From the NCBI GenBank assembly GCA_938092065.1, contig CALKND010000007.1:1-64000 (forward strand): 64,000 nucleotides of DNA. The letters run 5' to 3'. This document shows positions 1 through 64,000 of this stretch, piece by piece. Position 1 is the first letter of the stretch. Each line of letters starts with the position of its first letter. The stretch is from an uncultured Rhodospirillales bacterium (GTDB lineage: Bacteria; Pseudomonadota; Alphaproteobacteria; Rhodospirillales; JABHCV01). The translations under genes were made by a program, and so were the position numbers. The notes below the pieces were generated by a model. That model ran no database searches and had not been told where the DNA came from. It saw only the letters and a list, made by a program, of their open reading frames with translations.

Positions 1-222
1 TTTATCCTTATCACGAATCATAGCAACCTTAGAACCAGCGATACTGGAAGTTCTAAAGTCTAGATGGTTCTCTAGTTCTGATTCATGGCATAGAGGTATC
101 CAACATTTCTTGAATATCTTTTCTTGCTCTTTCTTAAAGATATCTTGATCACTATAAATGCGACTATCTACATATTCTATTGATGGTTCTGCCAACCATT
201 GTGTGTGTTTCCGAGCAGGCAT
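1..222 (-). CDS. Rieske-type aromatic ring-hydroxylating oxygenase alpha subunit, N-terminal part (runs off window)
   Basis: Reverse translation MPARKHTQWLAEPSIEYVDSRIYSDQDIFKKEQEKIFKKCWIPLCHESELENHLDFRTSSIAGSKVAMIRDKDK resembles the N-terminus of ring-hydroxylating oxygenase alpha subunits; ATG at 222-220 overlaps the stop of the upstream ORF by 1 nt. Confidence 0.7.
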   Translation of the reverse strand, partial: MPARKHTQWLAEPSIEYVDSRIYSDQDIFKKEQEKIFKKCWIPLCHESELENHLDFRTSSIAGSKVAMIRDKDK

Positions 223-593
223 TATTTTTCTCCTTGCCAAAGTAATTTGTATCCTAATTCTTTAGTATCATCACAATACTGCATTAGGTTTGAGAAGGCC
301 ATTTTAAACTTCTCATCTCTGTGACTCTTCTCATGCGACTCAAAAGATTTCCAGTAAGTAACTATTGCGATATGATTTCCTTCATCACCATGTTCACCGA
401 CTGTACCTTCTTCTGAAATAAATCCTTCATACTGAAAGACTTGACCAGCAATAAACTCAGGATAAGTCTCTTTTACATGAGAACACATTTCTGCAATGGC
501 GAGCTCAACTTCATCAAAATCTACACCATCCCTTAATGTCGCAACATTATATAACATAACAGACTCGAAAGGTATGGTTATTGAATCAAACAT
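222..593 (-). CDS. Small dimeric alpha/beta-barrel (antibiotic biosynthesis monooxygenase-like) protein
   Basis: 123 aa ORF with ABM-like pattern (HIAIVTYWKSFESHEKSHRDEKFKMAF); coupled to the oxygenase gene. Confidence 0.5.
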   Translation of the reverse strand: MFDSITIPFESVMLYNVATLRDGVDFDEVELAIAEMCSHVKETYPEFIAGQVFQYEGFISEEGTVGEHGDEGNHIAIVTYWKSFESHEKSHRDEKFKMAFSNLMQYCDDTKELGYKLLWQGEK

Positions 594-648
594 TATTTAC
601 TCTCCCTAATACACGTAACCATTAGCTATAAATATTTGTAGGCATTCC

Positions 649-696
649 GAGACGTAATCCCAATGCCCAGCGGAGACGTAATCCCAATGCCCAGCG
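649..696. repeat. Perfect 24-bp tandem duplication (2 copies of gagacgtaatcccaatgcccagcg)
   Basis: Direct reading: 649-672 and 673-696 are identical. Confidence 0.95.
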
Positions 697-914
697 GAAT
701 AGTTTTTCCAATTCGTTTCTTTAAAACGGAAAAAAAAATTAATATGAATAGTCTATTTTGATTTATTATGAAGCTCAAGATGAAAGCAACTAAAACTCAA
801 AAACCAATGACATGGGCTTGCGGTAAAACGTGGACGATCAACTCTAAAAAAACATTATGATGTCTTTTAGTTTGCTTTATAGGCGACTTTGAGACGATCA
901 CTTATTTCCAGTTT

Positions 915-1292
915 ATGGAAATTAATTGGTCAGTCATTGCTATAATGGCTCTCGCTATTTTCAATGGTTTAATCACTTCGATACTTCTGGAAACTGTCAT
1001 TCTCAGCAAACAGTTTGGCCTAGGAAATGCCTTTCGAACAGTAATTGGAATGTCTTTCATATCAATGGTTGCGATGGATTCTGCTATGAATGTGATAGAC
1101 GTCTTTTTTACTGGTGGCGCGGTTTTAACTTGGTAGGTCATTTCAATGATGTTGGCAGCTGGTTTCGTTACCCCACTTCCATTCAATTACTGGCAACTCA
1201 AAGCCCGGGGTAAGAGTTACCATAAATCAAATAAATACTGCTTTTTAACTAGCCTTCAGCTTAGAGATTATCTTGGCAGTGTTTCAGGATAA
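915..1292 (+). pseudogene. DUF4396-like small membrane protein interrupted by in-frame TAG (1134-1136)
   Basis: MEINWSVIAIMALAIFNGLITSILLETVILSKQFGLGNAFRTVIGMSFISMVAMDSAMNVIDVFFTGGAVLTW* then, same frame, VISMMLAAGFVTPLPFNYWQLKARGKSYH; the AGF..PLP.NYW.LK..GK..H tail is typical of this family. Confidence 0.65.
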
Positions 1293-1324
1293 TTTTGGAA
1301 ATCTCAAAACCATAAGTGCCTTTG

Positions 1325-1621
1325 TTATTCAGAACCACCTTTGTTTGTCGGTTCTAAAAACGGGCTTTTATGACCAGCAAGCACATCCCTGAGCGCATTT
1401 TGCAGCCAAATCATCATTTCTGGATCGAGTTGCTCACCCTTTGGCTCGTCAGAAAGTAACAGATTAGGGACCCCTTGGGTCCTGAGCCAAATAATATGAT
1501 CGTCTACAGCCTCACAAAAACCCTCTTGCAACTCTCTAATGAGTTCAGGATCATAATCTTTTATTTCGTTTAATTCAGTCATTGCACTAATGAACTTGAT
1601 TCGCCCATGATTATAAGTCAT
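1325..1621 (-). CDS. Hypothetical protein (98 aa)
   Basis: ORF directly downstream of HTH gene, same strand. Confidence 0.45.
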   Translation of the reverse strand: MTYNHGRIKFISAMTELNEIKDYDPELIRELQEGFCEAVDDHIIWLRTQGVPNLLLSDEPKGEQLDPEMMIWLQNALRDVLAGHKSPFLEPTNKGGSE

Positions 1622-1622
1622 T

Positions 1623-1928
1623 TCAGCCTCCCCTCATTAAAAGCGAATTAAGATTTTTCTTAAGTGAGAAATTTTTTCTATACATCTCGCCATGGATTTC
1701 TAAAAGAGACCTAATACTGTATGGGTCAGGTGTCTCCTTTGGGTCATGACATCTAACGTGTTTAAATTTTGGATCTTGTTCCCATTTCTGAACACAGGAA
1801 ACACTAACCCCATACGATAGGGCGATAGTTTTTACTGGATCTGGATCTATAATAAGTTTTTTTTCTACGCAGTATCGATAAAATACTGCATCTTCTATTA
1901 ACTTTTTTTGAAGGGTGTTTTGTGGCAT
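1623..1928 (-). CDS. Helix-turn-helix-like protein (101 aa)
   Basis: Segment KTIALSYGVSVSCVQKWEQDPKF resembles an HTH motif. Confidence 0.45.
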   Translation of the reverse strand: MPQNTLQKKLIEDAVFYRYCVEKKLIIDPDPVKTIALSYGVSVSCVQKWEQDPKFKHVRCHDPKETPDPYSIRSLLEIHGEMYRKNFSLKKNLNSLLMRGG

Positions 1929-2002
1929 TACACTCTCACTCTGCCGATAGTTTCATATGTGATTTAACACTGTGCAATAATATTTTTGAGGGGCATATTT
2001 GA

Positions 2003-2707
2003 TCAACTGCCATCTGATAAATTACTTTTGGTATTGAGTCCTTGTCGATAGAGCCCAATTAAGCGAGACATCTCAGTGTAGGAAAGCGGATTGTCCATTG
2101 CTGTTAGTGAGTCACCCTTGACACCAATAAACAAACGTGCCGCTAATTCATTTTTTCCAACTTCTTTTGCCATTTGAAACAAATTCCAAGCTGGGCGCTC
2201 AATATTTATTTCACGATGGCTATCCGCATTATTGGCATGACACCCTGAACAAAACTTCTCATGCAAAGCTTCAGCTTTTATTCTAGAACCCTTCGTCTTG
2301 TTAATTGGAAAAATATTTTTTGGTTCAAATGGAAAAACACTCAACAGTTCATCAACCCAAAATGCTGCTTCGCTGAAATTTTTATCGACAAGAGCTCGTT
2401 GAAGTGCACCTACAGAATTTTCTGGGGGTAATGGCAAAGCGGAATTGTTTTCACGTGCTGTGCGAATTAACAATGAAAGTGGTGCACTTGCTCCAAGCAG
2501 CCTGTCCTTGAGACCTTTTTGGATAAGAGGAAGACTGCTAAATTCACCCATTCGCCTTAGGTCACCTTTCATTACAACTATTTCGGCTGCTAATCTGTTT
2601 TCCGCTACGCTAGTTGCATTAGAAACGGAAGCAGAAAAGGTGACCCAAGTAAGAAGAAGCCCTACCCAAGCCACCAAATTTCTACAGACGATCCTATAAA
2701 AGATCAT
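2003..2707 (-). CDS. Periplasmic c-type cytochrome domain protein
   Basis: N-terminal signal-like segment, heme motif CSGCH, later Met in AMDNP. Confidence 0.65.
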   Translation of the reverse strand: MIFYRIVCRNLVAWVGLLLTWVTFSASVSNATSVAENRLAAEIVVMKGDLRRMGEFSSLPLIQKGLKDRLLGASAPLSLLIRTARENNSALPLPPENSVGALQRALVDKNFSEAAFWVDELLSVFPFEPKNIFPINKTKGSRIKAEALHEKFCSGCHANNADSHREINIERPAWNLFQMAKEVGKNELAARLFIGVKGDSLTAMDNPLSYTEMSRLIGLYRQGLNTKSNLSDGS

Positions 2708-2733
2708 GCCTTAAAGCTCTCAAGTCTTACTTA

Positions 2734-3684
2734 TTAGTTTATCTTCGCTGTCTCTTTCATCGGCAAACCTTTATCAGCCGACCATTCAGCCATAGAACCA
2801 TCGTACATTTTTGCGCCTTTGTTTCCAAGAATTTCGTGTGAGACAAACCAACCTAAGGAAGCCCAGTGACCCGTGTTGCAAAAGTTTATCTGCGAGCCTT
2901 TTGTTGGTATGCTTGCGTATGTATATAATTTATTTAATCTGGCCGGGCTGCTGAACATTCCACCACCATTTTTTGTAAGCCAGTTCTCAGGAAGACTCTT
3001 AGAATTGGGAATAGTTCCAAAACGGGTTGCCTTTGGATGTTTATTAATGCCGATGAATTGGTTGTGAGGTCGATTATCAACTAATACCCCACCAGCTTGA
3101 GAAGCTTTACTCACCTCTTCTTTATTAATAATCATAGCTTTTTGAATGCTACCCTTAAAGCTCTTAGGGGTCACCTTAACCATTCCCTTCTGGAGAGGAT
3201 TTACAGGCTTCTTAGTCTTCACATCTATTTCTGCTAGATAAGCCACCATGCCACCATTTAGGATGGAGACCTCTTCATGGCCTAGAACCTTGAGTGTCCA
3301 ATATATGCGTGTTGCTGTGCCAACATCTAGCGCTTTTCCACCACCAGGAATAATGACGACATGGTCATTATTCCCAATTCCAAGACCTCCAATAAGTTTT
3401 TCAAGTTTGGTCACCGTTGGTAGCATACCAACTATTTTATCTTTATTGGCAACTCTCCAACCACCCATTAAATAGTCTGTCCAAACAGCACCAGGAATAT
3501 GGCCACGCAGGTAATCTGCCTTAGTCTTCCCCGCAAGTGGGCCACGCACATCAAGAAAAACAACACCCTCTTTTCCAAGATTATTTTTCACCCAGTCCAC
3601 TGATACAAGTGGTGACGCCGCCTGAGCTAGACTACCTGTAAATAATAAACAAGATAATATAATTAAAATATATAATTTATTCAT
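2734..3684 (-). CDS. Exported two-domain rhodanese (sulfurtransferase)
   Basis: Signal peptide (LYILIILSCLLFTGSLAQAA); FLDVRGP...GHIPGAVWTDY; active-site loop NFCNTGHWAS; MYDGSMAEWS. Confidence 0.85.
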   Translation of the reverse strand: MNKLYILIILSCLLFTGSLAQAASPLVSVDWVKNNLGKEGVVFLDVRGPLAGKTKADYLRGHIPGAVWTDYLMGGWRVANKDKIVGMLPTVTKLEKLIGGLGIGNNDHVVIIPGGGKALDVGTATRIYWTLKVLGHEEVSILNGGMVAYLAEIDVKTKKPVNPLQKGMVKVTPKSFKGSIQKAMIINKEEVSKASQAGGVLVDNRPHNQFIGINKHPKATRFGTIPNSKSLPENWLTKNGGGMFSSPARLNKLYTYASIPTKGSQINFCNTGHWASLGWFVSHEILGNKGAKMYDGSMAEWSADKGLPMKETAKIN

Positions 3685-3739
3685 TGTAAATTCCTCTCAA
3701 TTGTTAAATTTTTTATAGTTTTTTTATTAAACCCGCTTA

Positions 3740-3925
3740 TCAGACAGTAATAGTCAGGTCGGCTGCGAGAATTGCCGTCACGATCGAATCCCAATCGTTA
3801 TCGTCTAGAGTTTTCCTTCCTATATCGATTCTTGTTACCTTGTGTTCTTTTTCAAGTAAATCGATAGAAGCAACTACAGTGTCGCAGTCTGGGAATAAAT
3901 TGGTATCAAGCTGCAATATTTTCAT
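3740..3925 (-). CDS. Small protein of unknown function (61 aa) in the sulfur operon
   Basis: Compact ORF between rhodanese and DsrE-like genes, same strand. Confidence 0.5.
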   Translation of the reverse strand: MKILQLDTNLFPDCDTVVASIDLLEKEHKVTRIDIGRKTLDDNDWDSIVTAILAADLTITV

Positions 3926-3937
3926 ATTTTCTTCACC

Positions 3938-4216
3938 TCAAACATTAATAATGCTATCTGAATTAAAAATTGCATTTGCTAAATCCTTAGCATTAAGAAA
4001 ATTTAGATCCTTTGCCATACTAGGTACTGTAGTTTCAGGAACTATGTCAGAAAGATCGAGGAGTTCGGCTTGCAATTCATTTTCAACTGTTTCTTGGACA
4101 GACTTAGTCATAAACACCAAACGAATTTTATGTCCAGCTACCGTTAACCCTGCAGCAACTCGCATGGCTTCAGTGTGGTCTCTTCTTCCTAAGACAAGTA
4201 TTTTCTTTATTCCCAA
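3938..4216 (-). CDS. DsrE/F-like protein
   Basis: 92 aa; MGIKKILVLGRRDHTEAMRVAAGLTVAGHKIRLVFMTKSV resembles the DsrE/F fold N-terminus. Confidence 0.5.
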   Translation of the reverse strand: MGIKKILVLGRRDHTEAMRVAAGLTVAGHKIRLVFMTKSVQETVENELQAELLDLSDIVPETTVPSMAKDLNFLNAKDLANAIFNSDSIINV

Positions 4217-4235
4217 ATTTCCAGTGCTCCTTAAC

Positions 4236-4529
4236 TTACAAGCTAATCACGCGACTAATTTCAGTCATCATTGAGCTATTAATTGTCTGGCTGCCCATTT
4301 CAACGGGGCAATGCGCTCCATCACTTAGAATGTCCCAAGAGTGTTCACACACGACTGCTCTTTTGGCTAATTTAACAACTTCTTGACAAGCGGTGTCTTT
4401 AATAAGTTCGACGCCGTCATTGGTAAAAAAGCAGCCCCAATTTACACCTGCACGTGATAATCCCTGCATCAACTGTACTGCTATTCTGCCACTATTACGC
4501 GTCGTAATTACCAGTAATGCATCCATCAT
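4236..4529 (-). CDS. DsrE-like protein (start trimmed to the ATGA overlap with upstream gene)
   Basis: MMDALLVITTRNSGRIAVQLMQGLSRAGVNWGCFFTNDGVELIKD; ATG at 4529 overlaps the TGA of the rhodanese ORF at 4526-4528. Confidence 0.55.
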   Translation of the reverse strand: MMDALLVITTRNSGRIAVQLMQGLSRAGVNWGCFFTNDGVELIKDTACQEVVKLAKRAVVCEHSWDILSDGAHCPVEMGSQTINSSMMTEISRVISL

Positions 4530-5563
4530 TTTTGACCCCGGCGCTGTATAAGAAAGAAAAAAAGTGTGGCAATTGCCATTCCAATTAGAAAAGCCATTCC
4601 AAATAGTATCCAATTATGTTCTGTGGGATTAGTCACTTGAGGGAATTTTGTCTCCATTCCTCTGTCAGGATATGTTACAGCATCAACGGGCATATTACTG
4701 TCGGCAGACCACTCTGCCCAGCCTCCTGGGTAGACGCGAGCTTCAATATTAAATCCTGCCCGTAAAAGCGTTAACATAGCTAATCCCTCAAAAGCATTAT
4801 GCCCGTAAATAATTGTATCGTGCTTTTCCAATTCAGTGACCTCGCCTGATGTAGCAAGAGAGCGGAGGCGGCCAGAAGACAAATGCCTTGCACCGACAAT
4901 ATGGCCCCCGCGAAACCCTCGAACAGAAGCACCCCAGAACTCTCTCTCACTTCGGCCATCAATAAGGGCCGTCGGTATATTGAAATCAAGAATCCTAGCA
5001 AGTTCGTTTTTAAAAATTACTGCTTTGTCACGGGCAATCCCATGATAAACATTCGTACGGGTTTCCATACGTTCAACACCTGAACCCAGAGAATTGTCTG
5101 AAAATCCACCCCCACGACTCATTTGCCGGGTCAAGACAGAAATTTCTTTTTGGCCCACAACAAACAGAACCCCCGCAATAAAGTCGCGTTCCTGCGCTTT
5201 ATCTCCCACGACAAGTATGTGCTCCTGGCCAATTAAACCAACCGTACCCAACAACCAGTTTATATTTTCAAAACTTGCAAGGCGACCGTGCGGCCCAAAA
5301 AAATCAGCGACTGGCAAGCACCGCGCATCACGGACACTTTGTTTTAAGCATTGTTGAAGTGGTCTGGCATCTATGACGTGAGCTCCTTGTTTTAATACTT
5401 CTTCACCATCAGTCACAAATTTGTAATTTGATCCTGCCAAGACCGTCCCTTTTGAACCCAAAAACAAAAGAGATGCCAACAAAAGAGAAATGAATGTGGT
5501 TCGAAAAAAAATTTCCGGACTCCTTTGTTCCCTAACAACCTTGAATACGAACTTTTCTAACAC
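4526..5563 (-). CDS. Membrane-anchored rhodanese-like protein lacking the catalytic cysteine
   Basis: VIDARPLQQC..., ALIDGRSEREFWGASVRGFRGGHIVGARHL, VYPGGWAEWSAD; position of active-site Cys reads IIYGHNAFEG; C-terminal TM NWILFGMAFLIGMAIATLFFFLIQRR. Confidence 0.7.
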   Translation of the reverse strand: MLEKFVFKVVREQRSPEIFFRTTFISLLLASLLFLGSKGTVLAGSNYKFVTDGEEVLKQGAHVIDARPLQQCLKQSVRDARCLPVADFFGPHGRLASFENINWLLGTVGLIGQEHILVVGDKAQERDFIAGVLFVVGQKEISVLTRQMSRGGGFSDNSLGSGVERMETRTNVYHGIARDKAVIFKNELARILDFNIPTALIDGRSEREFWGASVRGFRGGHIVGARHLSSGRLRSLATSGEVTELEKHDTIIYGHNAFEGLAMLTLLRAGFNIEARVYPGGWAEWSADSNMPVDAVTYPDRGMETKFPQVTNPTEHNWILFGMAFLIGMAIATLFFFLIQRRGQK

Positions 5564-5801
5564 TCTCTTCTGCTGATTCAGATGTCACTGGAGGATTCTC
5601 AATAAAATAATCGAGTAAATCAGAAACTGAAACGATTCCAAAGTCTCCAAGATCAATATCTGGAATTATCTCAGCATCAACACTTTCATTGGTCCTCATA
5701 ACCTTCTCAACAGAAAGGGCTGCGTAAGGGTATCCCAAAGCAGCTAAACCCAAAGCTACAATTAGAGAAAAAGCGCAAAAGATAAGACTAATACGATCCA
5801 A
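5532..5801 (-). CDS. Small membrane-anchored protein (89 aa)
   Basis: N-terminal TM segment; overlaps next gene start. Confidence 0.5.
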   Translation of the reverse strand: MDRISLIFCAFSLIVALGLAALGYPYAALSVEKVMRTNESVDAEIIPDIDLGDFGIVSVSDLLDYFIENPPVTSESAEESVRKVRIQGC

Positions 5802-5814
5802 AAATGTTTCTCCC

Positions 5815-5907
5815 CTAAAGTGAGTCTCTAAGAAAACTTACATACATAGCGCCAAAGGCAAGAACAAAAAAAACAATGTGGGCAATAGTTTCAAAGTCTA
5901 AACTCAT
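5815..5907 (-). CDS. 30-aa single-TM microprotein MSLDFETIAHIVFFVLAFGAMYVSFLRDSL
   Basis: Manual reverse-strand translation, ATG to TAG, fills the gap between two operon genes; too short for the ORF track. Confidence 0.45.
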   Translation of the reverse strand: MSLDFETIAHIVFFVLAFGAMYVSFLRDSL

Positions 5908-5910
5908 ACT

Positions 5911-6117
5911 TTATTCTCCCTTGAAGTGGCGCACTAACATATTAACATCAAGAGCCTTTCCTGTTTCGGGATGCATAACAGAAGGTGTGAAAAAAGGTAC
6001 GCCATTCTTACTCATGCGAGAGCTTTTGGGTGGAAAGGCATAGACATAAAGTAAAATAATAAGGCTCAACACTGTTATAGCGCAGACGAAAGTCCGCATA
6101 ATTATGTAGTAGAACAT
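5911..6117 (-). CDS. Small membrane-anchored protein (68 aa)
   Basis: N-terminal TM; operon position. Confidence 0.5.
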   Translation of the reverse strand: MFYYIIMRTFVCAITVLSLIILLYVYAFPPKSSRMSKNGVPFFTPSVMHPETGKALDVNMLVRHFKGE

Positions 6118-6132
6118 TGCTAAAGCTTCCGT

Positions 6133-6441
6133 TTAATTTTTAATCACATAAACTTCCCAATAACGCGTAGCTTTTATAGTCTCCAAATGGGATGAATTTA
6201 GATCATTCAACATTGGTGGTATGGCTTCAACTGAAGAAGGGTTATCAATAAGCACTTCAACAACATCCCCACTTGCGCAATCAGCTAGGGCTTTTTTTGT
6301 CATTAATTGAGGACGGGGGCAAGAATCTCCAATGCAATCAATCTTCTTCGCAATATTATATATTTTTCCATCACTAAGCGCGACCTCGCCACCTGCTATT
6401 TCCCTCTCTTCTTGTTTCTTTCCTGAACCAAAAATACCCAT
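6133..6441 (-). CDS. TusA/SirA-family sulfur carrier protein
   Basis: DCIGDSCPRPQLMTKKALADCASGDVVEVLIDNPSSVEAIP: TusA-type CPxP motif. Confidence 0.85.
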   Translation of the reverse strand: MGIFGSGKKQEEREIAGGEVALSDGKIYNIAKKIDCIGDSCPRPQLMTKKALADCASGDVVEVLIDNPSSVEAIPPMLNDLNSSHLETIKATRYWEVYVIKN

Positions 6442-6506
6442 TAATACCTACCTCCATTATATATTGTGCAACTTATTTACTAGATTCAAGTATCCACTTG
6501 AATTTA

Positions 6507-7121
6507 TTATTGAGAAGCGGCGACATTATCAATTTTCTGCCTTTTTTCCCTACGGACAATTGCACGGTATATTGCGAACAGAACCAAAGTTTGCAGCATT
6601 CCAAAAACGACAGCGGGCACTCCATATTTATCCTGCAATGTTCCAGCATTGCTGTATCCTAACTGTAAGGCCTCAAAGTTGGGGTCCCCCGTCATGCTGG
6701 CCCCAGTGGGTGGCCAGTAATTAATTGACCAGAGCAAAGAAAACAAGAACATGCCAATAAATGTAAAAAGCAAAGCCCACAAGGCGCCAACGTTCCCCTC
6801 TCCTGTTTTGACCCAAGTCGAAACGGTGCAGGCCCCAGCTAAAACCATGCCTATACCAAATAAAAACAGCCCAACAATCTGATTTAATCCAACATCAAAT
6901 TTCATCGGGTTGCCTTCACCAATGGTGATGAATGTAGTGAACCCCATTGTCAGTATCATCATTGCCATTAACAATGCCTTGGTATTACGAAAGGTCTTGA
7001 ACAACATGGCATCACGCAAGGCTGCAGTATTACAAAAACGAGAACGTTGAACCAAAAGGCCAACGATAGACCCAAAAACAAAAGCAACAAGTATTTCGCC
7101 TACTACAGTATCCAAAACCAA
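6507..7121 (-). CDS. YeeE/YedE-family transporter, half corresponding to the N-terminal part of E. coli YeeE (TTG start)
   Basis: GLLVQRSRFCNTAALRDAMLF ... GIGMVLAGACTVSTWVKTGEGNVGALWALLF. Confidence 0.8.
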   Translation of the reverse strand: MVLDTVVGEILVAFVFGSIVGLLVQRSRFCNTAALRDAMLFKTFRNTKALLMAMMILTMGFTTFITIGEGNPMKFDVGLNQIVGLFLFGIGMVLAGACTVSTWVKTGEGNVGALWALLFTFIGMFLFSLLWSINYWPPTGASMTGDPNFEALQLGYSNAGTLQDKYGVPAVVFGMLQTLVLFAIYRAIVRREKRQKIDNVAASQ

Positions 7122-7613
7122 TTAGCCTTCTAAGATTTTTTTATAAATCATGGAACCAACCCAAGCGCCGGCAATTATGCCCGACATTGACAAATAGCCA
7201 CCAAGGTTCATTTCTGGTGTTAAACCGAAAAAGGTGGAAACGTTGCAGACAAATGCCATGCGGATACCAATTCCCATCAGCAGTCCACCAATTGTTATCA
7301 AGACCCACTCTGAAAGACGGCGCGGAAAACGAATAAAAAATTCTTTACTAAGAATAGCACCAACAAAGGCACCAAATAACATGCCAAGACTAATATAAAT
7401 TTTCCAATAACCGGCATCTGGCGTAAAAACTAGAGACCAAAAGGGAATACGATTAAGATCATCACCCATAAAAAATTGCGCTATAATTCCTGTCATCATT
7501 GTTTCGCCACCACCGACAGTCCAAGCGCCAAGAAGCAAAAACATAAATACATCAAGCACAGCAATAGCAGAGAGAGCTATGACTGGATCCAAAGATTTCT
7601 TAAAAAAATCCAT
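7122..7613 (-). CDS. YeeE/YedE-family transporter, half corresponding to the C-terminal part of E. coli YeeE
   Basis: GMLFGAFVGAILSKEFFIRFPRR...GGLLMGIGIRMAFVCNVSTFFG. Confidence 0.75.
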   Translation of the reverse strand: MDFFKKSLDPVIALSAIAVLDVFMFLLLGAWTVGGGETMMTGIIAQFFMGDDLNRIPFWSLVFTPDAGYWKIYISLGMLFGAFVGAILSKEFFIRFPRRLSEWVLITIGGLLMGIGIRMAFVCNVSTFFGLTPEMNLGGYLSMSGIIAGAWVGSMIYKKILEG

Positions 7614-7813
7614 TCTCTCTTTCCTGTTTGAACACTAAAAGATCATCGTAACGAATGAAGTGCCTTAGTGGTGGTATTTATTGCTATTATTTAATTTTTA
7701 AAATTATATCTTCAGAAACTGCTCGTTGTTCTAAATTCTTAAAATAAGCATCAAGAGCATCTACACGAACTACTTACAAGAAGACGGCATAAAAACAGAA
7801 AGGTTGAAAGCCT

Positions 7814-8113
7814 ATGTCAATTTTTATCGAAACAGATGATTTTCTTGACCATATGTTCACTGCTTGCACGACTGATCAAATCAATGAATTCATTCCACAA
7901 AAAAAAGGGTTTCGCATTCATGGTCACAGCACGACAATACGTCTTGAGCAGGCTTTTTGGAATGTACTTGAGTGGATGGCTGCTAATAGAAATGTATCCC
8001 TTGCAGTTTTAATTGAAAATATTCATGACCAATGCTTGGTCGCTAATGACAAGAACTTAGCTTCTTGCCTACGGGTAATCTGTCTTAAATATATTAATAT
8101 CTATTCAGACTAG
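7814..8113 (+). CDS. Ribbon-helix-helix domain protein, divergent from the sulfur operon
   Basis: FRIHGHSTTIRLEQAFWNVLEWMAANRNVSLAVLIENIHDQ. Confidence 0.65.
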   Translation: MSIFIETDDFLDHMFTACTTDQINEFIPQKKGFRIHGHSTTIRLEQAFWNVLEWMAANRNVSLAVLIENIHDQCLVANDKNLASCLRVICLKYINIYSD

Positions 8114-8277
8114 GATCTCTCTCAGATTTAAATGAGTCCAAATCTGATAATTTGACTTGAGACACACTATTTAATTACCAGTTGTTCATTTAATTACAGT
8201 TATTCCAAAAGCAGATATATACAAATGGTGAATAAAAAGTTCACAGCTGTAAATATGTCTGTATAAAACCCTCATAA

Positions 8278-8455
8278 TTATTGTTTATGATCTTCTGGGT
8301 GCATTACAAAAACAGTCGCCTTATGAGTAATAGCTTTCACTACATCTACGTAGTTCAACCTTTTTATTAGATTATGCATTATCACCTGGCCGACACCAAG
8401 CACGTCGAGAACTCTGTTTGCTGTGTCTTTGTCAAGTATCTTTGGTTCAGGTTAT
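8278..8455 (-). pseudogene. Possible coding remnant or unannotated small ORF
   Basis: Open frame after a TAA: PEPKILDKDTANRVLDVLGVGQVIMHNLIKRLNYVDVVKAITHKATVFVMHPEDHKQ*; no clear ATG at its 5' end. Confidence 0.3.
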
Positions 8456-9439
8456 TGGAAATATTTTTGCACCGTTTGTTTCCAAAAGATCAAACAATAG
8501 TTCATGGCCACTGACAGCCTCCTTCAGAGTTGGCAGCTTTGAACTACGGCCACCCTTCACATGTTGCAGCCACAAGCGTGTCTGAACAGATGCATCAATA
8601 TTGAAAAAATTAGAAACCTGACGAGTTACGTAATCTTGTCCATATAGATAATTTGGATGGTTTACACCCTCCTTTCTACGATGGATCGACATACTACCAA
8701 GGGGATCAATAACCAGCTGTTGGTGTCCCTGAGTGATAACACAGACGACAGAAGATGAGCTTTCTGCACCAACCTGAAGATAAAGTGTGGAACCATTTCC
8801 AAATTCAAAAAGCCCGTAACCACCAAAGTCCTTAAACTGCTCTCCTCGGCCACTGCTAATAAGGAGTTGGTCCAGTTTTCCGCAAACAAATTGGCCAGAC
8901 TTTTCACCTGACAGATAAAGCGCCAAGTCAATCCAATGAATCCCCCCACAGCCTAGGCCTATTGCGCCAGCATTGACTGTCATTTGAGTAATGGAATTAG
9001 TATTGCAAAAGTCCTCAAAAATAGGTTGTTCTCTGAATACGTTGTTACAACGAATGTCAGAATTAGCCTGATTGGCGAGTGTCTGTATTTTGAGAACATT
9101 CTCTCGGGACTGTTCTATTGGCTTTTCAAGCAATATGTGGTCGATGTCTAACGCTATAACTTTTTCAAAACGTTTAACCCTTTTTTCTGCCGTTGCTGAT
9201 AGGATTGCAGCGTCAAATTTATTCCCAAGACCCGCTGCCATTTCAATTGAAGAAACAACATTAAGACTTCCTTTATATTCGCATTCATCAAGAACCTGAC
9301 GCACTTCCTTATCAATATTACGATGATGATAAACTATCGAAATTTCATCAGCTTCTTTAGCAACACCACGCAGGTGTCGCAAACCCATTCGGCCAGCCCC
9401 AATAAGCAAAACGTTAAACACCTGCATGCAAACTCCCAA
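8447..9439 (-). CDS. Gfo/Idh/MocA-family oxidoreductase
   Basis: NVLLIGAGRMGLRHLRGVAKE; HILLEKPIEQS; GAIGLGCGGIHWIDLALYL. Confidence 0.75.
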   Translation of the reverse strand: MGVCMQVFNVLLIGAGRMGLRHLRGVAKEADEISIVYHHRNIDKEVRQVLDECEYKGSLNVVSSIEMAAGLGNKFDAAILSATAEKRVKRFEKVIALDIDHILLEKPIEQSRENVLKIQTLANQANSDIRCNNVFREQPIFEDFCNTNSITQMTVNAGAIGLGCGGIHWIDLALYLSGEKSGQFVCGKLDQLLISSGRGEQFKDFGGYGLFEFGNGSTLYLQVGAESSSSVVCVITQGHQQLVIDPLGSMSIHRRKEGVNHPNYLYGQDYVTRQVSNFFNIDASVQTRLWLQHVKGGRSSKLPTLKEAVSGHELLFDLLETNGAKIFPIT

Positions 9440-9567
9440 GTATGATGCTGATCAAGCAAGTAATTACATGAATTGACGCTAAAAAATCTAAGTACTATCT
9501 CACAGTATTCAACGTACTAAGCATTTTTAATGGCCCTGAATATACAATAATTTTTTATATGCAACAT

Positions 9568-9680
9568 TCGAAAATAGGGCATCTTTATTAACTTTTTTTG
9601 AAGGTTTTTTTTAAGGGGTATATTTTCTCAACTGCCATCAAATAAATTAACTTTAGTATTGAAACCTTTTCAATAATAGA
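9568..9680. repeat. Degenerate direct-repeat copy of 1879-2050 with internal deletion
   Basis: gcatctttattaactttttttgaagg and ctcaactgccatcaaataaattaactttagtattga match gcatcttctattaactttttttgaagg and atcaactgccatctgataaattacttttggtattga at 1888-2038. Confidence 0.75.
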
Positions 9681-9740
9681 AAGGCAACTAAATTCACGTG
9701 TTCAACTTAACCGACTTCGTATTGAATAGGAGAAAAATAA

Positions 9741-9947
9741 ATGACTGGAGATGATGTTTTTGGTGCATTGTGGGTAATCAATATTGTTGCAGGAATATTA
9801 GGTGTGATGTTTGATACAAGCAAAGAAAACACTTTTCGAGAAAAAGTAGTTGTCTTTATTAAGTATTCAATTATTTGGCCATACACTTTTTTTCTAATAA
9901 TTTACAACTTGCTAAACAAATGGCTAAAAAAAGATATTGAGAAGTAG
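9741..9947 (+). CDS. Small membrane protein (68 aa)
   Basis: SD-like aggag upstream; hydrophobic segments. Confidence 0.45.
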   Translation: MTGDDVFGALWVINIVAGILGVMFDTSKENTFREKVVVFIKYSIIWPYTFFLIIYNLLNKWLKKDIEK

Positions 9948-9973
9948 CAATTAAGACAACCAAGGGAATTGTT

Positions 9974-10354
9974 ATGCGGTCACTACTTTATGGAATAATT
10001 TTAACCATGTCTTTTGCGTTTGAAGAAAACGCGCAAGCGGCCAATGAATTAAATGGGAAGGCAGTATTATGCATAAGTAATATTACTCAATTCGGTCCAT
10101 CTCATCCAGTTTGGGGCCTGACATTTGTTGGGGGTAAAGTGATAAGACATGAAGTGAATGGTTTTTCAATAACACGAAGGTTAGGATCCCCATATACACT
10201 CAGTGGAACCAAAACTGTGACGTGGAGTAGTGGGTATTTGGATCGAAGCACACTAAAGACTGAGAATGGAAATTGTTCGGTTTCTTCCTATGAGGAGATT
10301 ACTAAAAAACTAAATGAAATAATTGCAACTGCTAAAAAGAAAAATAAGATTTGA
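9974..10354 (+). CDS. Hypothetical secreted protein (126 aa)
   Basis: Signal peptide-like N-terminus ending AQAA. Confidence 0.45.
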   Translation: MRSLLYGIILTMSFAFEENAQAANELNGKAVLCISNITQFGPSHPVWGLTFVGGKVIRHEVNGFSITRRLGSPYTLSGTKTVTWSSGYLDRSTLKTENGNCSVSSYEEITKKLNEIIATAKKKNKI

Positions 10355-10558
10355 TAGTAAGGACCATTAAGTGATTATTGTGAAATTTCATACGACGAAT
10401 TTTATTACACATAAATTTAGATGGTGCGATGAAATTTAAAAACAATTAGTCAGGAATTGCTGACATGCAAGAAGTCGATACGGCGATCGAATGATTACTA
10501 CCCAATTTTTTCTGAGGGCGATATAAGTGCAGACATTTCATTCTTTACAGGCTCAATC

Positions 10559-11161
10559 ATGCTGTCTTCATTTGACCATAAAAGAAAAGGGAAACAATTG
10601 TTTATCGATTTTTTAAAACAGAGACGTTCCATCACAGCAAAAAAGATGGCGCCTGGTAAAGTTACTAAAAAACATCTTCAGAAAATTTTGGAAGCAGGCT
10701 TAAGGGTACCAGATCATGGAGCACTGAAGCCTTGGCGCTTGGTTGTAATTACTGGTGCAAAACGAAAATTAATTGATGAAGACGTCATTTTTTCTGAGTT
10801 CAAAAATAAGAATCCTGATGCTAGTGCCGAAATCCGATTAATTGAGAAATCTCGTCTACAAAGAGCAGATGTTGTCATAGCTGTTATTTCATCTCCAGTA
10901 GAGCACAAAAAAATCACAAATTGGGAGATGCAATTATCTGCAGGTGCCGTATGCACCACTTTGCTTTATGCGGCTCAATCATTAGACTATGCGGCTCAGT
11001 GGTTAACAGAATGGTACGCTTATAATGAGAAAATGCTTAAAACACTGGGTGGTGCGCCGGGAAAAGATCAAATTGCTGGATTTATATATATTGGTGAGAA
11101 AGTAACTATACCAATTGAACGCACACGGCCAGAATTGGAAACAATTGTTTCGTATCTTTAA
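10559..11161 (+). CDS. Nitroreductase family protein
   Basis: FLKQRRSITAKKMAPGKVTKKHLQKILEAGLRVPDHGALKPWRLVVI...; internal ATG preferred over ORF start 10457. Confidence 0.75.
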   Translation: MLSSFDHKRKGKQLFIDFLKQRRSITAKKMAPGKVTKKHLQKILEAGLRVPDHGALKPWRLVVITGAKRKLIDEDVIFSEFKNKNPDASAEIRLIEKSRLQRADVVIAVISSPVEHKKITNWEMQLSAGAVCTTLLYAAQSLDYAAQWLTEWYAYNEKMLKTLGGAPGKDQIAGFIYIGEKVTIPIERTRPELETIVSYL

Positions 11162-11261
11162 AATAGCATTCTTCTGTTTAAATAAACACTTATATCCGCT
11201 GTGTTACGCCACCTAGAACAACAGACTAATAAAATCGTGATAGAGATTAAAAAAAAGACTG

Positions 11262-13502
11262 TTGAAAACTCTTGTTAAGCTTGAGAAATTTGAAACTATT
11301 CCAGATGCTAAAATATTTAAATATCTATCAAATTTGTGGAGTTTTGGATTGACTGAGTATTTCGATCGGGCTGGATTAAAGGTGGCAAAGGCACTTGTTC
11401 AATTTATTGAACATCGAGCTTTGCTGGATACAGATGTCTCAGCTGAAGTCTTTTGGGCAGGAGTTGCGGGCTTGATTGGTGAACTAGGGCCCAAGAACCA
11501 CGCACTTCTTGACTTTCGAAAAGAATTACAAGCAAAAATTGATCAGTGGCACATAAGCCGACGCAAAGAGCCTCATGATCACGAAGCCTACAAACAATTT
11601 TTGATAGAGATCGGGTACCTTCAAGAGGAGGGTCCAGATTTTGAAATTGAAACTAAAAATGTTGACCCTGAAATTGCGGTAATTCCCGGACCCCAGCTTG
11701 TAGTCCCAGTAACTAATGCAAGGTATGCCTTAAATGCAGCTAACGCTAGATGGGGTAGTCTTTACGATTGCCTTTACGGTACTGATGCTATGGGTAGCCT
11801 ACCCCCAGATAGCGGTTATAATCGCGGACACGGTGCACGCGTCATTGCCCGCTCAAGAGTGTTTCTAGATACAGCTTTTCCAATTGTTGGACTAAGTCAT
11901 GCTGATGCACGTCGATATCATGTTCAAGATGGTCAACTATTGATTAATGATTACCCTCTCGAACAGCCCAAAAAATTTATTGGCTATCGTGGCAATCCAA
12001 AAGCCCCCGAAGCCGTTGTGCTTTGCAATAACGCTCTCCACGTAGAGTTGGTTTTTGATAGAGCCCATCCAATTGGTGCTAGAGATCAAGCCTTGTTAGC
12101 TGATGTTGTTATCGAAAGTGCAATTTCTGCAATCATTGATTGTGAGGACTCTGTCACATGTGTTGACGCAGAAGACAAAGTGCATGCATACGCAAACTGG
12201 CTTGGTTTAATGAAAGGTGATCTGGAAGAAACCTTCGATAAAAATGATTTGAGTATTACCCGCAGACTTAACCCTGACCGTATTTATACTGGTGCAGATG
12301 GAGCAGTAGTGAAGCTTAAAGGAAGAGCCCTTTTGTGGATTAGAAATGTTGGTCACTTAATGACAAATCCAGCTATTCTAGACCCAGATGGGAATGAAGT
12401 TCCAGAGGGCTTGTTGGATGCTGTTGTAACTACGTTAATTGGGATGCATGATCTAAAACGACAGGGTGGAAATTCGGTAAAGGGCTCAATCTATATCGTA
12501 AAACCAAAAATGCACGGACCCGATGAAGTTGCTTTTGCCAACGAAACTTTTAGTAAGATTGAGGAATTTCTTGGCCTTCCAGAATACACGGTAAAAATTG
12601 GTATTATGGATGAAGAACGTCGGACCAGTGTCAATTTGAAAGAGTGTATCCGTGCAGCGATAAAACGTGTTGCATTTATCAACACTGGCTTCCTTGATCG
12701 AACCGGAGATGAACTTCACACTAGTATGGAGGCTGGACCATTTAGCCGCAAAGATTTCATAAAGCGTAAAGGATGGATTACTGCGTATGAAGACCAAAAC
12801 GTAGACATTGGGCTTGAGTGCGGGTTTTATGGCAGAGCTCAGATCGGCAAAGGTATGTGGGCAATGCCTGATCTAATGGCCTTAATGATCGAGCAAAAGA
12901 TCGAGCATCCAAAAGCAGGAGCAAGTTGCGCTTGGGTTCCCTCTCCTACCGCTGCAACCTTACATGCACTCCACTATCACCTAGTTGACGTTTTTGCTAT
13001 ACAGAAAAACCTTATAAAGGTTGGTCGTCGTGCTTATGTAGATGCTCTCTTAGATCTTCCTTTAGCAGCTTATCGAAAGTGGACTAAAGATCAAATCATC
13101 CGTGAAGTAGAAAATAATGCACAAGGCATACTTGGCTATGTTGTGCGCTGGGTTGACCATGGCGTAGGCTGTTCAAAAGTGCCTGATATTAATGACGTCG
13201 GTCTAATGGAAGACCGCGCTACCTGTCGAATTAGCTCACAGCATTTGGCAAATTGGCTGCACCATAAAATTGTTAGCTCAGAAGATGTCATGGTTGCGAT
13301 GAAAAGAATGGCTGGTGTAGTTGATCAACAAAATGGATTCGACGAGTCTTACGTCCCTATGTCTCCCTCTTTTAATGGCTTAGCCTTTGTTGCAGCCTGC
13401 GACCTGGTGTTTAAGGGATGTCAGCAACCATCCGGTTATACCGAACCTTTGTTACATCAACGACGGCTCGAAAAAAAACACTTAGAGTCCAATGCTAATT
13501 GA
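11262..13502 (+). CDS. glcB: Malate synthase G (TTG start)
   Basis: [98 protein letters not shown]. Confidence 0.95.
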
Positions 13503-13661
13503 TTTACACGGCATCATTTCGATCGTCTTTTGCAGATCGTTATTTACATAGCGCTATGAAGGTTACCGGAGTGTTACAGAAAAAATTAAAACATTTGATT
13601 ATTTGATGTTTTACATCAAATTTCTGAATATTTTCTTCTACATAACGCCAAAATTTTTTAA

Positions 13662-13680
13662 TTCATCATTTTTTGATGAA
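13662..13680 (-). terminator. Possible stem-loop terminator for the minus-strand lipoprotein gene
   Basis: TTCATCA-ttttt-TGATGAA followed (minus direction) by A/T-rich tract. Confidence 0.35.
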
Positions 13681-13689
13681 AACTTCACT

Positions 13690-14064
13690 CTAATCAATAC
13701 ATTCATACAAAGCTTGTCCATCACGCACATTGTCAGGCCTATGGATGGCATATTTTCCATGCTTTTGACATTCTGCATCCGCCATTGTCTGTGCTTTGGA
13801 AGCATTAAAAGCACTGGCATTATCTATAACAACTGATCCTGAATTAGAAGTCACAACCATGGGCGCACATCCGCCAAAAAGGGTGCCAGCAATTGCAATA
13901 GCAATAATAAGTGCTTTTCTTATTCCTACCTCCCTTCCTTGATTGCTAATTGCAATACACTGTGTAGATTGTCGACAAGCTCGAACCTTGTCCATCGCGG
14001 TGTACCAGCTTATACTTTTAAGAGAAATTAAAAAATGTTCAGTAGATGTTGTGGTAGCAGACAC
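13690..14064 (-). CDS. Small putative lipoprotein (true start probably internal)
   Basis: KALIIAIAIAGTLFGGCAPM lipobox-like; conserved-looking C-terminal domain. Confidence 0.5.
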   Translation of the reverse strand: MSATTTSTEHFLISLKSISWYTAMDKVRACRQSTQCIAISNQGREVGIRKALIIAIAIAGTLFGGCAPMVVTSNSGSVVIDNASAFNASKAQTMADAECQKHGKYAIHRPDNVRDGQALYECID

Positions 14065-14156
14065 CCTTGCGAATTTTGATCGAAGTAACGCAAAACTATA
14101 CTTGAATGTCGTCAGCGGCTTAAAAGGTTTGATTTTGTTTGGGGAGCTAAAGATTA

Positions 14157-14372
14157 TTGAAAGAACTTTTACGATCTAATGACTTGATACATTTATCATG
14201 GATACGGTCTATCTTCAAAGAAGCTGGTATCCAAATCTTTATTATGGATGAACATATGAGCGTTTTAGAAGGAAGCGCCAACGCTATCCCACGCAGGGTT
14301 ATGGTTAGTGAACAAGACCATGCGCAAGCATTGCGGCTGATGAAAAGTGCAAAATCTGAGCTAAACCTCTAA
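14157..14372 (+). CDS. DUF2007 domain protein
   Basis: MKELLRSNDLIHLSWIRSIFKEAGIQIFIMDEHMSVLEGSANAIPRRVMVSEQDHAQAL. Confidence 0.7.
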   Translation: MKELLRSNDLIHLSWIRSIFKEAGIQIFIMDEHMSVLEGSANAIPRRVMVSEQDHAQALRLMKSAKSELNL

Positions 14373-14549
14373 AAGTCTCGGAGCTTTACAAAGAATTTTA
14401 TCCAGCTTTAGAGTTGGATTGTTTTTTAAGATCATCACACAAGGAACTTCTGTATCAGGTTTCGGATTACTTCTGTGTACTCCATCGATATCCAAATCCC
14501 AATTCCGATGCCTATAAATATCTTGATCAAGCTTTTTCTCCTCTAACCT

Positions 14550-15146
14550 TCAGAGTAAACTTTCGTGTGGTCTTCCAGTCAAAAACTCATCGAGTGAACT
14601 TGGTGTCTCACTATAATTATTAGTATTCCATCGTTTTGAGTTTGGTTGAATTTTTTGAATTAGGTCAAAGAGCAGTGAATCTGGCATCTCACCACATCCA
14701 TGGCATCCCTTTGGTTTCCCTTTTCTATAGACATTTTTAAGTTCTTCGCAATTGGAAAACTGATCTAAAGTAAGGTCATATCTCTCTTTGGAAAGATTAT
14801 CTCTCAGCCACCAGTGACCTTCGCAATCTAAGTCCTCACCTCTCATTGGTTCCAGAACTTCTGTGTCCATTAAATATAATAAGCTAAATGTAGCCAGGAC
14901 AGAATAACCCAATAAAAGTTGTTTCCAACGAAGATTATTATCTGGATATTTTTCTCTAATCTCTTTGGAAATGAGATCGTCAGTAAGATTTAATCTGATT
15001 AACTTTGAAACTTTATCTATCTGATCAGGTGTGTATGGATGCCTCTCAAATTCCAACACATCATACTGGTTATTCTCCTGACGAAAGATACGTTGTTTCC
15101 TATCAACGACAGTCATCCATTTACTATGTTGTAACTCACTCATCAC
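14550..15146 (-). CDS. Hypothetical protein (198 aa), possibly C-terminally interrupted by TGA
   Basis: Long ORF with CHGCG motif; frame stays open 62 codons past the TGA. Confidence 0.4.
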   Translation of the reverse strand: MMSELQHSKWMTVVDRKQRIFRQENNQYDVLEFERHPYTPDQIDKVSKLIRLNLTDDLISKEIREKYPDNNLRWKQLLLGYSVLATFSLLYLMDTEVLEPMRGEDLDCEGHWWLRDNLSKERYDLTLDQFSNCEELKNVYRKGKPKGCHGCGEMPDSLLFDLIQKIQPNSKRWNTNNYSETPSSLDEFLTGRPHESLL

Positions 15147-15328
15147 ACCCTACGAACTGTGTGATTGATGGTATTGGGGCGAATATCTAGTTGGTCGTAT
15201 CGCATTAAAAAAATATTACAACATTCAATAATTAATAACCAGTTTTGTGTTTGTATACGTGCTATTCTGATTACAAGTTTGATAAGTTAGTATCCTTTGA
15301 GAGTAATTCGAATTAGGGGGCGATAATT

Positions 15329-15400
15329 ATGAATACGAGCAAAGGGATTTCAATCAACGTTAACTTATCTGGAAGGAGACCACCACCACCACCTGTATAA
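15329..15400 (+). CDS. 23-aa peptide MNTSKGISINVNLSGRRPPPPPV
   Basis: Manual translation; ATG to TAA, G-rich stretch 10 nt upstream; ends in five consecutive prolines + V. Confidence 0.35.
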   Translation: MNTSKGISINVNLSGRRPPPPPV

Positions 15401-15606
15401 TTTTAAAGATAAGGTCAAAAGGAGCAGTTACACCGCTACTGTTTATAGTGCGGCACACAATTTCATTCACTTAGACAACGTATCTCCACTTAAAGCACAG
15501 CGTTTCTTATTAGTATTCAAGAGCCAGAAGCCAATGGTAAAACTATATAATCTGAAATTGCCATAGTCAGGCTTATTTTTGACTCAAACTCAACGACCTC
15601 TCGTTA

Positions 15607-16101
15607 CTACTGACGATATATTTTTTCATAAATATGTAGCGTGTCTTTATCTTGACAAACGAACTGAACCAAAATGTTCTATTCTTCTAGAACAGCAAGT
15701 GTCCTTGCAAAGTCAATCTTCGTAGCTTCATTGACAGGGTATTGATAAATTACTGTGCTAACTGTAGGAAACGAAACGCTATCTATCCCCCGTGTTTTTC
15801 CCATCAGATAGATGGACTGGTAGCAACGAGTAAGAGTTTCGAGCTCACCTTGAGCCCCATCCAAATATCTTGATCCAACTGCAATTATTACATGTGTGTG
15901 CGGTAAATCATAAGCCTTCGTGATCCGAGCCTCTCCAGTTGGGCAACCCCCGATCAAAAGGCACTCAATTTTTAACTCAGGACCAGCGACAAGATGAATA
16001 GCTCCGCATACCCCACTTCCGGCAATCAGTTGCTTATTGGCAGCATTAACGATTGCACCTGTCGTTTGTGAAGTTATATCCCCACGGACAATTTTTATCA
16101 C
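15607..16101 (-). pseudogene. Macro-domain (O-acetyl-ADP-ribose deacetylase-like) gene interrupted by in-frame TAG (15679-15681)
   Basis: MIKIVRGDITSQTTGAIVNAANKQLIAGSGVCGAIHLVAGPEL...GCPTGEARITKAYDLP; after TAG, same frame: NILVQFVCQDKDTLHIYEKIYRQ, resembling the macro-domain C-terminal strand/helix. Confidence 0.7.
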
Positions 16102-16293
16102 CTTTGTTGGTCAAAGAACGGTGTTTAAGTTTTTCATTTTTTACAGTAGCAGAATTTATGAGGGATAAAATTAGAAGGTATGTAAAAAAACTGACAGAAT
16201 TTTTTAAACTACAATTATTTCCTACTTAAGTTCTGCGAAACACTAAAAATATTTTCTATACTCCTTTGAACATTTTTTTATTAGTGTTGAGAG

Positions 16294-17103
16294 ATGAAAA
16301 CCCGACACAAGACCATCTTTATGAGGATTGTAAACTTCCTATCCAACAAACACCCCCTACGCGTGTTCTTTGGCGCTTCTGGACCCGTTACGACAGTTGC
16401 TCTTGTTTTTTTGGCCGCAAAACCATCATTTGCAGATATGCAGTACATTGATGGTTTTGAAATTGATCGCACTGAGGTCACAGTTGACAAATTTCGTAAG
16501 TTTGTGGCTGCAACAGGCTATATTACAGCTGCAGAAAAAAATGGCGGTGGTCTGGTCTATGACACTGGCTGGAAAAAAAGGGATGGTTGGGTCTGGTCAA
16601 GTCCATTCGGCATTGCTGGAAACCCAGACGAACCTGTTGTACATGTAACATTTGATGATGCGAATGCTTACTGTTCTTGGGCGGGGAAAAGGCTCCCAAA
16701 GGATAAAGAGTGGGCAAAAGCAGCCTTCACTGAATTTCGCACAAATCCACCGCTACCATTTGTAACGGGAGCTTCCTATCCTTATCCGACAGGTGATACT
16801 CCAAAAGGTGCGAACTGCCTTAAAGATTGTGGGCCAACATCAGCTATTGATTACAGTGCAAAGCTTAGCCGTGGCATCGGCCCCACACTTGCTGGTACAA
16901 CCAAGGCTGGAGTGAACGGTTTATTTGATATGGGCGCGAATGTATGGGAGTGGACAGAGAATGGTGGTCTTGATGAGAAACGCACCCGCGGTGGGTCCTG
17001 GTGGTATGGTTCATTCCGTATGAGAAAAGATGATATTGCCACTAAGCCCAAAGATATGGCTGTGGTTTACATCGGTTTCCGTTGTGTGAAGGACGCTAAA
17101 TGA
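16294..17103 (+). CDS. Exported SUMF1/FGE-fold protein (PvdO/NirV-like class), lacking FGE catalytic cysteines
   Basis: Signal peptide; FEIDRTEVTVDKFRKFVAATGYITAAEK; PVVHVTFDDANAYCSWAGKRLPKDKEWAKAA; GLFDMGANVWEWTENGG; RTRGGSWWYGSFRMR. Confidence 0.8.
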   Translation: MKTRHKTIFMRIVNFLSNKHPLRVFFGASGPVTTVALVFLAAKPSFADMQYIDGFEIDRTEVTVDKFRKFVAATGYITAAEKNGGGLVYDTGWKKRDGWVWSSPFGIAGNPDEPVVHVTFDDANAYCSWAGKRLPKDKEWAKAAFTEFRTNPPLPFVTGASYPYPTGDTPKGANCLKDCGPTSAIDYSAKLSRGIGPTLAGTTKAGVNGLFDMGANVWEWTENGGLDEKRTRGGSWWYGSFRMRKDDIATKPKDMAVVYIGFRCVKDAK

Positions 17104-17258
17104 CCGCTCCACTTATACGCAAGTCCTACAAACGTAACCTGATGCAGGAGCTTGGGTTCCAAAAGAAAGAGACTTTCAGCAGCATAGGGGAGGCTTATCA
17201 AGAGAGCGACCCTGGTTTTTTTATCCACGTGGTGAAAAAAAATCATCATGAGTCATAA
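17100..17258 (+). CDS. 52-aa protein MTAPLIRKSYKRNLMQELGFQKKETFSSIGEAYQESDPGFFIHVVKKNHHES
   Basis: ATGA overlap with FGE-like gene and overlap with the methyltransferase start at 17248. Confidence 0.5.
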   Translation: MTAPLIRKSYKRNLMQELGFQKKETFSSIGEAYQESDPGFFIHVVKKNHHES

Positions 17259-18090
17259 TACCCGCTCACAAGCCGTTGAGTTGGCTGAAGAATATTACGA
17301 CTCAACTGAAGCCGATGCTTTCTACTTAAATGTCTGGGGGGGCGAAGACATTCATATCGGGCTTTACAAGACACCAGACGAAAGTATCGCTAGAGCGAGT
17401 CGCCGCACAGTTGAAACCATGGCAGGTAAGTTAACGGCACTCAATGCTGAGAGTCATTTGATCGACCTTGGTAGTGGCTATGGCGGCGCAGCACGTTATT
17501 TGGCAAAAAACTTTGGTTGCTATGTCGACTGCTTGAACTTGAGCAAAACTCAAAACAAATTAAACCAGAAAAATAACCTCAGATCAGACCTCACACACTC
17601 GATTGATGTAAGTCACGGTAGTTTTGAGGATATTCCCGCGCCAGACGATTCTTATGATTTTGTTTGGTCGCAAGATGCTATACTTCATTCAGGTAATCGC
17701 CTTCGCGTACTTGATGAGATAACGCGTGTTTTGAAACCTGGAGGTGAAATCATATTTACAGACCCCATGCAGTCTGACGGCTGTCCAGATGGCGTATTAC
17801 AGCCAATTTTTGATCGAATACATCTCGCAACCCTTGGTTCATTCAGTTTTTACCGCTCAGAGCTCCTTAAACGTGATTTTGAAGAAGTTATGGTCTTGCC
17901 CATGCTTGATCAAATGCGCACGCATTACGTTCGAGTCGGTGAAGACCTCCAAAGCCGATATCACGAAATCGTCAATCTATCGGGCTACGAATACGTTGAT
18001 AAAATGCTGCGCGGTTTAGAGCAATGGGTGGATGCTGCAGACAAAAGCTATCTTGCATGGGGCATTCTTCATTTTCAAAAAAAGAAATAA
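17248..18090 (+). CDS. SAM-dependent methyltransferase, sarcosine/dimethylglycine N-methyltransferase-like
   Basis: AEEYYDSTEADAFYLNVWGGEDIHIGLYKTPDESIARASRRTVETMA; LIDLGSGYGGAARYLA. Confidence 0.7.
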   Translation: MSHNTRSQAVELAEEYYDSTEADAFYLNVWGGEDIHIGLYKTPDESIARASRRTVETMAGKLTALNAESHLIDLGSGYGGAARYLAKNFGCYVDCLNLSKTQNKLNQKNNLRSDLTHSIDVSHGSFEDIPAPDDSYDFVWSQDAILHSGNRLRVLDEITRVLKPGGEIIFTDPMQSDGCPDGVLQPIFDRIHLATLGSFSFYRSELLKRDFEEVMVLPMLDQMRTHYVRVGEDLQSRYHEIVNLSGYEYVDKMLRGLEQWVDAADKSYLAWGILHFQKKK

Positions 18091-18176
18091 TGCGGTGCAT
18101 CTATCCAAATAATTTCTTCAATTTCTTTGGATACCATAAATAAAAAAACTGCTTATTTATTATTAGTTTTATTATT

Positions 18177-19526
18177 TTAAGATTTTCCCTTTTTCGCTAC
18201 TGTCGCCGGGTTAAACTTTGGATGCGTCTCCTCGACGGCTATGAGTGTCCAAAGACCAGACAGTCCCATAACGCCAGCGGTGAGAATGAAGCCAGCCTCT
18301 ATATTTCCTGTCATTTCCGCTACAAGACCAATGGATAGGGCACCAATACCATAACCCGTGTCTCTCCAGAACCGGTAGGTTCCTAGGCTAGAGCCTCGCC
18401 AGTTAGGGTGTGAAATATCTCCAACCGCTGCTATAAGAGTAGGGTAGAGTAAAGCCATCCCAATCCCCATCATTGCAGCTGTGGCTGACCAATAAATGAC
18501 ACCATTTACAAGCACTGTTGCCATGACGCCCATACCACAAACCCACATTCCAATGACTATTGGCCACTTGCGGCCAATGGCATCAGACAACGGTCCAGTC
18601 CAAAGTTGACTTGCACCCCAGACAATACCATAGACGCCAACGACCCATCCGATCTCGACAACTGACAGGCCATGATTGAGGAAATAGATAGGAAAGAACG
18701 CCCAAACTAAAGCGTCGACAAACTTTTCCACACAGCCAGCCTGCGAGAGAGCGGAAAATGTGCGGTGCTTGTAGGTTACAAGTGTGAATACTTCCATCGC
18801 TGAGGGATTTTCAGGAATATTTGGGAAACGCGGTGTTGGCCCTTTGTGTGTTCCATCCTTGTGTGCTTTAGCCTCTACCTGTACCCAAGGCAGGGTGTCT
18901 TTACTGAACAGGTAAGCTGTAACGAATGCCACTACCACAATAACAAGACCAAAAGAAAAGAGGCTCCAACGTGGATCAAAGTAGGCTGCAAGGTATCCGG
19001 TAACGATACCGGCAATTGCGACACCGCCATAACCGAAAAACTCGTTGAAACCTGTAGCCAAACCACGTTGTTCTGGTCGCGTGATATCAACTTTACTCGT
19101 TACTGTCATTGACCAAGCGAAACCCTGATTTATACCGAGCAGCACGTTCGCACACACTATCCAGCTCCACGACGGTGCATAGAGAAAAATGAATGGGATC
19201 GGAAATGCCGCAATCCAGCCCCAAAGAAGAATCTTACGCCGACCCACACTTTCTGAAAGGCGGCCAGCAATAAAATTCATGGTACCCTTCACAAAACCAA
19301 AACTGATTATAAAAGCCATAAGCAACGTGAAAGAACCTGCAGGCACTCCAAATTCAACTTCGGCGAGAATAGGAACTACGTTTCTTTGTAAACCTATAGT
19401 TAGACCAACAAAAAAAACCTGAAGTAATTGCTGAGAAAATTGTCCAAGGTTAGCTTTAATTCCTTGAACATACACTGGGTGTTTTTCTTTCTTTTTACTC
19501 AGTAAAATCTGTTCAATGTTGCTCAT
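18177..19526 (-). CDS. MFS transporter
   Basis: 12-TM-like protein; GRLSESVGRRKILLWG; GPLSDAIGRKWPIVIGM. Confidence 0.85.
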   Translation of the reverse strand: MSNIEQILLSKKKEKHPVYVQGIKANLGQFSQQLLQVFFVGLTIGLQRNVVPILAEVEFGVPAGSFTLLMAFIISFGFVKGTMNFIAGRLSESVGRRKILLWGWIAAFPIPFIFLYAPSWSWIVCANVLLGINQGFAWSMTVTSKVDITRPEQRGLATGFNEFFGYGGVAIAGIVTGYLAAYFDPRWSLFSFGLVIVVVAFVTAYLFSKDTLPWVQVEAKAHKDGTHKGPTPRFPNIPENPSAMEVFTLVTYKHRTFSALSQAGCVEKFVDALVWAFFPIYFLNHGLSVVEIGWVVGVYGIVWGASQLWTGPLSDAIGRKWPIVIGMWVCGMGVMATVLVNGVIYWSATAAMMGIGMALLYPTLIAAVGDISHPNWRGSSLGTYRFWRDTGYGIGALSIGLVAEMTGNIEAGFILTAGVMGLSGLWTLIAVEETHPKFNPATVAKKGKS

Positions 19527-20055
19527 TATCTTACTCCGTAACTACTAAACAGCAAGTTCCAGAACGCTTACCCCACAATCTTCTAATTCAATAATAATAG
19601 TAAAAAATAACGAAACCAGAATACTCGAGTTTAGTAATACCTTTTAATAATAAATCAATTAATTGATTGATATATTATACATAGTCTAATACTGTCAAGT
19701 TAAAAGCTGATGATATTCAGTGTCGGTTTTGTTTTCTAAATTTCTATTCAGTTTGAAGCTATCATTTCTATTTAAAGAATTTGCTTTTACGTCGACATCT
19801 TCAATTACAAATTGAACAAAAAACTATTTATGTAAGCCATTTTCACTATCAACTGCGATCTTCTTTTCTGAGTATTTTTTGATTATTTTATAGCCTTACT
19901 TGAAAGTGTACGCTCAGTAAAAGACCAAATAAAAATAGAATTGTAAGTCATTGTAAGAAAATGTATTTTTACTAAACAAAAAAAGTATATTATATACTTA
20001 TTCATTTTATTTCATTAACCGTATTGTTCATTTTATAAGCCGCTTCCAGTATTGG

Positions 20056-21570
20056 TTGCGTCAATCTGGAGTTTTCTCTTTGCTTACTGATCAATTATTT
20101 AGACTTCGGTCTGAATGGTTCGGAACTATCCGTGCCGACGTGCTGGCCGGCTTGATTGTTGCCCTAGCTCTAATTCCCGAAGCTATCGCTTTTTCAATTA
20201 TCGCTGGCGTTGATCCCAAAATTGGGCTGTATGCCTCTTTCTCAATAGCCGTTACCACAGCCTTTGTTGGTGGGCGCCCAGGTATGATTTCCGCTGCGAC
20301 TGCTGCAACGGCTGTTCTAATGGTAACGTTAGTCAAGGATCACGGGTTACAGTATCTGTTAGCTGCAACAGTGCTTGCAGGGGCACTCCAAATTCTAGCC
20401 GGATTTCTCAGATTGGGTAACATTATGCGGTTTGTTTCTAGGTCAGTAATGACAGGATTCGTGAATGCTCTTGCTATCTTAATTTTTTTAGCTCAGTTGC
20501 CCGAGCTCACAGATGTATCACCAATTACTTATTTGATGGTTGTCGGTGGTCTAGCAATCATCTATTTAGTTCCAAGGTTAACCAAAGCAATTCCATCCCC
20601 TTTGATTTGTATCATTATATTAACGATAATTTCTGTGGTTTTTGGACTTGATATTAGAACTGTAGGTGACATGGGAGACTTACCTTCTACCCTACCTGTT
20701 TTTCTATTTCCAAATATTCCAATTAATTTCGAGACAATCTTGATTATTTTTCCTTATTCAGCAGCAGTGGCTTCTGTTGGCCTACTGGAATCCTTAATGA
20801 CGGCTACAATCATTGATGAACTGACAGATACGACTAGCAGCAAAAACCGGGAGTGCGTCGGGCAAGGTATAGCAAATCTGATAACTGGATTTATTGGTGG
20901 GATGGCTGGTTGCGCAATGATTGGTCAATCTATGATTAACATAAAATCAGGCGGAAGGGGCAGGCTCTCAACCTTATGCGCTGGAGCATTTTTACTATTT
21001 TTAATAGTTGTAATGGGAGATTGGGTAAAGGTAATCCCAATGGCTGCTTTGGTTGCTATCATGATTATGGTCTCTATTGGTACTTTTAGTTGGTCATCAA
21101 TTAAGGCCCTAAAAACCCATCCTCGCAGTTCTAGTATTATCATGGTCTCAACTGTTATAGGGGTTGTTGCAACTCATAACCTAGCTATTGGAGTTCTGGT
21201 AGGTGTGTTGCTGTCTGGTATATTTTTCTCTTGGAAAATTGCACAAATATTCCGTGTGACCTCCTCTTTGTCTGAAGATGAAACATCTAGAACTTATATT
21301 GTTGAAGGTCAGTTATTTTTTGCTTCTGCTGGTGATTTCATGACTGCCTTTGACTTTAAAGAGGCCTTGGAAATGGTGACTATCGATGTCAGTCGTGCGC
21401 ATATCTGGGATATTTCTAGCGTTGCTGCTTTAGATTCTGTAATCCTCAAATTCCGGCGCGAAGGTGCAGAAGTAGAAACAGTGGGTTTAAATCAAGCAAG
21501 TGAAACTATTGTAGATAAACTTGCCATACATGACGAACCCGATGCGCTAGAGCGCCTGATAGGCCATTAA
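20056..21570 (+). CDS. SulP-family anion transporter with C-terminal STAS domain (TTG start)
   Basis: [39 protein letters not shown]-like [24 protein letters not shown]. Confidence 0.9.
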
Positions 21571-21582
21571 GAAGGAAGGTAA

Positions 21583-22437
21583 ATGACTAAACTAATCGCT
21601 CTAATCGACGGATCAATCTATTCTAAAAGTGTATGTGACCACACTGCATGGGCTGCAGGAAGAACTGGAGCTAATGTTGAAATCATTCATGTCCTTGGAC
21701 ACCAAGAGACTTCAACTGAACCTGTGAATCTTAGTGGAAACATCGGTCTGGGTGCTCGCACAGCGTTGCTTGAAGAATTAGCCGAACACGACGCAAAAAC
21801 AGCGAAGCTCTCACAAAAAAGAGGGAGAATGATTTTAGAAGATGCTAAAGCTCGATTGTTAAGTGATGGCCTAGACAAGGTTTCAACGAGGCTACGTCTT
21901 GGTGGAATAGCCGAAACCATCCAAAATTATGAAAAAGATGCTAGTTTTATAATTGTTGGCAAACGTGGTGAAGCCGCCGATTTTGCTAAAATGCACCTTG
22001 GCTCTAACTTGGAACGTGTTGTTAGGTCTAGCAACAAACCTGTCTTAGTAGCAGCGCGTTCCTTCACCCCTGTAAGGCGTTTCTTGATTGCTTTTGATGG
22101 TGGGCCAAGTTCATTGAAGGCTGTAGAACACATTGCTGAAGGAGACCTGTTTAGTGATCTAGAATGCAGGATAATCATGGTTGGAAAAGAAACATCCCAC
22201 ACCAAAACACAGCTCGACAATGCAGTGAAGACCCTAAAGAAAAAAGGCTTTACAACAGAGGCAGGAATTGAAAAGGGCTACCCTAGTGAAGTAATTTCAA
22301 AGTTTGTTGAGGAAGATACTATAAATCTAGTTGTGATGGGCGCATATGGCCACTCCAGAATTCGTAGCCTTGTGATAGGATCTACGACTACTGAGATGGT
22401 GCGGTCTTGTAAGGTTCCTGTAATGCTGTTTCGATGA
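21583..22437 (+). CDS. Tandem-domain universal stress protein
   Basis: FIIVGKRGE...SNLERVVRSSNKPVLVA and LVVMGAYGHSRIRSLVIGSTTTEMVRSCKVPVMLFR. Confidence 0.85.
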   Translation: MTKLIALIDGSIYSKSVCDHTAWAAGRTGANVEIIHVLGHQETSTEPVNLSGNIGLGARTALLEELAEHDAKTAKLSQKRGRMILEDAKARLLSDGLDKVSTRLRLGGIAETIQNYEKDASFIIVGKRGEAADFAKMHLGSNLERVVRSSNKPVLVAARSFTPVRRFLIAFDGGPSSLKAVEHIAEGDLFSDLECRIIMVGKETSHTKTQLDNAVKTLKKKGFTTEAGIEKGYPSEVISKFVEEDTINLVVMGAYGHSRIRSLVIGSTTTEMVRSCKVPVMLFR

Positions 22438-22615
22438 AAAAGTTTCTAAGTAATAACACCTTATCATTACATTAACACGAAACATAATTTCCACCTTCAA
22501 AGTTATTAAAAAAAAACTTGACGCTGGATGATTAATTTGACAAAAAACTAGATCAGTACTTGTATACCGTGGTTTTCAATTGACACTCGCTACCACGTTA
22601 AAAAAAAGCTGAGTG

Positions 22616-22680
22616 GGCTCTCGAAAGTGGCTTAGCCGCTCCAGCCCTCTGTCTTAATAGACCGTCTTTCTATTAAAGTG
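22616..22680 (+). other. Two adjacent stem-loops in the USP/MetF-like intergenic region
   Basis: GGGCT...AGTGGC-ttag-GCCGCT...AGCCC nested pairing, then TTAATAGA-ccgtctt-TCTATTAA. Confidence 0.4.
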
Positions 22681-22830
22681 GCGTGGATTTAGTGTCGAGA
22701 AAACTTGTTAATTAATCGTTCAAAACACGTCAACTTACACATAAATTTTACCTGTGGGTCTAGTTTGTGTTGTGGAAAATTTATGTAATGTTATATATTA
22801 GAAAAGTGTAATCTATCCTCAAAAAATATA

Positions 22831-23751
22831 ATGAAAGCATTCAAAAAAGTGACTATCCAAGATATTAAAAAAGCTACTGAAGATTGGTCCATAGAGATCA
22901 CACCTGTAGCAGCAACAAAAATTGAAAATTTTGCTGACTATTTACCTCTTAATACAACGGTGAATGTTACTTGTTTACCCGGAAGTGATCCAATTGATAC
23001 GATTCAAACTGCAGAGCAGCTCAATAATGATGGAATGAATGCAGTCCCACACCTTGCAGCTCGATCTTTAGTTGATCAACTGGAGTTAGATAATTTGCTT
23101 AAAGAGCTCGTTAGTAGAGCATCTGTAAATGAAGTCCTTATAATTGGTGGTGGCGGCAATAAACAAATTGGTGAATTTTCCGATAGTATATCTGTGCTAA
23201 GAACTGGTCTTCTACAAAAGCACGGCATCACGAAAGTTGGTGTCGCAGGGCATCCAGAGGGTAGTACTGATATTAGCGATGAAAGACTAAAGACTGCCCT
23301 TCTAGAAAAAAATGAACTTGCTAAAACTGAAGGCCTTAATATGTATATTGAAACTCAGTTTTGTTTTGATTCTGAAATAGTTTTAAACTGGGAAAAACTA
23401 ATCCGTGCAGATGGAAACAAGCTGCCAATTCATATTGGGATTCCTGGACCAGCAACTATAAAAGCTCTATTTAGATTTGCACGGCTATCTGGTATTGGCA
23501 ACTCCATGAGTTTTTTAACTAAGCAAGCACGTAACATCACGAAACTTCTTACTATTCAATCCCCAGATGCTTTGCTTTCAGGTTTGTCAGAGGGCATGCA
23601 AAAGGATGCGGACTGTTTACTGAAAAGCTTTCATTTTTACCCATTTGGAGGCTTTGCTAAGACTATAGATTATATAGATTCTTTGATGACAGGTAATACA
23701 ACTAATCATGTCGGTGAAGATGGCAAAATTAAAAATAAGTTGGCAGGATAA
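22831..23751 (+). CDS. Methylenetetrahydrofolate reductase-like protein
   Basis: NDGMNAVPHLAARS; VLIIGGGG; VGVAGHPEG; IETQFCFDSE; PIHIGIPGPA. Confidence 0.75.
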   Translation: MKAFKKVTIQDIKKATEDWSIEITPVAATKIENFADYLPLNTTVNVTCLPGSDPIDTIQTAEQLNNDGMNAVPHLAARSLVDQLELDNLLKELVSRASVNEVLIIGGGGNKQIGEFSDSISVLRTGLLQKHGITKVGVAGHPEGSTDISDERLKTALLEKNELAKTEGLNMYIETQFCFDSEIVLNWEKLIRADGNKLPIHIGIPGPATIKALFRFARLSGIGNSMSFLTKQARNITKLLTIQSPDALLSGLSEGMQKDADCLLKSFHFYPFGGFAKTIDYIDSLMTGNTTNHVGEDGKIKNKLAG

Positions 23752-23830
23752 CTGTTCAATTTTTTAACAGAAAAAGCACGAATAGTACTTTGACCTCTTT
23801 TGTTACAAAATTAGACAGTCTTCAGAATTT

Positions 23831-24130
23831 TTAGTTCTCTTTAGTAATTTGAGAATCTACATCATTGTCTTTTTTGTCTTTAATCCAGCCATATACAAAG
23901 GTATCTCCAAAATTCTTCATCACTATTAAAAAGAGAAAGAGAAATACCCCTGCCCCTAGTCGTCCTGTCCACTCTGGAGACAAGCCAAACCAAATAACTC
24001 CATTTTCTCTGAGATTTGTAGAGCACCACAACCCCCCAAAAAAAATAGCAAAAGTGACTGCCATACCTGTTATTCTGGCTGATATAACTTTGTGTCTCAT
24101 TTTGCTTTTCTGTCCTAAATCCACCAACAT
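23831..24130 (-). CDS. Small membrane protein (99 aa)
   Basis: Two hydrophobic segments. Confidence 0.45.
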   Translation of the reverse strand: MLVDLGQKSKMRHKVISARITGMAVTFAIFFGGLWCSTNLRENGVIWFGLSPEWTGRLGAGVFLFLFLIVMKNFGDTFVYGWIKDKKDNDVDSQITKEN

Positions 24131-24331
24131 GCAACTAACTCTATATTTCTATATTAATCACAAAAAACATAAACCAAAGTCGACTATAATAAATAGTTTA
24201 AGCATCTTCGATCATGTGAATATCATAACGTTCATTTGCGATGGAAAGAACGTACTTTTTTTAATAAATAATCTTTGGTCAACGTTACAAAGCTTCAGTC
24301 TGATACGGAACCTATATTAAAACTTCGCCCC

Positions 24332-24347
24332 TTGATTAATTAATCAA
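24332..24347. promoter_or_regulatory. Palindrome TTGATTAATTAATCAA upstream of hsp20; CTTG half may be part of an RpoH-type promoter
   Basis: Perfect 16-bp palindrome; CCCCTTGA followed by CATATTT about 20 nt downstream. Confidence 0.3.
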
Positions 24348-24465
24348 ACAAACATATTTAATTAATGAGGATGATGCCTTTCAAAGGGTCATACTTAACT
24401 TAGCAACCGGGACCTGGCCTATTTGGCAGGCTCATTAAACTATATCGCTTTAAGGAGGATATATT

Positions 24466-24945
24466 ATGCATAACTATGACTTTACACCAATGTTCCGACA
24501 TTCTGTCGGTTTTGATCGCATTCAGCGTCTAATGGCTTCAGCATCCGCTAGATCAGAAGCTTCTTACCCCCCTTATAACATTGAAGCAGACGGGGAGAAC
24601 ACCTATCGAATTATTGTCGCAGTCGCCGGGTTTGATAAAAAAGATCTAGACATCACGCTTGAAGAAGACACCTTGAGCATCATCGGTAAGAAGGAAGATG
24701 AAGCAGAAGATGTCAGCTATTTGCATCGTGGTATTGCCGGTCGTTCTTTCCAATTGAAATTTAACTTGGCTGACCACATCAAGGTTCACAACGCAGACCT
24801 TGCAAATGGTGAACTAAAGATCGATCTTAAATGTGAGGTTCCAGAAGCCCTCAAACCTCGTCAAATTGAGATCAAAACTCGCCAGGCTAAGACACTCGAG
24901 GACAAACCCAAGAAGATGATTACAGGCGAAGATCAAGCGGCTTAA
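24466..24945 (+). CDS. Hsp20/IbpA-family small heat-shock protein
   Basis: YPPYNIEADGENTYRIIVAVAGFDKKDLDITLEEDTLSIIGKK; SD aaggagg. Confidence 0.92.
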   Translation: MHNYDFTPMFRHSVGFDRIQRLMASASARSEASYPPYNIEADGENTYRIIVAVAGFDKKDLDITLEEDTLSIIGKKEDEAEDVSYLHRGIAGRSFQLKFNLADHIKVHNADLANGELKIDLKCEVPEALKPRQIEIKTRQAKTLEDKPKKMITGEDQAA

Positions 24946-24966
24946 ATAAAGCGTTCATTATAAGTG

Positions 24967-25002
24967 CGGGGCGTGTCTCAGATGCGCCCCGTTATTTTTT
25001 TT
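24967..25002 (+). terminator. Rho-independent terminator after hsp20
   Basis: CGGGGCG-tgtctcagatg-CGCCCCG followed by T-rich run. Confidence 0.85.
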
Positions 25003-25179
25003 CAAAAGTAAAAAGTTAAACTATAAAATATACTTAGTATTGAGTAATTACTCTTAGAAATTTATCCATTAGCCAATTGGGTGTTCTGCAGTTTTCCCTA
25101 TTGGATAATTACAGTTCAAAGTGCTTTTACAAAAATAGCACTACATAAAAAAATCAAACAAAGTTCATGATCAATGAAT

Positions 25180-25503
25180 TTATTCTGTTTTTTCGATAAT
25201 TTGAATGGCCTCAAAACCCTCAAACTGAGGTGGCCCCATATAGATGTCTTTTCTACTACCTCCTGCATTAGCGTGAGCTTTACGAAATGCATCAGATTTT
25301 GTCCATCCTTCAAAATGTTCTTTGCTCTCCCAGATGGTATGTGAAATGAAAAGTGTATGGTCTTCACGTTCCGGACCCCGTAAAAGGTGAAATTCAACAA
25401 ACCCCAATACTTCGTTTAAGTACGAATCTCGCTCCATCCAAATACATTCAAATTCAGACTCTTCGCCTTTGATAATACAAAAACGATTCATTGCGATGAA
25501 CAT
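25180..25503 (-). CDS. ABM-fold protein, heme-degrading monooxygenase-like
   Basis: MFIAMNRFCIIKGEESEFECIWMERDSYLNEVLGFVEFHLLRGPEREDHTLFISHTIWESKEHFEGWTKSDAFRKAH. Confidence 0.75.
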   Translation of the reverse strand: MFIAMNRFCIIKGEESEFECIWMERDSYLNEVLGFVEFHLLRGPEREDHTLFISHTIWESKEHFEGWTKSDAFRKAHANAGGSRKDIYMGPPQFEGFEAIQIIEKTE

Positions 25504-25707
25504 AATTAATTCCTTTTAATAGCCAAAAGACCTATTTTTTCAATGTAGCATCGAAATGGTGCCAAAGAAATATTGTTAAGGGGAGGTTGGAAAAATTACT
25601 CACTTAAATAGCAAGAATTTATTATTGAGAGTGTTTATTAATTAATATGATATAAATTTTAGACTTACCAGAAGTTTCAAATTCCTCTTTAAAATATTTT
25701 TAATATC

Positions 25708-25875
25708 TTATTTTTTCTTTGAGTTGAGCAAACATTCTTCTATTTCTGGCACACACTTTCCACAGCATTCCTCTACCTTATAACAAGCAAAAACCTCTCC
25801 TGCTTTATTTAGGCCACCTGCACAAGCTTTAACGACGTCAGTAACAGTCAAACCATTACAATTACATAAATACAT
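25708..25875 (-). CDS. bfd: Bacterioferritin-associated ferredoxin (Bfd)
   Basis: Manual translation MYLCNCNGLTVTDVVKACAGGLNKAGEVFACYKVEECCGKCVPEIEECLLNSKKK (55 aa): CxC...CxxC Bfd pattern, next to bacterioferritin; missed by ORF length cutoff. Confidence 0.85.
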   Translation of the reverse strand: MYLCNCNGLTVTDVVKACAGGLNKAGEVFACYKVEECCGKCVPEIEECLLNSKKK

Positions 25876-26101
25876 TCAATTTATCTCTAATAATTTTTTT
25901 GAAAATAATGAAATTAATAACTATTATCAAGTAAAAAACCACTCTCCGTTTAGTTGATTGTTTTTATAAAGTTTTATACTTTGCAAGTAATAATTACTAT
26001 CAACTTATTGATTTAACACAATATTTTTTTAAAACAACTTGACGGCAAGTGCTTAAAAAGTTTCTCTTGTGAAAATATTTTTTTAAATAAGGAAATTAGC
26101 C

Positions 26102-26587
26102 ATGCTTGGTAATAAATTGGTAATCCTCGAACTTAATGCAATTCTTAAAAATGAGTTGACCGCAATTAATCAATATTTTTTACATGCTCGAATGTTAAAG
26201 GATTGGGGATTACTTAGATTAGCAGACAAAGTTTATCATGAGTCAATTGGTGAAATGAAACATGCCGATTTGTTAATAGAACGCATTCTCATGATTGATG
26301 CGCTACCCAATCTCCAAGACCTTGGTAAATTGGGAATAGGTGAAGATGTTCCTGAGGTGTTTACATCTGATTTAAAATCGGAAACAACTAATCAAAGAGA
26401 CCTTAAAAAAGCAATTGATGTCTGTGAGCAAAACAAAGATTTTGTTTCGAGAGAAATTTTCCAAAATATTTTAGAGGATACTGAGGAACATATTGACTGG
26501 ATAGAAACCCAACAATCACTGATTGAGAAAACAGGTTTGCAGAACTATCTTCAAGAACAAATGTTTGAAGGATCTGGTGCCACTTAA
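26102..26587 (+). CDS. bfr: Bacterioferritin
   Basis: [53 protein letters not shown]. Confidence 0.93.
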
Positions 26588-26605
26588 AAAAAGAGTTTAA
26601 AAAGT

Positions 26606-27034
26606 TTACCTTTTATAAAAATATTTGTACTTTTTCTTCCGTGCTATATGCATAATTATTGAATAAAACGCAAAAAAAGATAAAACAAAAAATTCCGAGT
26701 GTATTACTTGAGCTTTATAAAAAACAAAGATCCCAACTATGGTTAAAATTTTTAAATATATTTCTAAAAAATATATTGATGGAAATTCTCTATCCGCACT
26801 AATCAAATGCATAACTGAAAAATATATAACGGTTAAAAATACAGCGAGTCTAACAGATTGCCATCGATGGTAGGGAACCATTTCTGCCTCAACAAATGTA
26901 AACGGAAAAATGATAGTTACTCCGAAGAGAGCTTCAAATGAAACATATGTTGCCCAAAGGGCAATTAAGGTTATCAAAAGATTTACTATCGAATTTAGCG
27001 TTTTAGACATTTGCTTTTCCCATAAAAAGAACAA
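26606..27034 (-). CDS. Hypothetical multi-TM membrane protein
   Basis: 142 aa with several hydrophobic segments. Confidence 0.45.
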   Translation of the reverse strand: MFFLWEKQMSKTLNSIVNLLITLIALWATYVSFEALFGVTIIFPFTFVEAEMVPYHRWQSVRLAVFLTVIYFSVMHLISADREFPSIYFLEIYLKILTIVGIFVFYKAQVIHSEFFVLSFFAFYSIIMHIARKKKYKYFYKR

Positions 27035-27555
27035 AACTTTTTAAGAAAATTCAATTATCAAATTTAATTTAAGGGTTTTTTGGCAAAAAATCCACCCAAT
27101 ACATAAAGCTCCCTGAGAATGCCATTCATATACGTTCTGAATGTACTATCGAATTTGGCATCTAGCACGAGGCGACTTATCATAGAACCACACAAAGGCA
27201 ATACTGTTAACCACTCGATATCGTTTCCACTTCTTTTTTACATTGAAATGATTATTATTATTTCCAACGTACTATCTGAAACATTTGTAGGCCCCTTACC
27301 CACCATAGACAAAGTCAAGCCTAATCCATAATCATGGAATTGTTGATATTTAAACCCTCTCACGATTTATTCGCATAAAAGAAATCACAAAGAACAATGT
27401 CAATAAATCAGAAACAACCATATGGTTTATTTAATGATTAACATCGACTAATAATCTAATATTTTAGCTATAAAAATGTTAAGATATTTCTGTTATTGAA
27501 TCCTAATAAAGGCCAGGTCACATAAAAATCAAAAACAACAACTGGGCTAAACACA

Positions 27556-28572
27556 ATGGAAAAGTTTACCAAGACTCTTAAAGCTCGATTTTTCATTTTC
27601 TTAAATGATTGTCGTGACTGGGGGCCTGGCGTATTAATTTGTGTCACCATAGCCACGGCAGCTCAATTCCTAGCTCAACATTATGGGGCGCCTCAAATGC
27701 TTTTCGCCCTACTACTAGGAATGGCCTTTCATTTTCTGTCAGAAGAAGGACCCTGCAGGACCGGCATTTATTATTCTGCTAACACGTTACTTAGATTTGG
27801 TGTAGCACTGCTTGGCCTTCGCATTACATTCGAGCAAGTTCTCAGCCTAGGACTAGACACTGTCGGCCTACTAATGAGTGGGCTTACTATGACACTTATA
27901 TTTGGCATTGGAGCATCAAAAATTATGGGCCGAGGAATACGCTTCGGCATCCTAACAGGAGGTTCTGTGGCAATCTGTGGGGCTTCGGCAGCCCTAGCTA
28001 TTGCCGCAATCTTACCAAAATCCGTGAACGAGCGCGACACCATCTTTACTGTTATTGCGGTCACAACCTTCAGCACCATCGCTATGGTGCTCTATCCTAT
28101 CATTGCTACGTTTATGGGATTAGAAGATAGCTTGTCTGGCATCTTTATCGGTGGCACTATCCACGATGTCGCCCAGGTTGTTGGTGCGGGATACACTATA
28201 TCTAATGAAGCAGGAGATATAGCTACAGTTACTAAGTTATTCAGAGTCGCAATGCTTGTTCCTTTAGTCCTTGTACTTTCAATAGTTTACCATGGTAAGA
28301 ATAAAAGTACTGGTCGAACACCCCTACCTCTATTCATCGTTGGTTTTTGTGCCATGGTGACACTCAACAGTAGCGGAGTAATTCCCGACTTGATCCATGG
28401 ACTATTGATTGACTTATCACAATGGTGTTTGGTCACTGCAATTGCAGCGCTTGGAATCAAAACCTCCCTAAAGGCGATGATGACTATCGGATATCAACCG
28501 GTAGCAGTTCTTTTTATGGAGACGGTGTTTATTGCAGCTTGGATATTGGGCGGCATTTATCTACTTAAATAA
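27556..28572 (+). CDS. YeiH/UPF0324-family putative sulfate exporter
   Basis: YYSANTLLRFGVALLGLRITFEQVLSLG; GGSVAICGASAALAIAAILP; GIFIGGTIHDVAQVVGAGYTIS. Confidence 0.88.
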   Translation: MEKFTKTLKARFFIFLNDCRDWGPGVLICVTIATAAQFLAQHYGAPQMLFALLLGMAFHFLSEEGPCRTGIYYSANTLLRFGVALLGLRITFEQVLSLGLDTVGLLMSGLTMTLIFGIGASKIMGRGIRFGILTGGSVAICGASAALAIAAILPKSVNERDTIFTVIAVTTFSTIAMVLYPIIATFMGLEDSLSGIFIGGTIHDVAQVVGAGYTISNEAGDIATVTKLFRVAMLVPLVLVLSIVYHGKNKSTGRTPLPLFIVGFCAMVTLNSSGVIPDLIHGLLIDLSQWCLVTAIAALGIKTSLKAMMTIGYQPVAVLFMETVFIAAWILGGIYLLK

Positions 28573-28743
28573 AAAGTTGTTTCGCAATTAATTTTATGTA
28601 GTTGTTTGTTAATAATTAAAAAGATTACTTTCAAAAACCTCAGTAGCTTTCCAAATTTCTTTTAGGCATTTTATCTAGAGAACTTTTTGTGGACCTAAGT
28701 TCCAAGACTTTATTCACGGAGTATTTTTTAATTTTCCTCTAAT

Positions 28744-29649
28744 TCAGGAATCTCTGCTGCTCACATTAGGAAGTTTAATGCCACTAAGTGCGCCATAAAC
28801 TTTGATCACGGCTGCATCATCATCACCTCCCAAGCCCATAACATTCGCAGCAACAAACTGTTTGAAGGCAGCGGTAGATACAGGGAGCGGAAAACTCTCA
28901 CGTTTACCAGCGTCTAAACCAATACCCAAGTCTTTAACAAATATATCAACTGCACTTTTTGGTGTGTAATCATTATTCAAAACATGAGGCACACGGTCTT
29001 CAAATATCCACGAATTTCCGGCAGATAAGGTAATTACTTCGAACAAAGTCTCAGCATCAATACCAGATTTAATGCTCAGTGCTATAGCTTCCATAGCCGC
29101 TGCAATATGCACTCCCACCAAAAGTTGATTGATCATTTTCATCGTGGAGCCAATACCAAATTCGTCCCCAAGCTCAAATACATTTTCAGCAATCGCGTTC
29201 AAGAATAAACGAGCACGTGCGTAGGCGTCAGGCGCACCCGAGCACATAACAGAAAGCTAGCCATCAGTTGCTTTTATACTGCCTCCAGATATAGGCGCAT
29301 CAAGATACAACAGACCCATAGAATTCAATCTAGAAGAAACGTCACGGGCATAATCTGGAGTGACTGTAGCGCAACCAATTACAACATCACCCATTGGCAA
29401 TACATTAGAAGCGCAGTTTTCCACAAAGAGTACGGCTTCTGTTTGCTCCTGATTAACGACTACAATAGCGAGACAGTCAGAATCAACAGCGGCTTGTTCA
29501 GATTTTATGGCAACTTCACCTCCTGCTTTAGAAAAAATTGAGCGTTTGTCTTCAGATACATCAAACCCTACCGTATCCAAACCAGCTCGTAGTGAAGACT
29601 TGGCTATTCCCATTCCCATTGCGCCTAAACCAACTACAGCTACCTTCAT
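28744..29649 (-). pseudogene. 3-hydroxyisobutyrate/L-threonate dehydrogenase-like gene interrupted by in-frame TAG (29257-29259)
   Basis: MKVAVVGLGAMGMGIAKSSLRAG...DAPISGGSIKATDG*LSVMCSGAPDAYARAR...GSTMKMINQLLVGVHIAAAMEA; both ORFs are in the same frame. Confidence 0.85.
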
Positions 29650-29677
29650 TATTTTTGATCTTTTTTTTGTTTAGATA

Positions 29678-30514
29678 TTACACACCTTCTAAACGCCTTC
29701 TAAAAAAACCATCAACTAAAATCATGTGTGGGACTGTAAGAGCGGCAAGTCCAATGAAAATCACGCGTAACAGGGCGGTTTCTCCTGACATTTGATCAAT
29801 GCACCACCAGTACGCAACGCCACCCAAAATCCAGCTGGCGAATGTAAAGGCAATCGCTTGAAAATAGAAATCATTACGCCGAAGTGCTGTCTGTAAAGAT
29901 CTCCACAAAACCAAAAAATGACGCATAGAGTGTATACAGCAAAAATAAAGGGCAAAACCAACAAGCGGTTGAAAAAAAACAAAAACAAGAAGCAACAAAT
30001 TTAATTCAATGAATGCAGGGCGCCAACGTTGATCGAGGAAGGCTTGCCAAGCATAAATCATGAAAACAGGCACAAAAACCATCGAGGCCACATCTATAGC
30101 TATCCAAACAACAGTAGATTCCTGCCCAGTTAGATAATTAAAAATTTTATCGACCTCTAACTTATGAAACTGACTTATACCAACTACAACTACAGCTCCA
30201 TGGGCAACAACTTGCACCCACCTAAACCAACCACATATGGCGCGAGCGTCACCAAAACCAAAATGAAGTACGCTGATAAGAAGGAATAAAATTAATGATT
30301 CAACAGGAAAGGCTAGCCACAAAACTACAACCGATACTGCAATCAAGACGTAAAGAAATAAAAATCTAGTCAAAAAGTAAGGACGTTTCATAAAACCAAG
30401 ATGGGAAGCAATCGCACCATCAAAGGCACCATGAGGCAAACCAATTATGACTACCGCTGAAAGAGCCATCAGATTTTGCAGGCCAAGGATTGCTATGAGA
30501 TTATCAACAGCCAT
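29678..30514 (-). CDS. blh: Brp/Blh-family beta-carotene 15,15'-dioxygenase
   Basis: GLPHGAFDGAIASH; GFGDARA; CIHSMRHF; PHMILVDGFFRRR; downstream of crtY in PR operon. Confidence 0.88.
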   Translation of the reverse strand: MAVDNLIAILGLQNLMALSAVVIIGLPHGAFDGAIASHLGFMKRPYFLTRFLFLYVLIAVSVVVLWLAFPVESLILFLLISVLHFGFGDARAICGWFRWVQVVAHGAVVVVGISQFHKLEVDKIFNYLTGQESTVVWIAIDVASMVFVPVFMIYAWQAFLDQRWRPAFIELNLLLLVFVFFQPLVGFALYFCCIHSMRHFLVLWRSLQTALRRNDFYFQAIAFTFASWILGGVAYWWCIDQMSGETALLRVIFIGLAALTVPHMILVDGFFRRRLEGV

Positions 30515-30561
30515 CAGTCTTCCAACGTGGTTGTAGATTTTCTGATGTCAATATCTTTCCT

Positions 30562-31722
30562 CTAGAATTTTCTGGTGAGCAAAAAAACTAAAGCTTTCAT
30601 AAAAATAATTTTTGGCATAGCCAAAACCACCTTCAAGCGAAGCCACCATCCCGCATCACCACTTAGAAACAAGGCAAATTCATCTCCATTTAGCGCTTTT
30701 GCCATCTTTAAAAATAATTCTGGAGCCGCCTCAGGTCTTTTTTTCAAAACAGTTATAAACACCTCATCCATCCAGAGATCAACAAGTTTGTGCGGGCGTG
30801 TGATGACTAAAGGGCATGATGTATTTTCACTTTTCTTTTTACTTTTAGCTTGTTGGATAGTTGCTAATATCTGTTTTTGAATAAAAGCAAAGGCATAACC
30901 GCTAGATGGTCGAATGGCTTCACCGTTACCTCCAATGCCTTTATTAACACATTTACTTACAGGAAGACGCCCAAGCGGAATACCACCTTTTTCAACACGT
31001 ATTACAGTGAAATCACAAATTTCGCAGTGTTGATCAAGATAAGACTCAATTGCCGTCTCAAAAAAAGTATCTGGTGCACGGTTTTGGGAGAACATAGTTG
31101 ACTCAACGAGTGCGTTACTGCTTGAAAATGGAAGTATGTAGATAAAATGAATTCCTCTAGATTGATCGCATCTAAAGTCCATTAAAATAGCTTTTTTTGC
31201 ATCAAAACTGCCCGGTGAAGCTTCAATTTCCCAGCCAATGAAGTACTGGAACATTTGGTTAATTGGAACAACGGGTGGCCGACTATCGAGGACCTGCGCT
31301 TGAGGGGCATCAATTAATTTTGACTGACCAACAAAACTTACACCATTATTTTTAGCAAGCTGGCGACAATTTCTTTCCCACTTAGTTCTTTGCAAAGCAT
31401 AGTATGGGTGGAACTCTGATGATAAAATAACGTTTCCCTTGAGGGTAGTGATACTCCAGAAATGCCATTTTTTTCTTGCTAGCTTTACAGCCTTATCAAG
31501 ACCATCAATCCACCAAAACCCCCAAATGTGGTCTTTTGATTCTGGTGCCCCATCTGGATGAACAATTGTCATTTGGTGCTGAGGTAATTCATCCGCGCGT
31601 GCGGCAAGCGATAAAGCGGCACAACCATCACCAATTATATACACTGCTTGCTTGGTGCTTGAAATTGACTCATTATTTGACAAAGGGAAGCCCTTGAAGA
31701 CAAGTGTGGAGCGAGCGATCAT
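30562..31722 (-). CDS. crtY: Lycopene beta-cyclase
   Basis: VYIIGDGCAALSLAARADE; QYFIGWEIEASPGSFDAKKAILMDFR; RPSSGYAFAFIQ. Confidence 0.88.
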   Translation of the reverse strand: MIARSTLVFKGFPLSNNESISSTKQAVYIIGDGCAALSLAARADELPQHQMTIVHPDGAPESKDHIWGFWWIDGLDKAVKLARKKWHFWSITTLKGNVILSSEFHPYYALQRTKWERNCRQLAKNNGVSFVGQSKLIDAPQAQVLDSRPPVVPINQMFQYFIGWEIEASPGSFDAKKAILMDFRCDQSRGIHFIYILPFSSSNALVESTMFSQNRAPDTFFETAIESYLDQHCEICDFTVIRVEKGGIPLGRLPVSKCVNKGIGGNGEAIRPSSGYAFAFIQKQILATIQQAKSKKKSENTSCPLVITRPHKLVDLWMDEVFITVLKKRPEAAPELFLKMAKALNGDEFALFLSGDAGWWLRLKVVLAMPKIIFMKALVFLLTRKF

Positions 31723-32602
31723 GTTTCTTATTATTTAGCATGGGCAAACGCGAAGAGAGACTCCCAAGGGCAATTAGAGAGTGCTTTAACTTAGTACTTT
31801 TGCTCGTCACCTGCCGTGCCTTATGCCATGCGTATCCATTAGCTTTAAGTTGCATTCCAATCTGACGATAAACGCGTGCCGCTATTGCTATGCCAACGTG
31901 GGCTCGCCAAGGAAGGTACGAATAACCAATAGCACCACTTTGATAAAATCTATCGGCTAGTTCAAGGAGGTGTGCTAGTGAGGCTTTAATCAGAATAGCA
32001 TTTTTACCATTCGGGTCCTTTGAAGCCAGACATATGGCGCTTGGAGATAAATCACCTACCCATTCAGCAGGAATGTAACGGCGTCCCATACGCGCGTCTT
32101 CCAATACATCGCGTGCAATATTGGTTAACTGCATCCCAATTCCAAGGTCAATTGCAAATGCCATGGCATCTGAATCCTGAGAGTTTAGAACCCCACACAT
32201 TAACAACCCAACCGTTCCAGCCACCCGATATGAATAACGCAACAAATCTGCTTCAGTAGACAGACAAACCTTATCCTCCTGATCCTGTAGCAAACCATCT
32301 AGAAGCGCTAACAGGACAGTTTTTGCAAAACCCATTTCTGAAATAAAAGGCTGAAAATCCCCTAAAGCTGGATCGTCACTAGGCTGCCCTGATTGCAAGC
32401 TTGCGCGAATACGGGTAAGGCGCATGGGCCCATCAGTGATGTCTCCGTCGGCCATGTCATCAAGGACACGACAAAAAGCATAAAGGCGAGCAGCATTATA
32501 ACCCATTTGGGCGCTTAAAAAATGACTTGCCCAGTAAAAACTCTTGCCATTTACTGAAAGAGAAATCTGTGGTTTGAAGACTTCGTTTTGACTCGTTCCC
32601 AT
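31673..32602 (-). CDS. crtB: Phytoene synthase
   Basis: AARLYAFCRVLDDMADGD; MQLTNIARDVLEDARMGRRYIPAEW. Confidence 0.92.
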   Translation of the reverse strand: MGTSQNEVFKPQISLSVNGKSFYWASHFLSAQMGYNAARLYAFCRVLDDMADGDITDGPMRLTRIRASLQSGQPSDDPALGDFQPFISEMGFAKTVLLALLDGLLQDQEDKVCLSTEADLLRYSYRVAGTVGLLMCGVLNSQDSDAMAFAIDLGIGMQLTNIARDVLEDARMGRRYIPAEWVGDLSPSAICLASKDPNGKNAILIKASLAHLLELADRFYQSGAIGYSYLPWRAHVGIAIAARVYRQIGMQLKANGYAWHKARQVTSKSTKLKHSLIALGSLSSRLPMLNNKKHDRSLHTCLQGLPFVK

Positions 32603-32644
32603 GTTATGGGCACAAGGATTATTGTTTGGCCTAATAGTCCCCTC

Positions 32645-34192
32645 CTAGCTTGTCTTGCGTTTCTGATCCTCTTCTTCTATGAGCGTCTCAACCACTTTGG
32701 CTGAACAAAGCACGCCTGGCATGCCAGCTCCAGGGTGTGCTCCCGCACTTGAAAAATAGAGATTTGGTATATGCGGGTCACGATTATGATAACGAAACCA
32801 TGCTGACTGAGAAAAAATTGGGGCAATAGAAAATCCTGCGCCATGCATGGAACGATAATCAGATTTAAAATCTGCAGGCGTCATCCAAAAATCATTACTA
32901 ATAGTAGTTTCAAGCTTTGGCATGATAGTGTTACTAAGAGCGGCAACAATTCGATCACGAAGTTCTGGTCCCTTCATCTCCCAATCAATATTACCAAGCA
33001 GATTAGGTACTGGACACAATACATAAAAGCTATCACAACCCTTTGGCGCAAAACTCGGGTCAGTTGCTGTCGGACGATGAATGTAAAGTGAGAAGTCCTC
33101 TGCCAAGATCTTTTTATCAAAAATATCAGCAAGTAATTCTTTGTAGCGTGAACCCATCCAGATTGTGTGGTGAGCCATGTCAGAATAGACTTCACTGGTA
33201 CCGAAGAACAACACATAAAGCCCCATTGAATATTGTGTAAGAGACTCCGGAAAAGCACGTTTTCGACGTTGCTCGGCAGGTCGTAGCATTTGCTTATAAA
33301 CTGTTGGAGGATCACCGTTACAGATTACTCTATCTGCAGTAAACAACTGACCATCAACAGCACGCGCGCCTGTTGCACTGCCCCTATCAACGGTGATTTC
33401 TTCGATATCAGTGCCGAGTACTATTTGAATTCCGACCCTTTCAACCAATTTGTGTAGTTCAGCAACTAATTTACCTGTACCCCCCATGCAAAAGAAAACA
33501 CCCCAACGGCGTTCTAGATAATGGATCAGGCTATAGATTGATGTCGTGGTAAAAGGATTTCCCCCGACTAGCAGTGGGTGGATTGAAAACGCTTGGCGCA
33601 ATAGTGGATGCTTAATATAACTATTTACCAACTGAGCAACCGTTTTATAACTGCGTAATCTTAACAATGATGGCACTTGGGCTATCATTGTCCAAAAATT
33701 AGTAAAAGGCTTATCGGCAAGTTTTTCGTAGCCAATTTTAAAAATTGCTTTAGATGCCTTCAGTAAGTCAGAATAGCCTTGAACATCTTGAGGATTAAAA
33801 CGCTTAATTTCTTCATTAGTGTCTTCAATAGATGGGCAATAGTCAAACTGCTCACCACTATGAAAATAAAACCTATACCATGGGTCTAACGGCCGAAACT
33901 CAAGAAAGTCCTCACGTTTTTCTCCGAAGAGTTCGAACAGTTCATCAAAAAGAAAAGGGGCTGTAATAAGTGTGGGACCCGCATCATGGCGAAAGCCACC
34001 TTTTTGGAATACTTGTGCACGCCCACCAATAAATTGCAATCTATCTACAATGGTTACTGAATAACCTTTTGCTCGCATACGTAAAGCAGCAGCAATACCA
34101 CCAAATCCTGCACCAATTACCAGAACATTACTACGATGGAAGGTTTGATGTGACTGGGAATCATCCATAGCTGTAGAGGGCCAATTGCGCAT
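32645..34192 (-). CDS. crtI: Phytoene desaturase
   Basis: VLVIGAGFGGIAAALRMRAKGYSVTIVDR; GGFRHDAGPTLITAPFLFDELFEL; LYFSSAGAHPGAGMPGVLCSAK. Confidence 0.95.
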   Translation of the reverse strand: MRNWPSTAMDDSQSHQTFHRSNVLVIGAGFGGIAAALRMRAKGYSVTIVDRLQFIGGRAQVFQKGGFRHDAGPTLITAPFLFDELFELFGEKREDFLEFRPLDPWYRFYFHSGEQFDYCPSIEDTNEEIKRFNPQDVQGYSDLLKASKAIFKIGYEKLADKPFTNFWTMIAQVPSLLRLRSYKTVAQLVNSYIKHPLLRQAFSIHPLLVGGNPFTTTSIYSLIHYLERRWGVFFCMGGTGKLVAELHKLVERVGIQIVLGTDIEEITVDRGSATGARAVDGQLFTADRVICNGDPPTVYKQMLRPAEQRRKRAFPESLTQYSMGLYVLFFGTSEVYSDMAHHTIWMGSRYKELLADIFDKKILAEDFSLYIHRPTATDPSFAPKGCDSFYVLCPVPNLLGNIDWEMKGPELRDRIVAALSNTIMPKLETTISNDFWMTPADFKSDYRSMHGAGFSIAPIFSQSAWFRYHNRDPHIPNLYFSSAGAHPGAGMPGVLCSAKVVETLIEEEDQKRKTS

Positions 34193-34196
34193 TATA

Positions 34197-35285
34197 TTAG
34201 TAGTTCTGTAGCTCAGATCTTCGTAAACTTTTCATTACACCGGTTGATTTCTGACATTCATGCTGCAACATTTGTTGAATGGGAATCACTATCTGGACCA
34301 GTTCAGTAGGTAGTTTCTCAGCAAGACGCTCACTATCATCTATCAATTCCTGCATTCTAATCGCTGCAATATTCATCGCAGGTGAAGCAATAATTTTATT
34401 CCGCCAAAGCAGGTGATTATCTTGGCGACCAGATGCATACCAGTTATCAAAACGAACTTTTGAAACGTCGTCTAATCCTTCACGAAAAATGACAATCACT
34501 GCATTTGGCGCCCGCCGAATGAGGTCTGAACCACTTGACAACGCACCATCATCACCCTGAAAATTCATAATGTCATTAGCAACTTGATAGGCATTCCCAA
34601 GACAATGAAAATACGTACCAATTGCTTTCGCAGCAACATCATGAAGAGCCATTGCCGCAGCTCCTTCAATTGGAGCAATAAAAAGTGGAGCTGTTTTATC
34701 AGCAGAGATTTCTAGGTAGCCCTGCCAGTTGCAAGCGCCATGAACATTGAACTCGCGAGCCTCACCCATTGTTGTAGTCTTCATATGCCTTGCAAGGAGC
34801 TTCACTAGCATTAGTGTATTTGAACGTTGAGCAGCTTCTGCTGCCAATTCAAATGACAGAGCAATGAGCCAATCTCCTAGTGCAAGTGCTATATCGCGTC
34901 CATACTTTGACCAAACCGCAGGCTGTCCTCGTCGCAATTGATCACCATCACAAATATCGTCATGTATCAACGAAGCATTATGTAATACCTCAATAGCTAT
35001 TGCCCAATGCATTGCTGCTGCTTTATTAACATTCAAAAGGTGGGAAGCACGAAGTGCCATTTTTGCTCGAAGCATTTTCCCTGGTTTTTTAAAGTGATAG
35101 GCGGCTACTTCTTCAAGCGGTTGAGCTCCTCTTGGAAGGCGCGCTGCAATAAAGTCAACAAGATTTTTCGAGTTTAATTGATGTCTGAGTTGGGTATCTG
35201 CTTCATCAGCAGTAAAGGCTTTCACCAATGTAGATATTTTTTTCATTGGGTGATCCTTTTTTGCCAAATATTGTGAATGTCTCAA
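34197..35285 (-). CDS. crtE: Polyprenyl (geranylgeranyl) diphosphate synthase
   Basis: GKMLRAKMALRASHLL; NASLIHDDICDGDQLRRGQPAVWSKYGRDIALALGDWL. Confidence 0.85.
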   Translation of the reverse strand: MRHSQYLAKKDHPMKKISTLVKAFTADEADTQLRHQLNSKNLVDFIAARLPRGAQPLEEVAAYHFKKPGKMLRAKMALRASHLLNVNKAAAMHWAIAIEVLHNASLIHDDICDGDQLRRGQPAVWSKYGRDIALALGDWLIALSFELAAEAAQRSNTLMLVKLLARHMKTTTMGEAREFNVHGACNWQGYLEISADKTAPLFIAPIEGAAAMALHDVAAKAIGTYFHCLGNAYQVANDIMNFQGDDGALSSGSDLIRRAPNAVIVIFREGLDDVSKVRFDNWYASGRQDNHLLWRNKIIASPAMNIAAIRMQELIDDSERLAEKLPTELVQIVIPIQQMLQHECQKSTGVMKSLRRSELQNY

Positions 35286-35328
35286 ATGTTTCAGTGGCTA
35301 AATCAAAAATTTAAAATTAATTAAGGAA

Positions 35329-35357
35329 TTAGGGGTGGCCACTAAGGCCACCCCTAA
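35329..35357 (-). terminator. Perfect 12-bp-stem hairpin between proteorhodopsin and crtE
   Basis: TTAGGGGTGGCC-actaa-GGCCACCCCTAA; no strong U-tract on the minus strand. Confidence 0.65.
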
Positions 35358-35362
35358 AGAGT

Positions 35363-36151
35363 TTAGCTTGATGCATCACTTTCATTGACTGCAACATTCC
35401 AAATGATTACGCCAAACGCAATTTTGTTTAGCACATCAGCTAGGTTGTAAATCACATTTAAAGTATTTGCATCTACAGTTGACCCGCCGGCCAAGTATCC
35501 CAAAAAATATCCAAGTGGGTAAATGGCCCAGCCAATAGTCACAATCCAACGCATAGTTGAAAATGCTGACTTAACGGCTGCAGAAGATTGTTCTGCAGAC
35601 GCCTTCCCTGCTTCACCAGCAAAGATTTCATACAAAATGTAAATCCAACCCAACATTCCAATAATGAATGCTGGCCAAACTGCAAGATAACCGGCCTCAC
35701 CAAGGTAACCACCAACCAACATTACCAAAGTGCCAATCATCAATCTCCAAAAGATCATCGCTGATGCCGCACCAACTGCACGGAGAATTATGTAGAATTC
35801 AACCATCAGAAGCGGAACAGTAATTAGCCAATCAATGTAACGAAAGACTGTTGGCGACTCTCCTGTTGCAACCCAAATATCTCGCATATAGAAATAGTGA
35901 ACAGCAGCAACTAGAGTTACCAAACCTGAAACTGTTAATGATGTTTTCCATTTTGCGGAAACACGCTGTGTCTCAATAAAGAAGAATGCCGTTGCTGCAA
36001 CCAACGCCATTGAAATGAGCCAGAATGAAATTCCAACAAAATCATCTGATCGAAGATTACTAGCGTGACCTGCTGCAGAAGCTATTGATGGAAAGGCAAC
36101 TAACGCCGCAGTTGCTAGCGCCGTTATAGACTTGTTTGAAACTACTTTCAT
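35363..36151 (-). CDS. Proteorhodopsin, proton-pump type, green-tuned signature
   Basis: FRYIDWLITVPLLMVEFYIILRAVG (D/T/E motif with L at the tuning site), ADVLNKIAFGVIIW retinal Lys, HYFYMRD. Confidence 0.96.
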   Translation of the reverse strand: MKVVSNKSITALATAALVAFPSIASAAGHASNLRSDDFVGISFWLISMALVAATAFFFIETQRVSAKWKTSLTVSGLVTLVAAVHYFYMRDIWVATGESPTVFRYIDWLITVPLLMVEFYIILRAVGAASAMIFWRLMIGTLVMLVGGYLGEAGYLAVWPAFIIGMLGWIYILYEIFAGEAGKASAEQSSAAVKSAFSTMRWIVTIGWAIYPLGYFLGYLAGGSTVDANTLNVIYNLADVLNKIAFGVIIWNVAVNESDASS

Positions 36152-36241
36152 GTTTATTTACTCCATTAAAAATAATTGCACACTTATTGTTACGCTAAAT
36201 TTATATTCCCTTATAGTAAACTATTAAAAGGGTTTGGAACC

Positions 36242-36280
36242 ACTAATTTATGATAATAATAATGATTATCATAAATTAGT
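36242..36280. promoter_or_regulatory. 16-bp perfect inverted repeat containing a Fur-box-like 19-mer (36252-36270)
   Basis: ACTAATTTATGATAAT-aataatg-ATTATCATAAATTAGT; inner GATAATAATAATGATTATC matches GATAATGATAATCATTATC at 17/19 positions. Confidence 0.6.
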
Positions 36281-36622
36281 ATACTACATCTTCAGTTTAG
36301 TATAGTTGTTAACTATATGTTTTCCCCCCCAGTTATGTACCAATCACTTTGCTTAACACTCGAGACTAGCAAACAGTACTTAAGATAGCCCTTTTTGTTA
36401 GATCTTCAACATGAAGAATCTAAGCTACCTATTTGCTACATTTAGATAGTTTGCATAGGACCGTTTCAATTGTAAAGGCACAGCTATAAATAGAAGCACT
36501 TTGATTGTTGCCAAGGGTAGCTTTAAGTTTGTGATATGTGTATTATAATGAGGAGAATAAACACTATTAGCGTCATGTCGGGTTTCTACTAGCAGATTAG
36601 TTTTGCATCCGAGTTTCGTGTA

Positions 36623-37657
36623 ATGAGGAACCGGATTATTAACAAAAGAAACCAGTCTAATAATATGCTTGTGGGCGAGAATGCAGCAAAGTCTGATGTA
36701 AACCAGTCTTGGCAACAAGATAATCAAGCCTGGTGGGATTGGTACGTAACACTGGCCGAAAACACAGATCAAGACAATGACGGCGCTCTTGTTGACCTGC
36801 CTCCAATTCCACACTTCAAACTACCTTCCGATACTGAAGTTGAAAATGAGCTAATTTCACCTTACAACCTAACGAAAGACCAGTGCCTAGCTTTTCAAAG
36901 AGATGGGTTCATCAAACTACCAAGGGTCTTGTCACGTGGGGCTGTAGCCCGCTTGCGTCAGGAACTTCTTGTACTTATTAAGAAAACCTTTGGCATCAAC
37001 CGCACCAGCAATAAAAATCGTTTCTTGAGTCTTGAAATGATGTGGTTAGAAAATGCACTAATTAGAAGCTACGTACTTAGCCCCCGCATTGCCGAGATTG
37101 CAGCAAAACTACTTGGCGTGGAAAGAATACGCCTTTATCATGATAATGTCCTTGCCAAAGAGCCGGGTTGCGGGCGTACTCCATGGCATTATGACGATCA
37201 CCATTTTCCACTGGCAACAGACGATGTCGTGACTGCTTGGATACCAGCTCAGCCTATACCCATTGCAATGGGTCCCCTGACATTTGCAAAGCCATTAAGT
37301 GTTTTTGAACTTGTTAAAGATATCGACTTTAATAAATTTGACACAAGCTATGACAAGCAAATTATAGAGGCCTTTAAATCCAATAATGTTGTATTGGAAG
37401 AAAGTCCATTTGAAATGGGTGAGGTTAGCTTTCACCATAACAAAAGCTTTCATACTGCTGCTAGCAACAAAACTACGCGGACCCGTGTTGTTCTGGCTAA
37501 TACATTTTTTGCAGATGGTGCCCGCGTAGTTGAACAGCCAACAATGGTATCAGGAGACTGGCAGAAATTTGTTCCTAATGTTGGTCCTGGAGAGATTGCT
37601 GCGAGTAAACTTAACCCTATTTGCTGGCCTCCGAACATCGAAAAAAAAGGTCAGTAA
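36623..37657 (+). CDS. Phytanoyl-CoA dioxygenase (PhyH)-family protein
   Basis: FQRDGFIKLPRVLSRGAVARLRQEL; TPWHYDDHHFPLATDDVVTAWIPAQPIPIAMGPLTFAKPL; RVVLANTFFADGARV. Confidence 0.8.
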   Translation: MRNRIINKRNQSNNMLVGENAAKSDVNQSWQQDNQAWWDWYVTLAENTDQDNDGALVDLPPIPHFKLPSDTEVENELISPYNLTKDQCLAFQRDGFIKLPRVLSRGAVARLRQELLVLIKKTFGINRTSNKNRFLSLEMMWLENALIRSYVLSPRIAEIAAKLLGVERIRLYHDNVLAKEPGCGRTPWHYDDHHFPLATDDVVTAWIPAQPIPIAMGPLTFAKPLSVFELVKDIDFNKFDTSYDKQIIEAFKSNNVVLEESPFEMGEVSFHHNKSFHTAASNKTTRTRVVLANTFFADGARVVEQPTMVSGDWQKFVPNVGPGEIAASKLNPICWPPNIEKKGQ

Positions 37658-38546
37658 CATAGTAGATTTAGCAGATACATTTGAACGCAGTTGTGATCAT
37701 TGGAGCGAAGCGAGAAGATCAGAGATGGAGGACTTCTATGCGCTTGCCTCTATTGACTACCGCCACTTGGCTGAAGCAATTGATTGGAAAGCTTGGCTTG
37801 AAATCAGACAAACACAAGTTGGCTTGCGCTGCTTACGACTTCTGGATGTTGCGTGTGGTTCAGGTAAATTTCCGGCAGCGCTCACGTCTCATGCGAACAT
37901 AGCAAACGCTTCTATCAAGCCTGTTGATTACTCCCTTCTTGATCCATCTATGTTTTCAATATCTGAGGCACGACAAGTGTTAACACCTCCTTTCAAAGCG
38001 GGTGCTGAATACGAAATGAGACTGCAGGACCTCAAATGTCAATTTGGCTATTTTGATATCGTCTGGGCGACACATGCCCTATATGCTATCCCCCAAAACG
38101 AATTGGAACCAGCTCTACAATGTATGGTACGCGCCATGGGACATGGTGGAAAAGAAGACAATAGCGGCGCTGGATTTATTGCACATGCAAGCAAAAAATC
38201 ACACTACCTTAAATTTTTTCAACATTATCTCAAAGGTTTCAAAGATGGCGTGGGTGCACCATACACAAATTCAGAACAGATCATTTCCATGCTCAACCAA
38301 ATGGGAGTGTCAGTTGAAATCAAAGAAATTAATTACACAAACAGAGCTCAACAAAGTCAGGAGTCACAGGTTGAAAGATACCTGCAACGCTGCTTATTTG
38401 ATGACACCCTAAGCCTCAAAGAAATGATGGCTAATCCCATTACCGGCCGATACCTAGAGACCTGTCGAAGGGACGGCATGTGGCAATTTGCACAAAGCGT
38501 AACTATGATTTTTATGAATGTCTCTTCTAACTCAACAACAATCTGA
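37530..38546 (+). CDS. Class I SAM-dependent methyltransferase (true start uncertain, overlaps PhyH gene)
   Basis: LRLLDVACGSGKFPAAL; FDIVWATHALYAIPQNELEPAL. Confidence 0.7.
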   Translation: MNSQQWYQETGRNLFLMLVLERLLRVNLTLFAGLRTSKKKVSNIVDLADTFERSCDHWSEARRSEMEDFYALASIDYRHLAEAIDWKAWLEIRQTQVGLRCLRLLDVACGSGKFPAALTSHANIANASIKPVDYSLLDPSMFSISEARQVLTPPFKAGAEYEMRLQDLKCQFGYFDIVWATHALYAIPQNELEPALQCMVRAMGHGGKEDNSGAGFIAHASKKSHYLKFFQHYLKGFKDGVGAPYTNSEQIISMLNQMGVSVEIKEINYTNRAQQSQESQVERYLQRCLFDDTLSLKEMMANPITGRYLETCRRDGMWQFAQSVTMIFMNVSSNSTTI

Positions 38547-38571
38547 TTAAAAACCCTATGGATAAATTAAC

Positions 38572-39468
38572 ATGAATCAACCTATGAACGTTGTTTCATC
38601 TTGGACACACCAAATCGAAAATGGTCAACAGCCAAGCAGTTCTGACTTGCAAGATCACCTTACCGCTGTTCATGATAGAAACGCAGGTTTTACTGAGGCA
38701 GTCGCTTGGAACTGCCGTGATGTTAGTGGTAAAAACAGCTATGAATTACTAGCTGATATTGTGGACCAAAAATATCATTCCAATGTACTAGAACTCGCAT
38801 GTGGAAGCGGAGTTTTATTAGATTTATGCAATCAGAGATTTGATAGTAGAATGGTATTGTCAGGAATTGATATTAGTGGCGCCGAATTAAAACTTGCACG
38901 TAAACGTCTTTCTCGCACTGCTATCAAACTTCATCAAAGCGCAGCTCAGGATTTAGATTTTATTACTGAATCATCAGTTGACGTAATTCTTTGCCACTGG
39001 GCTTTGACTTTGATGGATCCAGTGGTTCCAGTACTTGCCACAGTCAAGCGCTTACTCAAAAAATGTGGCGTTTTTGCTGCTATTATAGACGGAGATGCTG
39101 GTTCTGCTCCTGGCTATCCTGAAATCAATGACATCATTTATCAATATGCTCAACGTATGTATCCAGACTATGGTGTTATTGAACTTGGGGACCCAAGAGT
39201 AAGAACTGCAGAGGGGCTAAAAAAACTTGTAGGCAAAATTTTTATTGATTCTGATGTAAGTATAAAACCTGTTATTTTAAGTTATAATGCTGCGCCTAAA
39301 ACACTAGCAAAAGAGTCTGCCGGTTTTTTTTATGCTTCATTTGTGCTTTCAGAGACAGAACACCGCCAAATGCTGGGTGATCTTGAGACCCATTTTGCTG
39401 CCAGAATGCTAAATGGAAATAGCTACTTTTATATGCCAGTAAATCTCCTTGTAATTAGGCAACCCTGA
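38572..39468 (+). CDS. Class I SAM-dependent methyltransferase
   Basis: SNVLELACGSGVLLDLCNQRF; VDVILCHWALTLMDPVVPVLATVKRLLKKCGVFAAI. Confidence 0.75.
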   Translation: MNQPMNVVSSWTHQIENGQQPSSSDLQDHLTAVHDRNAGFTEAVAWNCRDVSGKNSYELLADIVDQKYHSNVLELACGSGVLLDLCNQRFDSRMVLSGIDISGAELKLARKRLSRTAIKLHQSAAQDLDFITESSVDVILCHWALTLMDPVVPVLATVKRLLKKCGVFAAIIDGDAGSAPGYPEINDIIYQYAQRMYPDYGVIELGDPRVRTAEGLKKLVGKIFIDSDVSIKPVILSYNAAPKTLAKESAGFFYASFVLSETEHRQMLGDLETHFAARMLNGNSYFYMPVNLLVIRQP

Positions 39469-39742
39469 GCCTTGGCATTTTTTGCCAGAATGCTGATGTC
39501 TTAAATATTGTGCAGAAAAGACCTTTCTCAAAAAACGCACTACTTGAATATTGTTTTTGTTTTTCATCTCCATTAAATTTTTATTCATATAAAGTAATAG
39601 TTTTTTTGATACAAATCCGCTCAAAATACAGACTATGTAAGCTGTTATGGTGGTCTAAAGAGCCGTTAACAGAGCCGCGAAGAATTAATTTAATAACAAA
39701 AGTTATCTATTTTGACATTTTTTTAAAAAAGAATTTGGCAAG

Positions 39743-40672
39743 ATGAGCAAGCAATTAAAAAATAAAATTGTAATAGTTGCAATGTATCAATTCGTGCAAC
39801 TTGATGATTTCATGCAAATGAAGCCGCTGCTTTTAAAAATATGTGGTGAAAACAATATTAAGGGCACCATCTTACTCGCCCATGAAGGGTTAAATGGAAC
39901 AATTGCAGGTTCACAAACTGGGATTGATAACCTACTTGCTTATTTACACGCAGAGCCTCGCTTTAAAACCATGAACTACAAAAAGTCTTATACCAACACC
40001 TCCCCATTTCGCCGCTTGAAAGTAAGAATAAAACAAGAGATCGTAACTATGGGTATGCCAGAAACAGACCCTGGAGAGCTATCTGGTAAGCGGGTAGATG
40101 CGTATCAATGGAACAAATTAATAAAGGATCCCGACATAATAACGCTAGACACCCGCAACGTGTATGAGCATGAAGTAGGTACATTCGAAAATGCTATATC
40201 TCCTGGAACCTATAAATTCCGAGATTTTCCTAAATTTGTTGATATTAACTTAGATCCTCAAAAGCACCAAAAGATAGCAATGTTTTGCACGGGTGGAATA
40301 CGTTGTGAAAAAGCATCTAACTACCTGTTAAAAAATGGATTTAAGGAAGTCTACCATTTAGACGGTGGCATTCTTAAGTATCTGGAGACTGTCAAAAAGA
40401 AAGATAGTCTTTGGCTGGGAGAATGCTTTGTTTTTGATGAACGTGTGGCAGTAGATGAAGATCTTATGCCTGGTTCATATGTTCAGTGTCATGCTTGCCG
40501 CAGGCCGCTGAAGAATTCTGACCTAAAATCCTCACTGTATGAAGTCGGCGTTTCTTGCCATCATTGCCATGGAAAACATGAGGCTAAGAAAATAGAGGGG
40601 TTAAGGGAACGCCAACGGCAATTCGAAATGATTAATCGCCGAAAAAAAACTTTCAGTGAAAATGACTTTTAA
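39743..40672 (+). CDS. trhO: Rhodanese-domain tRNA uridine(34) hydroxylase
   Basis: GTILLAHEGLNGTIAGSQ; TLDTRNVYEHEVGTFENAI; AMFCTGGIRCEKASNYLLKNGFKEVYHLDGGILKYLE. Confidence 0.92.
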   Translation: MSKQLKNKIVIVAMYQFVQLDDFMQMKPLLLKICGENNIKGTILLAHEGLNGTIAGSQTGIDNLLAYLHAEPRFKTMNYKKSYTNTSPFRRLKVRIKQEIVTMGMPETDPGELSGKRVDAYQWNKLIKDPDIITLDTRNVYEHEVGTFENAISPGTYKFRDFPKFVDINLDPQKHQKIAMFCTGGIRCEKASNYLLKNGFKEVYHLDGGILKYLETVKKKDSLWLGECFVFDERVAVDEDLMPGSYVQCHACRRPLKNSDLKSSLYEVGVSCHHCHGKHEAKKIEGLRERQRQFEMINRRKKTFSENDF

Positions 40673-40696
40673 AATAAAAAAGAATTCTGATTTGTC

Positions 40697-41356
40697 ATGA
40701 GTTCATATCCAATTCTATACTCTTTCAGGCGTTGCCCTTACGCAATGCGTGGACGCATGGCCCTAAAAAAGTCGGGGATTGTATATGAATTACGTGAAGT
40801 CTTGTTGCGCAAAAAACCAAAATCGATGACACTCGCATCTCCAAAAGGGACTGTCCCCGTTTTACAGCTAAGTGATGATAGTGTAATAGATGAAAGCTTA
40901 GATATAATGCTCTGGGCACTCGCTAGACGAGACCCAGACAACTGGCTGGAAAAAATTGATGAGTCAGAATCACTTATTGAAGAACTGGACCTAGTCTTTA
41001 AAAAAGCCCTTGATGGATATAAGTATTTTGTGAAACACCCTAAACATCCTCAATCTTATTACAGGGCACAGGGTGAAAAATTTCTCATTAAGCTTGAGGA
41101 GAGGCTTATAGCATACAATGGTGAGGGGCTGAGCAATACGCGAACAACATTCACTGACATTGCTGTATTTCCATTCGTTAGACAATATGCATTCGTAGAT
41201 AAAACATGGTTTGATCAAACGCCCTATAGTCTTGTAAGAAACTGGTTAACACAACATTTGGAGAGTGAACTATTCCTCTCCATCATGAACAAAAATCCAC
41301 CTTGGGAACCAGGTGATGAAATTACTTTTATGGGAATTTACTCAGACAGAAAATAA
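40697..41356 (+). CDS. Glutathione S-transferase-family protein
   Basis: YSFRRCPYAMRGRMALKKSGIVYELREV; KGTVPVLQLSDDSVIDESLDIMLWAL. Confidence 0.85.
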   Translation: MSSYPILYSFRRCPYAMRGRMALKKSGIVYELREVLLRKKPKSMTLASPKGTVPVLQLSDDSVIDESLDIMLWALARRDPDNWLEKIDESESLIEELDLVFKKALDGYKYFVKHPKHPQSYYRAQGEKFLIKLEERLIAYNGEGLSNTRTTFTDIAVFPFVRQYAFVDKTWFDQTPYSLVRNWLTQHLESELFLSIMNKNPPWEPGDEITFMGIYSDRK

Positions 41357-41516
41357 GTTTTTTTTAATTTACAATTACGGTGTAAATAAGACTTGACCAC
41401 ATTACACACGTATCTAATGTGCAAATAAGATGCTAAATTAGATTGTCTCAATAAAGAACAAGAACTTTTTAATTGGTAACAAGTAACTTACTTGGACCTT
41501 GAGGGAACTAGAGTGA

Positions 41517-41996
41517 ATGAATAGCGAGATTAGAAATATTAACAAATTACAGCAAGGCCCGATTCTTGTTGCTGCTGACTTTTCTGAAAATTCTAAGTCT
41601 GCGGTATTATGGGCAATCGATATATCTATAGCCCTTCAAGCGTCTTTGGTATTAATTCATATTGTCCATGACCGTGCGGAGGGTCCGGGTTATTATAGAC
41701 ACGATAAGAAAGATGCAATGCGTCCAATGGAAGACATTGCAGAGAGAATGATGCAGAAATTTCTGAAAAGCTTGAGTGATAAAAGTCCTTTGTATGAATC
41801 CTTTAAAAATCTTGAGACAAGAATAGTGACGGGTTTGCCAGTGACGCGTATTCTTGAGACAGCAGAAAATATTGACGCTAGAATGATCGTAATGGGCAGC
41901 CAAGGACTTACAGGACTTGCTCACTTGCTCATAGGTTCTAAAGCAGAACAAGTAGTACGACTGTCTAAGATTCCAGTTACCATAGTTAAAAATTAG
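41517..41996 (+). CDS. Universal stress protein
   Basis: ILVAADFSENSKSAVLWAIDIS; MIVMGSQGLTGLAHLLIGSKAEQVVRLSKIPVTIVK. Confidence 0.88.
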   Translation: MNSEIRNINKLQQGPILVAADFSENSKSAVLWAIDISIALQASLVLIHIVHDRAEGPGYYRHDKKDAMRPMEDIAERMMQKFLKSLSDKSPLYESFKNLETRIVTGLPVTRILETAENIDARMIVMGSQGLTGLAHLLIGSKAEQVVRLSKIPVTIVKN

Positions 41997-42235
41997 AATT
42001 AAATAAATATAATATAAAAATTGCTTTATAAATTAATATAAAAATAATTATGTTTACATTTAAAGTATTGATTATTTATTAATTGGATTTTTTCAATTTA
42101 TACATCGTGCTTAGTTACATGATGCGCGGTCATGACTGCTATGAGAAAGCATGGTTTGAACTTCAAATTATGTTTGTTAAGGTTTAATGCTAAGAAAAAA
42201 CACGGATTCAATCCGTTCGGGGAAAAGATTGCTCA

Positions 42236-44050
42236 ATGAATAAAATAATTTTTAACTTTAGTAAAAATTCTCAAACACTCACTATCCTTGCAGCAGCGGC
42301 CATACTTTGTGTCGCCGCAACCCCTGTGTTTGCTGCTGTTTCAGATGCAGACACGGGAATAGCTTGGGGATTTATGGGCATGAAGGTGTTGGGCGGCTTG
42401 GCTATTTTCCTATTTGGTATGGATCAGATGGCAGATTCGCTGAAGGCTGTAGCAGGGAACCGCATGAAAGATATCCTCGGTGCGCTCACCAACAATAGAA
42501 TTACAGGACTTCTTACTGGTGCAAGCGTAACAGCAGTTATTCAGTCTTCCTCGGTTACAACAGTTATGCTCGTAGGTTTTGTTACGGCAGGCATGATGTC
42601 GTTATCGCAAGCTATTGGGGTAATACTAGGAGCAGACATTGGCACCACCATCACAGCACAGATTGTTGCATTTCCCGTAAAGAAATACGCTCTTGCACTT
42701 GTTACTATTGGCTTCTCCATGTTGTTTGTCAGCCGTAGTGAAAAGACTAAACACTACGGCACTTTGATTATGGGCTTGGGTATGATTTTCTTTGGCTTGT
42801 CGATAATGAGCGATGCCATGAAACCTTTACGTTCATTTGAGCCCTTTATTCTATTGATGCAAGACGTCGAAAATCCTTTGGTTGGTATTCTGGTAGCCAC
42901 AGTTTTTACGGCTCTTATTCAGTCATCTTCAGCTACAATGGGCGTTGTTATTGTCCTCGCCCAGGGGGGGTTGATAACTCTAGAGGGTGGCATTGCACTT
43001 GCGCTTGGAGCTAATATTGGAACCTGTGCTACTGCAGGTCTTGCATCTATTGGTAAACCTCGCGAAGCAGTACGTGTCGCGGTTGCTCATGTTACTTTCA
43101 AGATCGTCGGCGTTTTTATTATCTTTTTCTTTATCCCTCAATTAGCAGAACTTTGCCGATCTGTTTCCCCGGCTTATCCAGAACTAAATGGAATTGATAA
43201 ATTAGCCGCAGAGACACCACGCCAAATAGCGAATGCCCACACCTTCTTTAATGTAGGGTTAGCGTTTCTTTTTTTACCAGCTACTACCCTATTTGCGCGA
43301 TTTTGTGAGTGGGTGGTGCCTGACAGGCCCAATAGTAGAAGGGGTTTGCCAGAAATTATAATGCCTAAATACTTGGACGATTCTTTGATTTCCACACCTC
43401 AGTTGGGACTTGCTCGAAGCCGGCTTGAAATCGCTCGGCTAGGCAAAAATGTGCACGAAATGTTCAAAAAAGTTCTTCCAGCTGTCTTAACGGGTAACAA
43501 ACAGGACCTTCAAGAGATTGTAAACATAGATAACAAGGTAGATGCCCTCTATGGTGAAATAGTTGTTTACCTTGGTAAATTAAGCAAAATAAATCTTTCA
43601 GACCAACATTCCAAAGAGCTGTTTTTTCTTTTTCAGTCAGTAGATCGTCTAGAAAATATTGGTGATATTATGGAAAAGAATATGGTAAGGGTGGGCATCA
43701 AAAGAATTGAGGATAGTATTGTTATCAGCGAGGCAACCTTAAAAATTATTAACGAATATCATAGTCAGATCACTCGTGTTCTAGAGGATACTATTGAAGT
43801 AATCACAAACGACAATGTTGATGCCATAAATAGAGTTAAAAATTTACGAGAAGAGATTGCTAACATGACTTTGGAAACAGAAAAACATGGCATCCAACGC
43901 CTAACTGCAGACGCTCCAAGACGTGTTGATACTTATGCCCGGGAACGCGAAACCATCGAGTACATGAACAGTATATATAGGATTTGCCGCCGTATTGCTG
44001 AATCTGCACCGTCCAATGCCGAAGAAAAGCAGTCTTCACAACCAAATTAA
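42236..44050 (+). CDS. Na/Pi cotransporter-family protein with C-terminal PhoU-like region
   Basis: IFLFGMDQMADSLKAVAGNRMKDILGALTNNRITGLLTGASVTAVIQSSSVTTVMLVGFV; second QSSSAT repeat. Confidence 0.92.
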   Translation: MNKIIFNFSKNSQTLTILAAAAILCVAATPVFAAVSDADTGIAWGFMGMKVLGGLAIFLFGMDQMADSLKAVAGNRMKDILGALTNNRITGLLTGASVTAVIQSSSVTTVMLVGFVTAGMMSLSQAIGVILGADIGTTITAQIVAFPVKKYALALVTIGFSMLFVSRSEKTKHYGTLIMGLGMIFFGLSIMSDAMKPLRSFEPFILLMQDVENPLVGILVATVFTALIQSSSATMGVVIVLAQGGLITLEGGIALALGANIGTCATAGLASIGKPREAVRVAVAHVTFKIVGVFIIFFFIPQLAELCRSVSPAYPELNGIDKLAAETPRQIANAHTFFNVGLAFLFLPATTLFARFCEWVVPDRPNSRRGLPEIIMPKYLDDSLISTPQLGLARSRLEIARLGKNVHEMFKKVLPAVLTGNKQDLQEIVNIDNKVDALYGEIVVYLGKLSKINLSDQHSKELFFLFQSVDRLENIGDIMEKNMVRVGIKRIEDSIVISEATLKIINEYHSQITRVLEDTIEVITNDNVDAINRVKNLREEIANMTLETEKHGIQRLTADAPRRVDTYARERETIEYMNSIYRICRRIAESAPSNAEEKQSSQPN

Positions 44051-44149
44051 ATACTAACCAAGGATACTTTTTTAAACCGTATTAACTCTTGTTTAGCGCA
44101 AGTTCTATCACCAAACTCCATAGTGTAAAGTTAGAGTGTTCAAACTTCT

Positions 44150-45925
44150 TCACCAAACTGGGGTAGCATCGTCAACAAGAATCTGGACTGAAGAACGCCC
44201 CTGCCATGTGTTGATACGAATTTTTCCAGAAACATGGAATGGTGCCCCTCCATGATGGATAAGCGCCTGACCCATATCAGTTTCAACAGCCCTAAAAGCA
44301 ATGGCGTTCAAACGTTTTCCTGTTTCATCGGATAAGCTCATTCTCAGGTGGCTCTGGTCCTTTCCAACAGGGTCTGCATGGACTATCAAAGCATTGGTGA
44401 TGACAAAGCGTGGCTCAGGGTTCCCGGAACCAAACGGTCCAACTTTTGCCAGTGTTTCAACCAAATCCAAATTAGCTCCAGCTATCTTCAAGGCCCCATC
44501 CATATAGTGTCCAGGAACAGATGGGCGTCCAGCCAAGTCAGTAGCCAGACGCTCGTTCAGAAAAAAATTTAAGTCTTCTATACGCTCAGCATCAACACTG
44601 AGACCCGCCGCCATGGCGTGGCCGCCACCTTTAGTAATAATTCCCATTTGACGGGCAGCAATAACAGCGCTTCCCAAATCAACACCACTTACAGATCTAC
44701 CAGAACCTATACCATTTCTCTCATTAAGGGCAATCACGAGGGAGGGCCGGTCAAACTTTTCCTTGAGGCGACTAGCAACAATTCCAATAACTCCTGGATG
44801 CCAGCCCTCACCAACGGCCATTACAATAGAGGCAGATTGCACTTCAATTTTGTTAATTTGTCGGATGGCTTCTTCAAGAACTTTGGCCTCTATTTCTTGA
44901 CGTTCGTTGTTGTAGGTGTTCAGTGAAGCCGCAATTTCTGCAGATTCTATTTTATCGTTACTGCTAAGTAGGCGTGTTCCAAGATCAGACTTGCCAACCC
45001 GGCCTCCTGCGTTTATGCGTGGACCCAGAATAAAGCCTGCATGATAAGCCCCAGGCGGCTCATCAATGCTAGCCACATCGGCAAGTGCTGCTAGACCGAG
45101 ATTAGTGCGTTTGGTCATTACCTTTAGACCCTGTTTCACTAACGCTCGATTGACGCCTGTTAAGGGGACTACATCACAGACCGTACCAAGTGCCACCAGA
45201 TCTAGCCATTGCATCAGGTCAGGCTCTATGCACACATTATACCAACGGGCCACGCGTAAAGCACGATTGACGGCTACAATTAAAAGAAATGTGACCCCAA
45301 CTGCCGCTAAATGTCCATGCGGGCTTTCGTCATCTAAACGATTAGGGTTAATTACAGCAAATGCATTGGGCAAGCTAGCTTCAGCCTCATGATGGTCGAC
45401 TACTATAACATCAAGCCCAGCATTCATTGCAGCATCAATTGGCTCAAAGGATGTTGTACCACAATCAACAGTGACTACAACTGCCACTCCTTCCTCACGC
45501 AACTTAAGCAATGCTCTCGTGTTAGGCCCATATCCATCCTTAATTCGATCAGGGATAATCACTTGAGTTTTGCCACCCACATGGTCGAGGAACTGTTTCA
45601 ATAAGGCTGATGATGTGGCACCATCAACATCGTAATCACCAAAAATTGCGATCTTTTCACCTTCCATAACTGCCCTAGTCAAACGCTGTGACGCTATATC
45701 CATGTCCTTTAGGTGATTAGGATCAGGCAGTAGTTCCTTCAAGGTAGGGTTAAGAAAGCTGAGTGAGTTTTCAAGAGTGATACCGCGTGCATCAAGTACT
45801 CTGCCAACAACCTCAGCAACATCTAGACGCTGAGCAATGGTAAGGGCCATTCGCTTGTCACAGCTTCGAGCAAGCCAATGCCTCCCCATTAGAGACCTCT
45901 CAACACCGAGGAAAGCCTCAGGCAT
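44150..45925 (-). CDS. recJ: Single-stranded-DNA-specific exonuclease RecJ (start moved to internal ATG)
   Basis: IAIFGDYDVDGATSSALLKQFL; VVTVDCGTTSFEPI; VIVVDHHEAEASLPNAFAVINPNR; GGGHAMAAGLSV. Confidence 0.93.
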   Translation of the reverse strand: MPEAFLGVERSLMGRHWLARSCDKRMALTIAQRLDVAEVVGRVLDARGITLENSLSFLNPTLKELLPDPNHLKDMDIASQRLTRAVMEGEKIAIFGDYDVDGATSSALLKQFLDHVGGKTQVIIPDRIKDGYGPNTRALLKLREEGVAVVVTVDCGTTSFEPIDAAMNAGLDVIVVDHHEAEASLPNAFAVINPNRLDDESPHGHLAAVGVTFLLIVAVNRALRVARWYNVCIEPDLMQWLDLVALGTVCDVVPLTGVNRALVKQGLKVMTKRTNLGLAALADVASIDEPPGAYHAGFILGPRINAGGRVGKSDLGTRLLSSNDKIESAEIAASLNTYNNERQEIEAKVLEEAIRQINKIEVQSASIVMAVGEGWHPGVIGIVASRLKEKFDRPSLVIALNERNGIGSGRSVSGVDLGSAVIAARQMGIITKGGGHAMAAGLSVDAERIEDLNFFLNERLATDLAGRPSVPGHYMDGALKIAGANLDLVETLAKVGPFGSGNPEPRFVITNALIVHADPVGKDQSHLRMSLSDETGKRLNAIAFRAVETDMGQALIHHGGAPFHVSGKIRINTWQGRSSVQILVDDATPVW

Positions 45926-46895
45926 GGGGACGGGCAAACTGGTGGTACGCTTCCACATAACGAAGAGTTCCAGTCTGCGAACGTACAACTAGAGACTGGG
46001 TAAGGGCCTTGTTGTTAACCTTGGTTACACCTTTTAAAAGTGCTCCTGAGGTTACTCCAGTAGCAGCAAAAGTGACGTTTCCTGAAGCAAGGTCAGCAAT
46101 TGAAAATTTTTGTGCTGGATCTTCAATGCCAGCATCAGAAACTTTTTGTCTGTCCGCATTGTCACGAATGACAAGACGGCCTTGCATCTGACCTCCAACG
46201 CAAGCCAAGGCAGCAGCTGACAGAACACCCTGTGGTGCACCACCAATGCCACAGTATAAATCTATACCACTTCTTGGCCATGCGGTGGCAACGACCCCAG
46301 AAATATCACCATCGACGATCAACATTATGCGAGCCCCAGCCTCTCGTGTTTTGGCTATAATTTCCCCATGGCGAGGCCTATCAAGAATACAAACAACAAG
46401 ATCACTGACTGGTACTCCCTTAGCAGCGCTTAACGCCTTAAGATTATCAGCAGGCTCATTATCCAAATCAACTAAGTCAGCTGGAAACCCACCACCAATA
46501 GCAAGCTTTTCCATATATAGTTCAGGAAGGTTCAGGAATTGCCCGTCTTCAACCATGGCCATAACGGAAAGCCCATTTGGTTCGCCCTTAGCAACAATGG
46601 TTGGCCCTTCAACCGGCATTAGGGCAACATCGACAGTCGAGCCATCACCTGTACCAACATTCTCACCAACAACTAATTTAGAGGCGCCGTTAGCATTACT
46701 TTCACCAATGCGAATCTTTCCCTTTACCGGAAGTTCCTTAAAGGCCCCGTGCATGGCATTGACAGCAGCTTGGTCAGCAGACTTTTCATCACCAAGGCCC
46801 ATCCAGGAATTAGCTGCACGAGCTGCCGCTTCTGTTACGAAAACTGCTTCCATGGCGAGATTGCGTTTAAGAGTTTTAGTCTTAACCATTGTCAC
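45918..46895 (-). CDS. glpX: Class II fructose-1,6-bisphosphatase
   Basis: NLAMEAVFVTEAAARAANSWMGLGDEKSADQAAVNAM; VDVALMPVEGPTIVAKGEPNGLSVMAM; GIGGAPQGVLSAAAL. Confidence 0.95.
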   Translation of the reverse strand: MTMVKTKTLKRNLAMEAVFVTEAAARAANSWMGLGDEKSADQAAVNAMHGAFKELPVKGKIRIGESNANGASKLVVGENVGTGDGSTVDVALMPVEGPTIVAKGEPNGLSVMAMVEDGQFLNLPELYMEKLAIGGGFPADLVDLDNEPADNLKALSAAKGVPVSDLVVCILDRPRHGEIIAKTREAGARIMLIVDGDISGVVATAWPRSGIDLYCGIGGAPQGVLSAAALACVGGQMQGRLVIRDNADRQKVSDAGIEDPAQKFSIADLASGNVTFAATGVTSGALLKGVTKVNNKALTQSLVVRSQTGTLRYVEAYHQFARPHA

Positions 46896-46900
46896 CCTCC

Positions 46901-48193
46901 TTACAGGTTCTCTATGCGGATCATGACGGGCTTACCAATAACGCCGTTCAAGTTGGCTAAAGTCTCTATAACACGAGAAGCACAAGATTCTTCAGTTTCA
47001 TGCAATGTCATCACAACTGTCACAGCTTCACCCGGCAAGCGACCATGCTGCAAGATAGATTCCATGGAGACTTGATTGTCACGAAGGATTGCCGCTACGT
47101 CTGCAAATATTCCTGGCTGATCAACAACCATCAAGCGAATATAATAAGCTCCTCTGTGTAGGCTCATAGAAATAGTATTAGCAGCCTTCAACTCGTCGGC
47201 CGGAATACCGAAGGTTGGAAGATTGAAGGAACGTGCGATGTCTACTATGTCTGCGCATACGGCTGAGGCTGTAGGCCCTTCTCCAGCACCTCGTCCTTCC
47301 ATCATAAAGGTGTCAACAAAATCTCCTTCAGCGACGATAGCATTGAATACACCTTCAACACCGGCGATGGATGCTGCATGCGGAATAAGGCATGGATGCA
47401 CGCGTTGCTCGATACCATTTTCATTTTCTGAGGCTATACCAAGCAACTTGATGCGATAACCTAGTTCTTCAGCAAGGTGAATATCTATTTTGGAAATCTG
47501 ACGAATACCTTCGACATGGATGTTTTTAAAATCAATCTGTCTACCAAAAGCTAGTGAAGATAAAATAGCCAATTTATGAGCCGCATCGACCCCATCAATA
47601 TCAAAACTTGGGTCAGCTTCGGCACAACCTAGGCGCTGGGCATCCTCCAGAGCTGCTTGAAATTCAAGTCCTTCTTCACGCATACGGCTAAGAATGTAAT
47701 TACACGTCCCATTGAGTATACCATAAATCGACTTCATACCGTTAGCTGCTAGGCCTTCACGCAACGCTTTGATGATTGGAATGCCACCCGCAACGGCTGC
47801 CTCAAAGGCCAAAGTTATGCCTGCTTCTTCGGCCTTTGAGGCCAGTTGGGTTCCGTGATTGGCAATAAGGGCTTTATTGGCAGTGACCACATGGCGTGAT
47901 GCACCAATGGCGGACTCGACGGTTTTCTTTGCTATACCTTCTGAACCGCCAATCAGCTCAACAACGACATCGCAATTGGCTTCGGCAGCCATTTCAGCAG
48001 CATCTTCAAAAAAATCAAACCCATCAAGGGAGACCCCCCTACTCTTATTCATCTTGCGAGCCGACACAGCGGTAACCTCAAGCTTGCGACCACAACGACG
48101 CTCTAAAAGATCGCCATGCTCGCTAAGTATCTTAAGGGTTCCAGTTCCAACTGTACCCAGACCTGCAACTGCAATTTTAAGGGAATTACTCAT
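46901..48193 (-). CDS. hom: Homoserine dehydrogenase
   Basis: IAVAGLGTVGTGTLKIL; VVTANKALIANHG; GILNGTCNYILSRM; ACT-like C-terminus. Confidence 0.95.
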   Translation of the reverse strand: MSNSLKIAVAGLGTVGTGTLKILSEHGDLLERRCGRKLEVTAVSARKMNKSRGVSLDGFDFFEDAAEMAAEANCDVVVELIGGSEGIAKKTVESAIGASRHVVTANKALIANHGTQLASKAEEAGITLAFEAAVAGGIPIIKALREGLAANGMKSIYGILNGTCNYILSRMREEGLEFQAALEDAQRLGCAEADPSFDIDGVDAAHKLAILSSLAFGRQIDFKNIHVEGIRQISKIDIHLAEELGYRIKLLGIASENENGIEQRVHPCLIPHAASIAGVEGVFNAIVAEGDFVDTFMMEGRGAGEGPTASAVCADIVDIARSFNLPTFGIPADELKAANTISMSLHRGAYYIRLMVVDQPGIFADVAAILRDNQVSMESILQHGRLPGEAVTVVMTLHETEESCASRVIETLANLNGVIGKPVMIRIENL

Positions 48194-48213
48194 AAATATT
48201 ATCCAGAGTGTTG

Positions 48214-49428
48214 CTAGAGAGAGGCGGCACGTTTCGCCGGATCACCACTGTCATAGTTTGCAAGAAAAGATTTAATATTTCTAATGGCTTGCCTGGTACG
48301 GTGAAGGTTTTCGACAAATCCAATACGAACATGTCCGTCCCCATGCTCGCCAAAACCTATGCCCGGTGCGACGGCAACTTTTGCTTCACTCAACAACTTT
48401 TTTGAGAACTCCATTGAACCTAAATGTTTAAAAACTGGTGGAATAGGTGACCAGGCAAACATGGTAGCTGGCGGCGACGGGATATCCCATCCAGCTGCTG
48501 CAAGGCCACTTATCAAAACATCCCGGCGCTCTTTGTAAAGGATACGCATCTCATCGACACAATCCTGCGGGCCATTTAAGGCTGCTGTGGCAGCGACCTG
48601 TACTGGTGTAAAAGCACCGTAATCAAGGTAAGATTTGATCCTAGTCAAGGCTCCAATTAATGTCTTGTTGCCACTGGCAAAACCAATACGCCAACCTGGC
48701 ATGTTATAGGTCTTGCTCATAGACGTAAATTCCACAGCAATGTCACGTGCTCCTGGCACCTGTAATATCGACGGTGGAGGATTCTTATCAAAATAAACTT
48801 CGGCGTATGCTAGGTCAGACAAAATCCATACATTATGGTGACGACAAAAGTCTACGACCTCGCTGTAGAAATCTAGATCAACCAATTCTGCTGTTGGATT
48901 ATTAGGAAAATTTAAAACAAGCGCTGTCGGCTTGGGAACGCTGTAAGCAACTGCACGCTCAAGTGCTTCCAAAAACGTGCCATCCGGCTTCGCAGGGATA
49001 TTTCGCACAGCGGCACCTGCGATTATAAAGCCAAACGGATGGATTGGGTAACTTGGGCTAGGCACTAAGATAACATCACCTGGTGAAGTGATAGCCGAGG
49101 CTAAATTTGCAAGTCCCTCTTTTGAGCCAAGGGTAACAATGGTTTCAGTTTCCGGATCAATCTGAACATCAAAACGACGGCCATAGTATGCGGCAACAGC
49201 CTTGCGTAATCCTGTAATGCCCCTAGAATTTGAGTAGCGGTGAGTATGCGGGTCTTTTACAGCTTCGCAAAGTTTGTCAACAATATGCTGAGGTGTCGGC
49301 TGGTCCGGATTACCCATGCCAAAATCAATAATATCCTCACCAGCTGCCCGAGCACGTGCTTTCATTGCATTAACTTCAGCAAATACATAGGGCGGCAATC
49401 GCTTAACCCGGTAAAAATCTTGTTCCAT
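48214..49428 (-). CDS. PLP-dependent class I/II aminotransferase
   Basis: DFGMGNPDQPTPQHIVDKLCEAV; LNFPNNPTAELVDLDFY; SMSKTYNMPGWRIGFASGN. Confidence 0.9.
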   Translation of the reverse strand: MEQDFYRVKRLPPYVFAEVNAMKARARAAGEDIIDFGMGNPDQPTPQHIVDKLCEAVKDPHTHRYSNSRGITGLRKAVAAYYGRRFDVQIDPETETIVTLGSKEGLANLASAITSPGDVILVPSPSYPIHPFGFIIAGAAVRNIPAKPDGTFLEALERAVAYSVPKPTALVLNFPNNPTAELVDLDFYSEVVDFCRHHNVWILSDLAYAEVYFDKNPPPSILQVPGARDIAVEFTSMSKTYNMPGWRIGFASGNKTLIGALTRIKSYLDYGAFTPVQVAATAALNGPQDCVDEMRILYKERRDVLISGLAAAGWDIPSPPATMFAWSPIPPVFKHLGSMEFSKKLLSEAKVAVAPGIGFGEHGDGHVRIGFVENLHRTRQAIRNIKSFLANYDSGDPAKRAASL

Positions 49429-49563
49429 GAGATAGTAAGTTCCGTCGTCTTAATTTTTTAATCACAATTGGTCACGAAAAGATTCACATATGGCACTGCA
49501 TGGCAGGCTTGGAATCTTATTGTAATTGAACCTTAACAGAAATTAGTGTTTATTCATTAATGA

Positions 49564-50751
49564 TTAGTTATTGAAATAAATTTCTGCGCGACGGTTTCCG
49601 GCTTCACCAGACGGCATTATTTCATAATAAATTGGCATGCTGTCGGAACGAGCATCAACAATGATAGATTCTGGCGCCATTCCCATTTTCCTTAATTCTT
49701 TGGCTATTCTGTCTGCGCGATTGACGGATACACCATAATTGACCATTTTATGATTTATAGGGTCCATATTACGGGTACGACTTGACGCATGACCAACGAC
49801 TGTAACTTTTCCACCACGTTGTTGATGCAGTTGAACAACTTGCCCAATAATTTTACGGTCATTTCCACTCAATCCAGACGAGCCCGTCTGAAAGAGAATT
49901 GTGGCAACTTTTGTGCCATTTATCACCTTAGATTGTCGCAAATTTGGAGCAAAATCTTTTGGTTTAGAAGCCACTGACTGGGCTTGCGCTAATACGTCAG
50001 TGGGAGCAGATATACTTTTTACGTCCACACCATCGGAAGAAACAACAACAGTAGCAAATGGATCATCTGCCATGGACTTAAAGGCGTTACCCCTCATAGT
50101 GGGAGTTGAAGGCGTAGGTCGGGTCAAACTGAAGCTCTTGGGCTGTATAGAAGAGTATGTCACAGCTGGCCGCTTTGATATTGGTGGTGCAATCTGAGAT
50201 GAAGTAACGGGTGAAGCGGGTATTGCTGGTGGCGCCTTTTGTAAGGCCGTTACATCAGAAGTCTGCTGTGGTTGAGGCGCTGGACGCGGGGCTTGCTGTG
50301 CCATCATCTGGGAAGCCTCTCCCTGGCGGGCGATTGGCTCTGCATACTTACGTTTTTGTTTATCGGAGACAAGCCCTTTCATAATAGGCGAACTTGGACG
50401 TTTTGGTACAGAGGATAGTTTAGGGATAGAAGCTTCTCCACTGAGAATTTTTTTTGCTTTGTTTGATTGCATCCCACGTTGATAGGTTTTTGCTTTATCG
50501 GTTTGCGTTCCACTTTTTTCATTCTGAACGTCCTCACCAGAGATGAGATTAATCGTACTTTTGTACCATTCAGCAGGATTAATGGTATTTGGCAGAGAAG
50601 AGCACCCAGCTAGGCTAATGATAGCCACAAAAGTAACACTCAAAAACAAATAGCGCTGAAACCCGACAATACTTCTCTTATAAGCCAGGACATTAACAGA
50701 TTTTCCATTTCTTTTGCTCATCAAAAACCCTAGTTCTCTTGGCCTTAGCAA
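49564..50751 (-). CDS. OmpA/MotB C-terminal domain lipoprotein
   Basis: Lipobox ISLAGCSS; OmpA-like VTVVGHASSRTRNMDP...VNRADRIAKELRKMGMAPESIIVDA...NRRAEIYF. Confidence 0.8.
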   Translation of the reverse strand: MLRPRELGFLMSKRNGKSVNVLAYKRSIVGFQRYLFLSVTFVAIISLAGCSSLPNTINPAEWYKSTINLISGEDVQNEKSGTQTDKAKTYQRGMQSNKAKKILSGEASIPKLSSVPKRPSSPIMKGLVSDKQKRKYAEPIARQGEASQMMAQQAPRPAPQPQQTSDVTALQKAPPAIPASPVTSSQIAPPISKRPAVTYSSIQPKSFSLTRPTPSTPTMRGNAFKSMADDPFATVVVSSDGVDVKSISAPTDVLAQAQSVASKPKDFAPNLRQSKVINGTKVATILFQTGSSGLSGNDRKIIGQVVQLHQQRGGKVTVVGHASSRTRNMDPINHKMVNYGVSVNRADRIAKELRKMGMAPESIIVDARSDSMPIYYEIMPSGEAGNRRAEIYFNN

Positions 50752-51175
50752 GACACTTTATAAATTATACGGCACTACTGAAGGATCCGTAAAACTTCCT
50801 GAATTACTAAGCCTGTGTTATGGCCAGAATACATTTGTAAACAATTTTCCAGCCTTCATAGTATTATCTTCTAACTACATGATTTATTAAATGAAGATCA
50901 TTACACGAAACCAGTAAATTTCATAACTTTTTTGAACTCATTTTATATGAGAATATTGGTTAAACTAAACTTGTATAAGGATAAGAAACTCACATCAGAA
51001 ACCTCGCCGAGAAAAGCCAAATTCCTCAGTGGCCAAAAAAAGAGGCCTTCCACCCAATGTCACAGAGTTCGTGAAAATTTCCTTATTGCATAAAAATCAT
51101 TAACATGAACCCTGTTGTATATACCTACTTTATTTATACCTGCTTTATTAAATATTTATTTTATATTACCCATTG

Positions 51176-51700
51176 CTAAGCAAGCTCTTTGCGATATTGA
51201 TGGGCTAGCTTAACATACTTGGGTGATGTGTAACGGATCATCTGCAAATCAGATTCACGAATATCCCTAAGGTATCGCGCTGGTGTGCCACCCCAAACTT
51301 GACCAGCCAACACGCGCTTACCCGGAACGACTAGTGCCCCGGCCGCAACCATAGCTCCAGTTTCAACAACACAGTCATCCATCACTGTTGCATTCATACC
51401 AATAAAGCATCCATCTTCCAGAATACAAGCGTGGATGAGGGCCATGTGACCAATAGTAATATCGTTGCCAATATGCGTACCCTTTCCTTGGCCTGATACG
51501 TGCACAACAGAGCCATCCTGAATATTTGTTCGCTCACCAATGTATATTTCATTTACGTCACCACGAAGCAGACAATTAAACCAGATGCCACTTTCAGACC
51601 CAACTACCACCTTCCCGATTATAGTTGCATTTGGTGCGACAAAAGCATCATTAGCAATTGTTGGCATGTGTTTTTTATAAGGAAGGAGCACTCCAGTCAT
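51176..51700 (-). CDS. Gamma carbonic anhydrase-family protein
   Basis: IGKVVVGSESGIWFNCLLRGDVNEIYIGERTNIQDGSVVHV; IGHMALIHACILEDGCFIGMNATVMD. Confidence 0.9.
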   Translation of the reverse strand: MTGVLLPYKKHMPTIANDAFVAPNATIIGKVVVGSESGIWFNCLLRGDVNEIYIGERTNIQDGSVVHVSGQGKGTHIGNDITIGHMALIHACILEDGCFIGMNATVMDDCVVETGAMVAAGALVVPGKRVLAGQVWGGTPARYLRDIRESDLQMIRYTSPKYVKLAHQYRKELA

Positions 51701-51759
51701 AATTTATACCCATAACAAGTTATTTAAGGCGGCAATAAACGCTTACTACTGTCGAATGG

Positions 51760-51918
51760 CTATAGATAGCCGCTGTCTTCAACGGCAATCAAAACCTCAT
51801 AGGGCAGATGGTTAACCGAGGCCTGATATTGAGCCAGTGGTTTCAAATCAACCGGACGTATCCAGAACATTTTGTTACAAAGCTCGCCCTGTTGCAAATT
51901 CAAAAGTGTTTTTTCCAT
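51760..51918 (-). CDS. Small protein (52 aa) MEKTLLNLQQGELCNKMFWIRPVDLKPLAQYQASVNHLPYEVLIAVEDSGYL
   Basis: Manual translation ATG to TAG in an otherwise empty region. Confidence 0.4.
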   Translation of the reverse strand: MEKTLLNLQQGELCNKMFWIRPVDLKPLAQYQASVNHLPYEVLIAVEDSGYL

Positions 51919-52391
51919 ATAAGCCACAACCTCAAAGAATTCCCTTAACCGCCAAAGGATATAAAAAATTCTTTTTTCTCAAACATTAATTACCTGCCCT
52001 AGCCATTCAATTTAGCAAACGCATTTTTACTCACTGCTCCGCGTCAACCCCAACTTTTGCCGGGCCATTGAGTATTTAACAAATTTCTACCCGATAGGAT
52101 ATGTCGATAATGACAGATAAGCTCTGTCTTAAATTATAATTACCTATCAGCCAACACCTCGACGCTAGAAAGCTATGACATCCTTACATTGATTAGTATC
52201 GTGCACCTTGATTAAGCCGATAGAATAAAGCACTTAAGACTTAAACTCACTAAAACTGAACCGTGTAATATCAAGTAGCAAACAATTACGATCATTGACT
52301 TAAATGCCTGAATGCCTAATATCCGATTTTCCTCAACTAAATAACGGGAATATAAAGGCAACCAAAAATACAAACTGCCTAAACAAAACAT

Positions 52392-53852
52392 ATGAATTTT
52401 TCAGAACTTGGACTTGGTGACGGTGTCCTTAAAGCCGTCGAAGACGCTGGTTACAGCACCCCCACACCTATACAAGAGAAGGCTATACCCATTGTGCTGA
52501 TGGGACGAGACATACTGGGCTGCGCGCAAACCGGTACAGGCAAGACTGCAAGCTTCACTCTTCCCATGATCGATATTCTTGCAACAGGCCGAGCGAAAGC
52601 GCGAATGCCGCGTTCGCTGATACTAGAACCAACCCGTGAATTAGCCGCTCAAGTTGCCGATAACTTTGATACCTACGGAAAGTATCACAAACTATCCAAG
52701 GCACTGCTTATTGGTGGTTCATCTATGAACGATCAAATGAAAGTAATTGATCGTGGCCCTGATGTACTTATAGCCACACCAGGACGCTTGCTTGACCTGT
52801 TCGAACGTGGACGCTTACTGATGACTGATATTAAAACCCTAGTCATTGATGAAGCTGATCGCATGCTTGACATGGGGTTCATTCCTGAAGTTGAAAAAAT
52901 TGTCTCTTTAATATCTCCAATGCGTCAGACTTTATTTTTCTCAGCGACGTTGGCACCCGAGATAAAACGACTGGCTGATAAGTTTTTAATGAACCCAAAA
53001 GAAATTACCGTAGCTCCACCAGCAACCAGCGCAGAAACAATTACACAGGGCCTAGTTATGGTGTCCCACGATGACGGCAAGCGCCCAGGTGGTGGCCAAA
53101 AGGAAAAACGAATAGCCCTTCGGGAAATAATTGCTAGAGAAAAAATCAAAGACGCACTTATATTTTGCAACCGCAAGCGTGATATTGCCACTCTGCACAA
53201 ATCAATGACAAAACACGGCTTTTCTGTTGGTCAATTACACGGTGACATGTCACAGCCCGCGCGCATGGAAATGCTTACGCGTTTCAAAAATAGTGAATTT
53301 ACTTTCATGATTTGTAGCGACGTTGCCGCACGTGGGCTAGACATCCCTGCACTTAGCCATGTTTTTAATTTTGATGTACCAAGCCATGCAGAGGACTATG
53401 TCCATCGTATTGGGCGGACTGGGCGGGCGGGCATAGAAGGCCACGCGTATACCATTGCCGTCCCTGAGGACCGACAATATATTGAGGCAATTACAAAACT
53501 AATCGGTAGGAAAATTCCACCCATTAGTGAAACGAGCGTCAAGAGCACAAACGCTGTTAAGAGAGATGGCATATCGCCGGCACCTGATAATGCTAACGCA
53601 AAAAAAAGTGTAGTTGAGGCAAACAAAGATACAAGTTCAGTGCACCCACAACGCAGAGAACAAAATCGAGGCCGTGGCCGAGATCAAAGCCGCAGTGAAG
53701 AGTCAAAGGCTGAAAAAGCTAATGAAAGTCAAAAAAAGAAAATGCTCTCCAAAACAACTACTCCTAAAAAACCAGATCAATTGAATGATTTGGTTAAATT
53801 TGGTGATACTGATCACGTTCCTGCATTTATGCAGCGACCCAAAGGCAAATAG
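52392..53852 (+). CDS. DEAD-box RNA helicase, RhlE-like
   Basis: GCAQTGTGKTASFTLP; PTRELAAQV; DEADRMLDMGF; SATLAPEI; HRIGRTGRAG. Confidence 0.96.
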   Translation: MNFSELGLGDGVLKAVEDAGYSTPTPIQEKAIPIVLMGRDILGCAQTGTGKTASFTLPMIDILATGRAKARMPRSLILEPTRELAAQVADNFDTYGKYHKLSKALLIGGSSMNDQMKVIDRGPDVLIATPGRLLDLFERGRLLMTDIKTLVIDEADRMLDMGFIPEVEKIVSLISPMRQTLFFSATLAPEIKRLADKFLMNPKEITVAPPATSAETITQGLVMVSHDDGKRPGGGQKEKRIALREIIAREKIKDALIFCNRKRDIATLHKSMTKHGFSVGQLHGDMSQPARMEMLTRFKNSEFTFMICSDVAARGLDIPALSHVFNFDVPSHAEDYVHRIGRTGRAGIEGHAYTIAVPEDRQYIEAITKLIGRKIPPISETSVKSTNAVKRDGISPAPDNANAKKSVVEANKDTSSVHPQRREQNRGRGRDQSRSEESKAEKANESQKKKMLSKTTTPKKPDQLNDLVKFGDTDHVPAFMQRPKGK

Positions 53853-53870
53853 CTATACCTCTCACTTTGT

Positions 53871-54848
53871 CTAAATAAGCCCTGCCAATGGTGATGATGG
53901 GTCAGCGTATTTTTTTTTCGGCATACGACCAGCAAGATAGGCTTCGCGACCTGCAATTACAGCGTGTTTCATAGCCCGTGCCATGCGGATTGGGTCTCTT
54001 GCCCCAGCAATAGCAGTATTCATTAAAACACCGTCACAGCCAAGCTCCATAGCAAAGGATGCGTCCGTCGCAGTGCCTACTCCAGCATCAACAATTACCG
54101 GCACTTTGGATTGTTCCACAATCATGCGGATATTTACTGGGTTTTGAATTCCAAGTCCCGAGCCAATAGGCGCACCAAGTGGCATTATGGCAACGCAGCC
54201 CAAATCTTCAAGTTCCTTGCATAAAATTGGATCGTCGGAACAATAAACCATAACTTTAAAACCGTCAGCGATTAATGTCTCTGCTGCTTCGAGGGTTTGA
54301 ATCATACGCGGATACAAACTTTTCTCGTCACCTAGAACTTCCAACTTTACCAGCTCCCAGCCCCCAGCCTCGCGGGCTAAACGAAGGGTCCGAAGAGCAT
54401 CTTCTTTAGTAAAACAACCTGCTGTGTTAGGGAGATATATGTACCTCTTGGGGTCGATAGAATCCATTAGCATTGGCGCATTAGGGTCTGTCAGGTTAAC
54501 CCTTCTAACAGCGACCGTTACAATCTCTGCCCCCGAGGCCTCAAGGGCTAGGCGATTTTGCTCGTAGTCTTTATACTTACCCGTGCCAATAATCAAACGT
54601 GAGGTCAGTTCACGTCCATCAATGATAAAAGGATCAACTTCTTTTGGTGCACCACCACCTATAAAATGGACAATCTCAAACTTATCCCCTTCATTCAACA
54701 GTGTTTTAGTGTAGCTTGATTTGGGTACAATTTCGAGATTGCGCTCGACTGCAACTTTATTATGGTCAAGGCCAATTTCGCCAATAAGTTGTTCAACATT
54801 TAGAGTGGCATTGAAGCTCATTGCTTCGCCATTAATCGTAATCTTCAT
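53871..54848 (-). CDS. thiG: ThiS-ThiG fusion (sulfur carrier + thiazole synthase)
   Basis: N-terminal ThiS-like domain ending IVHFIGGG, then [65 protein letters not shown]. Confidence 0.95.
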
Positions 54849-54993
54849 GGGTTTCCATTTCTGAATGATAGGTTTTATTCACACTCAATAAACACTGTTA
54901 TCGCTTGCTGAGAATTTTTTTTAAAGTTTTTTAAGCAAAATTTTGTCAGATACTATAAATTTATTTCTTTTTTGACGATTCTAAGAGTTTTAA

Positions 54994-55434
54994 ATGGCAT
55001 CAAAAGTTTTAGTCTTAAATGGACCTAACCTGAACCTTCTAGGAACACGTGAACCTGATGTTTATGGTAACGAGACGTTGGCTGATATTGAGGTAAAGTC
55101 TCTTGAACGTGGAGATTTTCTTGGTTTACAAGTTGAGTTTCGCCAGTCCAATACAGAAGGACAACTTGTTGACTGGGTGCAACAAGCTCAAGAAAACTTC
55201 GATTTTTTAATCGTTAATGCTGGTGCATACACCCACACCTCAGTAGCCTTACTTGATGCAATTAAATCCTGCAATATTCCAGTGATTGAGGTTCATTTAT
55301 CAAATATTCACCAGCGGGAAGAATTTCGCCAACATTCCTATATTTCCAAAGTTGCATTAGGAACTATTTGTGGCTTTGGTGGCTACGGATATGAATTGGC
55401 CCTTGAAGCAGCAGCAAAGATACTCAATAAGTAA
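54994..55434 (+). CDS. aroQ: Type II 3-dehydroquinate dehydratase
   Basis: VLVLNGPNLNLLGTREPDVYG; FRQSNTEGQLVDW; IEVHLSNIHQREEFRQHSY. Confidence 0.95.
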   Translation: MASKVLVLNGPNLNLLGTREPDVYGNETLADIEVKSLERGDFLGLQVEFRQSNTEGQLVDWVQQAQENFDFLIVNAGAYTHTSVALLDAIKSCNIPVIEVHLSNIHQREEFRQHSYISKVALGTICGFGGYGYELALEAAAKILNK

Positions 55435-55467
55435 GGTTGAAACAAATAATGGTTAGTAGTTTTACTC

Positions 55468-55929
55468 ATGGTAGATAAAAAGCTCAAAAAATCTAAGATC
55501 GATGCAAATATTGTTCGCCAACTTGCGGATTTACTTGACGAGACTGGTTTGAATGAAATTGAATATGGTACTGACGAATGGCACCTCCGAGTAGCCAAAA
55601 ACGGAATGAGCCCGATAACGGTCCCAATTGTTCCCCCTTCAGTTGTGGCTGAACCAAATAGCGTTGTCGATGACAGTGATAGCCATGCCAACCACCCAGG
55701 TGTTATTGTCTCACCCATGGTTGGCACAGCCTATATCTCTCCAGACCCAGAAAGCCCACCGTTCGTCAAGGTTGGCGACGCTGTATTAGAGGGCGACACC
55801 CTGGTTCTAATCGAGGCAATGAAAGTCTATAATCCCATAAAAGCTGCTCGGAGCGGTACAGTCACTAGGGTTTTTATCAAGAACGGAACGCCCATTGAAT
55901 TTGGCGAACCACTAATGATCATTGAATAG
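55468..55929 (+). CDS. accB: Acetyl-CoA carboxylase biotin carboxyl carrier protein
   Basis: C-terminal biotinyl domain LIEAMKVYNPI (AMK motif); upstream of accC. Confidence 0.95.
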   Translation: MVDKKLKKSKIDANIVRQLADLLDETGLNEIEYGTDEWHLRVAKNGMSPITVPIVPPSVVAEPNSVVDDSDSHANHPGVIVSPMVGTAYISPDPESPPFVKVGDAVLEGDTLVLIEAMKVYNPIKAARSGTVTRVFIKNGTPIEFGEPLMIIE

Positions 55930-55944
55930 GAATCCCGGGCAAAA

Positions 55945-57288
55945 ATGTTCGAAAAAGTTCTCATTGCTAACCGTGGAGAGATTGCCCTGCGTATCCAGCG
56001 CGCCTGTCGCGAGATGGGCATACGTACTCTAGCTGTCCACTCCACAGCAGATGAGTCGGCCATGCATGTACGCCTAGCCGATGAGAGCATCTGTATTGGT
56101 CCACCCGCAGCCCAAGACAGCTACCTTAACATTTCAGCCATTTTAACAGCGGCAGCCATTTCTAACGCTGATGCCATCCACCCCGGTTATGGCTTCCTAT
56201 CTGAGAACGCCAACTTTGCCACCATGGTTGAAGAACACGGGTTTACCTTCATTGGACCCAAACCAGAACATATCACCCTTATGGGTGATAAAATTGCCGC
56301 AAAAAAAGCTGTCATGAAGGCTGGCATCCCGGTTGTCCCTGGTTCCGATGGAGCAGTTAATGATATTGATGAAGCTCTCCTAATAGCAGCAGATATTGGC
56401 TATCCCGTATTAATCAAGGCTACTGCAGGCGGTGGTGGCCGTGGCATGAAGCTTGCCAACACTGCTGAGGAACTACCCAACGCGATCAAAATGGCGCAAA
56501 TCGAGTCTGAAGCAGCTTTTGGCAACGGCGAGGTGTATCTAGAAAAGTTCCTAAGCAAGCCGCGACATATTGAAATTCAGGTAATGGCAGACAACTTCAA
56601 CAATGTAGTTCATCTTGGCGAACGTGACTGCTCCTTGCAACGCCGCCATCAAAAAGTCTTGGAGGAAGCCCCCTCACCTGCGCTGAACGATGACACACGA
56701 AGGAAAATTGGTGAGATTGCAGCTGAAGCAGTTAAACAAATTGGCTATCGCAGTGCTGGTACCATAGAGTTTTTGTATGAAAATGGTGAGTTCTATTTCA
56801 TCGAGATGAATACACGTCTTCAGGTGGAACATCCCATAACTGAAATGATTACAGGCCTTGATATTGTCCGTGATATGATTCGCATCGCCGCCGGTGCGCC
56901 ACTGGGTTACACCCAAGAAGATATTCGCTTTACCGGCCATGCTATTGAATGTCGCATTAACGCAGAACACCCCGAAACCTTCATCCCCTCACCAGGAACT
57001 ATAGGCCTTTACCATGCTCCAGGTGGGCTTGGCGTTCGCGTAGATTCAGGACTTTATTCAGGGTACACTGTACCGCCCCACTATGATTCAATGGTTGCTA
57101 AATTAATTGTCCACGGCACAAATCGCAATGAATGTTTAATGCGCCTCAGAAGAGCCCTTTCTGAATATGTAATTGATGGTATAGACACCTCAATCCCCTT
57201 ACATAAAAACCTAATGTCCGAAGTTGATTTTATCAATGGTGACTACAATATCCATTGGCTTGAAAACTTTGTCAAAATTAACGATTAG
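55945..57288 (+). CDS. accC: Acetyl-CoA carboxylase biotin carboxylase subunit
   Basis: [67 protein letters not shown]. Confidence 0.98.
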
Positions 57289-57302
57289 ACAGGCCTAGAA
57301 AA

Positions 57303-57971
57303 ATGATAGGCGTCAGCCCAAAACATCATGCACTGACACCTGAAATACTAGTACGCGCCTATTCAATGGGAATTTTTCCTATGTCTGAGTCTCGCAACGA
57401 TCCATCTACCTTCTGGGTTGATCCGAAAATGCGTGGTATTTTGCCCTTAGAAGATTTCCACATCTCGCATTCCTTAAAAAAAACAGTGCGCAAAGGTAAA
57501 TTCAATGTCAGCTTTGATACAGACTTCCATACAGTTATTGTTGCATGCGCTGAAACACCACGGTCCGATAAGGGAACTTGGATCAATGATCAAATCATAA
57601 ACGCCTTCACCGAACTGCATCAACTGGGATTAGCTCATAGTGTAGAGTGCAGACTGGATGGAAATTTGGTGGGTGGATTGTACGGCGTCTCCTTAAACGG
57701 ACTGTTTTGCGGAGAGAGCATGTTTTCACATGCCAGAGACGCCTCAAAGGTCGCACTTGTTCATTTGGTTGCACGAATGAAGCAATGTCAGTTATGCTTG
57801 CTCGACACCCAGTTCATCACCGATCACCTAAAAGTGTTTGGGGCTATAGAAATTCCAGCTCAGGACTACCTGAAATACTTGCAAAAAGCCCTTAAAAGCA
57901 ACGCTAGATTTAAAAGTAAATTACCTGACAAGGAGTGTAGGGCGGCACTGGAAAATTTGTTACTTGCTTAA
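57303..57971 (+). CDS. aat: Leucyl/phenylalanyl-tRNA--protein transferase
   Basis: AYSMGIFPMSES; FWVDPKMRGILPLEDFHISHSLKK; GLYGVSLNGLFCGESMFSHARDASKVALVHLV. Confidence 0.96.
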   Translation: MIGVSPKHHALTPEILVRAYSMGIFPMSESRNDPSTFWVDPKMRGILPLEDFHISHSLKKTVRKGKFNVSFDTDFHTVIVACAETPRSDKGTWINDQIINAFTELHQLGLAHSVECRLDGNLVGGLYGVSLNGLFCGESMFSHARDASKVALVHLVARMKQCQLCLLDTQFITDHLKVFGAIEIPAQDYLKYLQKALKSNARFKSKLPDKECRAALENLLLA

Positions 57972-58098
57972 TTCTCAGAGTAACAGCATATGCAGACAAA
58001 CTTTTTTAAGGCCCAACTGGAAAAAGCGATAGTCTTTATTCCTTTTAAAAATATTAAGTTTAAGTATTTCTGGTTACTAGCCTTTAAATTTCATCATA

Positions 58099-58467
58099 TT
58101 ATTGGGGGTTTTTGCAATTGAGAACCCAAACATCATAGACTGGGTGTTCGAGTGCTGAAAGCGCTGGGGAGGACGCGAACATCCAGCCCCTAAAAATATT
58201 ACTTGCGGGTTCTCCTGAGCGAACCTCCCAGACGTCAATAAAAGCTGCACTTTCTGGTGTTTCTTCCGGAGGCCGCTTGTCACAAGCACGAACAATAATT
58301 TCTAACGAACCAATCTTCTTCGTATCACCAAGTCGCGCCTCAATGGTTAAAACTCGTGCTGTAACTTTGTTTAAACCTTGTAAAATCGCTGTATCATGTG
58401 GCTCAGCAAAGGCTTGAAAAGATAAAAGATTCATCACAACAATAAATATTAAAAAAAGTTTTCTCAT
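58099..58467 (-). CDS. DUF2155 domain protein
   Basis: LQGLNKVTARVLTIEARLGDTKKIGSLEIIVRACDKRPPEETPESAAFIDVWEV...FRGWMFASSPALSALEHPVYDVWVLNC. Confidence 0.9.
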   Translation of the reverse strand: MRKLFLIFIVVMNLLSFQAFAEPHDTAILQGLNKVTARVLTIEARLGDTKKIGSLEIIVRACDKRPPEETPESAAFIDVWEVRSGEPASNIFRGWMFASSPALSALEHPVYDVWVLNCKNPQ

Positions 58468-58802
58468 TGCAAAGAGGCGTGAAAACGCCCATTTTGAAAT
58501 AATCTATTAACACAGATGTTTATCAAATCTTTATCTTTGACCCAACTTAGGGCAATCTTAAAAAAAAATATTTTGAATTCGCACTTAAAAACCCATTTTT
58601 TGGAATCAATAACATGGGTATTGAGGCCAATACTACACATAAAATCAACCTGTTCAGATCTGGCATCTGTCGCAAGGACACTAGCACCACTGGCAGCCAA
58701 CTTATTGTACAACTTGCCGTGGCAACGCCACATATCAATTTTTTGATTTGCCGCTTTCAGCTCCAATAAAATCATAATGCCAACCCAAAAAATCCTCAAC
58801 AT
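58464..58802 (-). CDS. Hypothetical protein (112 aa) coupled to DUF2155 gene
   Basis: ATGA-type overlap with the downstream gene. Confidence 0.4.
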   Translation of the reverse strand: MLRIFWVGIMILLELKAANQKIDMWRCHGKLYNKLAASGASVLATDARSEQVDFMCSIGLNTHVIDSKKWVFKCEFKIFFFKIALSWVKDKDLINICVNRLFQNGRFHASLQ

Positions 58803-58864
58803 ATTTAGCGTAGAATCTATAGCGTTAAAGATTAAATGATAGTGATTTTTTTCTCAAACACGAC

Positions 58865-59224
58865 TTAGTTATCTGGTGACCAAGATTGATAATCACCAGT
58901 GGCAGGTGCCCTACGTCCTCCCAAGTATTCGTGGCCTTGTGGCAGATAGGCCTCAGTTGTACCGCTGAGGTTGGGCTGGTGTTCTTGTTGCCAGGATTGC
59001 GAATTTGCCGCCTTTTCACTCAGAGGAGCTTCAGTTGTGTAATGTAGCCAAGAATGCCACTCTGCTGGTACAGACGATGCCTCAGTCTTTCCTTTATATA
59101 TAACCCAGCGTCGTTTAAGGCCAGACAAAGTGGATCTTTTGGAGACGTAATAGCGATTTAAAAAAATGTCAGTCCCCACAAGTTCTGCATTAAACCAAGT
59201 ATTTAACATTGTACCAAGTATCAT
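58865..59224 (-). CDS. NADH:ubiquinone oxidoreductase subunit NDUFA12 family
   Basis: NTWFNAELVGTDIFLNRYYVSKR...RRWVIYKGKTEASSVPAEWHSWLHYTTEAPL. Confidence 0.92.
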   Translation of the reverse strand: MILGTMLNTWFNAELVGTDIFLNRYYVSKRSTLSGLKRRWVIYKGKTEASSVPAEWHSWLHYTTEAPLSEKAANSQSWQQEHQPNLSGTTEAYLPQGHEYLGGRRAPATGDYQSWSPDN

Positions 59225-59859
59225 AGAACCCTCATAATTATGTTCAGCTTTAAATTAAGTGTGACACTTTTGCATACAAATTTATGGCACAACTAACGCA
59301 CATGCTCAAGGCTGCGTTCAGTATGTAATTTCCAAAGATTCTCTAATGTAGGTTCAATTTCAAAATTACCTTTCTCTTTCGAGACAATTAATTCAAAAAA
59401 TCAATTAAGAAAGATAACTGGTTACTTTTTATAAGGTTTTCCTTACCCCGCTGTCAAAATTTATGCACAACCCACACAAAAACCTAAAACAATCTAAAAA
59501 ATTTTATTTTTTTCAAGTTAAACAGCACAAGAACGTCATAACGTGATGTTTGAAAACAAATATTATCAACTTTCGAAATAAAGCATTGCCTTTTAAGTTA
59601 AATTTTTCTTGTTGCGCGAATGGCATTGATAAACTACATTTTGTGGTCACGGTTTGAAATAACACGTTATGTTGTGGCAACACACCCCCAATTGGGGTTC
59701 TCAATTAAAAAACACAACATACTGTATTTGGCGTCTAGTTGTCGAAGCCACAAGCTGAAAAACCCAAGAAAATTTACTTGGGCAAAAACAAGTTGCAACC
59801 CTTAAGGTTTCCAAGAGGGTGGCCGAGAAAAATTTTTTGATCAAGTTATTGAGGTCTTC

Positions 59860-62800
59860 ATGCGCGTTTCACGACTATTTACCGAAGCTAACGAATCACC
59901 CTACAACTCAGTTGAGTTCCGGCACACTGCAAGTGAAATCCGCAACCCGGATGGTTCTGTTGTTTTCCAGCTAGACAACATTGAAGTGCCAGCAGAATGG
60001 TCACAAGTTGCATGTGATGTATTGGCCCAGAAGTATTTTCGTAAAGCCGGTATTCCAACCAAACTCAAGGCAGTAAGAGAAAAAGGAGTACCCTCCTGGC
60101 TATGGCGCAACGTTCCAGATGACCAAGCCTTAAACGGTTTACCTGATGGCGAACGCAGCGGTGGTGAAAACTCCGCTAAGCAAGTATTTGATCGGCTTGC
60201 TGGCACGTGGACATACTGGGGTTGGAAAGGGGGTTTCTTCGGCAAGGAATCTGATGCTAGAGCGTACTTTGATGAAATGCGTCATATGCTGGCAAGCCAA
60301 GTAGGTGCACCTAACTCTCCACAGTGGTTCAATACGGGACTGCACTGGGCTTACGGCATCGATAGCCCTGCACAAGGTCATTCTTATGTAGATTTTCGCT
60401 CTGGCAAGTTAGTCAAATCAAAATCTGCTTATGAGCACCCACAGCCCCACGCATGCTTTATTCAGGGCATCAGTGATGACCTAGTCAATGAAGGTGGCAT
60501 TATGGACTTGTGGGTGCGTGAAGCACGCCTGTTCAAGTATGGGTCGGGTACAGGCACCAATTTTTCGCGCCTGCGTGCTGAAAACGAGAATCTTTCCGGT
60601 GGCGGCAAGTCATCTGGACTAATGAGTTTTCTTAAAATTGGAGATCGGGCTGCCGGCGCCATCAAGTCTGGTGGCACAACTCGCCGTGCTGCAAAAATGG
60701 TTGTTGTTGACGTTGATCACCCTGACGTTGAACAATTTATTAACTGGAAAGTCCGAGAAGAACAAAAGGTAGCTGCACTAGTTTCAGGGTCTAAAATGAC
60801 TGAAGCTCACATGAACTTTATTATGCAAGCTTGTGTAAAGGGTTGCGACGGTGATGATCACAGAGAAAATACAGACTCTAATTACGATCCAATTAAAAAC
60901 ACAGATCTAAAAACTGCTATTTTAGCTGCCCGCAATGCGATGATCCCAGAGAACTACATTCAGCGAGTCATACAATTCGCTAAACAGGGCTACACAGAAA
61001 TTTCCTTTCCAGTATACGATACGGATTGGGATTCAGAAGCCTACCTAACAGTATCAGGACAAAACTCTAACAACACGGTGCGCGTCACGGACGAATTCCT
61101 AAATAAGGTACTTGAGGACGGAGATTGGGAACTAATCCAGCGCACAGATGGTAGCGTATCCAAACGCATCAAGGCACGCGAGCTTTGGGAACAAATAAGC
61201 CAAGCCGCTTGGGCTTGCGCCGACCCGGGTTTGCAATTTGATACAACTATCAATGACTGGCATACCTGTCCTGAAAGTGGCCGAATCAATGCATCCAATC
61301 CATGTTCCGAGTATATGTTTCTTGATGATACGGCCTGTAACTTAGCCTCGTTAAATCTTATGACTTTCATGGTCGAGAGCAAGGGTGGAGAAGCAGTCTT
61401 TGACGTTGAAGCATTTGAATACGCTGTACGGCTTTGGACAATGACATTGGAGGTCTCAGTGTTAATGGCCCAATTCCCATCTGAGCGAATTGCTCAGTTG
61501 TCCTATGAGTACCGGACACTTGGTTTAGGCTTTGCCAATATTGGTGGCTACTTGATGGCCGCTGGTATACCCTACGATTCAGAAGCCGGACGCAATATCT
61601 GTGCGTCAATTTCAGCCCTTATGACAGGCGTTGCTTATGCTACATCTGCTGAAATGGCCTCCGAAATGGGTGCTTTTCCGGGTTACCAAGTCAATAAGAC
61701 CTCTATGCTTCGAGTTATCCGCAATCATCGCCGTGCTGCTTATGGTGAAGCTGTCGGATATGAAGGGCTGAATGTGAATCCAGTACCATTGGTAGTTGAG
61801 GGAGCACCCGATTCTGTACTTGCCGTCGCTGCCCGCACTGCCTGGGATAAAGCCCTTAAGCTTGGAGAAAGACATGGCTACCGCAACGCCCAAGTCAGCG
61901 TTATCGCCCCAACTGGTACCATCGGGCTTGTCATGGATTGTGACACCACTGGAATCGAGCCAGACTTTGCCTTAGTCAAGTTTAAAAAGCTGGCTGGTGG
62001 TGGATACTTCAAAATAATAAACCGAATGGTTCCAACAGCCCTATCACAGCTTGGCTACTCGGAACGCCAGATTAGAGACATTAAATTATATGCTGAAGGT
62101 CACGGTACTTTAAAAGATGCACCGAGCATAAATCATGTGACTTTGCGTGAGAAAGGCTTCACAGAAGAAGCCTTGAAAGCGGTAGAAAAAGAGTTAGTGG
62201 AAGCTTTTGATATTAAGTTTGCTTTCAACAAGTGGACGTTGGGTGAGAGCTTCTGCACAAATACCCTGGGGTTAAATCCCAAAAATCTGGACAATGTGTC
62301 CTTTGACATGCTTACAGCTTTGGGCTTTCCCAGGGACCAGATTGAGGCAGCTAACATATTTGTTTGTGGCTCCATGACCATTGAAGGGGCGCCACATCTA
62401 AAAGATGAACATTTGCCTGTCTTTGATTGCGCCAACCCTTGTGGCCATACAGGCAAACGATACCTGTCTGTTGAAAGCCACATACGTATGATGGCAGCCT
62501 CACAACCGTTTATTTCCGGGGCTATTTCAAAGACTATTAATATGGCAGCCAACTCAACTATTGAAAATTGCGCAGAGGCCTACATGCTTTCTTGGCGTTT
62601 GGGTCTAAAGGCTAACGCCTTATATCGGGACGGCTCAAAACTCTCGCAACCACTTCAGGCACAACTGCTTGATAGTGACGCCGATACGATTGATCAAATT
62701 ACTGGTGCGCCTAATACGTTACGAGCCGAGATAATAGCTGAGCGTATTGTTGAGCGTTTTGTCACACAACGGCGCAAATTACCACATAGGCGAAAAGGCT

Positions 62801-63573
62801 ACACGCAAAAAGCTGTCGTCGGCGGACACAAGGTCTACTTAAGAACTGGTGAATACGAAGATGGGCCTTTAGGCGAAATTTTCATCGACATGCACAAAGA
62901 AGGTGCAGCCTTCCGTTCATTGATGAACAATTTTGCTATTGCCATTTCCATTGGTCTTCAATACGGGGTTCCACTAGAGGAGTACGTTGAAGCCTTCACC
63001 TTCACGCGTTTTGATCCATCTGGCATTGTAGAAGGTAATGACACGATCAAGATGGCTACGTCCATTCTTGACTATATTTTCCGCGAATTGGCTGTTTCCT
63101 ACCTTGATCGCAATGATCTAGCACATGTGGTGCCAGATGACCTCGCGCCCGACAGCCTGGGTAGCGGAGATAATGAAGGAAATTTCAAACAAAGTGTTCA
63201 GGAAGAAGCTCAGGAAGCAGTTGAGCGCATTGCCTCAAAAGGCTACGTGCGCTCAAAGTTTTTAGTCATTAAAGGAGCCAAGGACTACGCCGAAGAAAAG
63301 ATTTCTGCGTCTGATAGCGCATTAAAGGTCGCCGCTTCAGCAGGTGGAGGTGGGGGTGGAAACCAAATGTTAGCGAGCACTGAAGCAAATAAAACAATAA
63401 CAGTTGAAACATCAGTCATGGCAACGGCTGATGAACATCTTGATCAAGTTCGAGTTGCCCGCCTGAAAGGTTATGAGGGTGACCCTTGTGGCGAATGTGG
63501 TAATTTCACATTAGTTCGAAACGGCACCTGTCTGAAGTGTTTGACATGTGGTGGTACCAGTGGCTGCTCATAA
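59860..63573 (+). CDS. nrdJ: Vitamin B12-dependent ribonucleoside-diphosphate reductase
   Basis: [58 protein letters not shown]-terminal zinc-ribbon-like CGECGNF...CLKCLTCG. Confidence 0.97.
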
Positions 63574-63611
63574 AAAATAGCTAGACAGGAGAAATCCTCC
63601 CTGGGAAACTT

Positions 63612-63655
63612 GGGGCGGCTTCGGATGTTATGACCGAATCTGCCCCCTTTTTTTG
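63612..63655 (+). terminator. Rho-independent terminator after nrdJ
   Basis: GGGGCGGCTTCGG-atgttatga-CCGAATCTGCCCC followed by T run. Confidence 0.9.
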
Positions 63656-63848
63656 CATTTGTTTAAGGAAAAAACAGATAAATTGATGCAGTAATTTTTA
63701 AATAACATTATTGTAAAAATGTTTGAAAATATAGTAAATATCATAGTTTTTCAAACAATACTTAAAATACGTATTTCAAATATTACACACAGTACTTCAA
63801 GTGTAATAACCCTTTTTGAATCTAAATTATAAAATGAGGATCATTACT

Positions 63849-64000
63849 ATGGCTAGAACCGTTGAAGAACGCCTAACAGATATGGGCATTTCATTGCCCA
63901 AACCGGCAACTCCCGCTGCCAATTACATGCCTTTTGTTACTTCAGGGAAAATGATCTTCGTATCTGGCCAAATTACCATTTTAAACGGGGAGTTGCATTA
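63849..64000 (+). CDS. RidA (YjgF/YER057c/UK114)-family protein, N-terminal part
   Basis: MARTVEERLTDMGISLPKPATPAANYMPFVTSGKMIFVSGQITILNGELH. Confidence 0.85.
   Translation, partial: MARTVEERLTDMGISLPKPATPAANYMPFVTSGKMIFVSGQITILNGELH

Follow-up and report, generated by a model that had tools for sequence, protein, structure and literature searches.

According to a recent paper, sulfane sulfur that arises in the periplasm reaches the cytoplasm by unknown means, and sulfur import is poorly understood (PMC11582611). A compact group of sulfur-trafficking genes near one end of a contig from an uncultured Rhodospirillales bacterium (assembly GCA_938092065.1, CALKND010000007.1; the 64,000 nt analysed are called the window) raised the question of whether it could serve this step, and in which bacteria it occurs.

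Results

Gene content of the operon

Twelve tightly packed ORFs were located on the minus strand of the window (7613-2003), with intergenic distances of -32 to 65 bp; a divergent regulator on the plus strand (7814-8113) also belongs to the unit. In gene order, the 12 ORFs encode a pair of half-YeeE proteins and TusA, then three small membrane proteins and a degenerate rhodanese, then a protein of DsrE fold with two small cytoplasmic neighbours, and finally an active rhodanese, which is exported, and a monohaem cytochrome c. A preliminary description, made from the letters of the window, had counted about 12 closely spaced minus-strand genes, and all 12 ORFs were present. Its half-YeeE pair, TusA and exported active-type rhodanese were borne out by Pfam and conserved cysteines, its three tiny membrane proteins correspond to m68, m30 and m89, and its c-type cytochrome was confirmed by invariant CxxCH residues. 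Pfam profiles supported the YeeE halves (PF04143), TusA (PF01206) and both rhodaneses (PF00581), while no significant match was obtained for m68, m30, m89, dsrE1, dsrE2, u61 or cyt.

The gene yeeA (7122-7613, minus strand, as for all 12 genes) encodes the PmpA-like C-terminal half of a YeeE/YedE transporter (163 aa, PF04143 profile positions 172-310), and yeeB (6507-7121, 204 aa, TTG start) encodes the PmpB-like N-terminal half (profile positions 1-156). Both scored above the PF04143 cut-off and carry the conserved cysteines of YeeE/YedE proteins, Cys123 of yeeA being kept in 24/24 relatives and C30 and C98 of yeeB in 31/32 and 32/32. Since yeeA aligns to the TsuA model at an offset of +170, C123 falls at TsuA Cys293; judged from model coordinates, the cysteines of the split transporter lie at, or at most one residue from, the TsuA Cys22, Cys91 and Cys293 positions. 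TsuA cannot do without Cys91 and Cys293, and the YeeE-like SoxT1A brings in sulfur for oxidation in Hyphomicrobium (PMC11582611). The operon transporter resembles SoxT/TsuA in Pfam family, in keeping all three TsuA cysteine positions and in having a TusA-type partner, but it consists of two polypeptides instead of one and stands outside any sox cluster. With PmpA/PmpB it shares the division into a C-half and an N-half, but PmpB has a single conserved Cys against the two of yeeB (PMC11582611), and yeeA and yeeB are longer and in other gene company. The selenium YedE/YedF models scored under their cut-offs.

The cytoplasmic sulfur carrier tusA (6133-6441, 102 aa, PF01206 E=4e-17) has Cys41 in a DSCPRP motif, kept in 33/33 relatives. 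An AlphaFold model of dsrE1 (4236-4529, 97 aa, pLDDT 95.9) gave as its best five PDB matches only proteins of the DsrE/DsrF/TusBCD type (probability 1.00 in the fold comparison). Its Cys61 is invariant (36/36) and sits where a strand ends, in parallel to Cys67 of DsrE type II, which accepts sulfur from TusA in vitro (PMC13293266). The neighbouring dsrE2 (3938-4216, 92 aa) encodes a Cys-free cytoplasmic protein with a mean column identity of 72% (32 sequences) and a weak profile match to canonical DsrF (probability 35%). The third member, u61 (3740-3925, 61 aa), was modelled as a beta-alpha-beta-alpha-beta fold (pLDDT 96.2) and has no conserved Cys; Foldseek of the model against the PDB returned no specific match and none to DsrH. 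Sequence searches of the PDB gave no useful matches for dsrE1, dsrE2 or u61, the lowest E-values for u61 belonging to repeat/helicase proteins with no single stretch passing. By their position in the trio, dsrE2 and u61 are candidate counterparts of DsrF and DsrH. Of two DsrE-like proteins claimed previously, the first was thus supported by fold, while the second is a candidate.

Three small membrane proteins are encoded after tusA. The single-helix protein m68 (5911-6117, 68 aa, one TM segment) has a conserved tail around HPETG and is 39-60% identical in four relatives, and the 30-aa single-helix peptide m30 (5815-5907) occupies the same place in every locus covering that stretch. The membrane-anchored m89 (5532-5801, 89 aa) has a predicted periplasmic tail ending in GC; C89 is invariant (33/33), and GGC is mostly the extreme C-terminus. 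SoxY-type carriers have a GGCGG arm on a SoxY domain, while m89 has the GC end and no SoxY domain; even so, it may act as an arm.

The gene rhdX (4526-5563, start approximate) encodes an exported, C-terminally anchored two-domain rhodanese homologue (PF00581 E=5.6e-10, domain 2). The alignment showed no active-site Cys in its second domain, as a catalytic rhodanese would have. This agrees with the earlier label of a Cys-less rhodanese as far as the catalytic loop is concerned, but the protein is not free of cysteine, since Cys72 and Cys82 of domain 1 are kept in 22/23 relatives. In Magnetovibrio and several Rhodobacteraceae loci rhdX is reduced to domain 1, and a search for plasmid copies of rhdX found none. 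In contrast, rhd2 (2734-3684, PF00581 E=2.9e-22) encodes an exported two-domain rhodanese with the active-site Cys269 (FCNTGH) in its second domain, kept in 33/35. The last gene, cyt (2003-2707), encodes an exported monohaem cytochrome c with CxxCH at residues 153-157; C153, C156 and H157 are invariant in relatives, and its profile matched c-type cytochromes in the PDB.

Upstream regulation

The divergent gene encodes a 99-aa ribbon-helix-helix regulator (PF13467 E=2.1e-22), of which orthologues with 65-84% identity lie divergently upstream of yeeA in 14 loci. A putative promoter/operator motif (consensus TTGCAATAAwTACyACCACC) was found in 14 regulator-yeeA intergenic regions including that of the window, where the copy at 7667-7686 (minus strand) is the top site (26.9 bits; runner-up 14.8 bits). 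Regulator and motif flank the operon in alphaproteobacteria, while in gammaproteobacterial loci the genes upstream encode an NtrC-type regulator together with a histidine kinase and a periplasmic protein of the phosphonate-binding type. No strong site was seen in the dsr and sox loci that were read, which speaks against a regulon common to these and the operon via this motif. A simple promoter scan gave fewer matches than in shuffled sequences and was uninformative.

Conservation and host genomes

The complete 12-gene set in the same order was found in 27/36 loci elsewhere, in Alpha-, Beta- and Gammaproteobacteria, which rules out a chance grouping of unrelated genes. The preliminary description would have been abandoned if the genes did not co-occur elsewhere; co-occurrence proved very strict.

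The host set consisted of 37 genomes, i.e. that of the window and 36 others. By gene content, the hosts are sulfur oxidisers. The gene dsrA was present in 33/37 hosts but in only 5/384 sampled other alphaproteobacteria (Fisher p about 2e-38 for 32/36 hosts, with the window's genome left out). While soxB was found in 33 of the 37, a true soxC was found in one. Canonical dsrABEFHC occurred in 17 of the 18 hosts whose dsr loci were read, and the idea that the operon substitutes for canonical DsrEFH was rejected on this ground. As had been stated, the window contains no sox or dsrAB genes and the operon is neither sox nor canonical dsr; the same genome carries, on other contigs, soxXYZAB (G000:C2), adjoined by a second, full-length YeeE, and canonical dsrABEFHCM (dsrAB at G000:C9:2469-4758). 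DsrE2 was detected in most hosts, but not clearly in the genome of the window. The genome-wide tie of the operon to the dsr and sox pathways is invisible from the window alone.

The operon is rare among alphaproteobacteria at large in the class sample, and it was carried by 0/5 (class sample) and 1/52 (phylum sample) of the other dsrA-positive genomes. Most dsrA-positive proteobacteria are without it, and its occurrence among them is patchy. Distances of operon and dsrAB are correlated (Mantel r 0.54), but only 3/14 tree splits are in common, so the link between them is not strict co-inheritance. Cultured carriers include Magnetovibrio blakemorei MV-1, Rhodobium orientis, Thiorhodococcus mannitoliphagus and Sedimenticola selenatireducens, together with Maritimibacter, Marimonas and Sinisalibacter, and the operon is therefore open to experimental test.

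Comparison with known sulfur-transfer clusters

The preliminary description called the arrangement unfamiliar. A literature search turned up no account of the full 12-gene set, but the core, judged against the published description, is similar to the yeeE-tusA-dsrEFH type II arrangement known from sulfate reducers as the YTD cluster (PMC13293266, PMC13047784). In both, a YeeE-type transporter and TusA are encoded near three small cytoplasmic proteins that are dsrE-F-H-like, of which the first has a DsrE fold with a conserved Cys for sulfur transfer (here Cys61 of dsrE1) and the third is without the DsrH Cys; in the operon the trio is mutually adjacent, with four genes between it and tusA. The operon differs in its split transporter and in adding m68, m30, m89, rhdX, rhd2 and cyt, which are missing from the published YTD description, and u61 is probably too short for the 80-bit cut-off of the published type II models. 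Furthermore, reductive dsrAB occurs in 73.9% and oxidative dsrAB in 4.7% of type II genomes, whereas operon hosts carry dsrABEFHC; read from gene order, dsrAB followed by dsrEFHC is the arrangement which the YTD paper ties to oxidative-type dsr.

Compared with DsrEFH type I of Allochromatium vinosum, the operon shares a DsrE fold, three adjacent small proteins and, presumably, feeding by TusA, but profile comparison of dsrE1, dsrE2 and u61 with canonical DsrE, DsrF and DsrH detected no similarity beyond the weak dsrE2-DsrF match, and canonical dsrEFH are separate in the same genomes. A rhodanese is likewise grouped with TusA and a DsrE-type protein in the rhd-tusA-dsrE2 relay of A. vinosum, which feeds reverse-Dsr (PMC4175335), but the operon rhodaneses are exported and dsrE1 is soluble and not DsrE2.

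Discussion

Judged from sequence, the operon is probably a module dedicated to importing and relaying sulfur in bacteria that have reverse-Dsr alongside an incomplete Sox system lacking SoxCD. The import-relay-periplasmic redox function proposed earlier is in part supported, being consistent with the anatomy of the operon and its conserved cysteines. That proposal named thiosulfate or polysulfide, which may be the species transported; it missed the genome-wide tie to dsr and sox and the parallel between the core and the YTD cluster. In the periplasm, the exported rhd2, the anchored rhdX and m89 would handle sulfane sulfur donated by SoxY, polysulfide or the like, with the C-terminal Cys of m89 as a swinging arm and the monohaem cytochrome as electron acceptor for the periplasmic step. 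YeeA and YeeB would form one YeeE-type channel moving sulfur inward via its three conserved cysteines, with m68 and m30 as its accessory subunits in the membrane. In the cytoplasm, TusA Cys41 would receive the sulfur and pass it to Cys61 of dsrE1, probably complexed with dsrE2 and u61; DsrEFH/DsrC and finally DsrAB could be the next recipients. Whether the hosts need such a module is uncertain, as they already possess canonical DsrEFH and, mostly, DsrE2, and the window's genome has its second YeeE. These points weigh against the import reading, as do the lack of the operon in most dsrA-positive proteobacteria and the absence of strict co-inheritance with dsrAB.

Sequence does not reveal in which direction sulfur flows, and TusA-DsrEFH type II transfer runs both ways in vitro (PMC13293266). 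Surplus cytoplasmic or membrane sulfane sulfur might thus be exported via YeeAB for disposal by the rhodaneses and the cytochrome, and two periplasmic rhodaneses with a cytochrome would suit such an end point. We regard this detoxification as improbable, since the characterised YeeE relatives are importers (PMC11582611), and the link to dsrA, coupled with a lack of soxC, better fits supply of reverse-Dsr, while general detoxification would need no dsr. It is also unlikely, if somewhat less so, that the operon serves a special substrate, e.g. tetrathionate or an organic persulfide, with the reverse-Dsr link being secondary. The patchy occurrence among dsrA-positive organisms, the gammaproteobacterial regulatory layout, which suggests a specific signal, and an alphaproteobacterial regulator and motif private to the operon among the loci read all speak for this, but no enzyme for such a substrate is recognisable in the operon, whose recognisable parts are all sulfur-relay proteins and a cytochrome. 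TusA, YeeE and DsrE-type proteins (TusBCD) also have roles in assimilation, selenium use and thio-modification, and the sub-cut-off scores of the selenium YedE/YedF models were counted in favour of this reading; sulfur supply for these purposes rather than for energy metabolism is nevertheless very improbable, because operon presence tracks dsrA and soxB, not general biosynthesis, and is rare among alphaproteobacteria at large.

Within the preferred reading of import towards reverse-Dsr, a bolder version may be put forward tentatively, and we hold it to be rather doubtful. The operon could be a self-contained, undescribed trans-membrane sulfur-relay machine, in which the split YeeE and three small subunits form a membrane complex with a rhodanese-loaded periplasmic C-terminal-Cys arm, an electron-draining cytochrome and, on the cytoplasmic side, a third kind of DsrEFH complex. 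The operon would then be the missing import step from periplasmic sulfur to cytoplasmic DsrAB in Sox/reverse-Dsr bacteria.

Strictly conserved and tracking dsrA and soxB but not soxC, the operon offers concrete gene candidates for sulfur entry, namely a channel, putative sulfur carriers for either side of the membrane and an electron acceptor.

Gene content and conservation of the operon

The operon consists of twelve head-to-tail ORFs on the minus strand (window 7613-2003), in the order yeeA, yeeB, tusA, m68, m30, m89, rhdX, dsrE1, dsrE2, u61, rhd2 and cyt, with intergenic gaps of 0, 65, 15, 3, 13, -32, -4, 19, 12, 55 and 26 bp. The genome (2.07 Mb, 37 contigs, 90.65% complete) carries the window on contig C7. 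Both YeeE halves, TusA and the two rhodaneses were assigned using Pfam and NCBIfam, and the seven remaining proteins, including the cytochrome and the DsrE-like ones, gave no significant family match in these databases. Two features identify the cytochrome: its CxxCH motif is invariant among relatives, and its profile matches c-type cytochromes of the PDB. Downstream of cyt, the same strand carries two further short ORFs (101 and 98 aa; window 1325-1928) that have no Pfam match and, in relatives, no convincing homologue close to the operon. A 73-aa ORF (window 915-1136, plus strand) matches part of DUF4396 (PF14342) and is possibly a membrane protein.

RhdX was first used as a protein query against 60 related genomes, which yielded three clear orthologues and a truncated one. 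The four loci, read with their surroundings, showed identical gene order; at one of them the contig begins within yeeA and the 61-aa gene was recognised later, at 43% identity. Genome contigs were then scanned with a dsrE2 alignment, giving 36 loci, three of which (L027, L039 and L052) belong to genomes already found with rhdX. All twelve genes stand in order at 27/36 loci, six loci are interrupted by contig ends, and three variants (L054, L056 and L057) lack rhd2 at its usual place. A diverged rhodanese is located upstream on the opposite strand in L054 and L056. Even m30, a 30-aa peptide, is kept across the loci. The hosts include Magnetovibrio blakemorei, Rhodobium orientis, Maritimibacter, Marimonas, Sinisalibacter, a Rhodocyclaceae MAG, Thiorhodococcus mannitoliphagus and Sedimenticola selenatireducens. 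The operon is real and strictly conserved.

A second, diverged half-YeeE gene pair (30-33% identical) follows the operon at L039:12318-13319. Several Rhodobacteraceae loci, like L027 (Magnetovibrio), have an rhdX that comprises the first domain alone, with both conserved cysteines kept; the second domain seems dispensable.

Sulfur oxidation genes and distribution

Above the curated cut-off, dsrA was detected in 31/37 operon hosts; two other hosts gave strong partial matches and one a short fragment, and the hosts without dsrA were MAGs in every case. An even class sample, the window's genome left out, contained dsrA in 5/384 genomes (Fisher p ~2e-38). soxB was present in 33/37 hosts and true soxC in 1/37. 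The dsr loci were read in 18 host genomes, and in 17 of these, including the window's, canonical dsrEFHC comes after dsrAB; L079, the one exception, lies at the end of a contig, and two further loci of this set, L072 and L074, represent second copies of dsrA. Beside soxXYZAB, the window's genome carries a full-length YeeE. DsrE2 was clear in 35/37 hosts, and the window's genome gave no clear match. From this gene content, the hosts are therefore Sox plus reverse-Dsr organisms, in which SoxY-bound sulfur must reach the cytoplasm.

Among dsrA-positive organisms the operon is rare, occurring in 7/77 genomes of the Thiorhodococcus family, Thiorhodococcus counted. In a phylum sample with dsrA in 53 genomes, two genomes have the operon: the window's and a second one, likewise dsrA-positive, whose copy shows the gene series unchanged in the stretch read. 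Operon and dsrAB distances were correlated (Mantel r 0.54, 0/5000 permutations). The two trees have only 3/14 splits in common, which makes a degree of transfer or differential loss likely; this comparison may also be noisier because some hosts have two copies of dsrA.

Upstream regulators

An RHH_4 gene (window 7814-8113) is divergent from the operon, and its orthologues lie upstream of yeeA in 14 loci. The consensus TTGCAATAAwTACyACCACC was obtained between this gene and yeeA from 14 intergenic regions, the window's included; L032, with a degenerate form, was excluded from the matrix. The window's site scored 26.9 bits against 14.8 for the next-best site, partly by construction because the matrix derives from these same sites. 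Shuffled sequence (376 kb) gave 2 matches at 12 bits. No strong site was found in the dsr and sox loci examined, a result independent of matrix construction. Gammaproteobacterial loci have an NtrC-type regulator and a kinase in place of RHH_4, and some a phosphonate-binding-type protein. In the gammaproteobacterial-type copies L042, L044, L046, L049 and L050 this set lies upstream of yeeA, the regulator being of the response-regulator type, the kinase a histidine kinase and the binding protein, where present, periplasmic; it may serve to sense a sulfur compound.

Conserved cysteines and the DsrE-like proteins

Conserved cysteines among relatives are C123 of YeeA (24/24), C30 (31/32) and C98 (32/32) of YeeB, C41 of TusA (33/33), C89 of m89, its final residue (33/33), C72 and C82 of RhdX (22/23), C33 (35/36), C61 (36/36) and C74 (33/36) of DsrE1, and C269 of Rhd2 (33/35); dsrE2 and u61 have none. 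Residue 10 of yeeB (window 7121-6507) is Cys in 30/32 family sequences and Ile in the window's protein. The thiosulfate transporter TsuA family has three conserved cysteines, of which Cys91 and Cys293 are indispensable (PMC11582611); when yeeB and yeeA are aligned to TsuA with NCBIfam, C30, C98 and C123 correspond to TsuA positions 22, 91 and 293, exactly or within one residue. The operon's cysteines would span periplasm, membrane and cytoplasm, an arrangement that fits the sulfur relay we infer.

The predicted structure of dsrE1 (pLDDT 95.9) had DsrE/DsrF/TusBCD-type proteins as all five best PDB matches (probability 1.00), with Cys61 at a strand end and a helix next. dsrE2 matched canonical DsrF weakly (35%); the comparison has low power, because canonical DsrE versus DsrF gave 0.3% in it. 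u61 gave a confident beta-alpha-beta-alpha-beta model with no specific structural match. On this evidence, a DsrEFH-like trimer of dsrE1, dsrE2 and u61 is plausible.

Relation to known systems

The operon's core resembles that of the YTD cluster of sulfate reducers (yeeE, tusA and dsrEFH-like genes), but its transporter is split, six genes are added and the host genomes carry dsrABEFHC. It is a variant of the known YeeE-TusA-DsrEFH-type arrangement and may be a new one: no published account of the twelve-gene set was found in a literature search that covered few subscription papers and no preprints. Judged from the protein families, the cysteines and the co-occurrence, the operon most likely imports sulfur and relays it to the reverse-Dsr pathway.
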